NCBI GenBank assembly: GCA_024228115.1
Contig: JAAETT010000669.1
Span: forward strand, 1 to 41,430
Direction: 5' to 3'
From: a bacterium
GTDB lineage: Bacteria > Myxococcota_A > UBA9160 > UBA6930
DNA length: 41,430 bases
Shown in pieces: positions 1-41,430 of this stretch. A program made the position numbers and the translations under genes. Each line of letters starts with the position of its first letter. The stretch's first letter is position 1. Under the pieces are notes generated by a model. It was given only the letters and a program-made list of their open reading frames with translations. It was not told where the DNA came from and made no database searches.

Positions 1-217
1 AGATGACAGCCTGTGCGGTAGAATCCGGCTTCATGAAGGGGCCCTTGTTGAGGGGAAACGCGTGTTGCAACTCGTTTCTACCGCAACTGGGGCCTTCTTC
101 AATTCAAGACCACGACTTCTTCATGAATTATTCGCGCTAGCGCTGGTCCTCGAATGCCTTCCGGCCAGCCTGTCTCACCTTGTCCATGTTTGCGCGTTGC
201 TCTGTCGTGAGCGCTCC
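1..217. other. Downstream flank of the monooxygenase gene; no independent gene seen
   Basis: No convincing gene is visible here. Reading the minus strand straight on from the TAA of the neighbouring monooxygenase gives 26 further codons in the same frame, with a charged helical character (it includes TEQRANMDKVRQAGRKAFED), ending at a TAG at 137-139. There is no start codon or ribosome binding site in a sensible place for a separate small gene. It may be an older, longer C-terminus or chance. Confidence 0.4.
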
Positions 218-1417
218 TTAATCGGTGATCTGGCGCCCGAGGGCAGGAAAGGTCGGGATCTCATCGTCGGCGAGCTCCTGCATCTTCTCCTTGCGGGCCA
301 TCGCGGCTTCCAGATAGGGCGCGAGTTCCTCCATCTTCTTGCGCTCACGCGCCGCTTCTTCTTCCTTGAACTCGGGCATGACACGCTCCGCGAAGAGCTC
401 GAGGGATTCGCAGATATGTTCGTGGCGATTGCGCCCTCCCTGCTGGATGAAGGTCACCTGGTCCACACCCGCCTCGGCAAACCCGCCGAGGTGGGCACGC
501 AGCTCGTCCGGCGTACCGATGCCGCGGTTCGCGCCGTCGTCGGGCAGCATCGGCCGCGCTTTCTCGAAGGCCTTCCAGATATCCGTGCGGCCCGGTTTGT
601 GCTCACCGAAGATGTAGTGGTGGCCCAGACCGAAGCCGAAGAAGCGGAAACCGTCTTGCCCGCGGCGCTTCGCTTCTTCGCCGTCTTCATGAAGCGAAAA
701 GCCCGTCACCATCGCGATGTTCGGGTTGATGGCGTGACCGATCGGCACACATTCCTCCTTGAGAATGCGGTAGTAGTCATCGACCCACTTCTTGGCCTCG
801 GCAGGGTCGACGAAGGCGAAGGTGAGTGCGCCGATACCACAACGAGCTGCAAGCTTGATCGTCTCGCGGTTCGAGCACGCCACCCATAGCGGTGGATGGG
901 GCCTCTGCGCCGGCTTGGGAACGATGTTCCGACAAGGCATGTCGAAGAACTTTCCCTGGAACCCCGGGTAGGGATCCATCACCAGCATGTTGGCGATCTG
1001 TTCCGTCGCCTCCCGCCAGGCTTCCCGCTTGCTCGCGACATCGACATTGAAGCCGCCGAGCTCGAGAATGGCGGAGGACTCGCCAGTGCCGAATTCGACG
1101 CGACCGTTCGAGACGAGATCGAGCGTGGCGATGCGCTCTGCGACCCGCGCCGGGTGGTTGTAGCCGGGGGGCGTCTGCACGATGCCGTGGCCCAGGCGAA
1201 TGTTCTGGGTGCGCTGGGAGCACGCCGCCAGGAAGACTTCTGGAGCCGAGGAGTGGGAGTATTCCTCGAGAAAGTGGTGCTCCACCTCCCACGCGAAGTC
1301 GATGCCTACGCGATCGGCCAACTCCACCTGATCGAGGGCTTCCTGGAACAGGCGCAGCTCATCGCCGTCGTTCCAGGGCCGCGGCAACTGGTGCTCGTAG
1401 AAGATTCCGAACTTCAT
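218..1417 (-). CDS. LLM-class flavin-dependent oxidoreductase (luciferase-like monooxygenase)
   Basis: 399-residue protein of the bacterial-luciferase superfamily. These are TIM-barrel enzymes that use reduced FMN or F420 to oxidise a small organic substrate; the substrate here is unknown. Visible family features are the N-terminal strand MKFGIFYEHQLPRPW, the EHHFLEEYSHSSAPEVFLAA segment (about residues 45-65), IRLGHGIVQTPPGYNHPARVAER (about 73-95), and the mid-protein GKFFDMPCRNIVPKP and PHPPLWVACSN segments typical of alkanal-monooxygenase-like members. The C-terminal 50 residues are a charged helix rich in E, K and R. The ATG has a GGAG ribosome binding site about 7 bases upstream. Transcribed alone, with about 540 empty bases upstream. 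Family assignment is firm, substrate unassigned. Confidence 0.9.
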   Translation of the reverse strand: MKFGIFYEHQLPRPWNDGDELRLFQEALDQVELADRVGIDFAWEVEHHFLEEYSHSSAPEVFLAACSQRTQNIRLGHGIVQTPPGYNHPARVAERIATLDLVSNGRVEFGTGESSAILELGGFNVDVASKREAWREATEQIANMLVMDPYPGFQGKFFDMPCRNIVPKPAQRPHPPLWVACSNRETIKLAARCGIGALTFAFVDPAEAKKWVDDYYRILKEECVPIGHAINPNIAMVTGFSLHEDGEEAKRRGQDGFRFFGFGLGHHYIFGEHKPGRTDIWKAFEKARPMLPDDGANRGIGTPDELRAHLGGFAEAGVDQVTFIQQGGRNRHEHICESLELFAERVMPEFKEEEAARERKKMEELAPYLEAAMARKEKMQELADDEIPTFPALGRQITD

Positions 1418-1960
1418 TGGGGGCTCCGGGCGCTAGGGGTTCGAACCGCGACACGCTCGTCGAGAGCAGAGAACGCGATCAGTGGGCCAGCTGGAACCCA
1501 TGAAATGGAACGCGGGTGAGGTAGCAGGGCCCTCCCGGGCCTCCGTCGGGGCGATCCGGCAATGCCGGTGCACGAAGCGCCGCAGGTCTCGGCTAGCTGC
1601 CGCCCCAAAGACCAGGGCCTGGGTCGACGGCTCGTTCCCGATTGTCCGCGTCCCTCGGAACCCGCTTCAAGTCCGCCTGGCCGGGCGAACCCCAGAGGTG
1701 GGCCGTCGGTCTCCGCGCAGTGTTGGAAGCTCCCGGGTCCAGGAGGATTCCCTGCTCTTGCCGACCGTTGCGGCTTCCTTCGCCGCAACCGCCGTATGGC
1801 TCGCGATCCGTCGACGTGAAACCCTGGATGCGGACACTCAGTTCCGCCGACGAGTGCGAGACCTCGCTCTCCTGTGCCGCTCCATCGGGCTTCGAGTTCA
1901 ACCTACACCCACCGGCACCGAACTGGAAGCCCAATTCTCGTCGATTGTGCGCAGCGGAAT
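1418..1960. other. 543-base stretch without a recognisable gene
   Basis: Open frames occur on both strands because of the high GC content, but none has a credible start, a recognisable domain or consistent codon use. The last bases before 1418 supply the monooxygenase ribosome binding site. Nothing further can be supported: no clear terminator, repeat or RNA gene was seen. Confidence 0.5.
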
Positions 1961-2880
1961 TCAACTTCCGGTAAACGCCGCGATGCGTTCTACCAGGGTT
2001 TCCACGCGGGTGAAGGGCAACATATGGCCGCCGCCTGGAACCATCCAGAGTTCGCTTTCGGGAGCGAGCCCGTGAAGCGTCTCCCCGACGCTGGCAGGCA
2101 CCAGACGATCACCGTCCCCATGAATCACCAGGATGGCAGCTGTAGATCCGAAGGGTCGATGTCCGCGCGCCCGTCAAGATCCCGCCCTTCGTTGCGAAAC
2201 GTCTCGAGCGTATGAGGCGCCGCGAAATTGGCGTCGAGCAACGCACGGTACCCCGGCGTGACGCGCTCGGGTTCGAAGGCAAGCGCGGTCATGTTCTCGC
2301 GTAGGCGTGCGGCGACCGGAGGAACCGCGCTGATCCACGAGAGAACGGGCCCGACCATCAACTCCATCAGCCACTCTGGCGGTGCAGGGCGATCCTCGAC
2401 GCCCGGCCCCACCGAACCCACCAGCACGACACGAGCCAGGCGCGACGCATCCTTCTTTGCCGCCGCGATCGATGTTCCACCCCCGTAGGACCAGCCGACG
2501 AGCGTCACCTCGCGAAGATCCTCTGCCGCGAGGAGAGCGAGGAGTTCATTCGCGTTCGCATCGACGCGTGAGGGCACGGTGCGCGCGTCGGAGCGACCGT
2601 ATCCCACGCGATCGTACGCCAACGCGTGATGGCCACGCTCCGCCAACGCATCCATCACCGAGCGCCAATCGTAAGCGGAACCCGGGTGCCCATGAACGAG
2701 GACGACCGGGGGGCCGGAACCCGCTTCGATGAGGTTCACCCCCACACCAGGCGCCACTTCCACCCGCCGTCCGGCCAGCGGAAGCTCGGGCTCGGCGGTT
2801 GGAAACAAGGCGAAGACCAGCGGCGGCAGCACGAGTGCCACCACCACGAGCATCAGCAGGATACGGAGGAGGCGGGCCAC
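1961..2880 (-). pseudogene. Alpha/beta hydrolase, interrupted by a frameshift near 2140
   Basis: The GTG at 2880 starts an N-terminally anchored alpha/beta hydrolase: a hydrophobic signal anchor (residues 1-25), an oxyanion-hole HGHPGSAYDW motif, a GWSYGGG nucleophile elbow (serine near residue 150) and a lid region. Frame one stops at a TGA (2125-2127). Shifting frame at about 2138-2146 restores the missing end: AAILVIHGDGDRLVPA (catalytic Asp strand) and WMVPGGGHMLPF (catalytic His), ending at 1961. One missing base in this sequence explains it. It follows the lipoprotein gene by 10 bases on the same strand, so they are probably cotranscribed. Either a recently inactivated gene or a sequencing error; the intact second part favours a recent event or an error. 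Confidence 0.8.
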
Positions 2881-2890
2881 GCCTTCGGCG

Positions 2891-4714
2891 CTAGTTCACA
2901 TCCAACCAGAGCCCGATGAACTCGCCGGCACGCGAGGCCTCGACGAAGGACGTCGTGAGCCCCAGCAGGCTCGGGATCGGGAACGAGCCGAGGGAGTCAG
3001 CAAGGGAGGGCAGCGCCGCATCGAGAGCAAAGGTCAGCACGGCATCGAGCACGGCCTCGTTGGTGTCGATCCGGTTCAATACGATGTCGATATTGATGGT
3101 ACCGGGCACCACGCTCGCGATCGTGATCGCCAGTTCCCCGGCAACGAAGTTGAAGTCGAGGCCCACCTGCGCGTCGACCACCACCGTCACCAGCGGAACG
3201 TTGCTGCCTTCCGGCTGCAACTTGAGGACGAGACCGGGCACGTACATGAGCGCGAGCTCACCCGCCGGGCCTGGGGCTCCCGTGATGAACGGGGCGGCTC
3301 CGGGCTCGAGGATCATTTCGAACGGTTCGGCCGGATCGAGGATCGCCATCTCCGGGATGAACGCTGTGAGCAAACCCGCCGTGAGCGGAAGCGGCCCGGT
3401 GCCAAAGAGATCGAGTTCGGTAATCGTCGACGCCAGCAGGCCGCTCTCGACCTCCGCCTTCAACAGCTGATTGAAAGCGGACGTCCCAAGGGAGAGTGCA
3501 AGCCCGTAGGGAAGCCCACCGACCGGCGTGAGCGCCGGGAAGTCCGGGAATACCTCGTCCACGTGGTAGGAAGCCAGAAGATCGGGTGCGCCAGCGGCCG
3601 GCATCGAAGCCGTGATGCTCGCATCCGTCCCGATCGTCAGGCCGTTCGGATCCTCGAGGGCGGCGAACGTCGGGGCATCCATGTTCACGCCGATCGAGGT
3701 GCCGATCGCGCCGTCGATATCCAGTCCGGCCGTGGCCGTCTCGATGGCATCGGCAATCGGCGCATCCGCCGGCCCTGTTCCGTCCGGGTCGGAGAGGAAG
3801 GACTGGAAGCCGGAGGTCACGTCGTCCTGGAGGTCGCCGATGATCAACCCGATCAGATCCCCGATGATGGGCACGTCGCAGATTCCGCTCACGAATGACT
3901 GATTGAAGCCACTGAAGCTCACGCTGATCGCGGTCTGATGAACGTCGAGGCCCGGGAGGGATGTGGGAACCGTCGGCTCGACCTCGTAGGTTCCGGGAAG
4001 ATCCGTCAGTGCCGCCGTCAAGCGGACGCCGCAAGTCGGAACCAGCCCGGTGCCACTGATCTGGATGTGGATATCCAGGTCGTAGATCGAAACCGTGCCG
4101 TTCAAGGCATCGGTGATCGGCACGATGTCGAGGCCGAAGCCCGAGATCGACGGCGGCGGATTGGAAATCGACGTCGTGGCCGAGCCCAGGCACGTTCCGA
4201 ACGGCCCGGGGATCTTACAGCCGCTATCCAGCACGGTCCCAACGGGTAGGAGAGCCGCCGGATCCAACGTGACCAGGCTCGCCATCACCGGCGCCATCGC
4301 AGCCAGCCCGGTGTCCGTGATGCGCATGGCCATGGCCTCGAGCGAATAGGCGCCATCTGCGACGGAATCGGAATTGAAAACGGTGATCCGCTCGCGCCGG
4401 GTAATCAGCCCGGATACCCCCGTGACCATGATGGGATTTACGATCGCGACCGGGTCGAGCGTGACGCTCGTGCTCCAGCTGCCGTCGGGCTGAATCGGAA
4501 CCGACGTGGCTCCCACGGTCAGCGTGGCATTCGCGGCTGCATTGAGGAAGCGCCCGTCCAGCGTGATCGATGGGGCCGTCGTAAAGATGCCACTCGCCGG
4601 AGAATCCACGATGAGCTTGGGCTTGGGGTTGCAGCTCCCGCCCATGCCGAAGATCAACACGAAGCCAAGCAATACAATCAGGGCGAACCGGTTCCGGGCG
4701 AGCGGCGAGCGCAT
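2891..4714 (-). CDS. Large putative lipoprotein of unknown function
   Basis: 607 residues from the ATG at 4714, chosen because AAGGAG lies 7 bases upstream; an in-frame upstream start would add 22 residues that do not look like a signal peptide. The N-terminus is a lipoprotein signal (MRSPLARNRFALIVLLGFVL) followed by a GGSC lipobox near residue 28, so the mature protein should be lipid-anchored. After PKPKLIVDSPASG comes an Ig-like or cadherin-like beta segment (about residues 35-110, TVGATSVPIQPDGSW), then a long region rich in G, A, D, I and L with amphipathic beta character resembling lipid-binding or tubular beta proteins. No catalytic motif is recognised. Probably cotranscribed with the downstream hydrolase. 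Function unknown. Confidence 0.8.
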   Translation of the reverse strand: MRSPLARNRFALIVLLGFVLIFGMGGSCNPKPKLIVDSPASGIFTTAPSITLDGRFLNAAANATLTVGATSVPIQPDGSWSTSVTLDPVAIVNPIMVTGVSGLITRRERITVFNSDSVADGAYSLEAMAMRITDTGLAAMAPVMASLVTLDPAALLPVGTVLDSGCKIPGPFGTCLGSATTSISNPPPSISGFGLDIVPITDALNGTVSIYDLDIHIQISGTGLVPTCGVRLTAALTDLPGTYEVEPTVPTSLPGLDVHQTAISVSFSGFNQSFVSGICDVPIIGDLIGLIIGDLQDDVTSGFQSFLSDPDGTGPADAPIADAIETATAGLDIDGAIGTSIGVNMDAPTFAALEDPNGLTIGTDASITASMPAAGAPDLLASYHVDEVFPDFPALTPVGGLPYGLALSLGTSAFNQLLKAEVESGLLASTITELDLFGTGPLPLTAGLLTAFIPEMAILDPAEPFEMILEPGAAPFITGAPGPAGELALMYVPGLVLKLQPEGSNVPLVTVVVDAQVGLDFNFVAGELAITIASVVPGTINIDIVLNRIDTNEAVLDAVLTFALDAALPSLADSLGSFPIPSLLGLTTSFVEASRAGEFIGLWLDVN

Positions 4715-5067
4715 GCAATTCTCCTTGGTGAACTGAGCCACTGTGAAGCAATCCCGGTGCCGGGAAAAAGTTCCCGACATCCCTTGGATTTCAGCAGTTT
4801 ACGCGACTCGACCGATGGTTGGGCCCGGCATTTGAGAATGGGTTTTCTGCGAGTGGAAAGGTTTTTCCCTCAGGGTTCCGAGAACGGGACAACTCGCGTT
4901 TCCACCGGCGAAGGCTCCTCTGCGCCGATCCACCTGAAGAGCATCCCGCCCTGCTGGCTACGTCCCGGAAACTGGAGCTGCTTCGCTTCGCCGGGGAGGG
5001 GCACGGGTCACGCGACTCCGCACCGCGCGCGAGAAGCGAAGCGGAACCAGACCGAAGGGGCCCCGAG
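4715..5067. other. Intergenic region upstream of the lipoprotein gene
   Basis: About 350 bases between the lipoprotein start and the end of the truncated DUF115 gene, both on the minus strand. It should hold the lipoprotein promoter, but no -35/-10 pair could be assigned with confidence. Small inverted motifs occur (GGGAAAAAGTTCCC, GGGGCCCC) but are too short to interpret. No protein of recognisable type was found in any frame. Confidence 0.4.
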
Positions 5068-5940
5068 CTAGCCGATCCGTCCCATCGGCTCGATCACGCC
5101 CTCCGCCCCACGGATGACCGCCTCGAGGAGAGCCTTCGAGCGGTCGACCGCTCCATCCACACTGCCGTCCGTTTTCCGGGATGCGAGTTGCAGCTCGTGC
5201 AACTCGTTCTGGGTCAGGAACTCGACGACCGGGAGACGCCCGAGGCGTTTGTGCACCTTCCGCTCGGCCTTCGCTGCAGCGCGCAGCAGTGAGGCTTCGG
5301 CCGCCGTTCCCTTGCCGTTCTCGAAGCGTGCAAGCTTCTCGAGGGCCCGGTTGGCTTCCGTCTGCAGGAGGCGAGCGGCCTGGGCGAGAGAGCGACTCGC
5401 TTCGGCGAGGCCACCCGACGCTGGAGCCGCAGCCGCAGCGGCCAACGCTTCCTCCACGGGGAGCGTTGGACCTTCGAGTGCACGAATCAGTGGGCCGAAG
5501 GCCTCATGCTCGAGACCAGGGATGCGGGCCCCACCTTCCGTGCAGTTGATGAGGCGTACGCCTTCCGGCGCCAGGATCTTCCCGATGGCCCGATACTCCT
5601 CCCGGAAGCTTGCATAGCTCCGGTCGGTCCAGACCTCTTCGCCATGCCATCCTTCGACACGAAGCGTACCTGGAGCGAGTTCGCGATCCGGTGTCGGACG
5701 CCCGAACAGATCCGCCTTGATCTTGAGATTCGTGAAGTAGAGGCTGCCGTCCTCGTGCTGGGTCACCCCCATGTCCTCGTACAATGAGCCCTCCGCATAA
5801 CGTCGTCCGCTGGTGAATGCGAGATCCTGGCCGATCAGCATCACGTTCTCTGCGCCGAGAAAGACGGCCAGGAAGACCGCTGAGGCTGCGACCGTTCCGC
5901 CGGAGCGAAGCCACTCGGTTTCACCCAGCGCTTCGCCCAA
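5068..5940 (-). pseudogene. 5'-truncated DUF115/MptE-like (motility-accessory-factor type) protein
   Basis: About 290 codons match the C-terminal half of the DUF115 (6-hydroxymethylpterin pyrophosphokinase MptE-like) family, which includes Maf flagellin glycosylation proteins. The family hallmark SGGTVAASAVFLAVFLGAEN followed by VMLIGQDLAFTSG is present, as is LINCTEGGARIPG. The N-terminal Rossmann half is absent: upstream in this frame the reading is blocked by a TGA inside the neighbouring desaturase gene, and homology seems to begin exactly at the desaturase stop codon (about 5945-5960). The only usable start is a TTG at 5940 with no good ribosome binding site. The C-terminal 130 residues are an alanine/arginine-rich helical region. 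Best read as a deletion remnant, possibly still translated by coupling. Confidence 0.7.
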
Positions 5941-5944
5941 CCAC

Positions 5945-6796
5945 CTACGCAGCCAACGCGCGGAGTTCGTCCGAGGTATGCGTCGAACCGTCCGGGCTCC
6001 AGCCCGGCGGCTTGATCAGGTAGGCCAGGCGGGTTCGCCAGGGGCCCGGCCGGAGAGCATCGCGAATCACTGCAATCCACTCGTGGAATGCGATCCAGAA
6101 GGGGTTGTAGGAATCGATGTTCTTGGTGAGCCCGTAGACGACCTTCTCCTGCTCGGGCTCGAACGTTCCGAACAGCTTGTCCCAGACGATGAAGACCCCT
6201 GCGTGGTTGCGATCGAGATACTGGAGATTGGTGCCGTGGTGCACGCGATGGTGGCTCGGCGTATTCATCACCGCCTCGAATGCGGCGGGAAAGCGATCGA
6301 TCTCTTCCGTATGGATCCAGAATTGGTAGACCAGATTGAGGGAGTAGACGGTGACGACCATCAGTGGATCGAAACCCAGCAGCGGGATCGGCGCGTAGAA
6401 GATCAGGGCGGTCATCGGCGTCCAGCTCTGGCGTAGTGCCGTCGCCAGGTTGTAGTGCGTGCTCGAGTGGTGGGTCACGTGGGCCGCCCATAGCACCCGC
6501 ACCTCGTGATGCAGCCGGTGGAACCAGTAGTAGGCGAAATCGACGACGATGAACGCCGCAATCCACGTCGAGATGCCATGCCCCAGATCGAAGAAGGCAT
6601 AGGAGTAGGCCCATTCGTAGGCGCCCAACTTGACGCCCACCCAGGCCATGCCGACGACGACACTGCCGATACCCATGGTGACACTCGCAATACTGTCCCT
6701 GGCCTCGTGAACCGGCGCACCACGGCGACGGGTGAGCCAGACCTCCAGCAGCAACAACGCGATGAATGCGGGCGCCGTCCAAAGGGTGAAATCCAT
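5945..6796 (-). CDS. Sterol desaturase / fatty acid hydroxylase family membrane enzyme
   Basis: 283 residues from ATG 6796. The di-iron histidine boxes are complete: HRLHH (about residue 92), HVTHHSSTHYN (about 104) and HHRVHHGTNLQYLDRNHAGVFIVWD (around 175-200). These bind the oxo-di-iron centre of the integral-membrane FA-hydroxylase superfamily, which hydroxylates or desaturates lipids. Four or more hydrophobic segments surround the boxes. WDKLFGTFEPEQEKVVYGLT is typical of bacterial members near C-5 sterol desaturase and alkylglycerol monooxygenase-like proteins. The start lies one base after the TGA of the upstream tetR gene (TGAGATG), so the two are translationally coupled and probably share the TetR-controlled promoter. 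Substrate unknown. Confidence 0.9.
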   Translation of the reverse strand: MDFTLWTAPAFIALLLLEVWLTRRRGAPVHEARDSIASVTMGIGSVVVGMAWVGVKLGAYEWAYSYAFFDLGHGISTWIAAFIVVDFAYYWFHRLHHEVRVLWAAHVTHHSSTHYNLATALRQSWTPMTALIFYAPIPLLGFDPLMVVTVYSLNLVYQFWIHTEEIDRFPAAFEAVMNTPSHHRVHHGTNLQYLDRNHAGVFIVWDKLFGTFEPEQEKVVYGLTKNIDSYNPFWIAFHEWIAVIRDALRPGPWRTRLAYLIKPPGWSPDGSTHTSDELRALAA

Positions 6797-6797
6797 C

Positions 6798-7403
6798 TCA
6801 GGCAACCTCCTTGCGAACGAGCTCGGCCAGGGCGGCGAGCATCGGCTCGTGGATTTCGAAATCCCGGGCGGCCAGGCTCCCGAGCGCAGCGCCCTGAAGA
6901 GCATTCACGACCAGGGAAACGGTGGTTTCGAAGTCAGGCCGCCCGGCCACGTTGGGAAAGAGTTCATGGGCGATTCGCCGCAGGTCGGCGCCGTGTTGAT
7001 CCGCGACCGGCGCAAGCGTCCGCGCAAGCTCCCGATCCGTACGCGAGGCGTTGTACAGCTCGAAGGCCGTGTGGAGCTTCGGCTCCTGGAAGATCTCCCA
7101 CAACACGCGGACCGCGGCTTCGGCTCGATCCTGGGCGCCGACCAGGCGCGGCAGCCTGGCCTGGAAGAGCTGCTTGAGATCCGCGAACAACACCGCAGCC
7201 GCCGCCGCCACGAGGGCGGCCTTTGTGGGGAAATGGCTGAATAGCGCCCCCTGGGAGAGGCCCGATCGGGCGCAGATGCGGGTCGTCGTCGCTCCCGCCC
7301 ATCCATGCTCCACGAGCATCTCCACGGTGGCCTCCAGGAGCTCGCGGCGGGTCGTCTCGCGACGCTGCTTCTGGGTGCGACGGGGCAGATGGGTGCTCGG
7401 CAT
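6798..7403 (-). CDS. TetR/AcrR family transcriptional regulator
   Basis: 201 residues. The N-terminal helix-turn-helix is complete: RRELLEATVEMLVEHGWAGA, then TTTRICARSGLSQGALFSHF and PTKAALVAAA, matching the TetR DNA-binding domain (residues 15-65). The remainder is the alpha-helical ligand-binding and dimerisation domain; the ligand cannot be predicted. It is the first gene of a unit with the sterol-desaturase-like gene, and is divergent from the small gene at 7485. A 36-bp near-perfect palindrome (7420-7455) lies 17 bases upstream of its start and is the obvious autoregulatory operator, so it probably represses both directions. Confidence 0.93.
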   Translation of the reverse strand: MPSTHLPRRTQKQRRETTRRELLEATVEMLVEHGWAGATTTRICARSGLSQGALFSHFPTKAALVAAAAAVLFADLKQLFQARLPRLVGAQDRAEAAVRVLWEIFQEPKLHTAFELYNASRTDRELARTLAPVADQHGADLRRIAHELFPNVAGRPDFETTVSLVVNALQGAALGSLAARDFEIHEPMLAALAELVRKEVA

Positions 7404-7419
7404 GGGATCACCCTAGATC

Positions 7420-7455
7420 AATATTTACAAAGTGACAAGTCACTTTATAAATATT
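7420..7455. promoter_or_regulatory. Palindromic operator, probably for the adjacent TetR regulator
   Basis: Inverted repeat with 17-base arms: AATATTTACAAAGTGAC, a two-base AA centre, then GTCACTTTATAAATATT. Arms match at 16 of 17 positions. It is AT-rich in a GC-rich window and sits in the 81-base gap between tetR and the small divergent gene. Position, symmetry and length fit a TetR dimer-of-dimers operator overlapping both promoters. Confidence 0.85.
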
Positions 7456-7484
7456 CGAGGCCAGGAGGGGATAGATTTCCCGGA

Positions 7485-7760
7485 ATGCGCATCCTCATCG
7501 TCCTCGTCAGCCTTCTGGCGCTCGGAGCCCTTTTCCTCTCGACCACCGCAGGGCGCCGTCTGGCCGAGCGGCTGGGCCTCCCGCCACTCCGCGACAAAGT
7601 CCCGAAGGAAGACCGCGCCTTCCTGTTGAAAGCATGCGACGGGAACCGTGGCCGGGTACGAGAGCGGTTGGATGCTGAGCGTGTGAGATCACCGGACGCA
7701 TCGGATGCGGAACTTCACCGCAAGGCGATCCGGCGGGTGTTTCAGGAGCGCGATAGCTGA
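7485..7760 (+). CDS. Small membrane-anchored protein, unknown function
   Basis: 91 residues from ATG 7485. An N-terminal hydrophobic segment (MRILIVLVSLLALGALFLST) is followed by a basic, soluble tail with GRRLAERLGLPPLRDKVPKEDRAFLLKACDG and RVRERLDAERVRSPDASDAEL, suggesting a single membrane anchor facing a charged domain. AGGAGGGG lies 15 bases upstream, longer than usual, so the start is fairly but not fully certain. It is transcribed away from tetR across the shared palindrome, so it is probably under the same repressor. I recognise no family. Confidence 0.6.
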   Translation: MRILIVLVSLLALGALFLSTTAGRRLAERLGLPPLRDKVPKEDRAFLLKACDGNRGRVRERLDAERVRSPDASDAELHRKAIRRVFQERDS

Positions 7761-7806
7761 GGACGGCGCGAGAATCAGCCGGCCCCGCGGATCCAGGTCG
7801 GGCGTG

Positions 7807-8937
7807 TCAATCCGAGGGGAGACTGATCACGAAACAGGCCCCACCCGCTTCGGATTTCTCGACGCGGACCGACCCCGCGTGATCCCGTACAACGCTTTCG
7901 ACGATCGCCAGGCCGAGACCATTGCCCTGGCTCTTGCCTTCAGTCACGAAGGGCTCGAAGAGTCTGTCCTGGATCTCCTCGGAAATACCGCGGCCCGAGT
8001 CCGCCACACTCAGCTCCACCCGCTCGTCGAATCCACGGGCTGCGACCTCGAGCGTTCCGCCCTGGGGCATCTCCTCCACGGCATTCTGCAGCAGATTGCG
8101 AAGCGCTCGCAGCAACTGGTCTTCGTCACCTCGGAGTTGAAGGCCAGGGGCCCCGTGAAGACCGACGTGGATGCCGGCGCAACCAGCGAGTTCGAGATAG
8201 GGTGCGACGGCTTTGCTCAGGAGCGCGTCAACCTGGAGATCCACGGGCGCGAGGGGGCACTTCGAGACACGGGTCACCTCGAGAAGTTCCTCGCACATTC
8301 GCGCCATGCGCTGGGTCTCCTGGAGGATTTCCGCGAGCAACTCCGACGCGGTCTCCTCTTGATCTCTGGCGATCTGCGCGAGTCCCTGGATGGCCGCCAG
8401 AGGTCCACGAAGATCGTGGACGATCGTGGCAATCGTCTTGCCGACGGCCGAGAGCCGTTCACTCGCAAGCAGCTGGGATTGCGATCTCTCTAGCTCGGCG
8501 AGCGCTTCTTGGAGGGCATGGTTCTGCTCGACCGTGATCGAAACGAGTCGCCGATTTTCCCGTGCGAGGCCGACACGAACGAGAACGCCTCGCACGGCCT
8601 CCTCCAGGTCCGGTGGCGAGCAGGGTTTATGAAGGTAGGCATGAACTCGGCCCCGATTGATGGAATCGACAGTCGAGTCCATGTCCGAGTAGCCAGTGAG
8701 AAGGATGCAGCCGACGTTCTCGTCCTGTTCGGCGACCTTTGCCAGCAACTCGACGCCGGACATACCCGGCATTCGTTGGTCAGAGACGATCAAGTCGAAT
8801 GCTCCAGGCGAGAACTTCCGCCAGGCCTCGTCGCCACTGGCGGCCGTCTCGACATCACCGAGACGCCGGAGCGAGCGGACTAGCAGTCCGACCGCGCGGG
8901 GCTCATCGTCCACGACCAGGATTCGGGGCTTGTCCAC
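7807..8937 (-). CDS. Hybrid response regulator-histidine kinase (REC-HisKA-HATPase)
   Basis: 376 residues from GTG 8937. The receiver domain (residues 4-120) has the acidic pair at 10-11, phospho-acceptor Asp53 in SDQRMPG and Lys104 in YLHKP. A coiled-coil linker (about 125-160) leads to HisKA with His174 in VHDLRGPL, then a GHKL ATPase: N-box NLLQNAVEEM (Asn285), G1 DSGRG (313-317), F-box LFEPF and G2 GNGLGL (338-343). There is no membrane segment, so this is a cytoplasmic kinase whose activity is set by phosphorylation of its own N-terminal receiver. It is the last gene of a same-strand signalling group running from 14959 down to here, suggesting it is a relay partner of the upstream kinase or sensor. 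Confidence 0.93.
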   Translation of the reverse strand: MDKPRILVVDDEPRAVGLLVRSLRRLGDVETAASGDEAWRKFSPGAFDLIVSDQRMPGMSGVELLAKVAEQDENVGCILLTGYSDMDSTVDSINRGRVHAYLHKPCSPPDLEEAVRGVLVRVGLARENRRLVSITVEQNHALQEALAELERSQSQLLASERLSAVGKTIATIVHDLRGPLAAIQGLAQIARDQEETASELLAEILQETQRMARMCEELLEVTRVSKCPLAPVDLQVDALLSKAVAPYLELAGCAGIHVGLHGAPGLQLRGDEDQLLRALRNLLQNAVEEMPQGGTLEVAARGFDERVELSVADSGRGISEEIQDRLFEPFVTEGKSQGNGLGLAIVESVVRDHAGSVRVEKSEAGGACFVISLPSD

Positions 8938-9000
8938 GACCTGTCATCGACCGGTCCGGAAATCGACCTTAGAGAGCGCACCCGAAACTGAGCAGTTCGC

Positions 9001-9699
9001 CTAGGCTGTACGCCCGATCCAGGACTGGATTCGCTCTGCGGCTCCAGCGCCCACGTCGCTGAACGAGACATCCAGGCCTCCGGGGCGACCCCACGCAGGC
9101 TCCACCACACCCTCGACCCGAGCAGCCAGCGGCAGCCGTTGGCGATTCACCACGAGGGTCAGCACCAGCTCGCTCCCGGCCTCCACCGGACCCTCGGCGA
9201 GCAGAAATGCCCCATCCGGCCTAAGCGATCCAATCTCCCAGGCGACCGTGAGCGCCAGCGGCTCCTCGGGATCGACGAGCAGCGCGTAGCCAAGCGCCGC
9301 CGTCGTCCGTCGCCTGGAAGGCGCGGCCACCTGGGTGGGCACGTGACGTTCCCAGACCTCGACGATGTCGCTGAGCGCCAGAGGCTTGGGCAGGTAGTCG
9401 AGCGCGCCGAGGCGATGGGCCAGTGTGGCACCGCCGGGGGTGGGCTTTGAGGTCACAATGATCGAGGGCATTTCGGGCCTCTCGTCTCGCAGCAGATCGA
9501 AGCCGGTGCCATCGGGCAGCACCACATCCGTGACCAGCAGCTCGATGTCGTCGCGCTTTTGAAGCTGTTCCGCCGCTTCGGCGCAGGTCCGGGCGGTGAT
9601 CACCTCCTCGCAGCAGGTTTCGAGCATCCGGCGCAGGGCGTCGGAGAAGACGGCTGAATCGTCGACCAGCAGAACGGTTCCCAATTCGATCGTCATCAT
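9001..9699 (-). CDS. Response regulator with C-terminal PilZ-like domain
   Basis: 232 residues from ATG 9699; a second ATG follows directly. The receiver domain (7-122) has the DD pair at 13-14, phospho-acceptor Asp58 in VTDVVLPDG and Lys105 in YLPKP. After a basic linker, residues 135-232 resemble PilZ-type domains of the TIGR02266-like group (DGAFLLAEGPVEAGSELVL, then GGLDVSFSDVG). The c-di-GMP-binding RxxxR and D/NxSxxG motifs are not intact, so nucleotide binding is doubtful and the domain may act by protein contact. It starts 20 bases after the kinase-less sensor gene, so the two are very probably cotranscribed. Likely output: motility, surface or stress control, by inference only. Confidence 0.85.
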   Translation of the reverse strand: MMTIELGTVLLVDDSAVFSDALRRMLETCCEEVITARTCAEAAEQLQKRDDIELLVTDVVLPDGTGFDLLRDERPEMPSIIVTSKPTPGGATLAHRLGALDYLPKPLALSDIVEVWERHVPTQVAAPSRRRTTAALGYALLVDPEEPLALTVAWEIGSLRPDGAFLLAEGPVEAGSELVLTLVVNRQRLPLAARVEGVVEPAWGRPGGLDVSFSDVGAGAAERIQSWIGRTA

Positions 9700-9719
9700 C
9701 TGTTCCCCAGTTGTTGTGT

Positions 9720-10724
9720 TCAAGCCTTCATCGGCTCGGGAAAGCTCTCGCCCCGTACGGCCCATGCCAAAGAGAGCGGAAGAATGAAGCCGGTCAACGC
9801 GATGGCGTTTTGCGGCGAGCGGCCCCCCGTCACGAACTCGAAGAGCGTGATGACGACGGGAAGCAACAAGGCGACCCCGCAGCCGAGTGCGACCGTGCGC
9901 AGCCGTGCGCGCACCTCGGCAACCAGGGGCCGGCGGTAGCGTTCGACCTCGGAGACCACGAATACGACCAGCGCGACGCCGATGGCGCTCACAGCGACCA
10001 GGTGAGTCGTCGTGTACACGCTCGGTGTCCGGAGGCCCCATTGGTTGGCGGCGGCAAGGAACCCGGCGAGGATGTACGGAACGACGACCAGCCATGGGCG
10101 GCGACGCACCGGGCCGAGCGCGGTCGGGAAGCAGAGGGCCATGTGCAGGGCGCAGGCAGGCAACAGGGTCTCGGCGAGGGCGTGCACCCGGAAGGTCCGG
10201 TAGGGCCCGTAGATGTCCATCGCCGTCAACGCCCACACCGCGGCGACCAGCAGGATGGGTGCGACCGCCATCGCCGAGTCGTTGCGATCTCGGGCTCCCA
10301 GGGCGATCAGGGCGGCGATTCCAAGGGCCAGGCCGTTCAAGAGATAGAGGCCGTGTAGAAGCGTGGCGTCTCGCCAGCCGAAGTGACGGGTGGCGATCGA
10401 TCGCTCGAAGCTCCCCTCGCTTCCGCGGAAGCTGTAGGCAAGCTCGGTGCCGATCGGGCTCTCGGCAACGATCGCGCGGATCGCGTTGACGTGCAGGGTG
10501 CGCTCGCCGTCGATCGCAGTGATCTCGTGCTGGTAGATCTCACCTCCGGCCGTGCCAGGCCAGAGAGAGAGGCCCACCGAGGCAACGACGCGATTCTCGA
10601 GGACCAGAAAGCCCGGGAAGGGCTGACCGATCTGCGAGAGGGCGCCCGCCCCGCCAGCCAGCCCTGCCAGGAGAAGCAGGACGGCAGCGGCGACGCGAAG
10701 CGGGTCATGAAAGAAGGAACGCAT
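9720..10724 (-). CDS. Kinase-less membrane sensor, paralogue of the 12431-14959 kinase sensor half
   Basis: 334 residues. An N-terminal transmembrane helix is followed by a PDZ-like extracytoplasmic domain (about 30-110: FPGFLVLENRVVASVGL, PIGTELAYSFRG) and then about seven hydrophobic helices to the C-terminus. The same architecture and many identical blocks (LENRVVAS, ALTAMDIYGPY with FRVHA, AANQWGL with VYTTTHLVAV) occur in the N-terminal 400 residues of the nearby histidine kinase, but here the protein ends where GAF and kinase domains would begin. It looks like a duplicated sensor without an output domain. It lies directly upstream of the receiver-PilZ gene, which may be its functional partner. 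The ribosome binding site is weak (AGG). Confidence 0.8.
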   Translation of the reverse strand: MRSFFHDPLRVAAAVLLLLAGLAGGAGALSQIGQPFPGFLVLENRVVASVGLSLWPGTAGGEIYQHEITAIDGERTLHVNAIRAIVAESPIGTELAYSFRGSEGSFERSIATRHFGWRDATLLHGLYLLNGLALGIAALIALGARDRNDSAMAVAPILLVAAVWALTAMDIYGPYRTFRVHALAETLLPACALHMALCFPTALGPVRRRPWLVVVPYILAGFLAAANQWGLRTPSVYTTTHLVAVSAIGVALVVFVVSEVERYRRPLVAEVRARLRTVALGCGVALLLPVVITLFEFVTGGRSPQNAIALTGFILPLSLAWAVRGESFPEPMKA

Positions 10725-10767
10725 GGAGGAACTACCTGAGAGAGAGTGTGAACGAAGAGTCGTTGCT

Positions 10768-12180
10768 CTACTTCAGGGTTGCGGTCGCCGTGGCCCCGTC
10801 ACTGGCAGTGACGGTGACCGTGCGGCCATCCAGGTTCGTGTTGGTCTTGTACTTGTACTCGAAGCGATCCTTCTTCGCGTTCCACTTCATGGCGCCTGCA
10901 CCGACACCGTCGACGGTCGCGGTCAACGTCACGTCCGGGCTCGAAGCCGTGGCGAACACTTTGACGATGGCCCTCTTGTTGTTGTAGACCGACGTGGTGA
11001 TCGTGATCTCGGTAGTCGGCGTGACCGGCTCCGGATCGGAAACCGTCACGAGCTCAGGTTCGGAGACCGTTGCCGGCGCCACGGCGACCGTCGATTCTTC
11101 CGTCGCCTTCAACGTCACCTCGTCGGAGCCGGCGAAGATCGCACCGAGTGCGTCCATGGTGGCATTCTCGGTCTTGTAGACGGTCGCGCCAAACGTCAGC
11201 TCGGCCATCTCCTCGGGTTCGATCGGAAGCTTGGTCACGGCAGCAGAGGCCAGCAGATCGACGGTTCGAGAGCCCGGCGAAACCTGGTCGGGCACGGAGA
11301 TCGCAACGATCAACATGTCATGATCGATGTGGAAGCTCCCGTCCGGGTGGAAACCATCGCTTACTTCGTGGCTGCCACCCTGCTGGTGGGCCCTCGCGTA
11401 GGTCTGGAACTCGTGACGCCAATAGGTGAGCAGATCGCTGTTGTTCTCCTTGTCCCAGGCCTCGGCGACCTGCGAGTTGAAAGTGAGGCCGCGCAGTCCG
11501 GCGTCGTCCTCGACCTCCCATCCGTAGTAGCTACCCCATTCGCGCCCGGTGGCGTCCTCGACAGCCAGCGTGAAGAGCGTCAAGTCGACGCCATCGCGAT
11601 TGTAGAACACGACGTCTTCCGGACCGAAGCGAACCGGGAGCTTGCCGAGGCTCATCGCGAACTGCGTCGGATCGAGAACGTCCCGAAGGTCGAACGGAAT
11701 CAGGATGGTTCCATCCTCCGTCACTGCGACCATCAGCTCCTGCATCATGATGACTGCGTCGCCGGCCGGGAGGCGGCGCGGCAAGGCCATCGCTGTGAAC
11801 AGGCTGGAATCGTAGACGTCAGTGTCTCCCCGCTCCGTCCCTTCCATCTCGGTCACATGGAGCTCGACCGGTCCTATGTTGACGAGCTTCGGCATTTCGA
11901 TGCGAAGCTGGGTCTTGCTGTCGGCGACAACCGTCACCTTGGCGACGAACCATCCCGGCTTGCCGAACGAGACCTCGTAGGTCTTGCCGACATCGAACTC
12001 GTCCTTCTGGGCGTTGATCAGCATGGGCTGCCCACCCGAGGCGAACGGCGGCATGATTGGCGCCCAGGCCGGCGGCGGATGATCGCAGCCGCAGCCAGCA
12101 AGAATGGGAGCGGGGTTCGGCACCAGCGCCAGCAGCGCGAGAACTGCGGTAAGTGCGAAAAAGCGATAGATGGAGGTCAT
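10768..12180 (-). CDS. Secreted or lipid-anchored protein of unknown function
   Basis: 470 residues from ATG 12180, with GGGA 8 bases upstream. The signal peptide (MTSIYRFFALTAVLALLALV) runs into an LAGCGCD sequence that could act as a lipobox. The mature part starts with a beta-rich domain reminiscent of IPT/TIG folds (DEFDVGKTYEVSFGKPGWFV with KVTVVADSKTQLRIEM), continues through a region with conserved-looking acidic and aromatic residues (WGSYYGWEVEDDAGLRGLTF) and ends in a Thr/Val-rich Ig-like module (DVTLTATVDGVGAG, DGRTVTVTASDGATATATL). Repeated TVSEPELVTVSDPEPVTPTT forms a linker. Its position between a histidine kinase and a kinase-less sensor suggests an exported partner or ligand-binding component of that signalling system. 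Function not recognised. Confidence 0.75.
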   Translation of the reverse strand: MTSIYRFFALTAVLALLALVPNPAPILAGCGCDHPPPAWAPIMPPFASGGQPMLINAQKDEFDVGKTYEVSFGKPGWFVAKVTVVADSKTQLRIEMPKLVNIGPVELHVTEMEGTERGDTDVYDSSLFTAMALPRRLPAGDAVIMMQELMVAVTEDGTILIPFDLRDVLDPTQFAMSLGKLPVRFGPEDVVFYNRDGVDLTLFTLAVEDATGREWGSYYGWEVEDDAGLRGLTFNSQVAEAWDKENNSDLLTYWRHEFQTYARAHQQGGSHEVSDGFHPDGSFHIDHDMLIVAISVPDQVSPGSRTVDLLASAAVTKLPIEPEEMAELTFGATVYKTENATMDALGAIFAGSDEVTLKATEESTVAVAPATVSEPELVTVSDPEPVTPTTEITITTSVYNNKRAIVKVFATASSPDVTLTATVDGVGAGAMKWNAKKDRFEYKYKTNTNLDGRTVTVTASDGATATATLK

Positions 12181-12389
12181 CACGAGGTCCCTTCGAGATC
12201 GAAAATCGGTTCCGTCGAGGCTCGAAGGAGCAAGGGCCATGCCATGGGCAGAAGACGCGGCAACCCCTCGAAAACGTGACGTTGTCCGCGGAGCGATCTG
12301 CCCGCGGCGGTGACGGCCCTCGGCACGTCCGGCTTCGTCAACATGCAAGCATCGACGAAGACACGCGAGATTGGGCTGCTTGCAACGCC

Positions 12390-12431
12390 GACAACCGGGT
12401 TGTCAGCACACAGCGACAACTGCGTTGTCGC
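12390..12431. promoter_or_regulatory. Two related palindromes GACAAC-N-GTTGTC upstream of the secreted-protein gene
   Basis: GACAACCGGGTTGTC (12390-12404) and GCGACAACTGCGTTGTCGC (12413-12431) share the same half-site GACAAC in inverted pairs, with centres 25 bases apart. The second touches the stop codon of the kinase gene. Tandem matching palindromes in front of 10768-12180 look like a pair of operators; as RNA they could also form two hairpins ending the kinase transcript, but no U-tract follows. Confidence 0.5.
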
Positions 12432-14959
12432 TAGTTGCCCTCTCGAGCGAGCTGCGAGCGCTGCGGGAGTTCGACGCGAAAGCAGGTGCCCTGGCCGGGT
12501 TCGCTCCGCACCTCGAGTCGGCCGCTGTGGCGAGTCACGATCCCGTAGGAGATGGACAAGCCCAGCCCCGTCCCCGTCCCTACCTCCTTGGTGGTAAAGA
12601 ACGGCTCGTAGATCCTCTCCACAACGTCCGGAGGGATGCCACAGCCGTCGTCTTCTACCTCGAAGAAGACTGAATCGTCGCCGACCTGACCGAGGCGAAC
12701 CGTGATGTTGCCAGCTTCGCCGAGGGCGTCCGCGGCATTGGCCAGCAAGTTCATGAGTACCTGACCGATCTGGCCCTCCAGGCACTCGACCGGCGGGGTG
12801 TTCGCGTACTCGCGCTGTACCTCGATTCCTGTCAGGCGACCCCGCAGAAGGTTCACGGTGGCATCGAGGGCCTGGCCCAGGTCGACCTCGGAGACCTCAC
12901 CTGCATCCGTTCGAGAGAAGCTACGCAGATCCCGAACGATGCGAGTTGCGCGCTCCACGCCCTCGTCGCAGCCCTGAAAGACCGATCCTAGATCTTCGAG
13001 AACGAAGTCCAGGTCGTGCGCTTCGCGAATCGCCGCAACCCGCTCGCAAAGCCCGGGCCCGTCCTCCTTCGCAGCATCCTGAACCTCCTCGAAGGCCCCG
13101 CGCAGGGCCTGCATGTAGCCCCGAAGATGGTGAATGTTGCCTTCGATGAAGTTCAGCGGGTTGTTGATCTCGTGGGCGACGCCCGCCACCAGCGCGCCAA
13201 CCGAGGCCATCTTTTCCTGATGCACCATCTGACGCTGGGTCTCCTGCAACTCCTCGAGGGTTTCCGCCAACTCAGAGGTTCGTGCTTCGACCCTGCCCTC
13301 GAGCGTACGGTTGAGTTCCTGAAGCGCGTCGACGGCCAGCGCGTTCTCGAAGGCAATGGCGCCCTGGTTGGCGAGCACGTGGAGGAGGCGCCTGTCCTCA
13401 CCGCCAAAGAAGGCCCCGGACCGTCTACCACCCAGCACCATCAAGGCCACGAGTCTGTCTTCCAGGGCGAAGGGGATTGCCAAGCCGCCGCCATCGAGGT
13501 CGTAGGCGAACTCGATCTGGCCGGAATCGAGTTCCTCTGCAATGTCTTCGGGAACCGCCATACGCGTCAGTTCCGGGCTGACGGAAGAGGCGTTCGACGC
13601 GCGAACCAGCAGCACGACGCTCTCGGGCTGAAATGCCTCCGTCACCGCTTCCCGGATCTTCTGCTCGATGAAATCGAGATCCGTAGCCGAGGCCAGGTCG
13701 GCACTCGTCCTCTCGACCAGAAGGCGAAAGTCGTAGCTGGTGCGGAAGAAGACGCGGTCGATCGCCGACTGCACTCGGTTCCGCAGGGGAAGCAGGACCA
13801 GGACGGACGCTCCTGCGAAGAGCCCACTGCGGGCACCCAGAGAAGGCGAGCCACTGAATTCGAAGACAGCCTCCATCAGCGTCGCGGTCAACGCATAGAC
13901 ACCGGCCAATGCGACGGTGAGTGCCGCGTAGCCGAACCCCCGCCGGACGATGATGTCGATATCGAGCAGGTTCTGGTGCAAGACCGCGTATCCGATCGCC
14001 AGCGGATACAGGAACACCGTCAGGGCAGCGGCACTTTCCGATGCCGCGCCGCCGGTCGCGACGGAGCTGAGGATCAGCAAGCCGGGCGGGCCCAGGGAGA
14101 CCACCGTTCCCAGGGCCAGCACCTTCACCCGTTGACGCGCCTCGAAACTCTCCGACCAACGCCACGCGTAGACCTGTGAAGCCAGCAAGGCCGCCAGCCC
14201 GATCCCGAACCCGATCACGGCCACACGATGGGTCGCGGTGTACAGCACGGGATCGTAGAGGCCGACCTGATTCGCGACAGCGAGCACGGCTGACGCGCCA
14301 TACACGCCGGGGAGAAGCCATGGATACCGCTCGAGGAGAGCATGGGGAGCAGGAAAGACCAGCGCGACATGAACGGTCGCCGCGAACAAGAAACACTCGA
14401 AGGCAGCGTGCAGTCGAAATAGATGATAGTCCCCGTAGAGGTCCATCGCCGTCAGTGCGAACATGCCACTGATCCAAAGCGACCAGGCAATGCCGCCTGC
14501 ACGACGCATCTCGCCGCCACGCAAGAACCGGATCGTCAGCGCGACGCCGCAGAGACTGAGTCCGCATAACAAGAAGGCGCCGAACAAGAAGATGTAGTCC
14601 GTTCGACTGAACATCCGGGTCTCGATGATGCGTTCCGTTTCCTCACCGGTGGGTGCGCGGAATCGAAGAGCGACGGGCGTCCCTACGGGAACCGTTCGCG
14701 CGTATTGGCGCAGTTCGCGCGCATCTGCGAGGAGGTTCCCGTTGGCCGCGACGAGTTCCTGTTGGAAGAGGTCCCCTGCGGCGGTCGCTGGCCAGTTCTC
14801 CAGCCCCGCCGAAGCGACGACACGGTTCTCGAGCAGGAGCAGTCCGGAGAAAGGTTGATCGACGAAGCCCAGCGAACTCCGCACACCCACGGCCGTCGCA
14901 ACCAGCCACAAGGCGACACCGATCCAGAGGATCGCATCCTTCTCGCTGCGCACAGCCAT
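12431..14959 (-). CDS. Membrane sensor histidine kinase (PDZ-like, 7TM, GAF, HisKA, HATPase)
   Basis: 842 residues from ATG 14959; longer readings upstream run into the divergent lnt gene. Order: one transmembrane helix, a PDZ-like extracytoplasmic domain (about 35-120, LLLLENRVVASAGL, VPVGTPVALRFRAP), about seven to eight hydrophobic helices ending with NLLDIDIIVRRGFGYAAL, a GAF-like domain (about 430-570), a coiled coil (TLEGRVEARTSELAETLEEL), HisKA with His596 in GVAHEINNP, and a GHKL ATPase with MNLLANAADAL, DDGCGIPP, YEPFFTTK and GTGLGL. This is a complete NtrB/AtoS-type kinase core. It heads a same-strand series of signalling genes and is divergent from lnt across 67 bases. Confidence 0.92.
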   Translation of the reverse strand: MAVRSEKDAILWIGVALWLVATAVGVRSSLGFVDQPFSGLLLLENRVVASAGLENWPATAAGDLFQQELVAANGNLLADARELRQYARTVPVGTPVALRFRAPTGEETERIIETRMFSRTDYIFLFGAFLLCGLSLCGVALTIRFLRGGEMRRAGGIAWSLWISGMFALTAMDLYGDYHLFRLHAAFECFLFAATVHVALVFPAPHALLERYPWLLPGVYGASAVLAVANQVGLYDPVLYTATHRVAVIGFGIGLAALLASQVYAWRWSESFEARQRVKVLALGTVVSLGPPGLLILSSVATGGAASESAAALTVFLYPLAIGYAVLHQNLLDIDIIVRRGFGYAALTVALAGVYALTATLMEAVFEFSGSPSLGARSGLFAGASVLVLLPLRNRVQSAIDRVFFRTSYDFRLLVERTSADLASATDLDFIEQKIREAVTEAFQPESVVLLVRASNASSVSPELTRMAVPEDIAEELDSGQIEFAYDLDGGGLAIPFALEDRLVALMVLGGRRSGAFFGGEDRRLLHVLANQGAIAFENALAVDALQELNRTLEGRVEARTSELAETLEELQETQRQMVHQEKMASVGALVAGVAHEINNPLNFIEGNIHHLRGYMQALRGAFEEVQDAAKEDGPGLCERVAAIREAHDLDFVLEDLGSVFQGCDEGVERATRIVRDLRSFSRTDAGEVSEVDLGQALDATVNLLRGRLTGIEVQREYANTPPVECLEGQIGQVLMNLLANAADALGEAGNITVRLGQVGDDSVFFEVEDDGCGIPPDVVERIYEPFFTTKEVGTGTGLGLSISYGIVTRHSGRLEVRSEPGQGTCFRVELPQRSQLAREGN

Positions 14960-15026
14960 GCTGGCCGTTTTCGGTCTGACACACGGGTAGCTAAAGGCAC
15001 ACCTGCGCACGGACGATGCCCCCGGC

Positions 15027-16571
15027 GTGGGTCGTGTGCTTGCCGTCTTCGTCTCGGCCGTGGCGTACGGTGCGCTGTGCTTCCCGCCATGGGCCTGGAG
15101 CTGGCTGGCCTGGATCGTGCTCGTGCCCTTGCTGTTGGTGCTTCGCGGCTCGGGCCCCTTGAAAGCCTTCATATGGACAGCTGGATGGGGCTACCTGGCC
15201 ACGATTTCCGTCATTGCGTGGCTGCTCCCCACGCTGACAGGCCATTTCGAGTGGTCCCAGCCCTTGAGTCTGGGTTTCATCGTCGGCTTTGGGGTCGTTG
15301 CTGCGGCACCGTTCTACGGGCTGGGAGGTGTCTTGTACGGAGCGGCCGCACGACGGCACGGCCCCCTCGCGGGCGCCGTCCTGTTCGCGGCCTGCTGGGT
15401 GGTGGGTGAGTTCGCGCGCACCCATCTCGGCTTTCGCACCCCCTGGGCCCTTCTCGGCGACAGCCAGGCGGAGGCGATCAGGATCCGCCAGTTGGCAGAC
15501 CTCGGTGGCGTCTATCTGGTCACCGCCATGGTTGCCTTCGTCAACGCCTGTCTCGCGGAGTTGATCCTCGTCTGCCACCGCGTCCTGCAACGCTCGCAGG
15601 CGTCTCCGCGACTGGCGCTTCCCGTCGCAGGTGCTGCTGTGGCGGTACTGCTCGCCTCGAATGTCTACGGCGAACTGAGGCGCCGCCAGTTCGCGCCGAC
15701 CGAGAGTGCGTTCAAGGTGGCGCTCGTCCAGGGCAATGTCCCCCCGCAGCTCCGCTGGCGCAGCTCAACTGCGAGCCATGTCGTGCGACGCTACGGAAGC
15801 CTCACGCGGAACCTCCTGCTCGAACGCGAGGAGCCAGACCCCGATCTCATCTTGTGGCCCGAGAACGCCATCCAGACTCCGCTCGACCACCCGACCTACG
15901 GTGCAGCCATTCAACGGGTTGCCATGCGAAGCCCTGTCTTGCTCGGCGCACCGCGCAATGAGGTCCTGGAGGGAAGCAACCGCGCGTACAACAGCGCTGT
16001 GCTGGTCGATGCCAGCGGCACGGTGGGTTCCTACGACAAGCGCCGCTTGCTTCCTTTCAGTGAGACCCGGCCGCTAGGCGATTGGTTGAGTCTCGGCGAG
16101 CGCGGCGATCTGGACGCAGGCTCCTACTCGGCCGGGCAATCCCCAGGGCTCTTCGCTGTCAATGGCGAAATGCTTGGTGTCCTGATCTGCATGGAGGGTC
16201 TGTACCCTGATCTGAGCCGTGAGGCCGTGCTGGGCGGCGCCAGCCTGCTCATCAATCTCTCCAATGACGGCTGGTACCGCGGCCTCGGCGGCGCCGAGCA
16301 ACATCTGCGACAGGTGGTCTTCCGCGCGATCGAGAACCGACGGCCTCTGCTTCGGGCAACCACGACGGGCATTTCAGCGATCGTCGGGCCCGATGGCTCG
16401 ATCGTGGCCAGCTTGCCTCAGGACGCGACGGGCGTCCTCGAGCATGCGGTTCCGGAGACGCCTGTAGGACTCTCGCCCTACACCCGCGCTGGAGATCTCT
16501 TCGCCTGGTCCTGCGTCGCAATTGCCGGGTTCGCGGCTCGACCACGGCAGAAGAAGAGCGATTCCGGGTAG
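15027..16571 (+). CDS. lnt: Apolipoprotein N-acyltransferase
   Basis: 514 residues from GTG 15027. It transfers the third acyl chain from phospholipid to the N-terminal cysteine of lipoproteins in the inner membrane. The first 215 residues hold five to six transmembrane helices, including ARTHLGFRTPWALLGDSQAE, a well-conserved Lnt segment. The nitrilase-like periplasmic domain has the full Glu-Lys-Cys triad: Glu279 in LWPEN, Lys338 in YDKRRLLPFSE and Cys388 in ICMEGLYPD. NLSNDGWY and FRAIENRRPLLRATTTGIS are also typical. No good ribosome binding site precedes the GTG, so a nearby GTG at 15033 is possible. The presence of several lipoproteins in the window is consistent. Confidence 0.95.
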   Translation: MGRVLAVFVSAVAYGALCFPPWAWSWLAWIVLVPLLLVLRGSGPLKAFIWTAGWGYLATISVIAWLLPTLTGHFEWSQPLSLGFIVGFGVVAAAPFYGLGGVLYGAAARRHGPLAGAVLFAACWVVGEFARTHLGFRTPWALLGDSQAEAIRIRQLADLGGVYLVTAMVAFVNACLAELILVCHRVLQRSQASPRLALPVAGAAVAVLLASNVYGELRRRQFAPTESAFKVALVQGNVPPQLRWRSSTASHVVRRYGSLTRNLLLEREEPDPDLILWPENAIQTPLDHPTYGAAIQRVAMRSPVLLGAPRNEVLEGSNRAYNSAVLVDASGTVGSYDKRRLLPFSETRPLGDWLSLGERGDLDAGSYSAGQSPGLFAVNGEMLGVLICMEGLYPDLSREAVLGGASLLINLSNDGWYRGLGGAEQHLRQVVFRAIENRRPLLRATTTGISAIVGPDGSIVASLPQDATGVLEHAVPETPVGLSPYTRAGDLFAWSCVAIAGFAARPRQKKSDSG

Positions 16572-16815
16572 GACCGCGATATTCCCGGAGACCCCGCGCC
16601 CTTCCCTGCAAAGGATCTCCGATGACCTCGGCCCCCTCGAGGCCTTTGGCGTCTGCGAACGTCGGGATGACGTCTGCGCGACCGCCGACCTCTGTGCCCG
16701 CAAACCCCAGACCGTCCCGGCCCTCGATCTTCCGGGCGCGCTCGCCGAGATTGCCCGTCTCACCTACGAGCGGCCCACGGATTTCGAGCGAGCGCTCGCC
16801 CCGATGATCCCCTGA
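16522..16815 (+). CDS. Short possible coding sequence, unassigned
   Basis: Between lnt and the DUF1329 gene, the frame ending at the TGA at 16813-16815 shows strong G/C preference at third positions over about 65 codons (SDDLGPLEAFGVCERRDDVC, then ATADLCARKPQTVPALDLPG), like the real genes around it. No convincing start exists after the lnt stop: the ATG at 16522 overlaps the lnt 3' end by 50 bases and the codons before about 16618 are less convincing. The cysteine spacing faintly recalls the C-terminus of Rrf2 regulators, but this is not enough for an assignment. It could be a gene remnant. Confidence 0.3.
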   Translation: MPGSRLDHGRRRAIPGRTAIFPETPRPSLQRISDDLGPLEAFGVCERRDDVCATADLCARKPQTVPALDLPGALAEIARLTYERPTDFERALAPMIP

Positions 16816-17008
16816 ACGGGCGAAAAGGGGCAAATACCGGGGGCCCCGAAGGGCTCCGGCTGAGCCGCGGGAGCTGAGCCGTGGTAGGATGGCCGCCCGC
16901 TGAAACGCCCCCGCGGGTTTCGGGGTCTACCCGGGTGCGTATGGAACCGCTCCACGCACGATCCCGCTCAGAACGCCAACCCTTTCATCCCATCCCGAGG
17001 AGGATGCA

Positions 17009-18310
17009 ATGATTCGCTTTTTGATCTCCACGCTCGCGCTCCTGGCCCTGGCCATGCCGGCGGCCTCACAGGAAGACGCGGGAGGCGCGCCGTCCTTCGC
17101 GGAAGGCGACGTCATCACGATGGACCAGATCGACAAGCTCAAGCCCTTCCTGCCGGAGGAGTTCTGGTCGAATCGCGACTTCTTCTTCTACGAGGGCATG
17201 CAGCTCGAGATCGGCCCGGCCAATTTCGACTACAGCCCGCCGCAGGTCTACATGGACGCCACCAAGAAATTCTCGGCCCAGGTGAAGCTCGGCCCCGAAT
17301 CCAGCCTCGAGAACTACCGGGCCGGCCAGCCGTTTCCGATGGAAGACATCGATTGCAAGGGCGATCCGGGTGCCGGCGCGAAGGTTGCGTGGAACTTCAT
17401 GCGACGCTGGGCGGGCGCCGGCGGAAAAGCGCGCTTCTACTACAGCTATTGGGATCGCGGGGAAGAACTGCCCCTCTACTACGAGGGAAACAGCAACGGC
17501 GTGGACCTCGCCTACCGATCGGAGCCCGAGTACGACGCCACTGATGGCGACATCTTCCGCGGCGAGAAGCGGTATACGGCCGGCGGCCCGAATGTCGAGG
17601 CGCCGTTCGACGCCCGCGGCATCATGTTGCTGACCTACCGCTACAAGGATTCATACAATCCCGAGGCCACAGGAAAGAACGACGACACCTGGGTATACGT
17701 TCCGACGCTTCGACGTGTACGCCGCATCTCGACTGCTCAGCGAACGGACGCGGTCTCCGGGACGGACTTCACTTTCGACGACCTGTTCAGCTTCAACGGC
17801 GTCGTGCCCCAATATGAGTGGGAATGCCTCGGCGAGGAGGACGTCATCGCACCGGTGAACACCAAACAGATGGCGTTCCCGTACAACCGGGACCACAACT
17901 TTGGCCCCTACGGCCTCTCGTTCGCGGACGATCGCTGGGAACTGCGCAAGACCATCAAGATCCGCTTCGTGCCCAACGCCCCAGATCATCCCTACAAGTT
18001 CAAGGATATCTACATCGACATCAACTCGATGGAGCCTCTGTACTCCTTCGCCTACGACCGCAAGGGCGAGCTGTGGAAGATCCTCTGGCATAACCATCGC
18101 TGGAGCGAATCCGAAGGATACGAGGAGTATGCCGGATGGGAAGGCGTCGAAGAGCCCCGCGATCTCCGAGTGGTCTCGGACATCATCGTGAACGTGCAGA
18201 CCGGCACCGGCAACCGCATCGAGTTCTGGGATGTCTCCGGCACGCCCATGAAGAGCAAGGGCAAGATCCGCCGCTTCATCGACGTGGGCCGCCTGACCAA
18301 GGGCCGCTAG
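17009..18310 (+). CDS. DUF1329 family exported protein
   Basis: 433 residues with a clear Sec signal peptide (MIRFLISTLALLALAMPAAS, cleavage before Q). The mature protein matches DUF1329, a periplasmic or outer-membrane family with a lipoprotein-carrier-like (LolA/LolB) beta fold, often encoded next to RND exporters or lipid and steroid catabolism genes. Typical blocks are LLTYRYKDSYNPEATGKNDD, TWVYVPTLRRVRRISTAQRT with SGTDFTFDDLFSFNG, and the C-terminal DRKGELWKILWHNHRWSES. Length is normal for the family. GAGGAGG lies immediately upstream of the ATG, one of the strongest ribosome binding sites here. It is followed by a strong terminator, so it is probably a single-gene transcript. Molecular function unknown. 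Confidence 0.9.
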   Translation: MIRFLISTLALLALAMPAASQEDAGGAPSFAEGDVITMDQIDKLKPFLPEEFWSNRDFFFYEGMQLEIGPANFDYSPPQVYMDATKKFSAQVKLGPESSLENYRAGQPFPMEDIDCKGDPGAGAKVAWNFMRRWAGAGGKARFYYSYWDRGEELPLYYEGNSNGVDLAYRSEPEYDATDGDIFRGEKRYTAGGPNVEAPFDARGIMLLTYRYKDSYNPEATGKNDDTWVYVPTLRRVRRISTAQRTDAVSGTDFTFDDLFSFNGVVPQYEWECLGEEDVIAPVNTKQMAFPYNRDHNFGPYGLSFADDRWELRKTIKIRFVPNAPDHPYKFKDIYIDINSMEPLYSFAYDRKGELWKILWHNHRWSESEGYEEYAGWEGVEEPRDLRVVSDIIVNVQTGTGNRIEFWDVSGTPMKSKGKIRRFIDVGRLTKGR

Positions 18311-18328
18311 ATCCCACGGAACGTTGCT

Positions 18329-18361
18329 GACGGGCCGGGGCGGCTGCCGCCTCGGCCCGTC
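18329..18361 (+). terminator. Rho-independent-type terminator after the DUF1329 gene
   Basis: GACGGGCCGGGGCGG pairs with CCGCCTCGGCCCGTC (one mismatch) around a CTG loop, starting 19 bases after the DUF1329 stop. The stem is very GC-rich and is followed by TTGCGTTCT rather than a clean T-run. Confidence 0.75.
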
Positions 18362-18668
18362 TTGCGTTCTGCCTCAAAGCGAATGCATGCCCTGGAGCGG
18401 GAGCCGGCCCGTCGCGGCCTTGACGTTGCCATCCCGGAGACACGCCTGGATCGCCCGCTCTGCGATCCGCCATGGGTGGACCACGTCCGCGCCATCGGCG
18501 AGATGCGACCCATCCCGCCCCATTCCCCCGGCAGTTGGGACAGCCGGAGACCGCGCTGGTGGGCTTTCATCGACATCTTGATGACACCGGCGACGAGGTC
18601 ATTGCAACGCTCCCGAGTGAAGCCGCGGGGTAGGAGTGTCGCCGGGGAATGCCTACTATCAACGGGCC
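18362..18668. other. Gene-free spacer before the serine hydrolase gene
   Basis: About 300 bases with overlapping open frames on both strands, none with a recognisable product or ribosome binding site. It should contain the promoter of the hydrolase at 18669, but no element can be pointed to. Confidence 0.4.
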
Positions 18669-19958
18669 ATGGATGTCCTCGAACAACTCGGTCGCCTTCC
18701 CCTTCCCTTCCTCGCACGTTGCCGGGTGCCGAGCGATCTGGCTGGCGTGACCTCGCGAGGCGAGGAGGTCAGCGCCTGGGATACGGGCTCCGACCCGAAG
18801 GGCGTTGAAGCGATCTGGGAAGCAGCCGAAGCCCTCTACCGGACCGGCATCACACCGGCTCTGCAGTTGTGCATCCGCCACCGCGGCGAGATCGTCCTCG
18901 ACCGGACGCTCGGCCATCTCTCCGGGAACGCTCCGGGCGACGATCACCGCACGCCCGAAGTTCTTGCCACCCCGGACACGCCCTTCTGCCTGTTCTCTTC
19001 CTCGAAACTCATCACCGCAATGCTGATCCACAAGCTCGACGAACGTGGCCTCGTCCACCTCGAAGATCGCGTCGCCGATTACGTACCGGGCTTCGAGCGC
19101 CACGGAAAGAAGTGGATCACCCTTCGGCACCTCCTGGCGCATAGGGCGGGCATTCCGAACCTGCCTCCCGAGGCGATGGATCTGGAGTTGCTAGCCCATC
19201 CGGATACCGTGGCCGAGCTCATCTGTGAAATGCGCCCATCCACCCGTGCTGGACGGCTCGTAGCCTACCACGCCATCAGTGGCGGCTTCGTACTCGGCGA
19301 GGTCGTGCGTCAGGCGACGGGGAAGACCATTCGGGAGTTCCTGGCGGCCGAAGTCTGCGAGCCCCTCGGCTTGCGCTGGATGAACTACGGCGTCGCCGAA
19401 AGCGATCTCGACAAGGTCGCCGTCAACGCGCGCACCGGCCCAAACCCGCCGCCGCCTGTCGCAGGGCTCCTTCGCCGCGCCCTCGGCAAGAGCATCGACG
19501 AGATCGTAGAACTCTCGAACGATCCGCGATTCCTTCGCGGGATCATCCCGGCCGGAAACGTCGTCTCGAACGCTCGCGAGGTGACGACCTTCCTGCAATG
19601 CCTGCTCAATGACGGCAGCGTGGGCGATGTGCGCATCTTCGATCCGCGCACCATACACCACGCCCTGACAGAGCAGAGCTACCGGGAGATCGACCTCACC
19701 CTCTTCATGCCGCTTCGCTACGGCCTCGGGCCGATGCTAGGCGACGATCCGGTGGGCCTTTTCGGGCCGAGCACGGGCCGCGCGTTCGGCCATCTGGGCT
19801 TCTCGAACATCATCCCCTGGGCCGATCCGGCACGGGAGATCTCCGTAGCCCTCTTGACGAGCGGAAAACCGATCGTCAGCACCCATGTGGTGCGGTTGGC
19901 CCAGTTGCTAGGCGCGATCAACGCCGCATTCCCGCGCCAGGATCGCCCGCTGGACTAA
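18669..19958 (+). CDS. Serine hydrolase, beta-lactamase / penicillin-binding-protein fold (EstB-like)
   Basis: 429 residues from ATG 18669; an in-frame GTG at 18636 would add 11 residues, and neither has a strong ribosome binding site. The class C beta-lactamase fold is clear: the SxxK catalytic pair is Ser110-Lys113 in FSSSKLITAM, the second motif is Tyr200 in VAYHAISGGFVLGEV, and GHLGFSN near the C-terminus takes the place of the KTG/HxG motif. WITLRHLLAHRAGIPNLP is the usual TLRHLLTHTSGLP-type block. Members are mostly esterases or peptidases, not antibiotic-resistance enzymes. There is no signal peptide, so a cytoplasmic esterase is likely. It ends in a 4-base convergent overlap with the next gene. 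Confidence 0.88.
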   Translation: MDVLEQLGRLPLPFLARCRVPSDLAGVTSRGEEVSAWDTGSDPKGVEAIWEAAEALYRTGITPALQLCIRHRGEIVLDRTLGHLSGNAPGDDHRTPEVLATPDTPFCLFSSSKLITAMLIHKLDERGLVHLEDRVADYVPGFERHGKKWITLRHLLAHRAGIPNLPPEAMDLELLAHPDTVAELICEMRPSTRAGRLVAYHAISGGFVLGEVVRQATGKTIREFLAAEVCEPLGLRWMNYGVAESDLDKVAVNARTGPNPPPPVAGLLRRALGKSIDEIVELSNDPRFLRGIIPAGNVVSNAREVTTFLQCLLNDGSVGDVRIFDPRTIHHALTEQSYREIDLTLFMPLRYGLGPMLGDDPVGLFGPSTGRAFGHLGFSNIIPWADPAREISVALLTSGKPIVSTHVVRLAQLLGAINAAFPRQDRPLD

Positions 19959-20503
19959 CGAAACGTTCGCTCGAAGAGCCCTTCGATCGCCCGGCGACCG
20001 TTTTCCTCGAGCAGGCGCGTGCCCGTTCCCGCGAATGCAGCATGGGTCACGATCGGCTCGCCGCCCGCCTCCCAGCCATCACCCGTCCAGTGATGCCAGG
20101 AATCGGTGGACTGGTCGAAGACGTAGAGGAGCTTGTTGCAGAGCTTCGCAAACTCGGCGCCCCAGCCCGTACCGCCCTTGACCGTCCCGTCATCGTTGAT
20201 CTGGCCGATGACGTAGATCTCCTGGCCACTGTTCACCTGATGCCAGATGCTCTGGAGCACCCTGCGAAAGAGCGGGGTGTCCCGATACTCCCGGTGCATC
20301 AACTTGGCGACATAGGCCAGACTGACATCGCCCTGTTGGAGCTCGGCTGGAGTCAGGACGCGGATGCCACGTGTCCTGGCATCGTTGTGCCCCTCGAAGG
20401 TGAAATTCACTTCGGCCACACCGTGTCGCTCGGCAGCAGCCCCAAAGGCTGCCTCGGCGCCGTTGGCCGCTCCACTGTACAGGACACATTCTTCGGGCTT
20501 CAT
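19955..20503 (-). CDS. Conserved hypothetical protein, possibly SLOG/Rossmann-type
   Basis: 182 residues from ATG 20503 with AGGGAG 7-8 bases upstream. The N-terminus reads ECVLYSGAANGAEAAFGAAA, resembling the G-G-A-x-G-A-D strand-loop-helix of SLOG (YpsA/LOG-like) nucleotide-binding proteins. The middle QEIYVIGQINDDGTVKGGTG with GWGAEFAKLCNK could be the second glycine-rich loop. LYVFDQSTDSWHHWTGDGWE is an aromatic-rich block, and the end GTGTRLLEENGRRAIEGLFE is helical. No signal peptide. If SLOG, it may bind a nucleotide-derived ligand; this is inference from motif shape only. Convergent with the serine hydrolase, sharing four bases. Confidence 0.7.
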   Translation of the reverse strand: MKPEECVLYSGAANGAEAAFGAAAERHGVAEVNFTFEGHNDARTRGIRVLTPAELQQGDVSLAYVAKLMHREYRDTPLFRRVLQSIWHQVNSGQEIYVIGQINDDGTVKGGTGWGAEFAKLCNKLLYVFDQSTDSWHHWTGDGWEAGGEPIVTHAAFAGTGTRLLEENGRRAIEGLFERTFR

Positions 20504-20694
20504 CGTTCTCTCCCTCGCGAGCGGGAAGAGAATGGCATTCCTGCACCCGCGCGCCAACGCCAAATCCGGGTGTTGGCTGGAGGCGGCTCCGGGGTTTCCA
20601 TGTAGCCCCGCGGGTGTCGCATCAAGATGGGCGGCGCCGGCGTCGAAGAAAAAGTGACTCTCGCAACACCCCGCCTCAGGGAGCCCCCAGAAAA

Positions 20695-21225
20695 ATGAAA
20701 CGCCTACTTGCCCTGGTCTGTATCGCCGCCTTCGCGGTGACGTTTCTCGCTCCCGCCTCCTCCTTGGCCAGGAAAAAGAGACGGGTCATCTACTGGTACG
20801 AGTACTCCGTGCCGTTCACCTGTGGCAGCAACGCGACCGATCCGGGCCGCATCTTGACAGGCGACCACGCCACGGTGATCCACGCGATCAACTCCAACAC
20901 GGTAGACGCAACCGTCTACGTCGGCCTCGCCCTCACCTACCCGGCCGGGAATCTCTTCCCGGGCTGGGTCTCCGATCGCGCCGCTGCCACCCTGCCGGCC
21001 GGGGCTGCAAGCCAAGCCAGCTGCCAGGACGCGCTCGACCTGCAGAATCAGATCGTTCCTCCGCCCTTCCCGATCCCGCCGTACGCCCAGGGCTTCGCCA
21101 CGATCCAGAGCAGCGTTCCCCTCACGGTCCAGCAGACCCATTCCGTCGAAATGCCAGGCGGCCAGATCGCGTTCACCAACCAGGCGGTCGCGGCCCGAAT
21201 GATACTGCCTCCGCCCGCTCCCTAG
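20695..21225 (+). CDS. Small exported protein of unknown function
   Basis: 176 residues from ATG 20695. The signal peptide (MKRLLALVCIAAFAVTFLAP, cleavage near ASSLA) is followed by a basic RKKRR stretch, then a beta-rich mature domain (VIYWYEYSVPFTCGSNATDP, ATVIHAINSNTVDATVYVGL) with two cysteines that could form a disulfide and a Pro-rich region (QIVPPPFPIPPYAQGF). It ends in PPPAP. The ribosome binding site CAGGGAG is about 10 bases upstream. The next gene is convergent. No family recognised. Confidence 0.7.
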   Translation: MKRLLALVCIAAFAVTFLAPASSLARKKRRVIYWYEYSVPFTCGSNATDPGRILTGDHATVIHAINSNTVDATVYVGLALTYPAGNLFPGWVSDRAAATLPAGAASQASCQDALDLQNQIVPPPFPIPPYAQGFATIQSSVPLTVQQTHSVEMPGGQIAFTNQAVAARMILPPPAP

Positions 21226-21252
21226 CCTGGCTTCGGGGTCGGACGCGAGGCT

Positions 21253-22965
21253 TCAGGCGCGAGCGCCGCGAATCAACCTCCCGGGCAATTCTCCGGTCGG
21301 CTCGTCCTCCCGCATCGTCACCGTTCCCGATACGACCGTCGCCTGGTATCCCCGCGCCCGCTGCATCAGCCGCTTTCCGCCCGCCGGGAGGTCGAAGATC
21401 ATCTCGGGGAGTTCGAGACGCAGCGAATCGTGGTCGATCACGTTCAGGTCGCCCTTCAGGCCGGGAGCCACTACGCCACGATCGCCCAGACCGTAGAGTG
21501 AGGCGGTGTCCATGCTCATGCGCTTCACCGCGAACTCGACGGGGATCTTTTCGCCGCGTGTCCTGTCGCGAACCCAGTGGGTGAGCATGAAGGTCTGGAT
21601 GCTGGCGTCGCAGATGATTCCACAATGGGCTCCGCCATCGCCGAGACCGAGCGCCGCGTTGGGGTGGTAGATCATCTCGCGAATGGGATCGGCGATCAGG
21701 TCGCTGTAGTTCAACACGGGCAGTAGCAGAAGCTCTTTGCCGTCCTTCTCGAGCATCTTGTCGTAGAGAAACTCCAGCGGATCCCGGCCGGCGCGTTTCG
21801 CCAGCGCTTCGATCGAATCCTCGTAGCCAGGTTCGTAGTTCGGCGGGTCCCCCATCGGGAACCACTTGCCGAGCTGAGACAGCAACAGGCTGGGCTCGGC
21901 CGGTGTCTCGGACAGGATCTGCCTCTTCACCGCCGAATCCCGCAGCTGCGCGATCCTCTCTTCGAATGGAAGCCCCAGAAGCTTCGCGAAGGTGGGCCGA
22001 TCGGAGAAGGGATGGATGTCCGTCTGATGGCCGACCAACATCCCGAAGGGGCGGCCTGCCACCTGAGGGAAGAGCTGGGCACCGTCGGTCGTGGCTTCTG
22101 CCGAGAGCTCCAGGAGCTCCCGCCAGAGCCGAGGCGCCGAATCGACCTGGAGCATGGCGAAGGAAACCGGCCGATGGATCTCAGCGGAGAGTCTGCGCAT
22201 CCAGTCGAGTTCCGTCTTCGGTGCAGCCACGTCCTCACCAGCCGCTCCGGCACCTGCGACCTCGAATATGCCCTTGCCGAGCTCACCTCACATGCGACCA
22301 ATCCCGAAGAGCTCGTCTTCGGCAGCAAATGTTCCCGGCACCGGCTCGCCCGTGATTGCCCGATGGGCGATCGTGCGGGAGGTCGAAAAGCCAAGGGCCC
22401 CCGCTGCGATGCCTTCTTTCACGATCGCCGCCATCGACGCGATATCCTCGGCCGTGGCCGGCTCGTTGTTCGCGCCGCGCTCACCCATGACGTAGGTACG
22501 TACGGAACCGTGAGGCACCTGGGTTCCCAGATCCATCGAGAAACGCAACCCGGCCAGGCAATCGAGGTACTCCGGGAAGGTCTCCCAGTTCCAGGCAATG
22601 CCCTCGTGGAGTGCGGTGCCGGGAATGTCTTCGACACCCTCCATCAACTGGATCAGGAAATCCTCCTGACCTGGATGCACGGGGGCGAAGCCCACACCAC
22701 AGTTGCCCATCACGATGGTCGTCACGCCGTGGTAGCAGGAGGGCGCGAGAAGCGGATCCCATGTGGCCTGGCCGTCGTAGTGCGTGTGGATGTCGACGAA
22801 GCCCGGTGTGACCAGCATGCCCTTGGCATCGATCTCTTCCCGGCCCGAGCCCGTCACCTCGCCTACTTCGGTGATCCGGCCTTCCTGGATGGCAACGTCG
22901 GCCTGGCGGGGCGGGCTGCCGGTGCCGTCGACGAGCGTGCCGCCGCGAACCACGAGATCGTGCAT
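21253..22965 (-). pseudogene. Amidohydrolase (D-aminoacylase type) split by an in-frame TGA
   Basis: A 570-codon reading frame of the N-acyl-D-amino-acid deacylase / amidohydrolase family is continuous except for one TGA at 22288-22290. The first part has the metal site (GFVDIHTHYDGQATWDPLLA, then SCYHGVTTIVMGNCGVGFAP) and ALGFSTSRT; the second has the GDGGAHCGIICDAS metal-ligand block and the closing GVVAPGLKGDLNVID. Both halves are in the same frame: IGRM, stop, GELGKGIFEV. So this is a nonsense change or base error, not a frameshift. Selenocysteine insertion is conceivable but the position is in a helix away from the metal site. Without readthrough the first piece lacks part of the active site. 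Divergent from the sigma factor gene. Confidence 0.85.
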
Positions 22966-23148
22966 GGGATTCTCCAGATGGGTTCGGAACGTGGCCCCAT
23001 CCTACCTGGCCCTGGAGAGGGTTGGGTGCGCCCCGCGGGGCTCAAGAGAATGAAACGCGACACGCCCCGTTCGTGTCATAGTGGGCAAGCGAGACGCGTT
23101 TCTGGGGAGCGCTTTTTGGAAGGCACCACGACGAATCGAATCGGTCGG

Positions 23149-23739
23149 ATGATTGGGCGAGCCGCTACGACGAGCCCGGCCGATCCCGAGCTCGACCGGC
23201 GATGGCTGGCGGGCGACGAAGGCGCCATGGCCGAGGTGCATTCGCGCTATCGCCGACGTCTCGAAGGGGTCGCGTACCGGATCGTCGGGAACCAGGCGGA
23301 TGCCGAGGACGTGGTACAGCGGGTCTTCGTGGCACTGCCCCGAGCGGCCTACGACGGAACCGCCAGCCTCTGGTCCTACCTCTACCGGTCCGCGGTCAAT
23401 GGCTCGGTCAATCTCCTCCGATCGCGCAAACGCCGCGTCGGGCTCGAACGAGAGGTGCTCTCCCAAGCGCGGATGCATGGCGACGCCAGCCCGGGCCCCG
23501 AGGCGCAGGTGCTCGAAGGAGAGATCCTGGCAGCCGTCGCCAAGGCCCTGCTGGAGGTCAAACCCCAACATCGCCGAGCGCTCGTGTTGCGCATTCATCA
23601 CGGGCTCACGAACGTAGAAATCGCCGAGCGTGAACTCGTACCGCCGGCCACGGTCGGCACCTGGTTGCGAAGGGGGAGAGAGGAACTCCGCGAGGCCCTC
23701 GGGCCGCTGCTGCGCGACGTTGGAAGGAGTGAACCGTGA
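23149..23739 (+). CDS. ECF-type sigma-70 family RNA polymerase sigma factor
   Basis: 196 residues from ATG 23149. A TTG at 23116, in frame and 6 bases after GGGGAG, is an equally good or better start and would add 11 residues. Region 2 (about 15-85) contains DRRWLAGDEGAMAEVHSRYR and NQADAEDVVQRVFVALPRAA (core-binding and -10 recognition); region 4 (about 130-185) contains ALLEVKPQHRRALVLRIHHG and NVEIAERELVPPATVGTWLR, the -35-recognising helix-turn-helix. No region 1 or 3, so it is ECF type. The stop overlaps the start of a zinc-finger anti-sigma gene, making a coupled sigma/anti-sigma pair. It lies just upstream of the nos operon, but control of nos by it is unproven. Confidence 0.93.
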   Translation: MIGRAATTSPADPELDRRWLAGDEGAMAEVHSRYRRRLEGVAYRIVGNQADAEDVVQRVFVALPRAAYDGTASLWSYLYRSAVNGSVNLLRSRKRRVGLEREVLSQARMHGDASPGPEAQVLEGEILAAVAKALLEVKPQHRRALVLRIHHGLTNVEIAERELVPPATVGTWLRRGREELREALGPLLRDVGRSEP

Positions 23740-24164
23740 TTCATTGGAAGGCCCGCCATCTGCTCCCCCAGCTGCTGGACGGAACCCTGGCCGCACCCCT
23801 CGAAGCCCAGGTGCGAGAGCATGCCGTCGAGTGCGGGACGTGCCGTCGCACGCTGGCCGAATTCGATGCTTGCGAGAGCCTGTTGGCCCAATTGCCGCTC
23901 TCACTCGTCCCTCTCGAAGCCCCGGAAGGCCAGGTCGATCGGTTGCGCGCGCTATCCCGCTGGATCGTCGATCCGGAGCCGAGCCTCGGAGAAAGGGTCG
24001 GAATGTCGGCCCTTGGCGCCCTGGCCGCCGCCGCCATGCTCGCCATCGTGCTGACCGGGGGCACGTGGGATCCAGCCCCGAAAACCACCGAAGCACCGGT
24101 CGCCATGGCAGGCGTGGTTCCCATTCCCGATACCGAGTTGATTCCCATGGGTCGCTGGCGCTAG
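23736..24164 (+). CDS. Anti-sigma factor with zinc-finger (ZAS) domain and one transmembrane helix
   Basis: 142 residues starting at a GTG that overlaps the sigma-factor stop (GTGA), with GGAAGGAG upstream. The N-terminal HxxxCxxC zinc motif is His29, Cys33, Cys36 (REHAVECGTCRRTL), the hallmark of RsrA/ChrR-like ZAS domains that wrap around ECF sigma factors. A single transmembrane helix (about residues 88-110, GMSALGALAAAAMLAIVLTG) separates a cytoplasmic sigma-binding part from a short 30-residue extracytoplasmic tail, too small to be a sensor by itself. The partner is clearly the preceding sigma factor. A weak terminator follows. Signal unknown; redox or zinc sensing through the zinc site is possible. 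Confidence 0.9.
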   Translation: MIHWKARHLLPQLLDGTLAAPLEAQVREHAVECGTCRRTLAEFDACESLLAQLPLSLVPLEAPEGQVDRLRALSRWIVDPEPSLGERVGMSALGALAAAAMLAIVLTGGTWDPAPKTTEAPVAMAGVVPIPDTELIPMGRWR

Positions 24165-24179
24165 AGCCGCACGCTTTGC

Positions 24180-24204
24180 AAAGCTCTTTTGTCGAGGGCT
24201 TTTT
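24180..24204 (+). terminator. Probable intrinsic terminator after the anti-sigma gene
   Basis: AAAGCTCTT (24180-24188) pairs with GAGGGCTTT (24194-24202) with two G-U pairs around a TTGTC loop, followed by TTC. It starts 16 bases after the anti-sigma stop. Modest stem and short T-tract, so moderate confidence. Confidence 0.5.
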
Positions 24205-24370
24205 CACCCACCAAGATCCACGTCGTTGATTTCTCTCAACTCTCCGTTTTCGTTGGGATATTGTTGATCCGAGCAGGCATGTGGGGTTCTCCGGACTTCG
24301 CCCCCGCGCTGCACGATCGCTAACCTCCGCGATGCCCCTTGCGGGGTTCGAGATCGAGGCACCCCCCTAG

Positions 24371-24616
24371 ATGAACCGCATTCGCGCAGCGCGACAAGCC
24401 CTCGGCTGGACACAGGCCGAGTTGGCGGGCCGTGCGCATGTTTCTCCGCGCACCATTCACGCCATCGAAAAGGGCCAGGCCTGTCGACAGGCGACCAAGC
24501 GGAAGATCCTCACCGCACTCGGTGTGCCGTGGGAACTGCGGGCGGACTACTTCCCCCGACCCGTGCGGGTTCCGGTACGCGCCGCCGCCGTCGCAGCCAT
24601 CAGCGAGAGCGCGTAG
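24371..24616 (+). CDS. Small Xre-family helix-turn-helix regulator
   Basis: 81 residues from ATG 24371. The HTH_3/Cro-C1 domain fills residues 1-55: MNRIRAARQALGWTQAELAG, then RAHVSPRTIHAIEKGQACRQ and KRKILTALGVPWE. This is the usual small Xre protein that recognises a short palindrome. The C-terminal 25 residues are Pro/Ala-rich and have no effector domain. A GAGG about 12 bases upstream is a weak ribosome binding site. It sits about 210 bases before nosZ on the same strand, between the sigma/anti-sigma pair and the nos operon; an autoregulatory or nos-regulatory role is possible but not shown. Confidence 0.85.
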   Translation: MNRIRAARQALGWTQAELAGRAHVSPRTIHAIEKGQACRQATKRKILTALGVPWELRADYFPRPVRVPVRAAAVAAISESA

Positions 24617-24797
24617 CAACTCGAAGGCATGGCCGAGACGTTCCTTACGAACGTCCCAGTTGTGGCATCGATTCAGCCCACACCAGAATGCCCCGATATC
24701 GCTTGGGTGTAGCCTGGTGTCCCTTTCTAATCGAGCGTCACTGCTCTATCTGACCTCTTCGCCCCGGAACGCCCCTTGCAGATCGGGGCACTTGGGC

Positions 24798-24810
24798 GAT
24801 CGTGTCGATC
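24798..24810. promoter_or_regulatory. Short inverted repeat just upstream of nosZ
   Basis: GATCG-TGT-CGATC lies immediately before the nosZ ribosome binding site (GGAGGG at about 24818-24823). A second, wider pair ACACCAG (24680-24686) and CTGGTGT (24714-24720) occurs in the same leader. No FNR/NNR-type TTGAT-N4-ATCAA site was seen in the 213 bases between the Xre gene and nosZ. These are candidate regulator sites only. Confidence 0.3.
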
Positions 24811-24829
24811 ATCCAGCGGAGGGACAGCT

Positions 24830-27133
24830 ATGTCGGGGCGATCGGTCAGAGGATGGGTTCACGGATTCGGAGTAGCGCTGATTGGCGTTGCACTCGTGCT
24901 GAGCGCGAGCCCCAGTTCTGCTGAGACACTTCAGGAAGTGATGAAGAAGCGGGGGCTCACCCAGGAGAACCTGCTGGCAGCCGCCAAGACCTATACGCCC
25001 ACCGGGGGCCGAGACGAGTACATCGCCTTCGCGTCCGGTGGCCAGAGCGGCCATGTCATCGCCTACGGGATCCCCTCGATGCGGATCCTCAAGTACATCG
25101 GCGTCTTCACCCCGGAGCCCTGGCAGGGCCACGGCTTCGAGGACGAGTCCAAGGCGGTGCTGAACCAGGGCCGAATCAACGGCCGGGACATCACCTGGGG
25201 CGACACCCACCATCCTGCACCCTCGGAGACGAATGGAGACTACGACGGCGAGTTCCTGTTCATCAACGACAAATCCAACCCGCGCCTCGCAGTCATCGAC
25301 CTGAAGGATTTCGAGACGAAGCAGATCGTCGTGAATCCGGTCTTCCAGAGCGAACACGGCGGCGCCTTCGTCACCGGAAACACGGAATGGCTGATGGAGC
25401 CCGCGCAATACGCGGCGCCCCTCGGCGGCGAGTACGCGCCTCTCGAGCTCTTCAACGAGAAGTACCGGGGGGGCGTGACCTATTGGAAGTTCAACCGCGA
25501 AAAAGGCCGGCTCGAGAAGGAGAATTCCTTCGCGATCGAGCTGCCGCCCTACAGCCAGGATCTCTCGGACTTCGGCAAGGGCCCGAGCGAGGGTTTCGCG
25601 TTCGTGAACTCGTTCTGCAGTGAGCGTTACGTCGGTGGCATCGAGCGGGATCGTCCGCCCTTCGAAGCCGGCTGTTCAGCGAAGGACACGGACTACCTCC
25701 ACGTCATCGATTGGAAGAAGGCGGTGAAGGTTGCCGCTGCCGGGAAGGTCAAGATGATCAACGACTTCCCGGTGATCATGCTCGAGACGACGATCAAGGA
25801 GGGCCTGGTCCACCTGATTCCCGAGCCGAAGAGCCCCCATGGAATCGATGTGAGCCCGGACGGTGAGTACATGGTGGTCTCGGGCAAGCTCGACACCCAC
25901 ACCTCCGTCTTCAAGTGGTCGAAGATCAAGGCCCTGATCGATGCGAAGGATTACGCAGATACCGACCCCTACGGTCTGCCGATCCTCGACATGAAGAAGG
26001 CCCTGCATACCCAGGTGCAGCTGGGCCTCGGGCCGTTGCATACCCAGTACGATTCCGTGAAGGGCGTCGCCTACACGTCGCTCTACGTGGACTCGATGGT
26101 TGCACGCTGGAACTACATCGAGGGCAAGCTGCTCAGCCGGATCCCGATCCACTACAACATCGGCCACTTGATGACGATGCATGGCGACACCGTGAAACCG
26201 CACGGGAAGTACCTGGTGGCACTCAACAAGCTCGCCATCGACCGCTTCAACCCGGTCGGGCCGCTGCATCCGCAGAACCATCAGCTGATCGACATCTCGA
26301 CGGACGAGATGCAGCTGCTCTACGACATGCCGCTGCCCCTTGGCGAGCCGCATTACGTCGTGGGCATCGATGCGAAGCTCATCAAGCCCAAGATCCGCTA
26401 CAAGAGCGGCACCAACCCCCGTACGGGCGAGATCTCGGAGCACAAGACGCGGGCGGGCCAGGAACGCATCGTCAAGACCGGAAACAAGGTCGAGGTCTGG
26501 GGGACGTTGATCCGCTCCCACATCACCCCGGAGATCATCGAGATCGATGAGGGCAATGAGTTGGTCGTCCACCTGACCAACCTCGAGCGGGCCGAGGATC
26601 AGACCCACGGTTTCACCATCGGCAAGTACAACGTCCACGGTTCCTTCGAGCCCGGCGAGACGTCAACCGTGAGCATGGTGGCCGACACTCCCGGCGTGTT
26701 CCCCTACTACTGCACCGAGTTCTGCTCCGCGCTCCACCTGGAGATGCAGGGGTATCTGCTGGTCAAGCCGAAGGGCTACAAGGCCCAGGTCGGCGAGTTG
26801 ATGGCGAAGGAAGAGTACACCCAGGCCGACTATGACAAGCAGGTCGCCACGAATGTGGAGACCCAGGCCGTCATCGACGGGGTGGTGGGCTTCATCACGA
26901 GCCAGAACTACCAGGACTTCCCGGATGTCGTGGCCCTCGTCGAGGACGCGACCGATCAGCTCGGTCGGGCTGGAGAAGCCAAAACGCGGTCCGAGGAAGA
27001 GGCCGCGAAGGGGTCCTGGAACAGCGCCACACTCTGGGCGGGTCAGTGGTGGCAGTACCAGGTCAAGGCGGCGGACATCGGGCTCCGTGCGAAGACCTAC
27101 CTGGAAGAGCACGGCTCGAAGACAGTGAAGTAG
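24830..27133 (+). CDS. nosZ: Nitrous oxide reductase, clade II (Sec-type), with C-terminal extension
   Basis: 767 residues from ATG 24830 (GGAGGG upstream). Periplasmic multicopper enzyme reducing N2O to N2. The signal peptide (cleavage near residue 31) lacks a Tat motif, which marks clade II. Residues 40-540 form the seven-bladed propeller with CuZ ligand candidates His127-His128 (GDTHHPAPSETNGDYDG), His176, His337, His404, His446 and His508 (GEPHY). The cupredoxin domain carries CuA: His593, Cys628, Cys632, His636 and Met639 (YYCTEFCSALHLEMQG); the His-to-Cys spacing of 35 equals that in clade I enzymes. Residues 645-767 are extra: acidic, helical, no CxxCH, not recognised. First gene of the nos operon; a strong hairpin follows. 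Confidence 0.97.
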   Translation: MSGRSVRGWVHGFGVALIGVALVLSASPSSAETLQEVMKKRGLTQENLLAAAKTYTPTGGRDEYIAFASGGQSGHVIAYGIPSMRILKYIGVFTPEPWQGHGFEDESKAVLNQGRINGRDITWGDTHHPAPSETNGDYDGEFLFINDKSNPRLAVIDLKDFETKQIVVNPVFQSEHGGAFVTGNTEWLMEPAQYAAPLGGEYAPLELFNEKYRGGVTYWKFNREKGRLEKENSFAIELPPYSQDLSDFGKGPSEGFAFVNSFCSERYVGGIERDRPPFEAGCSAKDTDYLHVIDWKKAVKVAAAGKVKMINDFPVIMLETTIKEGLVHLIPEPKSPHGIDVSPDGEYMVVSGKLDTHTSVFKWSKIKALIDAKDYADTDPYGLPILDMKKALHTQVQLGLGPLHTQYDSVKGVAYTSLYVDSMVARWNYIEGKLLSRIPIHYNIGHLMTMHGDTVKPHGKYLVALNKLAIDRFNPVGPLHPQNHQLIDISTDEMQLLYDMPLPLGEPHYVVGIDAKLIKPKIRYKSGTNPRTGEISEHKTRAGQERIVKTGNKVEVWGTLIRSHITPEIIEIDEGNELVVHLTNLERAEDQTHGFTIGKYNVHGSFEPGETSTVSMVADTPGVFPYYCTEFCSALHLEMQGYLLVKPKGYKAQVGELMAKEEYTQADYDKQVATNVETQAVIDGVVGFITSQNYQDFPDVVALVEDATDQLGRAGEAKTRSEEEAAKGSWNSATLWAGQWWQYQVKAADIGLRAKTYLEEHGSKTVK

Positions 27134-27158
27134 CGCTCGCGCGCTTCATTCCGGCCTG

Positions 27159-27198
27159 ACGGGGGTGAGGGGGGAAAACAACTCCCCCCCACCCCCGT
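27159..27198 (+). promoter_or_regulatory. Strong stem-loop between nosZ and the cytochrome genes
   Basis: ACGGGGGTGAGGGGGG pairs with CCCCCCCACCCCCGT around a loop of about 9 bases (AAAACAACT) with one bulged A, giving about 15 mostly G-C pairs. It begins 25 bases after the nosZ stop, has no T-run, and the next gene continues in the same direction 28 bases later. It is therefore more likely a transcript stabiliser or partial terminator setting nosZ above its downstream genes than a full terminator. Confidence 0.75.
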
Positions 27199-27225
27199 TC
27201 CCCGTCCTACATGGAGGAAGAGAAA

Positions 27226-27555
27226 ATGAGGATCTTAAAGACGAGTTCCAGCGTGGGGCTCATCGGCCTTCTGCTGGGGCTGGCGCTCCCGGCCATGGGC
27301 GAGGAGTTGGACGGCGCTACCCTCTACACGCAGCGCACCTGCATCGCTTGCCACGGGCCGGACGCGAAGACGCCGATCCTGCCCGAGTATCCGAAGCTGG
27401 CCGGACAAAATGCAGCCTATGCCCTTCAACAGATGAAGGACATCAAGAGCGGAGCCCGGTCGAACGGAAACACTGCAGCCATGAGCGGCGTGATGCACCT
27501 CGTCACCGACGAGGAAATGCAGGCGATCGCGAACTGGATCTCCAGCCTCGATTAG
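27226..27555 (+). CDS. Monohaem c-type cytochrome (class I, c553-like)
   Basis: 109 residues from ATG 27226 (GGAGGAAG upstream). The signal peptide (residues 1-25, GLIGLLLGLALPAMG) directs it to the periplasm. One haem c site, Cys39-Ile-Ala-Cys42-His43, with Met86 or Met90 as likely sixth ligand. YPKLAGQNAAYALQQMKDIK and MQAIANWISSLD are typical of small cytochromes c553/c555. Placed directly after nosZ, it is a good candidate electron donor to CuA, comparable to the nosC genes of Wolinella-type clusters, though in those the cytochromes lie after nosG. Cotranscribed with the dihaem cytochrome 13 bases downstream. Confidence 0.93.
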   Translation: MRILKTSSSVGLIGLLLGLALPAMGEELDGATLYTQRTCIACHGPDAKTPILPEYPKLAGQNAAYALQQMKDIKSGARSNGNTAAMSGVMHLVTDEEMQAIANWISSLD

Positions 27556-27568
27556 AAGGAAGACCAAC

Positions 27569-28270
27569 ATGAACCGACCTACACTCATCGTTCTTGCCCT
27601 TGCTTTCCTCTTGCCGGCAGCGGCTCAGGCGCAGCCGCAACCGAAGCAGGAGGGCATCGAGTCCGAGGGCTACACGTGGAACGAAGCCAAGGGCGAAAAG
27701 ATCGAGGCCCTCGAGCTCACCGGTGACCCGGAGAACGGCGAAGAGATCTTCGAGATCTGCTCGGCCTGCCATCTGCCGAACGGTGCCGGCCGCCCGGACG
27801 GCACCTTCCCGCAGCTCGCCGGCCAGCACGCCACGGTGCTGATCAAGCAGATCGCCGACATCCGCGGTGGCCTTCGCGACAACCCGATCATGTATCCGTT
27901 CGCGAAGAGCATGACCGATGCCCAGGAACTCGCGGACGTCTGCGCATTCATCCAGACGCTTCCAATCCCTGGCGACAACGGGCGCGGCTCCGGCGAACAC
28001 CTCGACGAGGGCAAGAAGCTCTACGACGCGAATTGCGTCGAGTGCCACGGCCAGAACGGTGAGGGCTCGACGGAGAAATTCTATCCGGTCCTGGCCGGCC
28101 AGCACTACAAGTACATGCTGCGACAGGTCACGGATATCCGTGACGGCCGGCGGCGCAACGCCAACCCGGACATGGTCAAGATCGTGAAGAAGTACACGGA
28201 CGCCCAGCTCGACGCGGTCGTCGACTACATGTCCCGTCTCGAGTGGCCCGAGCGTTCGGCAGGCGAATAG
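27569..28270 (+). CDS. Dihaem c-type cytochrome
   Basis: 233 residues with a signal peptide (MNRPTLIVLALAFLLPAAAQ, cleavage near AQAQ). Two cytochrome c domains, each with the same layout: Cys64-Ser-Ala-Cys-His68 followed by PQLAGQHATVLIKQIADIRG, and Cys156-Val-Glu-Cys-His160 followed by YPVLAGQHYKYMLRQVTDIR. The repeated LAGQH blocks show internal duplication (c4-like). Soluble and periplasmic; likely an electron carrier between the NosG/NosH or bc1-linked quinol pathway and NosZ. The ribosome binding site is AGAAGGAAG. Its stop is three bases from the nosB-like start. Comparable to a nosC2 role, but here dihaem. Confidence 0.93.
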   Translation: MNRPTLIVLALAFLLPAAAQAQPQPKQEGIESEGYTWNEAKGEKIEALELTGDPENGEEIFEICSACHLPNGAGRPDGTFPQLAGQHATVLIKQIADIRGGLRDNPIMYPFAKSMTDAQELADVCAFIQTLPIPGDNGRGSGEHLDEGKKLYDANCVECHGQNGEGSTEKFYPVLAGQHYKYMLRQVTDIRDGRRRNANPDMVKIVKKYTDAQLDAVVDYMSRLEWPERSAGE

Positions 28271-28273
28271 ACG

Positions 28274-28897
28274 TTGGCATTCCGCGGGCTCACCATCGCA
28301 GGGCTTCTGCTCATGGCGGCGTCGTTCTTCTCGCCGCTCTGGTGGGTCTCGCTGAAGGCACCGAACTACCCGGAACACACGTTTCCGGGTGGCGTGCGCA
28401 TCCACATGCATTGGAACGGCGTGGAGAACGGCTGCAGGCTGGTGGCTCGTGAGGAGGTCGAGGAAGAGGAAGCGCTCGATTGCGTCTTCGAAATGAACAC
28501 GATCAACCACTACATCGGGATGGCGCCGATCGAGAAGGGTGCTGTGCTGGAATTCGCGGCGGCACCCTATCTCTTCCTCGCGTTCGGCCTGGCCCTGATC
28601 GTGCTCCTCTTCTACCGCGGCCCGTTCTGGTGGGTGTTGGCTCTGCCGGCGATCCTCGCGCCCGTGGCGTTCTTGATCGATTTCACCGCCTGGATGTGGT
28701 GGTTCGGGCACAACCTGCACGATTGGGCGGCTTTCACCGTGAAGCCGTTCATGCCGACCATCATGGGCGAGGGCAAGGTGGCCCAGTTCTCCACCTACGC
28801 CTACCCGCACTACGGATTCGCCCTCTCGATCGCATCCTCGCTTTGCGTACTTGTGGCGACCCTGCTTCGGCGAAAAGAGCTCCGGATCGGATCATGA
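28274..28897 (+). CDS. nosB: NosB-like integral membrane protein of clade II nos clusters
   Basis: 207 residues starting at a TTG three bases after the cytochrome stop. Four transmembrane helices: LTIAGLLLMAASFFSPLWWV, AAPYLFLAFGLALIVLLFY, FWWVLALPAILAPVAFLIDF and YGFALSIASSLCVLVATLL. A soluble loop lies between helices 1 and 2 (HTFPGGVRIHMHWNGVENGC; INHYIGMAPIEKGAVLEF) and FTAWMWWFGHNLHDWAAFTV follows helix 3. Position between nosZ/cytochromes and nosD, and this membrane layout, match NosB, a protein specific to clade II nos clusters whose exact biochemical role is not settled. Overlaps nosD (ATGA). The symbol is assigned by context and topology rather than a catalytic motif. Confidence 0.75.
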   Translation: MAFRGLTIAGLLLMAASFFSPLWWVSLKAPNYPEHTFPGGVRIHMHWNGVENGCRLVAREEVEEEEALDCVFEMNTINHYIGMAPIEKGAVLEFAAAPYLFLAFGLALIVLLFYRGPFWWVLALPAILAPVAFLIDFTAWMWWFGHNLHDWAAFTVKPFMPTIMGEGKVAQFSTYAYPHYGFALSIASSLCVLVATLLRRKELRIGS

Positions 28898-30117
28898 TGG
28901 CCTGGAGAGCCGTGGCCCTCCTCTTGCTCGCGGCCGTTGCCGCAAATGGGGAAGAGATCCGCCCCCTCCAGAAGTTGATCGACGCAACGCCAGCCGGCGG
29001 AGAGCTGCGACTCGAGCCGGGCGTGTACGCCGGGCCCGTCGTCGTCACGCTGCCGATCCTGATCGATGGCGCCGGCAAGGCCACGGTCGATTCTGGCGGC
29101 AAGGGCTCCGTATTCGTCCTTGAAACGAATGGCGCCCAGCTTCGCGGGCTCACCCTGCGAGGCTCCGGCGAGAATCACGACACGCTCGACGCCGGTGTCC
29201 AGATACGCGGCGACCACAACGTCGTCGAAGACAACGTCATCGAGGATTGCCTCTTCGGCGTAGATCTGGCCCAGTCCGATGACAACATCGTCCGCAACAA
29301 CCGGATTCGTTCCAAGGATCTCGAACTCGGTATTCGGGGAGATGCCATCCGGCTCTGGTACAGCCAACGCAACCAGATCCTGGGCAACCAGATCGAGAAT
29401 GCCCGTGACATGGTGGTCTGGTACTCCGGCGACAATCGGATCATCGGCAATCGGGTACGAGGCAGCCGCTACGCCCTCCACTTCATGTATGCGAAACGCA
29501 ACGAGGTGGAGGAGAACGACTATCGCGACAACATGGTCGGCATCTTCCTGATGTACAGCGACGACGTCGAGATCCGGCGCAACCGCATCGTCGGCGCACA
29601 GGGCGCGACCGGCATGGGCGTCGGATTCAAGGAGAGCAGCGGCGTCGTCCTCGAAGAGAACGAGATCATCTACTGCGCCAAGGGCATCTATCTCGACATC
29701 TCACCCTATGAAACGGATCGGGCGAACAGGTTCGAACGCAACCAGTTGGCCTACAACGGCGTCGGCGTCCTCTTTCATAGCCAGTGGCGCGGCAACCTCT
29801 TCGCCAACAACGACTTCGTCGACAACTTCACCCAGGTGGCCGTGCGCGGTGGTGGCCACGCCATGGCCCACACCTGGAAAGGCAACTACTGGGACGACTA
29901 CCAGGGCTTCGACCGGGATGGTGACGGAGGGGGCGACCTCCCCCACAAGGCGTTCGCCTACTCCGACCGGATGTGGATGGACAAGCCGGCGGCGGCGTTC
30001 TTCCGCGCCTCCCCTGTCTTCGAGGTCCTCGATTTCCTCGACCGGTTGGCTCCGTTCATCGATCCGCTGCAGATCCTGGAGGATCCGAGCCCGCGCTTCG
30101 AGCCGCGGGGTTTCTGA
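28894..30117 (+). CDS. nosD: NosD, periplasmic copper-site maturation protein
   Basis: 407 residues from ATG 28894, overlapping the nosB-like stop; a second ATG is the next codon. A signal peptide (MMAWRAVALLLLAAVAANG) leads to a right-handed beta-helix of CASH/PbH1 repeats: repeated N-x-I-x-x-N units such as NVVEDNVIEDCLFGVDLAQS, NIVRNNRIRS, NQILGNQIEN and NRIIGNRVRGSRYALHFMYA. The C-terminal GNYWDDYQGFDRDGDGGGDL is a NosD signature. NosD works with the NosF/NosY ABC transporter in building the CuZ cluster of NosZ; the transported species is thought to be sulfur-containing or copper-related. Length is normal for the family. Confidence 0.96.
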   Translation: MMAWRAVALLLLAAVAANGEEIRPLQKLIDATPAGGELRLEPGVYAGPVVVTLPILIDGAGKATVDSGGKGSVFVLETNGAQLRGLTLRGSGENHDTLDAGVQIRGDHNVVEDNVIEDCLFGVDLAQSDDNIVRNNRIRSKDLELGIRGDAIRLWYSQRNQILGNQIENARDMVVWYSGDNRIIGNRVRGSRYALHFMYAKRNEVEENDYRDNMVGIFLMYSDDVEIRRNRIVGAQGATGMGVGFKESSGVVLEENEIIYCAKGIYLDISPYETDRANRFERNQLAYNGVGVLFHSQWRGNLFANNDFVDNFTQVAVRGGGHAMAHTWKGNYWDDYQGFDRDGDGGGDLPHKAFAYSDRMWMDKPAAAFFRASPVFEVLDFLDRLAPFIDPLQILEDPSPRFEPRGF

Positions 30118-30119
30118 CC

Positions 30120-30899
30120 ATGAGCGACACGTCGGAGCAGAAGAAGAAGACCCAGAAGCGGCGGCCGCGCCGCAGATTGAGCCGCCAGGAAGAGAATCGC
30201 CGGCGTTTCCTGCGCGCCGGCGTCGTGACCGGAGCCATCGTGGCCCTGCAACCGGTCTTCTCCTGGGTGAGCCGGCGATTCGGCCGGCTTCGCTTGCGAC
30301 CGCCTGGCGCCTTGGAGGAAGAGACGACATTCCTCGGTGCCTGCATCAAGTGCGGCCAATGCGTTCAGGTCTGTCCGGTCGAAGCCATCCTGCTCGCGGA
30401 CTTGAACGATGGCCTCGGACACGGCGCCCCGTACATCGAGCCGCGGGATCAGGCCTGCGATTTCTCTTGCGACGCACTCTCCTGCATTCTCGCCTGCCCC
30501 ACGGGCGCACTCAGCCATGAGCTTGGCGCGAAAGAGGAAGTCTCCATCGGCATCGCGAAGCTGAGCCGGCCCGATGCCTGCCTTGCACGGCGCGGAGAGG
30601 GCTTTCGCGGACCTGCGCGTGGTGGGCAGTTTCCCGGGCGCCTGCGCTACGAAGAAATCGATCGCTGGGTTCCGCAGCCGGTACGAGATTACGAGTACGA
30701 CGTGGAACTCTGCGATCTCTGCGTGCGAGAGTGCCCGATCGGTACGACCGCCCTCCGCCTGGAGCCGCTTCCGGACGGCAAGGGCTCCACGCCGGTAGTC
30801 GGCGACGCCTGCGTTGGCTGCGGCGTCTGTGAGATGATCTGCCCTGAGGAACCGACCTGTATCGAGATCATTCCATCCGCCGCGGAAGCCCGGGCATGA
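30120..30899 (+). CDS. nosG: NosG-like (NapG-type) polyferredoxin
   Basis: 259 residues from ATG 30120. A twin-arginine-like NRRRFLRAG motif (residues 26-34) precedes a hydrophobic stretch, so export by Tat or an uncleaved anchor is likely. Four [4Fe-4S] motifs follow: CIKCGQCVQVCP (Cys75, 78, 81, 85), CDFSCDALSCILACP, CDLCVRECP and CVGCGVCEMICP. This matches the NapG/NosG family, which with NapH/NosH forms a menaquinol-oxidising branch feeding electrons to periplasmic reductases. ATGA overlap with nosH shows coupling. The ribosome binding site is poor, so translation may depend on nosD. Confidence 0.93.
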   Translation: MSDTSEQKKKTQKRRPRRRLSRQEENRRRFLRAGVVTGAIVALQPVFSWVSRRFGRLRLRPPGALEEETTFLGACIKCGQCVQVCPVEAILLADLNDGLGHGAPYIEPRDQACDFSCDALSCILACPTGALSHELGAKEEVSIGIAKLSRPDACLARRGEGFRGPARGGQFPGRLRYEEIDRWVPQPVRDYEYDVELCDLCVRECPIGTTALRLEPLPDGKGSTPVVGDACVGCGVCEMICPEEPTCIEIIPSAAEARA

Positions 30900-31858
30900 G
30901 ATTGCTGCGCGACATCGGCGTGATGCTCGGGCGTGCTCCGGAAAAGCCCAAACAGAAAACCGACATGGCGGAGATCCTCCACGCCCGCAAACGCGGCAAG
31001 GGCGGAGTCAACATCGCTCGGCTGATCGAAGAGATTGCCCAGGCCAAGACCGTGCATACCTGGCGAAATCGCCGCTGGGCGGTCCTGATCGGTGTGAACC
31101 TGCTCTTCACGCTCTCCTTCTTCCTCGACATCCAGATCCTCGAGGGATCCCTCACCGCCTCCCGCTTCCTGGGCTTCCACATGGCGGACATCTACTCCGG
31201 CCTGCTCGTGGTGCTCGCCGAGAAGCACGTCGCCGTGAATCTGGTGATCGGAAGCGTGACGATCCTCCTGCTCTGGGGCCTGATCGGAGGGCGCGCCTTC
31301 TGCTCCTGGGTCTGCCCCTACCATCTGGTCGCCGAGTTCGCCGAAATGGCGCACGTATGGCTGGCCAAGAAAGGGCTCGTGCAGGATCACGCGCTCCACC
31401 GGGGTGTGCGCGTCGTCTTCTGGGTGATGTTCGCACTCCTCGCCTTCGTCACCGGACACGCGCTCTTCCTCACCGTGAACCCGATCGGCGTACTGAGCCG
31501 CGCCCTCGTCTACGGCCCGAGCCTGGCGCTTCTCTGGGTGCTGCTGCTTCTCGTCTTCGAGGTGGTCTATTCGCGGCGGGCCTGGTGCCGCTACGTCTGT
31601 CCGATCGGCCTCACCTACGGCGTGCTCGGAGCAGCGGCGCCGGTGCGTATCCGGTACCACCTGGAGGCCTGCGCACACGAGGGCGAGTGCCGCGCAGTAT
31701 GCGAGGTGCCTCACGTGCTCGATCTCACCATCAAGAACCGCGCCCCTGCCGCGCACATGGATATCGGCCCGGATTGCACGCGCTGTGGCCTGTGCGTCGA
31801 TATCTGCCCGACCAGCTCACTCACCTTCAATGTGAAGGGATTGGACAGGATCCTATGA
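30896..31858 (+). CDS. nosH: NosH-like (NapH-type) membrane iron-sulfur quinol dehydrogenase
   Basis: 320 residues. About four to five transmembrane helices (WAVLIGVNLLFTLSFFLDI; LVIGSVTILLLWGLIGG; VFWVMFALLAFVTGHALFL; LALLWVLLLLVFEVVY). Two CxxxCP motifs on the cytoplasmic side, FCSWVCPYHL (Cys136, Cys140) and WCRYVCPIGL, are hallmarks of NapH/NosR/RdxB-type proteins. The C-terminus holds ferredoxin-type clusters (CAHEGECRAVC and CTRCGLCVDICP). With NosG it should oxidise menaquinol and pass electrons to the periplasmic cytochromes. Compared with NapH, the N-terminus has an extra cytoplasmic 50 residues (EKPKQKTDMAEILHARKRGK). ATGA overlaps link it to nosG and nosF. In this cluster it takes the electron-transfer place of the absent NosR. 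Confidence 0.93.
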   Translation: MRLLRDIGVMLGRAPEKPKQKTDMAEILHARKRGKGGVNIARLIEEIAQAKTVHTWRNRRWAVLIGVNLLFTLSFFLDIQILEGSLTASRFLGFHMADIYSGLLVVLAEKHVAVNLVIGSVTILLLWGLIGGRAFCSWVCPYHLVAEFAEMAHVWLAKKGLVQDHALHRGVRVVFWVMFALLAFVTGHALFLTVNPIGVLSRALVYGPSLALLWVLLLLVFEVVYSRRAWCRYVCPIGLTYGVLGAAAPVRIRYHLEACAHEGECRAVCEVPHVLDLTIKNRAPAAHMDIGPDCTRCGLCVDICPTSSLTFNVKGLDRIL

Positions 31859-32718
31859 CGATCCAGGCGAAACATGTAACGAAGCGCTTCGACAAGGCGG
31901 CGGTGCTCGATGATCTCAGCCTCGACATCAGCGCCGGCGACCGGATCGCCCTGGTCGGCGCCAACGGCGCCGGGAAGACGACCCTCGTGCGCTGCCTCCT
32001 GGGCGAATACCGGTATGAGGGAGAGATCTCGATTGGCGGCCTGGAGCCCCGCAAGGATCGTCGCGAAGTGTTGCGAAGGGTCGGCTTCGTCCCGCAGCTC
32101 CCGCCGCCCTTGCGCATGACGGCACGTCACCTGATCGATTTCACGGCGCGAATCGCTGGCTGCGACGCAGGACGGATCGACGACACAACGGCGCGCCTGG
32201 GCCTCGATCTCGCCAGCCTGGCAGGGCGTCCGTTCGTCAAACTCTCCGGAGGCCAGAAACAGAAGCTGCTGATCGCCTGCGCCCTGGGCCGGCCCTGCGA
32301 TTTGCTCTTCCTCGATGAGCCCGCGGCAAACCTCGACCCGGATGCTCGGAGCGTATTCTTCTCGCTCCTCGAGGAGCGTGTCGGCCACGCCACGATGCTC
32401 GTCTCCAGCCACCGCCTCGATGAAGTCGCTCCCCTGGTCGGGCGAGTCGTCGAACTCGACCTGGGAAAGGTCGTGCTCGACGATCGGGTAGCGGATGCAG
32501 GCGCGATCACGGATCGCCTCCACTGCATCGTCGAGCTTGCGCGCCCGGACACCGCGTGCCGAGCTGCCCTCCTCGACTGGACACTCGCGGCAGACGAAGC
32601 GGGCCTGCTCTTCTCCGGCGAGATTGCTGGCCCCGACAGGCTGCGCTTTCTCGGCACCGCCTCCCGCTACTCCGGCGTGATCCGCCGCCTCGAAATCGAA
32701 ACGAAGGAGCCCTCGTGA
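31855..32718 (+). CDS. nosF: NosF, ABC transporter ATPase for NosZ maturation
   Basis: 287 residues. Complete ABC ATPase: Walker A GANGAGKT (35-42), Q-loop at VGFVPQLPPP, signature LSGGQKQK (130-137), Walker B LLFLDEP (150-156) and H-loop SSHR. Cytoplasmic partner of the NosY permease; ATP hydrolysis drives delivery of the substrate needed for CuZ assembly through NosD. The C-terminal 80 residues (RLHCIVELARPDTACRAALL) are a small extra domain as in other NosF proteins. Start overlaps the nosH stop and its stop overlaps the nosL start. Identity rests on operon position next to nosD and nosY. Confidence 0.95.
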   Translation: MTIQAKHVTKRFDKAAVLDDLSLDISAGDRIALVGANGAGKTTLVRCLLGEYRYEGEISIGGLEPRKDRREVLRRVGFVPQLPPPLRMTARHLIDFTARIAGCDAGRIDDTTARLGLDLASLAGRPFVKLSGGQKQKLLIACALGRPCDLLFLDEPAANLDPDARSVFFSLLEERVGHATMLVSSHRLDEVAPLVGRVVELDLGKVVLDDRVADAGAITDRLHCIVELARPDTACRAALLDWTLAADEAGLLFSGEIAGPDRLRFLGTASRYSGVIRRLEIETKEPS

Positions 32719-33143
32719 GCCGGCCCATTCTCCTTGTGTTGATCCTTCTCCTGGCCGGCTGCGGATTGCAGCCGAGCACAGGCCCCGTCGAGCCCACCTG
32801 GGATCGCGACAGCTGCGAGCATTGCCGAATGACCATCAGTGATCGCCATTTTGCCACGCAGATCCGTTCGGCCAGCGACGGCACCTTGCGGCACTTCGAC
32901 GATCCTGGCTGCGCTGTCCTGGGGCAGGGTGATGCGGGTTCACCCGACGACGAAATCTGGGTCCGCGATGCGAAAGGCGACGCCTGGCTCGATGCGCGAA
33001 GCGCCCGCTTCAGCACGGGCCACAAGACCCCGATGGGCCACGGCTACGGCGCAACAAAAGACGAAGGCGACCTCGATTGGGCGACGGTCGAAAACCAGGT
33101 GCGGGAACGAGAACGTGAGCGAAGAGAACACACTGCCCACTGA
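32715..33143 (+). CDS. nosL: NosL, copper chaperone lipoprotein
   Basis: 142 residues starting at a GTG that overlaps the nosF stop. Lipoprotein signal MSRPILLVLILLLAGC with lipobox cysteine Cys16. The copper-binding CxxCxM motif is Cys34-Glu-His-Cys37-Arg-Met39 (DSCEHCRMTISDRHFATQI), the signature of NosL, which delivers Cu(I) to the NosDFY complex. Residues 60-110 (LRHFDDPGCAVL, EIWVRDAKGDAWLDARSARF, GHGYGATK) are the usual NosL beta domain. The end is strongly charged (RERERERREH) because it overlaps the nosY start by 29 bases. Placement between nosF and nosY rather than after nosY is a variation on common layouts. Confidence 0.94.
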   Translation: MSRPILLVLILLLAGCGLQPSTGPVEPTWDRDSCEHCRMTISDRHFATQIRSASDGTLRHFDDPGCAVLGQGDAGSPDDEIWVRDAKGDAWLDARSARFSTGHKTPMGHGYGATKDEGDLDWATVENQVRERERERREHTAH

Positions 33144-34029
33144 AGCAGGCGCCGTGCCGGCCCTTTCGAGGGAGCCCGAGGCATTGCACGCGCCCGCGCC
33201 GAGCGGAGGACTGCGCCATGTGATCAGCCTGGAACTGGCGGAGTCGCTCCGCGCCCGCTGGTTCCTGGTCTACGCCCTCGTCTTTCCGGGCCTGGTGGCC
33301 CTGCTCTTCGCCTTCACGCTTACCGAATCCCGCATCCTCGGCTTCATGGGTCTCTCGCGCCTGCTCGTGACCTACATCCAGGTTTGCATGGCGATCCTGC
33401 CGATCTTTGTGCTGGTCACGACCGTTCGTTCGGTGGCCGGAGACCGGGAGGCTGGGATCTTCGAGTACCTGCTGGCACTTCCCATCGGCCTCGGCGCCTG
33501 GTACTGGGGACGAATCATCGCCCGCTTCGGCCTCGTCTTCCTTCCCGTCCTCATCGCATTGCTAGGCGCTGCCACCTGGGGATGGATCCAGGAGATCCCC
33601 TTTCAGGTCTCCACCCTGGCCATCTATTCCGCGCTGCTGCTCGCTTTGACGGCATGCTTCCTGGGCATCGGCATGCTGATATCGGTGCTCGCCCGCTCGG
33701 TCGACGCCGCCCAGGGCAGCGCCTTCGTGCTCTGGCTCTTCCTCGTCCTCTTCCTCGATCTGATCCTGCTCGGCACATTGATCGAGGAACACATTCCCGC
33801 CGAGACGGCCGTCGCCATTGCCCTCGCCAATCCTCTGCAGGTCTTCCGTACCGCCGCGATGGCGCTCTTCGATCCGGATCTGGTGCTGCTCGGCCCGGCG
33901 GCCTTCGTGATCCTCGATTTCTTCGGCCCCAAGGGCTTCCTGGCCTGGGCCGTGTTCTACCCGACCGCCCTTGGCAGCTTGTGCGCGCTGCTCGGGTTCT
34001 GGCGCTTCCGGAACTCGGACCTTCCCTGA
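33115..34029 (+). CDS. nosY: NosY, ABC-2 type permease for NosZ maturation
   Basis: 304 residues from GTG 33115, preceded by GGGAACGAGA inside nosL and overlapping nosL by 29 bases. A soluble N-terminal stretch of about 35 residues is followed by six transmembrane helices (WFLVYALVFPGLVALLFAFT; LVTYIQVCMAILPIFVLVTT; FGLVFLPVLIALLGAATWGW; LAIYSALLLALTACFLGIGM; AFVLWLFLVLFLDLILLGTL; FLAWAVFYPTALGSLCALLG). SVAGDREAGIFEYLLALPIG and ANPLQVFRTAAMALFDPD are typical of NosY. It forms the membrane channel of NosDFY. Last gene of the nos operon; the next gene is convergent, six bases away. Confidence 0.95.
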   Translation: MSEENTLPTEAGAVPALSREPEALHAPAPSGGLRHVISLELAESLRARWFLVYALVFPGLVALLFAFTLTESRILGFMGLSRLLVTYIQVCMAILPIFVLVTTVRSVAGDREAGIFEYLLALPIGLGAWYWGRIIARFGLVFLPVLIALLGAATWGWIQEIPFQVSTLAIYSALLLALTACFLGIGMLISVLARSVDAAQGSAFVLWLFLVLFLDLILLGTLIEEHIPAETAVAIALANPLQVFRTAAMALFDPDLVLLGPAAFVILDFFGPKGFLAWAVFYPTALGSLCALLGFWRFRNSDLP

Positions 34030-34035
34030 TCGGAA

Positions 34036-34692
34036 TCAACTCTCGGGGTGAGAGAGTCGACTCGCCGCCTGACGAAACGCGGCGACCTCCCGGCTGGAGG
34101 GAGAGGGAAGATCCGGCTCGCCTCCGTGCTTGGCGACGCGCTCCAGTTCGTCCGTGATGCGACGCATCGGACGCAATAGCCCGCCTCGAATCAGGACGAA
34201 GATTCCTGCCGAAAAGATCGCTGAGCCGACGAGCACGGCGACGAGCAAATCGATGATCAAACGCACGGAGTCACGCTTCAGCATCGCGATGTCGTGCTGC
34301 ATCTCGAGCAACCAGAGCTTGCCGTCGGCTTCGCGCAAAGGTGGCGCGACGTAGGTGAGCGTCGTGCCGTCCACCTCGCTGCGGCCGCGCCCCCATCCCT
34401 GGGAGGGCTTGGCCGTCTCAGCGGGCAACGGTTCCAGGCGAATTCCCGCGTCGGAGATACTGCGCAATCGCTCGAGCAGCGCTTCGACATCCGAACCCTG
34501 CTCGAGAGCCCCTTCGAGCGCCGCATGTACCAGCCCCGAAGTTCGATGGGCGTGGAGCTGCGCGTTGCGGATATCCCGCTCGTAGAGCCGGTAGGGAAGG
34601 ATCGCGAGCGTCCCGGTGATGGCGATCACGGCGATGGCAGCAAGAGCCTGAACGAGCCGCTTTTCGAAGCTGGGAAGACCCGGAACTGCCAT
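34036..34692 (-). CDS. Membrane protein with sensor-like extracytoplasmic domain and HAMP-like segment, no output domain
   Basis: 218 residues from ATG 34692, chosen because GGGAGG lies 7-8 bases upstream. Topology: transmembrane helix 1 (about 14-35, LAAIAVIAITGTLAILPYRL), an extracytoplasmic domain of about 105 residues (ERDIRNAQLHAHRTSGLVHA and SDAGIRLEPLPAETAKPSQG) of the DUF3365/Cache-like type seen in chemoreceptors and kinases, helix 2 (about 148-172, LLVAVLVGSAIFSAGIFVLI), then a HAMP-like linker (LLRPMRRITDELERVAKHGG) and an end after 20 more residues. No kinase, GGDEF or receptor-signalling domain follows. It is convergent with nosY. Function unknown; it may be a truncated or stand-alone sensor. 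Confidence 0.7.
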   Translation of the reverse strand: MAVPGLPSFEKRLVQALAAIAVIAITGTLAILPYRLYERDIRNAQLHAHRTSGLVHAALEGALEQGSDVEALLERLRSISDAGIRLEPLPAETAKPSQGWGRGRSEVDGTTLTYVAPPLREADGKLWLLEMQHDIAMLKRDSVRLIIDLLVAVLVGSAIFSAGIFVLIRGGLLRPMRRITDELERVAKHGGEPDLPSPSSREVAAFRQAASRLSHPES

Positions 34693-34820
34693 TGCGCCCA
34701 CCTCCCGGTAGCTGAAGGAACGCTACCCAGACGCCGATTCTACCGCGACGGGGCGTGTTGGCCCGCCGAATCCCCCGGTTTGACGCTCCGACACCAATTG
34801 CCGACACTCCTGTCGCTCGC

Positions 34821-34897
34821 GCGCCGGTAGCTCAGCTGGATAGAGCACCAGGCTTCGAACCTGGGGGTCGGGGGTTCGAATCCCTCCCGGCGTGCCA
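34821..34897 (+). tRNA. tRNA-Arg (anticodon UCG)
   Basis: 77 bases including an encoded CCA. Acceptor stem GCGCCGG pairs with CCGGCGT (one G-U); D-arm TAGCTCAGCTGGATAGAGCA; anticodon stem CCAGG/CCTGG with loop CTTCGAA, anticodon TCG reading CGA arginine codons; variable loop GGGTC; T-arm with GTTCGAAT loop. An integrase remnant lies 39 bases downstream, so the 3' end is a plausible integration site. Confidence 0.96.
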
Positions 34898-34935
34898 TTG
34901 ATTCCGCGCAGATACGCGGTTCATCCAACGCGTCT

Positions 34936-35095
34936 TCATCGGCGGGGGCCGTATAGGGACAGTTTCATCGTCGCCCAGCGGTGTCGGGCATAGTGGAGCT
35001 TGAGAGGGCGGACGCCCTGCTTCTGTGCGCGGCGGCGAACGCGGCGCCAGGCTCGGTCGATGTTGGCCGGGTCGGGTGCACCACCCGCCGAAGGA
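34936..35095 (-). pseudogene. Tyrosine recombinase (phage-type integrase) C-terminal remnant
   Basis: About 50 codons read PSAGGAPDPANIDRAWRRVR, then AQKQGVRPLKLHYARHRWAT, matching the segment just before and including the HxxR box of tyrosine recombinases (LxLHDLRHTxAS). The frame ends at TGA 34936-34938 before any catalytic tyrosine, and upstream it runs into the neighbouring oxidoreductase gene, so both ends are lost. It reads toward the tRNA-Arg gene, the usual place for an island integrase, and suggests that the region to its right arrived by site-specific integration. Confidence 0.75.
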
Positions 35096-35099
35096 CGGC

Positions 35100-36518
35100 T
35101 CAAGCGGGGGCAGGGATCTTGGCCGCAGCGAACTGCGCGGACATCAGGACCGCGTTCAGGCCCGGACCAGGCATCGTGTTGTGACCGACGAGGTAGAGGT
35201 TGTGAAGATCGGGATCCTCGTTGGGAAAGAACTCCTTGCCGAGTTCCGGACTCGTCACCTGACGGCCGAAGCACGCTCCATGGGGGAGCGAGCACGTGGA
35301 CTCCAGGTCCAAGGGGGTCCGGTGGAATCCCTGGGTGATGTTCGCTGACAGATTCGGCAGGAGGTATTCCTCGAGTCGCGCAACGATGTCTTCGACGAGC
35401 TTGGCGCTCACCTCTTCCCAGCGAACGTCGCACTCGAGATTCGGTACCGAGAGGTAGACGCTGAAGTGGTCGCCGCCTTCCGGCGAGAAGCTGCGGTCGT
35501 AGAAGCCGCCGCGATAGACGCCGAGCAGCAGTTCGTCCGGCATCACGCCTTCAGCGTAGACCTGCGAGCAGAACCTCTCCGTATCGGCAGGGAAGACGAC
35601 CGTCATGGGCGGAAGGTCGGAGTAGGGCCGACGCGTCGTGAAGTGGTACGAGAATATGCTGGGCGAGTACTTGATGTCGCCGAGGAGATCTCTCGACTTC
35701 GCGCCGCATTCATCGGGAATCAATCTGCCATAGAGATCGTGAGGCGAGATATTGCTCACCACGTGGCTGACCGCGATCTCCTTCCCCGAGCTCAGTACGG
35801 CGCGCTCGACCTCGCCGTTCCGGCAGACCAGACGGGTGACGCCGTCGCCCTTGATCACCTCGATGCCGACGTCGAGCATCAATCTTTCGAGGCCATCCAC
35901 GAGGGCACCCACGCCACCCTCGGCGGTGAAGCTCCCCCACATCTCCTGCATGTGCAGCATCATGATGTAGAAGCTGCCCGTGGAGTAGGGATTCTCTCCC
36001 AACAGGGACGTCCGGAAATCGACGGCCATCCGTACCTGTTCGTCCTCGACGTAGTCCCTGACGACGTCCGCAAAGATCTCCGTGGGGGCGCCCATCTGCT
36101 CGAACTGTCGGCGCGAGCGGTCGTAGAGGGCCTTGTATTGGATCGCGTGGTCGTCGCTCCTCTCCTTCAGGCTGGCCAGGGAGAACTCGAGGTTGCCGAG
36201 GTCGAGGCTCGTCTTGTCATCGTAGACGTAGCGGGTACGCATGTCGTCTACGTGGATCGCCTCGAAGTAGTCGCTGGCCTTCCTGCCATGCAGCTCGAAG
36301 AGCGCGTCGTAGGCCGAATAGTCGCCAGAAGCGAGCGGGTAGAAGCCGCGTACGCCCCTTTCTTCGAAGCTGGCCGCGATGCCTCCGAGCTGCTCGCTCT
36401 TCTCGACCAGCACGACGGTGTGGCCCTTGGCGCGGAGCTGCAGGGCGGCCGCCATGCCTCCCATGCCGCCGCCGACTACGACGACGCTGCCATCCTTGTC
36501 GGTTTCTGTCGGAGTCAT
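35100..36518 (-). CDS. FAD-dependent oxidoreductase of the phytoene desaturase (CrtI)-like family
   Basis: 472 residues from ATG 36518 with AGGAG 7 bases upstream. N-terminal dinucleotide-binding fold SVVVVGGGMGGMAAALQLRA followed by VVLVEKSEQLGGIAASFEE (residues 11-53), and the C-terminal FAD-contact block LYLVGHNTMPGPGLNAVLMS that defines the CrtI/phytoene dehydrogenase group. These enzymes desaturate or saturate isoprenoid or polyene chains. No other carotenoid genes are nearby; neighbours are NmrA-like, SnoaL-like and SDR proteins, so a different lipid or isoprenoid substrate is likely. Part of a same-strand series with the NmrA-like and SnoaL-like genes upstream of it. Confidence 0.9.
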   Translation of the reverse strand: MTPTETDKDGSVVVVGGGMGGMAAALQLRAKGHTVVLVEKSEQLGGIAASFEERGVRGFYPLASGDYSAYDALFELHGRKASDYFEAIHVDDMRTRYVYDDKTSLDLGNLEFSLASLKERSDDHAIQYKALYDRSRRQFEQMGAPTEIFADVVRDYVEDEQVRMAVDFRTSLLGENPYSTGSFYIMMLHMQEMWGSFTAEGGVGALVDGLERLMLDVGIEVIKGDGVTRLVCRNGEVERAVLSSGKEIAVSHVVSNISPHDLYGRLIPDECGAKSRDLLGDIKYSPSIFSYHFTTRRPYSDLPPMTVVFPADTERFCSQVYAEGVMPDELLLGVYRGGFYDRSFSPEGGDHFSVYLSVPNLECDVRWEEVSAKLVEDIVARLEEYLLPNLSANITQGFHRTPLDLESTCSLPHGACFGRQVTSPELGKEFFPNEDPDLHNLYLVGHNTMPGPGLNAVLMSAQFAAAKIPAPA

Positions 36519-36634
36519 GACTCGCTCCTAGATGAGGGCAACCTTTCACACCATGGAGGCGGCGGCGTGGGCGGCGAATAGACACGGGGCGCTGGGCCGG
36601 CTCTCCACTCTCGCTTCGAGCGTTCGAGATCCGG

Positions 36635-37534
36635 TCAAGGGTTCGGGGCCCCGGCGAGGAGTGCTTCGAAGTAGCTGCGCAGGCTGGTCTTTCCTCGCGG
36701 CGGGCCGACTCCGTCGATTTCGCCGGCGGTGATGATGAAGTCCGCGAGATCACCGAACTGCGTCGACAGGAGGCCTATGAGCTTCACGAGGCCCCTTGCC
36801 ATCCACATCGGGATGACCGTGATCTTGGCAGGCTTGCCCACGACCTCGAAGGCCAGTTCGGCAGCCTCGCGCTGGGTCATGACATCCGGCCCACCGGCTT
36901 CGACCTCGAGCTCGTCACCCTCGGCCGTGTCCACGCAGACCTCAGCGAGATCGCGACCGTGGATGGGACTCATCTTGTTGTTCCCGTCACCGACCATGTA
37001 GGCCCGACCCTTCTTGGCCATGTCCAGTAGAACACCCATGTCGGAGAAGTAGCCGCAGGGGCGGACGATCCGGTACTCCATCCCTGAATCCTTCAATGCG
37101 TCGACGACCTTCTCGTGAGCCTGGGTGATGGCGAGCTGCATGATGTTTTCGGCGCCCTGCATCGACACATAGACGAAGCGCTGGACTCCGGACGATTGGC
37201 AGAGATCGATCAGGTTCTTGTTGCACTGGTAGTCGACCTGCTCGAAGGTGAGCCCGTCTCGCTGTCGGGAGATTCCTACCGACGAGAACACCAGGTCGAC
37301 GTCGTCCATCAAGCCGGAGAGGGTCTCGGGCCGGGTGAGCTCGCCGACGAAGATCTCGTCCACGTCGTCTTTCGAGATGGCCGGTGCGGTGAAGGGGCCC
37401 GGCTCGGCGAGGCGTTCTTCGCTGCGCGTCAGCGCTCGAACGTAGTAGCCCCGCTCCTTGAAAGCCTTCACCGCGAACTTGCCGAGATAGCCCGTCGCTC
37501 CCGCGACCAGGACTCGCTTCTTCTTGTCGTTCAT
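36635..37534 (-). CDS. NmrA-like / atypical SDR NAD(P)-binding protein
   Basis: 299 residues. The extended-SDR Rossmann motif is RVLVAGATGYLGKFAVKAFK (residues 7-26, GxxGxxG), followed by VRALTRSEERL; FSSVGISRQRDGLTFEQVDY and RFVYVSMQGAENIMQLAITQ lie in the core. No classical Tyr-x-x-x-Lys pair is evident, which is normal for NmrA/NDUFA9-like atypical SDRs. PHG-type segment MSPIHGRDLAEVCVDTAEGD is typical. It probably binds NADPH and acts as a reductase or redox sensor. It lies between the CrtI-like and SnoaL-like genes on the same strand; the ribosome binding site is weak. Confidence 0.88.
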   Translation of the reverse strand: MNDKKKRVLVAGATGYLGKFAVKAFKERGYYVRALTRSEERLAEPGPFTAPAISKDDVDEIFVGELTRPETLSGLMDDVDLVFSSVGISRQRDGLTFEQVDYQCNKNLIDLCQSSGVQRFVYVSMQGAENIMQLAITQAHEKVVDALKDSGMEYRIVRPCGYFSDMGVLLDMAKKGRAYMVGDGNNKMSPIHGRDLAEVCVDTAEGDELEVEAGGPDVMTQREAAELAFEVVGKPAKITVIPMWMARGLVKLIGLLSTQFGDLADFIITAGEIDGVGPPRGKTSLRSYFEALLAGAPNP

Positions 37535-37568
37535 CGTGATGTGTGAAACCTCTTGCTAGGTGGAGTGG

Positions 37569-38114
37569 TCAATCCCAGTCGATCCGACCCGGAACCGGGG
37601 GGCGGCCGTCGCGGAGGGTGCCCGCGGCGAACGCGTTCTTGAGGAAGGGCGGATCCGAGTGGGGGACCGACCATCCCCAGGTGCTCGAGATGCGGATGCG
37701 AACGATCTGCCACGCCTTGAGCCGAGGCTGGAGCTGGAGTTCGTAGATGCCGCCAGTGAGCGCGTACTCGAGCACGGTGTGGAAGTAGGCGGTCACCTCG
37801 ACCCGATCGAGCGCCTCGCTCGGGACGACCGAGACGTTCGCGGAATGATGTCGCGCACCCTCGCCCGCGAAGGCCGTGAAGAGTCCCCGGATCTCGTCGG
37901 GTCCCGTGTAGAGAAGATTGTCGCCGGAGCCGGGGGGGAAGTTCTGGAGCTCGAGTCGAGCGTCGTCGGCGAAGACGCCGAGCAGGTCCTCGAGATGGCC
38001 TGCGTCCAGGCAGTAGAGGTACTCGTTGAAACGAGCTCGGCAGGCCTCGATCGCCTCGATGCGTAGGACTCGTTTGCGAAGATCTTCGATCTCGTCGCTC
38101 TTGGGATCAGCCAT
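37569..38114 (-). CDS. SnoaL-like / NTF2-fold protein
   Basis: 181 residues with GGAAGGAGG ahead of the ATG. N-terminal helix EIEDLRKRVLRIEAIEACRA then RFNEYLYCLDAGHLEDLLGV and FADDARLELQ are the cone-shaped NTF2-like fold seen in SnoaL_4 proteins (ring hydroxylating dioxygenase beta-subunit, scytalone dehydratase and ketosteroid isomerase relatives). YTGPDEIRGLFTAF and HHSANVSVVP fit. A cyclase, isomerase or dehydratase on a hydrophobic substrate is possible. It is followed by the NmrA-like gene 34 bases away and preceded by padR, all on one strand. Confidence 0.85.
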   Translation of the reverse strand: MADPKSDEIEDLRKRVLRIEAIEACRARFNEYLYCLDAGHLEDLLGVFADDARLELQNFPPGSGDNLLYTGPDEIRGLFTAFAGEGARHHSANVSVVPSEALDRVEVTAYFHTVLEYALTGGIYELQLQPRLKAWQIVRIRISSTWGWSVPHSDPPFLKNAFAAGTLRDGRPPVPGRIDWD

Positions 38115-38142
38115 GGGATACGCCTCCTTCCTTCATTGTTTC

Positions 38143-38751
38143 CTATTTTGCGGCGAGTCGGCGCAGGTGCGCCAAAGTCTGGCCGCACCAGGCCCGCTCC
38201 GCCTCACGGATCGCCCGACCATGGCTCAGGGTCATCAGCCAAAAGGGCTGATCCCGATGCTGCGCGCCCGGGCCGCATAGGGCGGACTCGATGTCGGCCA
38301 GATACGCCAGGTCTTGCTCGCACTGCTGGCGGTGATCGCGAATCAGCTTCTGGCACGTCTCCAAGGAGACGCGATTGCCGAGGCTCAGCTTCAGCAGGAG
38401 CTCCGATCGCTGGGGCTGGGGCTCCGGCGGCATTGCGAGCCACTCGCGCAGCTCCTTCCGTCCCGAGGCTGTGATCGAATAGAGGTTGCGCATGGGCTTG
38501 CCCTTGCGCCTCTCTTCGGTGCGGGTCGCGAGCCCCTCGTCCACGAGTTGGCGCAGGATCGGATAGATCTGCCCGTAGCTCTCGCTCCAGTAGTGCCCGA
38601 GGTTGCCTTCGACGTGTTTCTTCATCGCATAGCCCGTCTTCAAGCCCATACTCAGCATGCCGAGCACGGCATATCGCGAACCGCGACGACGCTTCTTTGG
38701 GGGGGGCACGGCGGGCCCTCCATCACGTCTGGCGCCCTGGGTGGATCTCAT
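38143..38751 (-). CDS. PadR family transcriptional regulator
   Basis: 202 residues from ATG 38751. Winged helix (about 22-95): RGSRYAVLGMLSMGLKTGYA, MKKHVEGNLGHYWSESYGQI, YPILRQLVDEGLATRTEERR and NLYSITASGRKELREWLAMP, which is a textbook PadR domain; the C-terminal Vir-like coiled domain (about 100-195) serves dimerisation. The start codon lies inside one arm of a perfect 12-base inverted repeat and has no ribosome binding site, so the true start or its control is unusual (see 38744-38777). The gene is divergent from the SDR at 38840 and heads the padR-SnoaL-NmrA-CrtI series, so it probably represses both directions. Confidence 0.92.
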   Translation of the reverse strand: MRSTQGARRDGGPAVPPPKKRRRGSRYAVLGMLSMGLKTGYAMKKHVEGNLGHYWSESYGQIYPILRQLVDEGLATRTEERRKGKPMRNLYSITASGRKELREWLAMPPEPQPQRSELLLKLSLGNRVSLETCQKLIRDHRQQCEQDLAYLADIESALCGPGAQHRDQPFWLMTLSHGRAIREAERAWCGQTLAHLRRLAAK

Positions 38752-38777
38752 GGGTCGCGAGCGCTACCCATGAGATC
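38744..38777. promoter_or_regulatory. Perfect inverted repeat covering the padR start codon
   Basis: GATCTCATGGGT (38744-38755), a 10-base spacer, and ACCCATGAGATC (38766-38777). On the minus strand the repeat gives two ATG codons: the padR start in one arm and an upstream ATG in the other that opens a 7-codon frame (MGSARDP) whose TGA overlaps the padR ATG. In the transcript the arms would pair and hide the start codon; as DNA it could be a second operator. Confidence 0.7.
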
Positions 38778-38795
38778 TATATCAGTTAGATATAG
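38777..38795. promoter_or_regulatory. Probable PadR operator, CTATATC-N5-GATATAG
   Basis: Perfect inverted repeat CTATATC AGTTA GATATAG in the 88-base gap between padR and the divergent SDR gene, directly adjoining the larger repeat. AT-rich symmetry, position and spacing fit a PadR dimer site controlling both promoters. Confidence 0.75.
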
Positions 38796-38839
38796 GCTGG
38801 GTCAACACTCGAGTTCCGGGATCGAAGGGAGGGCTGACA

Positions 38840-39667
38840 GTGGAGGGCTTCGAGGGGAGAGTGGCCGTGGTGACCGGTGCGGCCAGTGGGATCGGACTGG
38901 CGACCGCCTTGCGATTCGCACAAGAGGGAATGCGCGTGGTACTGGCCGATATCGAGCGCGAGCCGCTCGAGGCTGCGGTCTCCACCCTGCGGAGCCAGGG
39001 CCACGAGGTGTTGGGCGTGCCCACGGATGTGAGCCAGCTGGACGCCATCCAGCACCTGGCCGACCGGACGATCGAAACCTTCGGGAAGGTCAACGTCGTG
39101 CATAACAACGCGGGCGTCGTTCGCGCCGGCCGCGTGGCAGAGCTGAGCGTCGCGGACTGGGAATGGGTGCTCGGCGTCGACCTGTGGAGTGTGATCTACG
39201 GAGTGAAGACCTTCCTGCCCTTGATTCGCGAAGCCGGGGAAGGGCATGTCGTCAACACCGCGTCGAGCTCGGGACTGCAATCGGCGCCCGATATCGCGCC
39301 CTACAACGTGGCCAAGTTCGGCGTCGTGGCGCTTACCGAGACGCTCCAGCTCGAGCTGATTGCCGAAGGCAGCCCCATCGGCGCCTCGGTCCTATGCCCT
39401 GGCGCCATCGCGACGCGCATCACCGAGAGTGAGCGAAACCGCCCCGAAGCGGTCGCCGAGACCGAAACCAACCAGCGATTCAAGGCCTTTGCCTCCCAGG
39501 TGGTCGGGGACGGACTCCCTCCGGAGACGGCTGCAGAGCGGGTCGTCCACGCGATCCGGGCCCAGGAGTTCTGGATCCTCACGCACCCGGGCTGGATCGA
39601 CGTACTGCGAAAGCGCGTCGAGGGTATGGCGGACGGGCGCAAGCTCGTCATGGGATTCGGGGGTTAG
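38840..39667 (+). CDS. Short-chain dehydrogenase/reductase (classical SDR)
   Basis: 275 residues from GTG 38840, with GGGAGG about 8 bases upstream. NAD(P) site VVTGAASGIGLATALRFAQE (TGxxxGIG), NNAG in VHNNAGVVRAG, catalytic Ser in NTASSSGLQS and Tyr-x-x-x-Lys in APYNVAKFGVV. After this, PGAIATRITESERNR is the substrate loop. The Asp in ADIEREP suggests NAD preference. Classical SDR oxidoreductase, likely acting on an alcohol or ketone of a lipid or steroid. Divergent from padR and 48 bases upstream of the SnoaL-like gene in the same direction, so probably part of a PadR-controlled catabolic unit. Confidence 0.93.
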   Translation: MEGFEGRVAVVTGAASGIGLATALRFAQEGMRVVLADIEREPLEAAVSTLRSQGHEVLGVPTDVSQLDAIQHLADRTIETFGKVNVVHNNAGVVRAGRVAELSVADWEWVLGVDLWSVIYGVKTFLPLIREAGEGHVVNTASSSGLQSAPDIAPYNVAKFGVVALTETLQLELIAEGSPIGASVLCPGAIATRITESERNRPEAVAETETNQRFKAFASQVVGDGLPPETAAERVVHAIRAQEFWILTHPGWIDVLRKRVEGMADGRKLVMGFGG

Positions 39668-39715
39668 ACTGGGCGCCCGAGCCGCAGAACTCGGGCGTAC
39701 GGAGGAGAGCGAACA

Positions 39716-40213
39716 GTGGACGAGAAACTGCAGGAACTGCTCGACAAGCAGGCGATCAATGAAGTGATACAACGTATCAGCCGCACGATGGACTGGCTGG
39801 ACGATGAGGGGCAGGCCTCCTGCTACTGGCCGGACGCTGCAATCGACTTCGGCTTCTTCGTCGGCCGTGCGGATGCTTACGTGCCCTTCGTCATGGAGCA
39901 TGAACGAAAGGCCACCAAGCGCTGGCATATGATGTCCAGTGCCTCGCTCAAGATGGACGGCGACCGGGCCCAGGCGGAGTCCTACGGTATCACGACCGGA
40001 TCCGTTGGCAGCGAGTTCAACATGATGTTTGGCGGACGCTACCTGGATGAGTTCGAGAAGCGTGACGGCGAGTGGCGCATCTCCAAGCGTATGTACATGC
40101 TCGATTGGATGAAGCCATTCGAAGATCAATCCGCTGGCGCCCAGTTCGAGGGCGGGCGCATGAATACTCCGGACATTTCGGAGGCCGGTCACGAGCTGTA
40201 CCGGGCCATGTGA
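39716..40213 (+). CDS. SnoaL-like / NTF2-fold protein (second in the region)
   Basis: 165 residues from GTG 39716, with GGAGGAG about 9 bases upstream. Helical start DEKLQELLDKQAINEVIQRI then RTMDWLDDEGQASCYWPDAA is the SnoaL_4 pattern; HMMSSASLKMDGDRAQAESY and GGRYLDEFEKRDGEWRISKR are the beta-sheet core. It belongs to a different subgroup from the protein at 37569. Likely a small dehydratase, isomerase or ring-enzyme accessory working with the SDR just upstream. It is the last intact gene before the transposase remnants. Confidence 0.87.
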   Translation: MDEKLQELLDKQAINEVIQRISRTMDWLDDEGQASCYWPDAAIDFGFFVGRADAYVPFVMEHERKATKRWHMMSSASLKMDGDRAQAESYGITTGSVGSEFNMMFGGRYLDEFEKRDGEWRISKRMYMLDWMKPFEDQSAGAQFEGGRMNTPDISEAGHELYRAM

Positions 40214-40250
40214 TGGGAACCTGCGGGTCGTAGGCGACATCGGCGAGTCA

Positions 40251-40320
40251 ACCGACGCAGTCGAGGTAGCCGCGCAGCTCGCACTCGACGAACCGAGCCA
40301 CGGGTGAATCCGGGCTCTCC
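40251..40320 (-). pseudogene. Inverted fragment of an IS91-type transposase N-terminus
   Basis: About 23 codons on the minus strand, SPVARFVECELRGYLDC, match the N-terminal block (FVxxELRxYLxCG) that in IS91 transposases comes just before the zinc-binding region. Here it lies immediately beside the rest of the transposase but in the opposite orientation and ends at a TGA. This points to a small inversion during decay of the element, or to two element copies facing each other. Confidence 0.6.
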
Positions 40321-40380
40321 CCAAATGCCGATTGTGGAACCATGTCTCCGGTATGAAGTGTCAGCCCTGTCTCGGGAAGC

Positions 40381-41094
40381 ACAACGGTCCTCCGTCTCCA
40401 CTGCGACGGGTGTGGACGCGATCGCCTGGTCGCATTCTCCTGCAAGCGCCGCGGCTTCTGTCCCTCGTGCAGGGGGCACCGAATGTCGGGAAACGCGGCG
40501 CACCTGGTCGATGGGGTGCTACCTGAGGTGCCGATCCGCCAGTAGGTGCTCACCCTCCCGTACCCGCTCCGCGATCGCTATGCGTACGACACGAAGCTCA
40601 CGAGCGTTGTGCTGCGCGCCTTCGTCCGCTCGCTGTTCGCGGAGCTTCGCAGACGTGCACGTAGGCAGTGGAGCCTTCCGACAGAGCAGTGCAGCGCGGG
40701 CACGTTCATTCAATGCTTCGGGTCTGCGCTAGACCCGAACGTCCACTTCCACACTCTCGCAGTCGACGGGGTCTATCCCTACGCGATGGGCCGGAGACAT
40801 CCCGCGCACGTTATTCCGTTGCCACCGCCCGAGCCCGACGAAGTGGCACGGGTACTCGCTGGAGCGGCGCGTCGAATCCAGTGCCTGGTCGAGGCGCGCG
40901 ATACCAACGACGCCGACGCGCTCGCACGCGTCGAGCGCCTCCTCGCGCTGCGGCGCAAGACCACTGGCGCGACGGAACCACCCAGACATCCTGACGGGGC
41001 CCGTGTGCCCGCACCCGTGGGCCGAATCACCGAGATCCACCCAGCGCCCGCCAGACGCCACGGCGGGCCTGTTGGCGATCACGAGAAACCGTAG
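40381..41094 (+). mobile_element. Decayed IS91-family transposase gene
   Basis: The plus-strand frame contains the zinc-finger region LRLHCDGCGRDRLVAFSCKR, RGFCPSCRGHRM and NAAHLVDGVLPEVPIRQ, then a TAG at 40543-40545, then VLTLPYPLRDRYAYDTKLTS, VLRAFVRSLFAELRRRARRQ, and FIQCFGSALDPNVHFHTLAV with DGVYPY. These are consecutive blocks of IS91/ISCR (Y2 rolling-circle, HUH) transposases; the TAG stands where the family has a tryptophan (RQW-VLTLPY). Homology fades after about 40910, so the catalytic tyrosine region is missing. A non-functional element marking the right part of the island-like region. Confidence 0.85.
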
Positions 41095-41177
41095 AAATCT
41101 GATCATCTAGCTCCAATCCGCCGTATTGAGGTGAAGGCCGGACATTGAACTGCCCCTGCGAGTGTGAGAGGAAGGAG

Positions 41178-41430
41178 TTACGAGGCTTCTCCCCCGCCAC
41201 CCAACACGGCCACTTCAGTGCGACTGATTCCAGGCTCTATTCGGACACCCGCCACGGGGTTTCTTGATCCATGGCTCGGCTGGGGATCGGCCGCCGGGTC
41301 GTCGAGTATGAAGAGCGTGATCTCTTCGTACACGGCGGGTCCGACGTTGACGCTGCGCGGTGGATGCGATCGGTCTGCCCGCGCCAGTCCGGCTCGCCCG
41401 GTGAGATCGTGAAGCGGTTGATCTCGTCGG
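41178..41430 (-). pseudogene. 3' end of a gene running off the window, with an apparent frameshift
   Basis: From the window edge the minus strand reads DEINRFTISPGEPDWRGQTD followed by RIHRA; near 41352 the coding character moves to another frame, VNVGPAVYEEITLFILDDPA, which continues to a TAA at 41178-41180. Joining the two frames needs one missing base. Both parts look like genuine protein and share codon preference. I do not recognise the family. It lies beyond the IS91 remnant and may be another decayed gene. Confidence 0.4.

Follow-up and report, generated by a model that had tools for sequence, protein, structure and literature searches.

The five-gene signalling cluster of the window (the whole 41,430-nt stretch of DNA analysed here) consists of two modules, a kinase/REC-kinase module and an exported protein/kinase-less sensor module. 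The best overall explanation, to which we give a probability of about one half, is a surface-protein signalling system that would induce the exported protein together with the kinase-less sensor. New here is a predicted sigma54 promoter, which precedes each of the order's five exported-protein genes. The open-licence literature searched contained no account of the locus.

Composition and recurrence of the cluster

All five genes are minus-strand open reading frames with the coordinates given by an earlier, sequence-only reading (Table 1). That reading is confirmed with one qualification to the word "cluster": the 250-nt gap before the exported-protein gene has its own predicted sigma54 promoter, for which reason a single five-gene operon was rejected in favour of two transcription units. 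The same reading had proposed a search for the set of five genes elsewhere and would have counted their never co-occurring against itself; as worded, that is the outcome, the complete set being absent from all relatives examined, but the two sub-modules do recur.

Table 1. Genes and predicted regulatory sites of the cluster
Feature	Position	Strand	Size or location
Soluble REC-HisKA-HATPase_c protein (REC-kinase)	7807..8937	-	376 aa
REC protein, C-terminal domain faintly TIGR02266/PilZ-like	9001..9699	-	232 aa
Kinase-less sensor paralogue, TM1-PDZ-7TM, stops after last helix	9720..10724	-	334 aa
Exported protein (P0005)	10768..12180	-	470 aa
Sigma54 -24/-12 promoter (predicted)	12229..12244	-	64 nt before the start codon of the exported-protein gene
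Palindrome GACAAC-N3-GTTGTC, proposed enhancer site 2	12390..12404	.	
Palindrome GACAAC-N3-GTTGTC, proposed enhancer site 1	12415..12429	.	
ComP-type sensor kinase: TM1, periplasmic PDZ, 9 further hydrophobic segments, GAF-like, HisKA, HATPase_c	12431..14959	-	842 aa
Divergent apolipoprotein N-acyltransferase (Lnt) homologue, LNT_N + CN_hydrolase	15027..16571	+	

In the relatives, the first module comprises the sensor kinase, directly followed by the REC-kinase and then by a sigma54 activator, which is a member of the kinase operon. This activator is missing from the module of the window, and a homologue is located on contig C300. The REC-kinase has the hybrid domain order previously read from the sequence. 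For the neighbouring "receiver-PilZ-like" gene, the receiver was borne out, while the PilZ-like part is weak, with a TIGR02266 match (E 0.0078, 16.4 bits) far below the cut-off of 68.7 and no Pfam PilZ match. This gene is local to the window as compared with the relatives examined, and in many relatives the Lnt homologue adjoins the sensor kinase.

In the second module, the exported-protein gene immediately precedes the kinase-less one in the window, G046, and G010, which are three of the four genomes that have a kinase-less copy; the remaining copy is at a contig end. In the fragmented assembly G015, the kinase-less gene is present and the exported protein was not detected. The exported-protein gene of G017 stands beside a sigma54 activator, and those of the distant G377 stand near REC-kinase, Lnt, and sensor kinase genes. 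A chance insertion of an unrelated surface-protein operon into a sensor kinase/REC-kinase system would agree with the direct succession of kinase and REC-kinase in the relatives, with the local REC-PilZ-like gene, and with a window palindrome that differs from the GGTTTCC-type repeats of G010, G017, and G046. Such an origin is improbable, however, as the inserted operon would bring along a paralogue of its neighbouring sensor, four of five genomes (G000, G010, G017, and G377) have components of the system close to the exported protein, and the sigma54 activator of the relatives belongs to the kinase operon.

Kinase-less sensor and exported protein

The kinase-less protein and the sensor kinase share 41% identity over 294 residues (E 5e-59), and both the LENRVVAS and ALTAMD-YG-Y blocks lie within the alignment, which confirms the earlier claim of a repeated sensor. 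The claim that the second sensor is without GAF or kinase was likewise upheld, because the Pfam matches to HATPase_c, HisKA, and (below threshold) GAF are confined to the long protein. The label "PDZ-like" was correct as well, with model residues 34-115 matching HtrA/Deg PDZ domains (best Z 12.2, rmsd 1.6, 77 residues). The PDZ domains of the HtrA/Deg periplasmic proteases bind peptides. In the kinase-less copy, TM1 precedes the PDZ domain and seven helices follow it, and the kinase has two hydrophobic segments more than this membrane part. GPCR-like matches of the helix bundle were weak, reaching the level of a helical bundle only, and were set aside. The first contig scan, which used the membrane protein alone as query, gave no match.

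In a tree of four kinase-less copies and nine close kinase sensors, from which three poorly framed G377 kinase rows with long, odd branches, two of them with internal stops, and five distant rows were left out, the four copies, each from a different genome, group as a single clade next to the kinase sensors (89/84 support). In columns that are invariant among the nine kinase sensors, 50/53 cells of the PDZ domain and 76/88 cells of the membrane part's outer half are retained by the kinase-less copies, with a retention bias of outer versus inner positions (Fisher p 1.4e-5). A release of the kinase-coupling face is not claimed, because the kinase-bearing control sensor G377 C88 shows a similar bias (outer 20/22, inner 10/21).

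Local decay into a functionless truncated duplicate would fit the end of the window copy right behind the last shared helix and its long branch (0.83). This is very improbable and largely refuted by recurrence and conservation: the copies form one clade over four genomes, window and G046 are 52% identical in the kinase-less copies versus 48% in the kinase sensors, the periplasm-facing invariants are kept, and the codon-position GC is typical for coding sequence. The local truncation with relaxed constraint, which the sequence-only reading had named against itself, is rejected on account of this clade and its conservation. As judged from sequence comparison, the kinase-less copy is a real, old, and constrained paralogue whose gene is linked to that of the exported protein. 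To this extent, the earlier interpretation as a two-sensor system is partly supported; its further proposal, that the kinase-less copy competes for or presents a signal carried by the exported protein, describes a possible function. Short sensor frames also exist in G067, G052, and G024:C197, where they run off contig ends.

The exported protein is composed of a signal peptide, an invariant GCGCDHPPP, a TIG/Ig domain (40-134), a beta domain, a conserved His-rich stretch (249-293), and a variable Ig-like C-terminal tail. A lipobox needs a hydrophobic residue at -3. In six aligned copies, AGC is invariant, position -3 is L/T/H/S/E, and the spacing fits an AxA-type signal peptidase I site; with such conflicting residues at -3, a lipoprotein reading was not adopted. 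The PEP-CTERM motif gave no match in the exported protein of the window.

The kinase-less protein might serve the exported protein exclusively, as its receptor in the inner membrane or as a partner in its assembly (docking, export, or maturation), and have no contact with the kinase; the shared sensor would then reflect the same kind of ligand. The pair travels together even in G046, where it lies on a different contig from the kinase, the PDZ domains resemble those of the peptide-binding proteases, and G377 has a kinase-less tandem double sensor (715 aa) that stands alone with a different sigma54 activator. We consider this role rather unlikely, as all four genomes with the kinase-less clade also carry a close sensor kinase, and the exported proteins have no conserved C-terminus that would speak for a PDZ/C-terminus contact.

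Sigma54 promoters, palindromes, and activators

Predicted sigma54 promoters are located 63-84 nt upstream of the five exported-protein genes of the order and score 20.2-20.9 of 21.5, with scoring weights that were fixed after the window site had been seen. Sites scoring at least 20.4 occur eight times in 987,798 strand-bases, four of them at exported-protein genes (0.005 expected). At the exported-protein genes tested in the distant G377, the site is absent (5/5). Because the predicted promoter is upstream of the exported protein, its co-expression with the kinase-less sensor is likely, and we hold it highly probable that the two are co-expressed as a functional pair.

The palindrome sequence GACAACNNNGTTGTC has two exact sites in the 6.4-Mb genome, both in the window, where the two palindromes are followed by the sigma54 promoter and then by the exported-protein gene. 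Within the genus, the palindrome was found at seven sites in four of five genomes, each preceding a sigma54 site that scores at least 19.7 (chance ~0.012 per site), and the palindrome/sigma54 targets in G002 and G001 are PEP-CTERM-type proteins. The palindromes of the window come directly after the kinase stop codon. A plain terminator of the kinase gene was rejected, because no T-run follows and, at other loci, this palindrome stands ahead of sigma54 promoters; they could additionally serve as a terminator.

The activators with the palindrome or half-sites nearby (C300, C266, and C208) form one clade (100/99). Pfam Response_reg matched none of the four activators tested, and ordinary phosphotransfer is therefore not supported. 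Since G004, with an activator and the palindrome, and G002, with the palindrome, are without a close sensor kinase, a C300-type activator can answer to something else.

Comparison with known systems and proposed mechanism

PrsK/PrsR is a two-component system that controls PEP-CTERM proteins through sigma54 (Haft et al. 2006, PMC1569441), and the signal sensed by PrsK was termed obscure when the system was first described (PMC1569441). As far as that description goes, the locus shares with it a membrane kinase, a sigma54 enhancer-binding regulator, exported surface proteins as targets, and an upstream repeat followed by a -24/-12 promoter (PMC1569441). The setting is shared in the exosortase, present in 9/9 genomes tested, and the arrangement of a PrsK/PrsR-type regulon, in which genes for exported surface proteins are preceded by an enhancer repeat and a sigma54 promoter, is found here in predicted form. 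Unlike PrsK/PrsR in the same description, the sensor consists of PDZ and helix bundle, the activator is without a detectable receiver, the palindrome GACAAC-N3-GTTGTC differs from motif 1, which ends in TTTACA (PMC1569441), and a REC-kinase, the Lnt homologue, and the kinase-less sensor are present beyond the PrsK/PrsR parts. Against the PrsK model TIGR02916, the sensor kinase scored 109.1 bits (cut-off 300), with the catalytic region as the best stretch; against the PrsR model TIGR02915 (cut-off 502.6 bits), the activators scored 297.5 (G010), 308.9 (C300), 295.7 (G004), and 324.9 (G017).

The quorum-sensing kinase ComP of Bacillus has ComA as its partner. In place of ComA, the locus has the REC-kinase and the sigma54 activator. 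ComP is described with ten membrane segments, the first two of which flank a PDZ domain (PMC9620489), and the window kinase agrees with this description in its TM1-PDZ-multiple TM-kinase architecture. A kinase, an envelope accessory protein, and a sigma54-dependent regulator are also common to the locus and QseE/QseG/QseF as described, where the accessory protein is a lipoprotein and no truncated sensor copy (PMC6075780). By the tests run, the locus belongs to neither PrsK/PrsR nor ComP and appears to work like PrsK/PrsR with a ComP-type sensor.

In the mechanism that we propose, the ComP-type kinase would use its PDZ domain and helix bundle to sense something on the outer side of the inner membrane, and the kinase and REC-kinase would lead to an enhancer-binding activator of sigma54 in which no receiver domain is recognisable. 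The activator used in this genome is most likely that of C300, into which the window kinase would feed. It would bind the palindrome and turn on the sigma54 promoter of the exported protein and of the kinase-less sensor encoded behind it, as the genes downstream of the exported protein presumably share its promoter. Once induced, the kinase-less sensor may be a non-signalling partner of the same signal, acting as a feedback sink, a hetero-oligomer, or a membrane docking site for the exported protein. Induction of the pair by this pathway is somewhat probable; a damping effect of the kinase-less copy is possible but doubtful.

Most likely, the exported protein and kinase-less sensor are expressed together as an output that the pathway induces and that binds or buffers the signal, and together they suggest a built-in feedback or receptor arm of a known signalling scheme. 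A more specific, unlikely version is an autocrine loop: a kinase-less receptor of the ComP type, induced through sigma54, would be made with its own secreted protein ligand, output and decoy or co-receptor would tune the kinase that switches on an exosortase-type surface regulon, and the G377 tandem double sensor would be a second, independent kinase-free use.

A PrsK-type regulon with a secreted product co-encoded with a stripped sensor would offer a concrete candidate for the sensed signal, and the kinase-less sensor would be a feedback part that is testable by deletion. If true, ComP-architecture receptors would work without a kinase in two independent lineages.

Sensor kinase and kinase-less paralogue

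All five genes described by the sequence-only reading were found in the window (G000:C669, from a draft genome of 6.4 Mb) and match its description. The duplicated sensor is borne out by 41% identity over 294 residues between the kinase and the kinase-less protein, the only two copies of the sensor detected in this genome. Structure prediction for the kinase-less protein (mean pLDDT 77.7) gives TM1, a PDZ domain that resembles an HtrA-type protease (Z 12.2, rmsd 1.6 over 77 residues), and then seven helices. The sensor kinase carries two extra hydrophobic segments ahead of its GAF-like and catalytic parts. Bacillus ComP is described as having ten membrane segments with a PDZ between the first and second (PMC9620489), an architecture shared by the window's sensor kinase.

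Features of the window's cluster (genes on the minus strand except the Lnt homologue, which is on the plus strand; parts of the exported protein in residues)
Feature	Position	Remark
Lnt homologue	15027-16571	LNT_N + CN_hydrolase
Sensor kinase	12431-14959
GACAAC-N3-GTTGTC, perfect	12415-12429	upstream of sigma54 site
GACAAC-N3-GTTGTC, perfect	12390-12404	upstream of sigma54 site
Exported protein	10768-12180
Part: signal peptide
Part: A-GCGCD		invariant
Part: TIG/Ig domain	40-134
Part: beta domain
Part: stretch	249-293
Part: tail
Kinase-less sensor	9720-10724
REC protein	9001-9699
REC-kinase	7807-8937

The sequence-only reading had itself raised the objection that the kinase-less copy could be a local truncation. 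This is rejected: a tree of 16 sensors places the kinase-less proteins of the window, G046, G015, and G010 together in a single group (support 89/84) beside nine close kinase sensors, and identity between the window and G046 is 52% for the kinase-less copies and 48% for the kinase sensors. Counted as cells in columns invariant in these nine kinase sensors, the kinase-less copies retain 50/53 in the PDZ, 76/88 in the outer membrane half, and 45/81 in the inner half. Since a kinase-bearing outgroup sensor also loses the inner half (PDZ 13/17, outer half 20/22, inner half 10/21), this loss is not peculiar to kinase-less proteins. Sensor matches of any kind occur in 24 of 97 genomes searched, and at E 1e-20 in 43 of 377 genomes of the phylum; kinase-less copies of the window's clade were seen in four genomes only.

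The distant genome G377 encodes a 715-aa protein (C126, L105:8978-11125) of two tandem TM1-PDZ-7TM copies without a kinase, preceded by a XylR_N-V4R-sigma54 activator; a sigma54-like site (20.0) at L105:7017 faces the gene of a small putative lipoprotein, oriented divergently to this activator. Each half of the tandem protein clusters with the sensor kinase on C88 of G377, indicating a separate kinase-free origin. A Lnt homologue adjoins or lies near the sensor kinase at 12 of 18 sensor-kinase loci compared, distant copies included (the window plus 11/17 others: L033, L035, L038, L043-L047, L049, L050, and L061), some misses being on short contigs. It may be an acyltransferase dedicated to the sensor; Lnt matches number four in the window's genome and ten in G377.

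Exported protein and the two recurring gene pairs

A single-sequence search found the exported protein in 4 of 90 genomes of the class (G000, G010, G046 with two copies, and G084, the last by its tail only). A profile search reached 13 of 377 genomes of the phylum, with three strong matches, one intermediate (G017), and nine weak ones confined to short stretches; the protein is also present in the distant MAG OFTM157 (L061, G377). Its TIG/Ig domain resembles a stretch of cyclodextrin glycosyltransferase (Z 9.6), and Pfam TIG gives a sub-threshold match for the G046 protein. Six histidines of the 249-293 stretch (H256, H265, H271, H278, H284, H287) are invariant in six aligned copies. The C-terminal tails are dissimilar. 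Metal binding is only a guess, because the model is weak over 204-260. G377 encodes six GCGC[DE] exported proteins (contigs C88, C11, C23, C20), at least one with a DUF7305 + Somatomedin_B tail. Shortly downstream of the exported-protein/kinase-less pair on G046:C1, a same-strand gene (L031:12115-12909) encodes a protein whose PEP-CTERM-like tail scores under the family cut-offs.

The five-gene set proposed as a unit was not seen in the relatives' loci compared; instead, two pairs recur, exported protein/kinase-less protein and kinase/REC-kinase. The first pair, with the exported-protein gene 5' of the kinase-less gene, is found in the window and G046 and, spanning two contig ends, in G010. 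The REC-kinase lies directly 3' of the sensor kinase in G010, G046, G001, and G018, followed by a sigma54 activator in G010, G001, and G046; in G015 a partial activator lies just downstream of the kinase. Pfam finds no receiver domain in four such activators. In the window, the exported, kinase-less, and REC proteins intervene between kinase and REC-kinase, and no sigma54 activator follows. G017 has its exported-protein gene after the activator. In G377, a REC-kinase, a Lnt homologue, and a sensor kinase are found at distances of about 2-8 kb from two exported-protein genes, with no kinase-less copy at that locus. Outside the window, the C-terminal domain of the REC protein is matched only weakly (at best 39% identity; 9/97 genomes by tally), and none of the matches listed falls at the exported-protein or kinase loci compared.

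Sigma54 promoters and candidate activator

The window's exported-protein gene has a -24/-12 site, TGGCATGGCCCTTGCT, 64 nt before its start; like sites precede the starts of the G010 and G017 genes and of both G046 copies by 63-84 nt, giving 5/5 in the order and 0/5 genes tested in G377. With self-set weights fixed after the window site had been seen, eight sites score >=20.4 in 987,798 strand-bases; four are exported-protein promoters, where chance predicts 0.005 in four 150-nt windows. Sites were also observed at a PilZ protein gene adjoining a kinase locus (G001:C204, L038:9802-10313; 21.2 at 10313, minus strand) and between the activator and DUF2889 genes of G000:C300 (L114:3979; 21.1).

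Nine GACAAC-N3-GTTGTC palindromes were found across the eight genomes searched: the window's genome (both in the table), G001, and G002 have two each, G004, G010, and G017 one each, and G003 and G046 none. Within the genus, each of the seven is accompanied at 73-171 nt by a sigma54 site with a score of >=19.7; near the palindromes of G010 and G017, outside the genus, no site reaches 18.5. G010, G017, and G046 show by eye GGTTTCC/GGTTGCC-type repeats instead (G010 without an exact half-site). Genes behind the palindromes of G002 and G001 (C73) encode exported proteins with PEP-CTERM-like tails, one at 16.2 bits vs the TIGR02595 cut-off of 16, the others under curated cut-offs with VPEP or VAEP ahead of a hydrophobic stretch. 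In G004 and G001 (C266) the palindrome adjoins the gene for a relative of the activator on C300, where half-site variants precede the sigma54 site and DUF2889 gene; these three activators form one clade (100/99). The C300 gene (2449-3765) is the best activator homologue in the window's genome (52% over nearly full length), the next-best match reaching only residues 112-444. On the simplest reading, a C300-type activator would control the window's exported-protein promoter, and we infer that the window's kinase feeds it. In G002 and G004 the activator's sites are present without a close sensor kinase.

Relation to PrsK/PrsR and proposed role

PrsK/PrsR is described as a membrane kinase, a sigma54 activator, a repeat plus -24/-12 promoter, and exported surface proteins (PMC1569441), a scheme shared by the window's system; an RpoN-dependent PEP-CTERM gene has been reported (PMC9850573), as has a regulator of PEP-CTERM targets in Desulfovibrio (PMC3333781). 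However, published motif 1 (PMC1569441) ends TTTACA, which differs from the window's upstream motif. Exosortase (PF09721) was found in 9/9 genomes tested and 1/14 control genomes. Judged by sequence, the system works like PrsK/PrsR but is not a member by TIGR02916 (PrsK; 109 bits vs 300) or TIGR02915 (PrsR; 296-325 bits vs 502.6), both cut-offs being missed.

The original observation is real. It is best explained by an output module under sigma54 control that pairs a secreted protein with a copy of the system's own sensor devoid of a kinase; this copy may damp the kinase, dock the secreted protein, or both.
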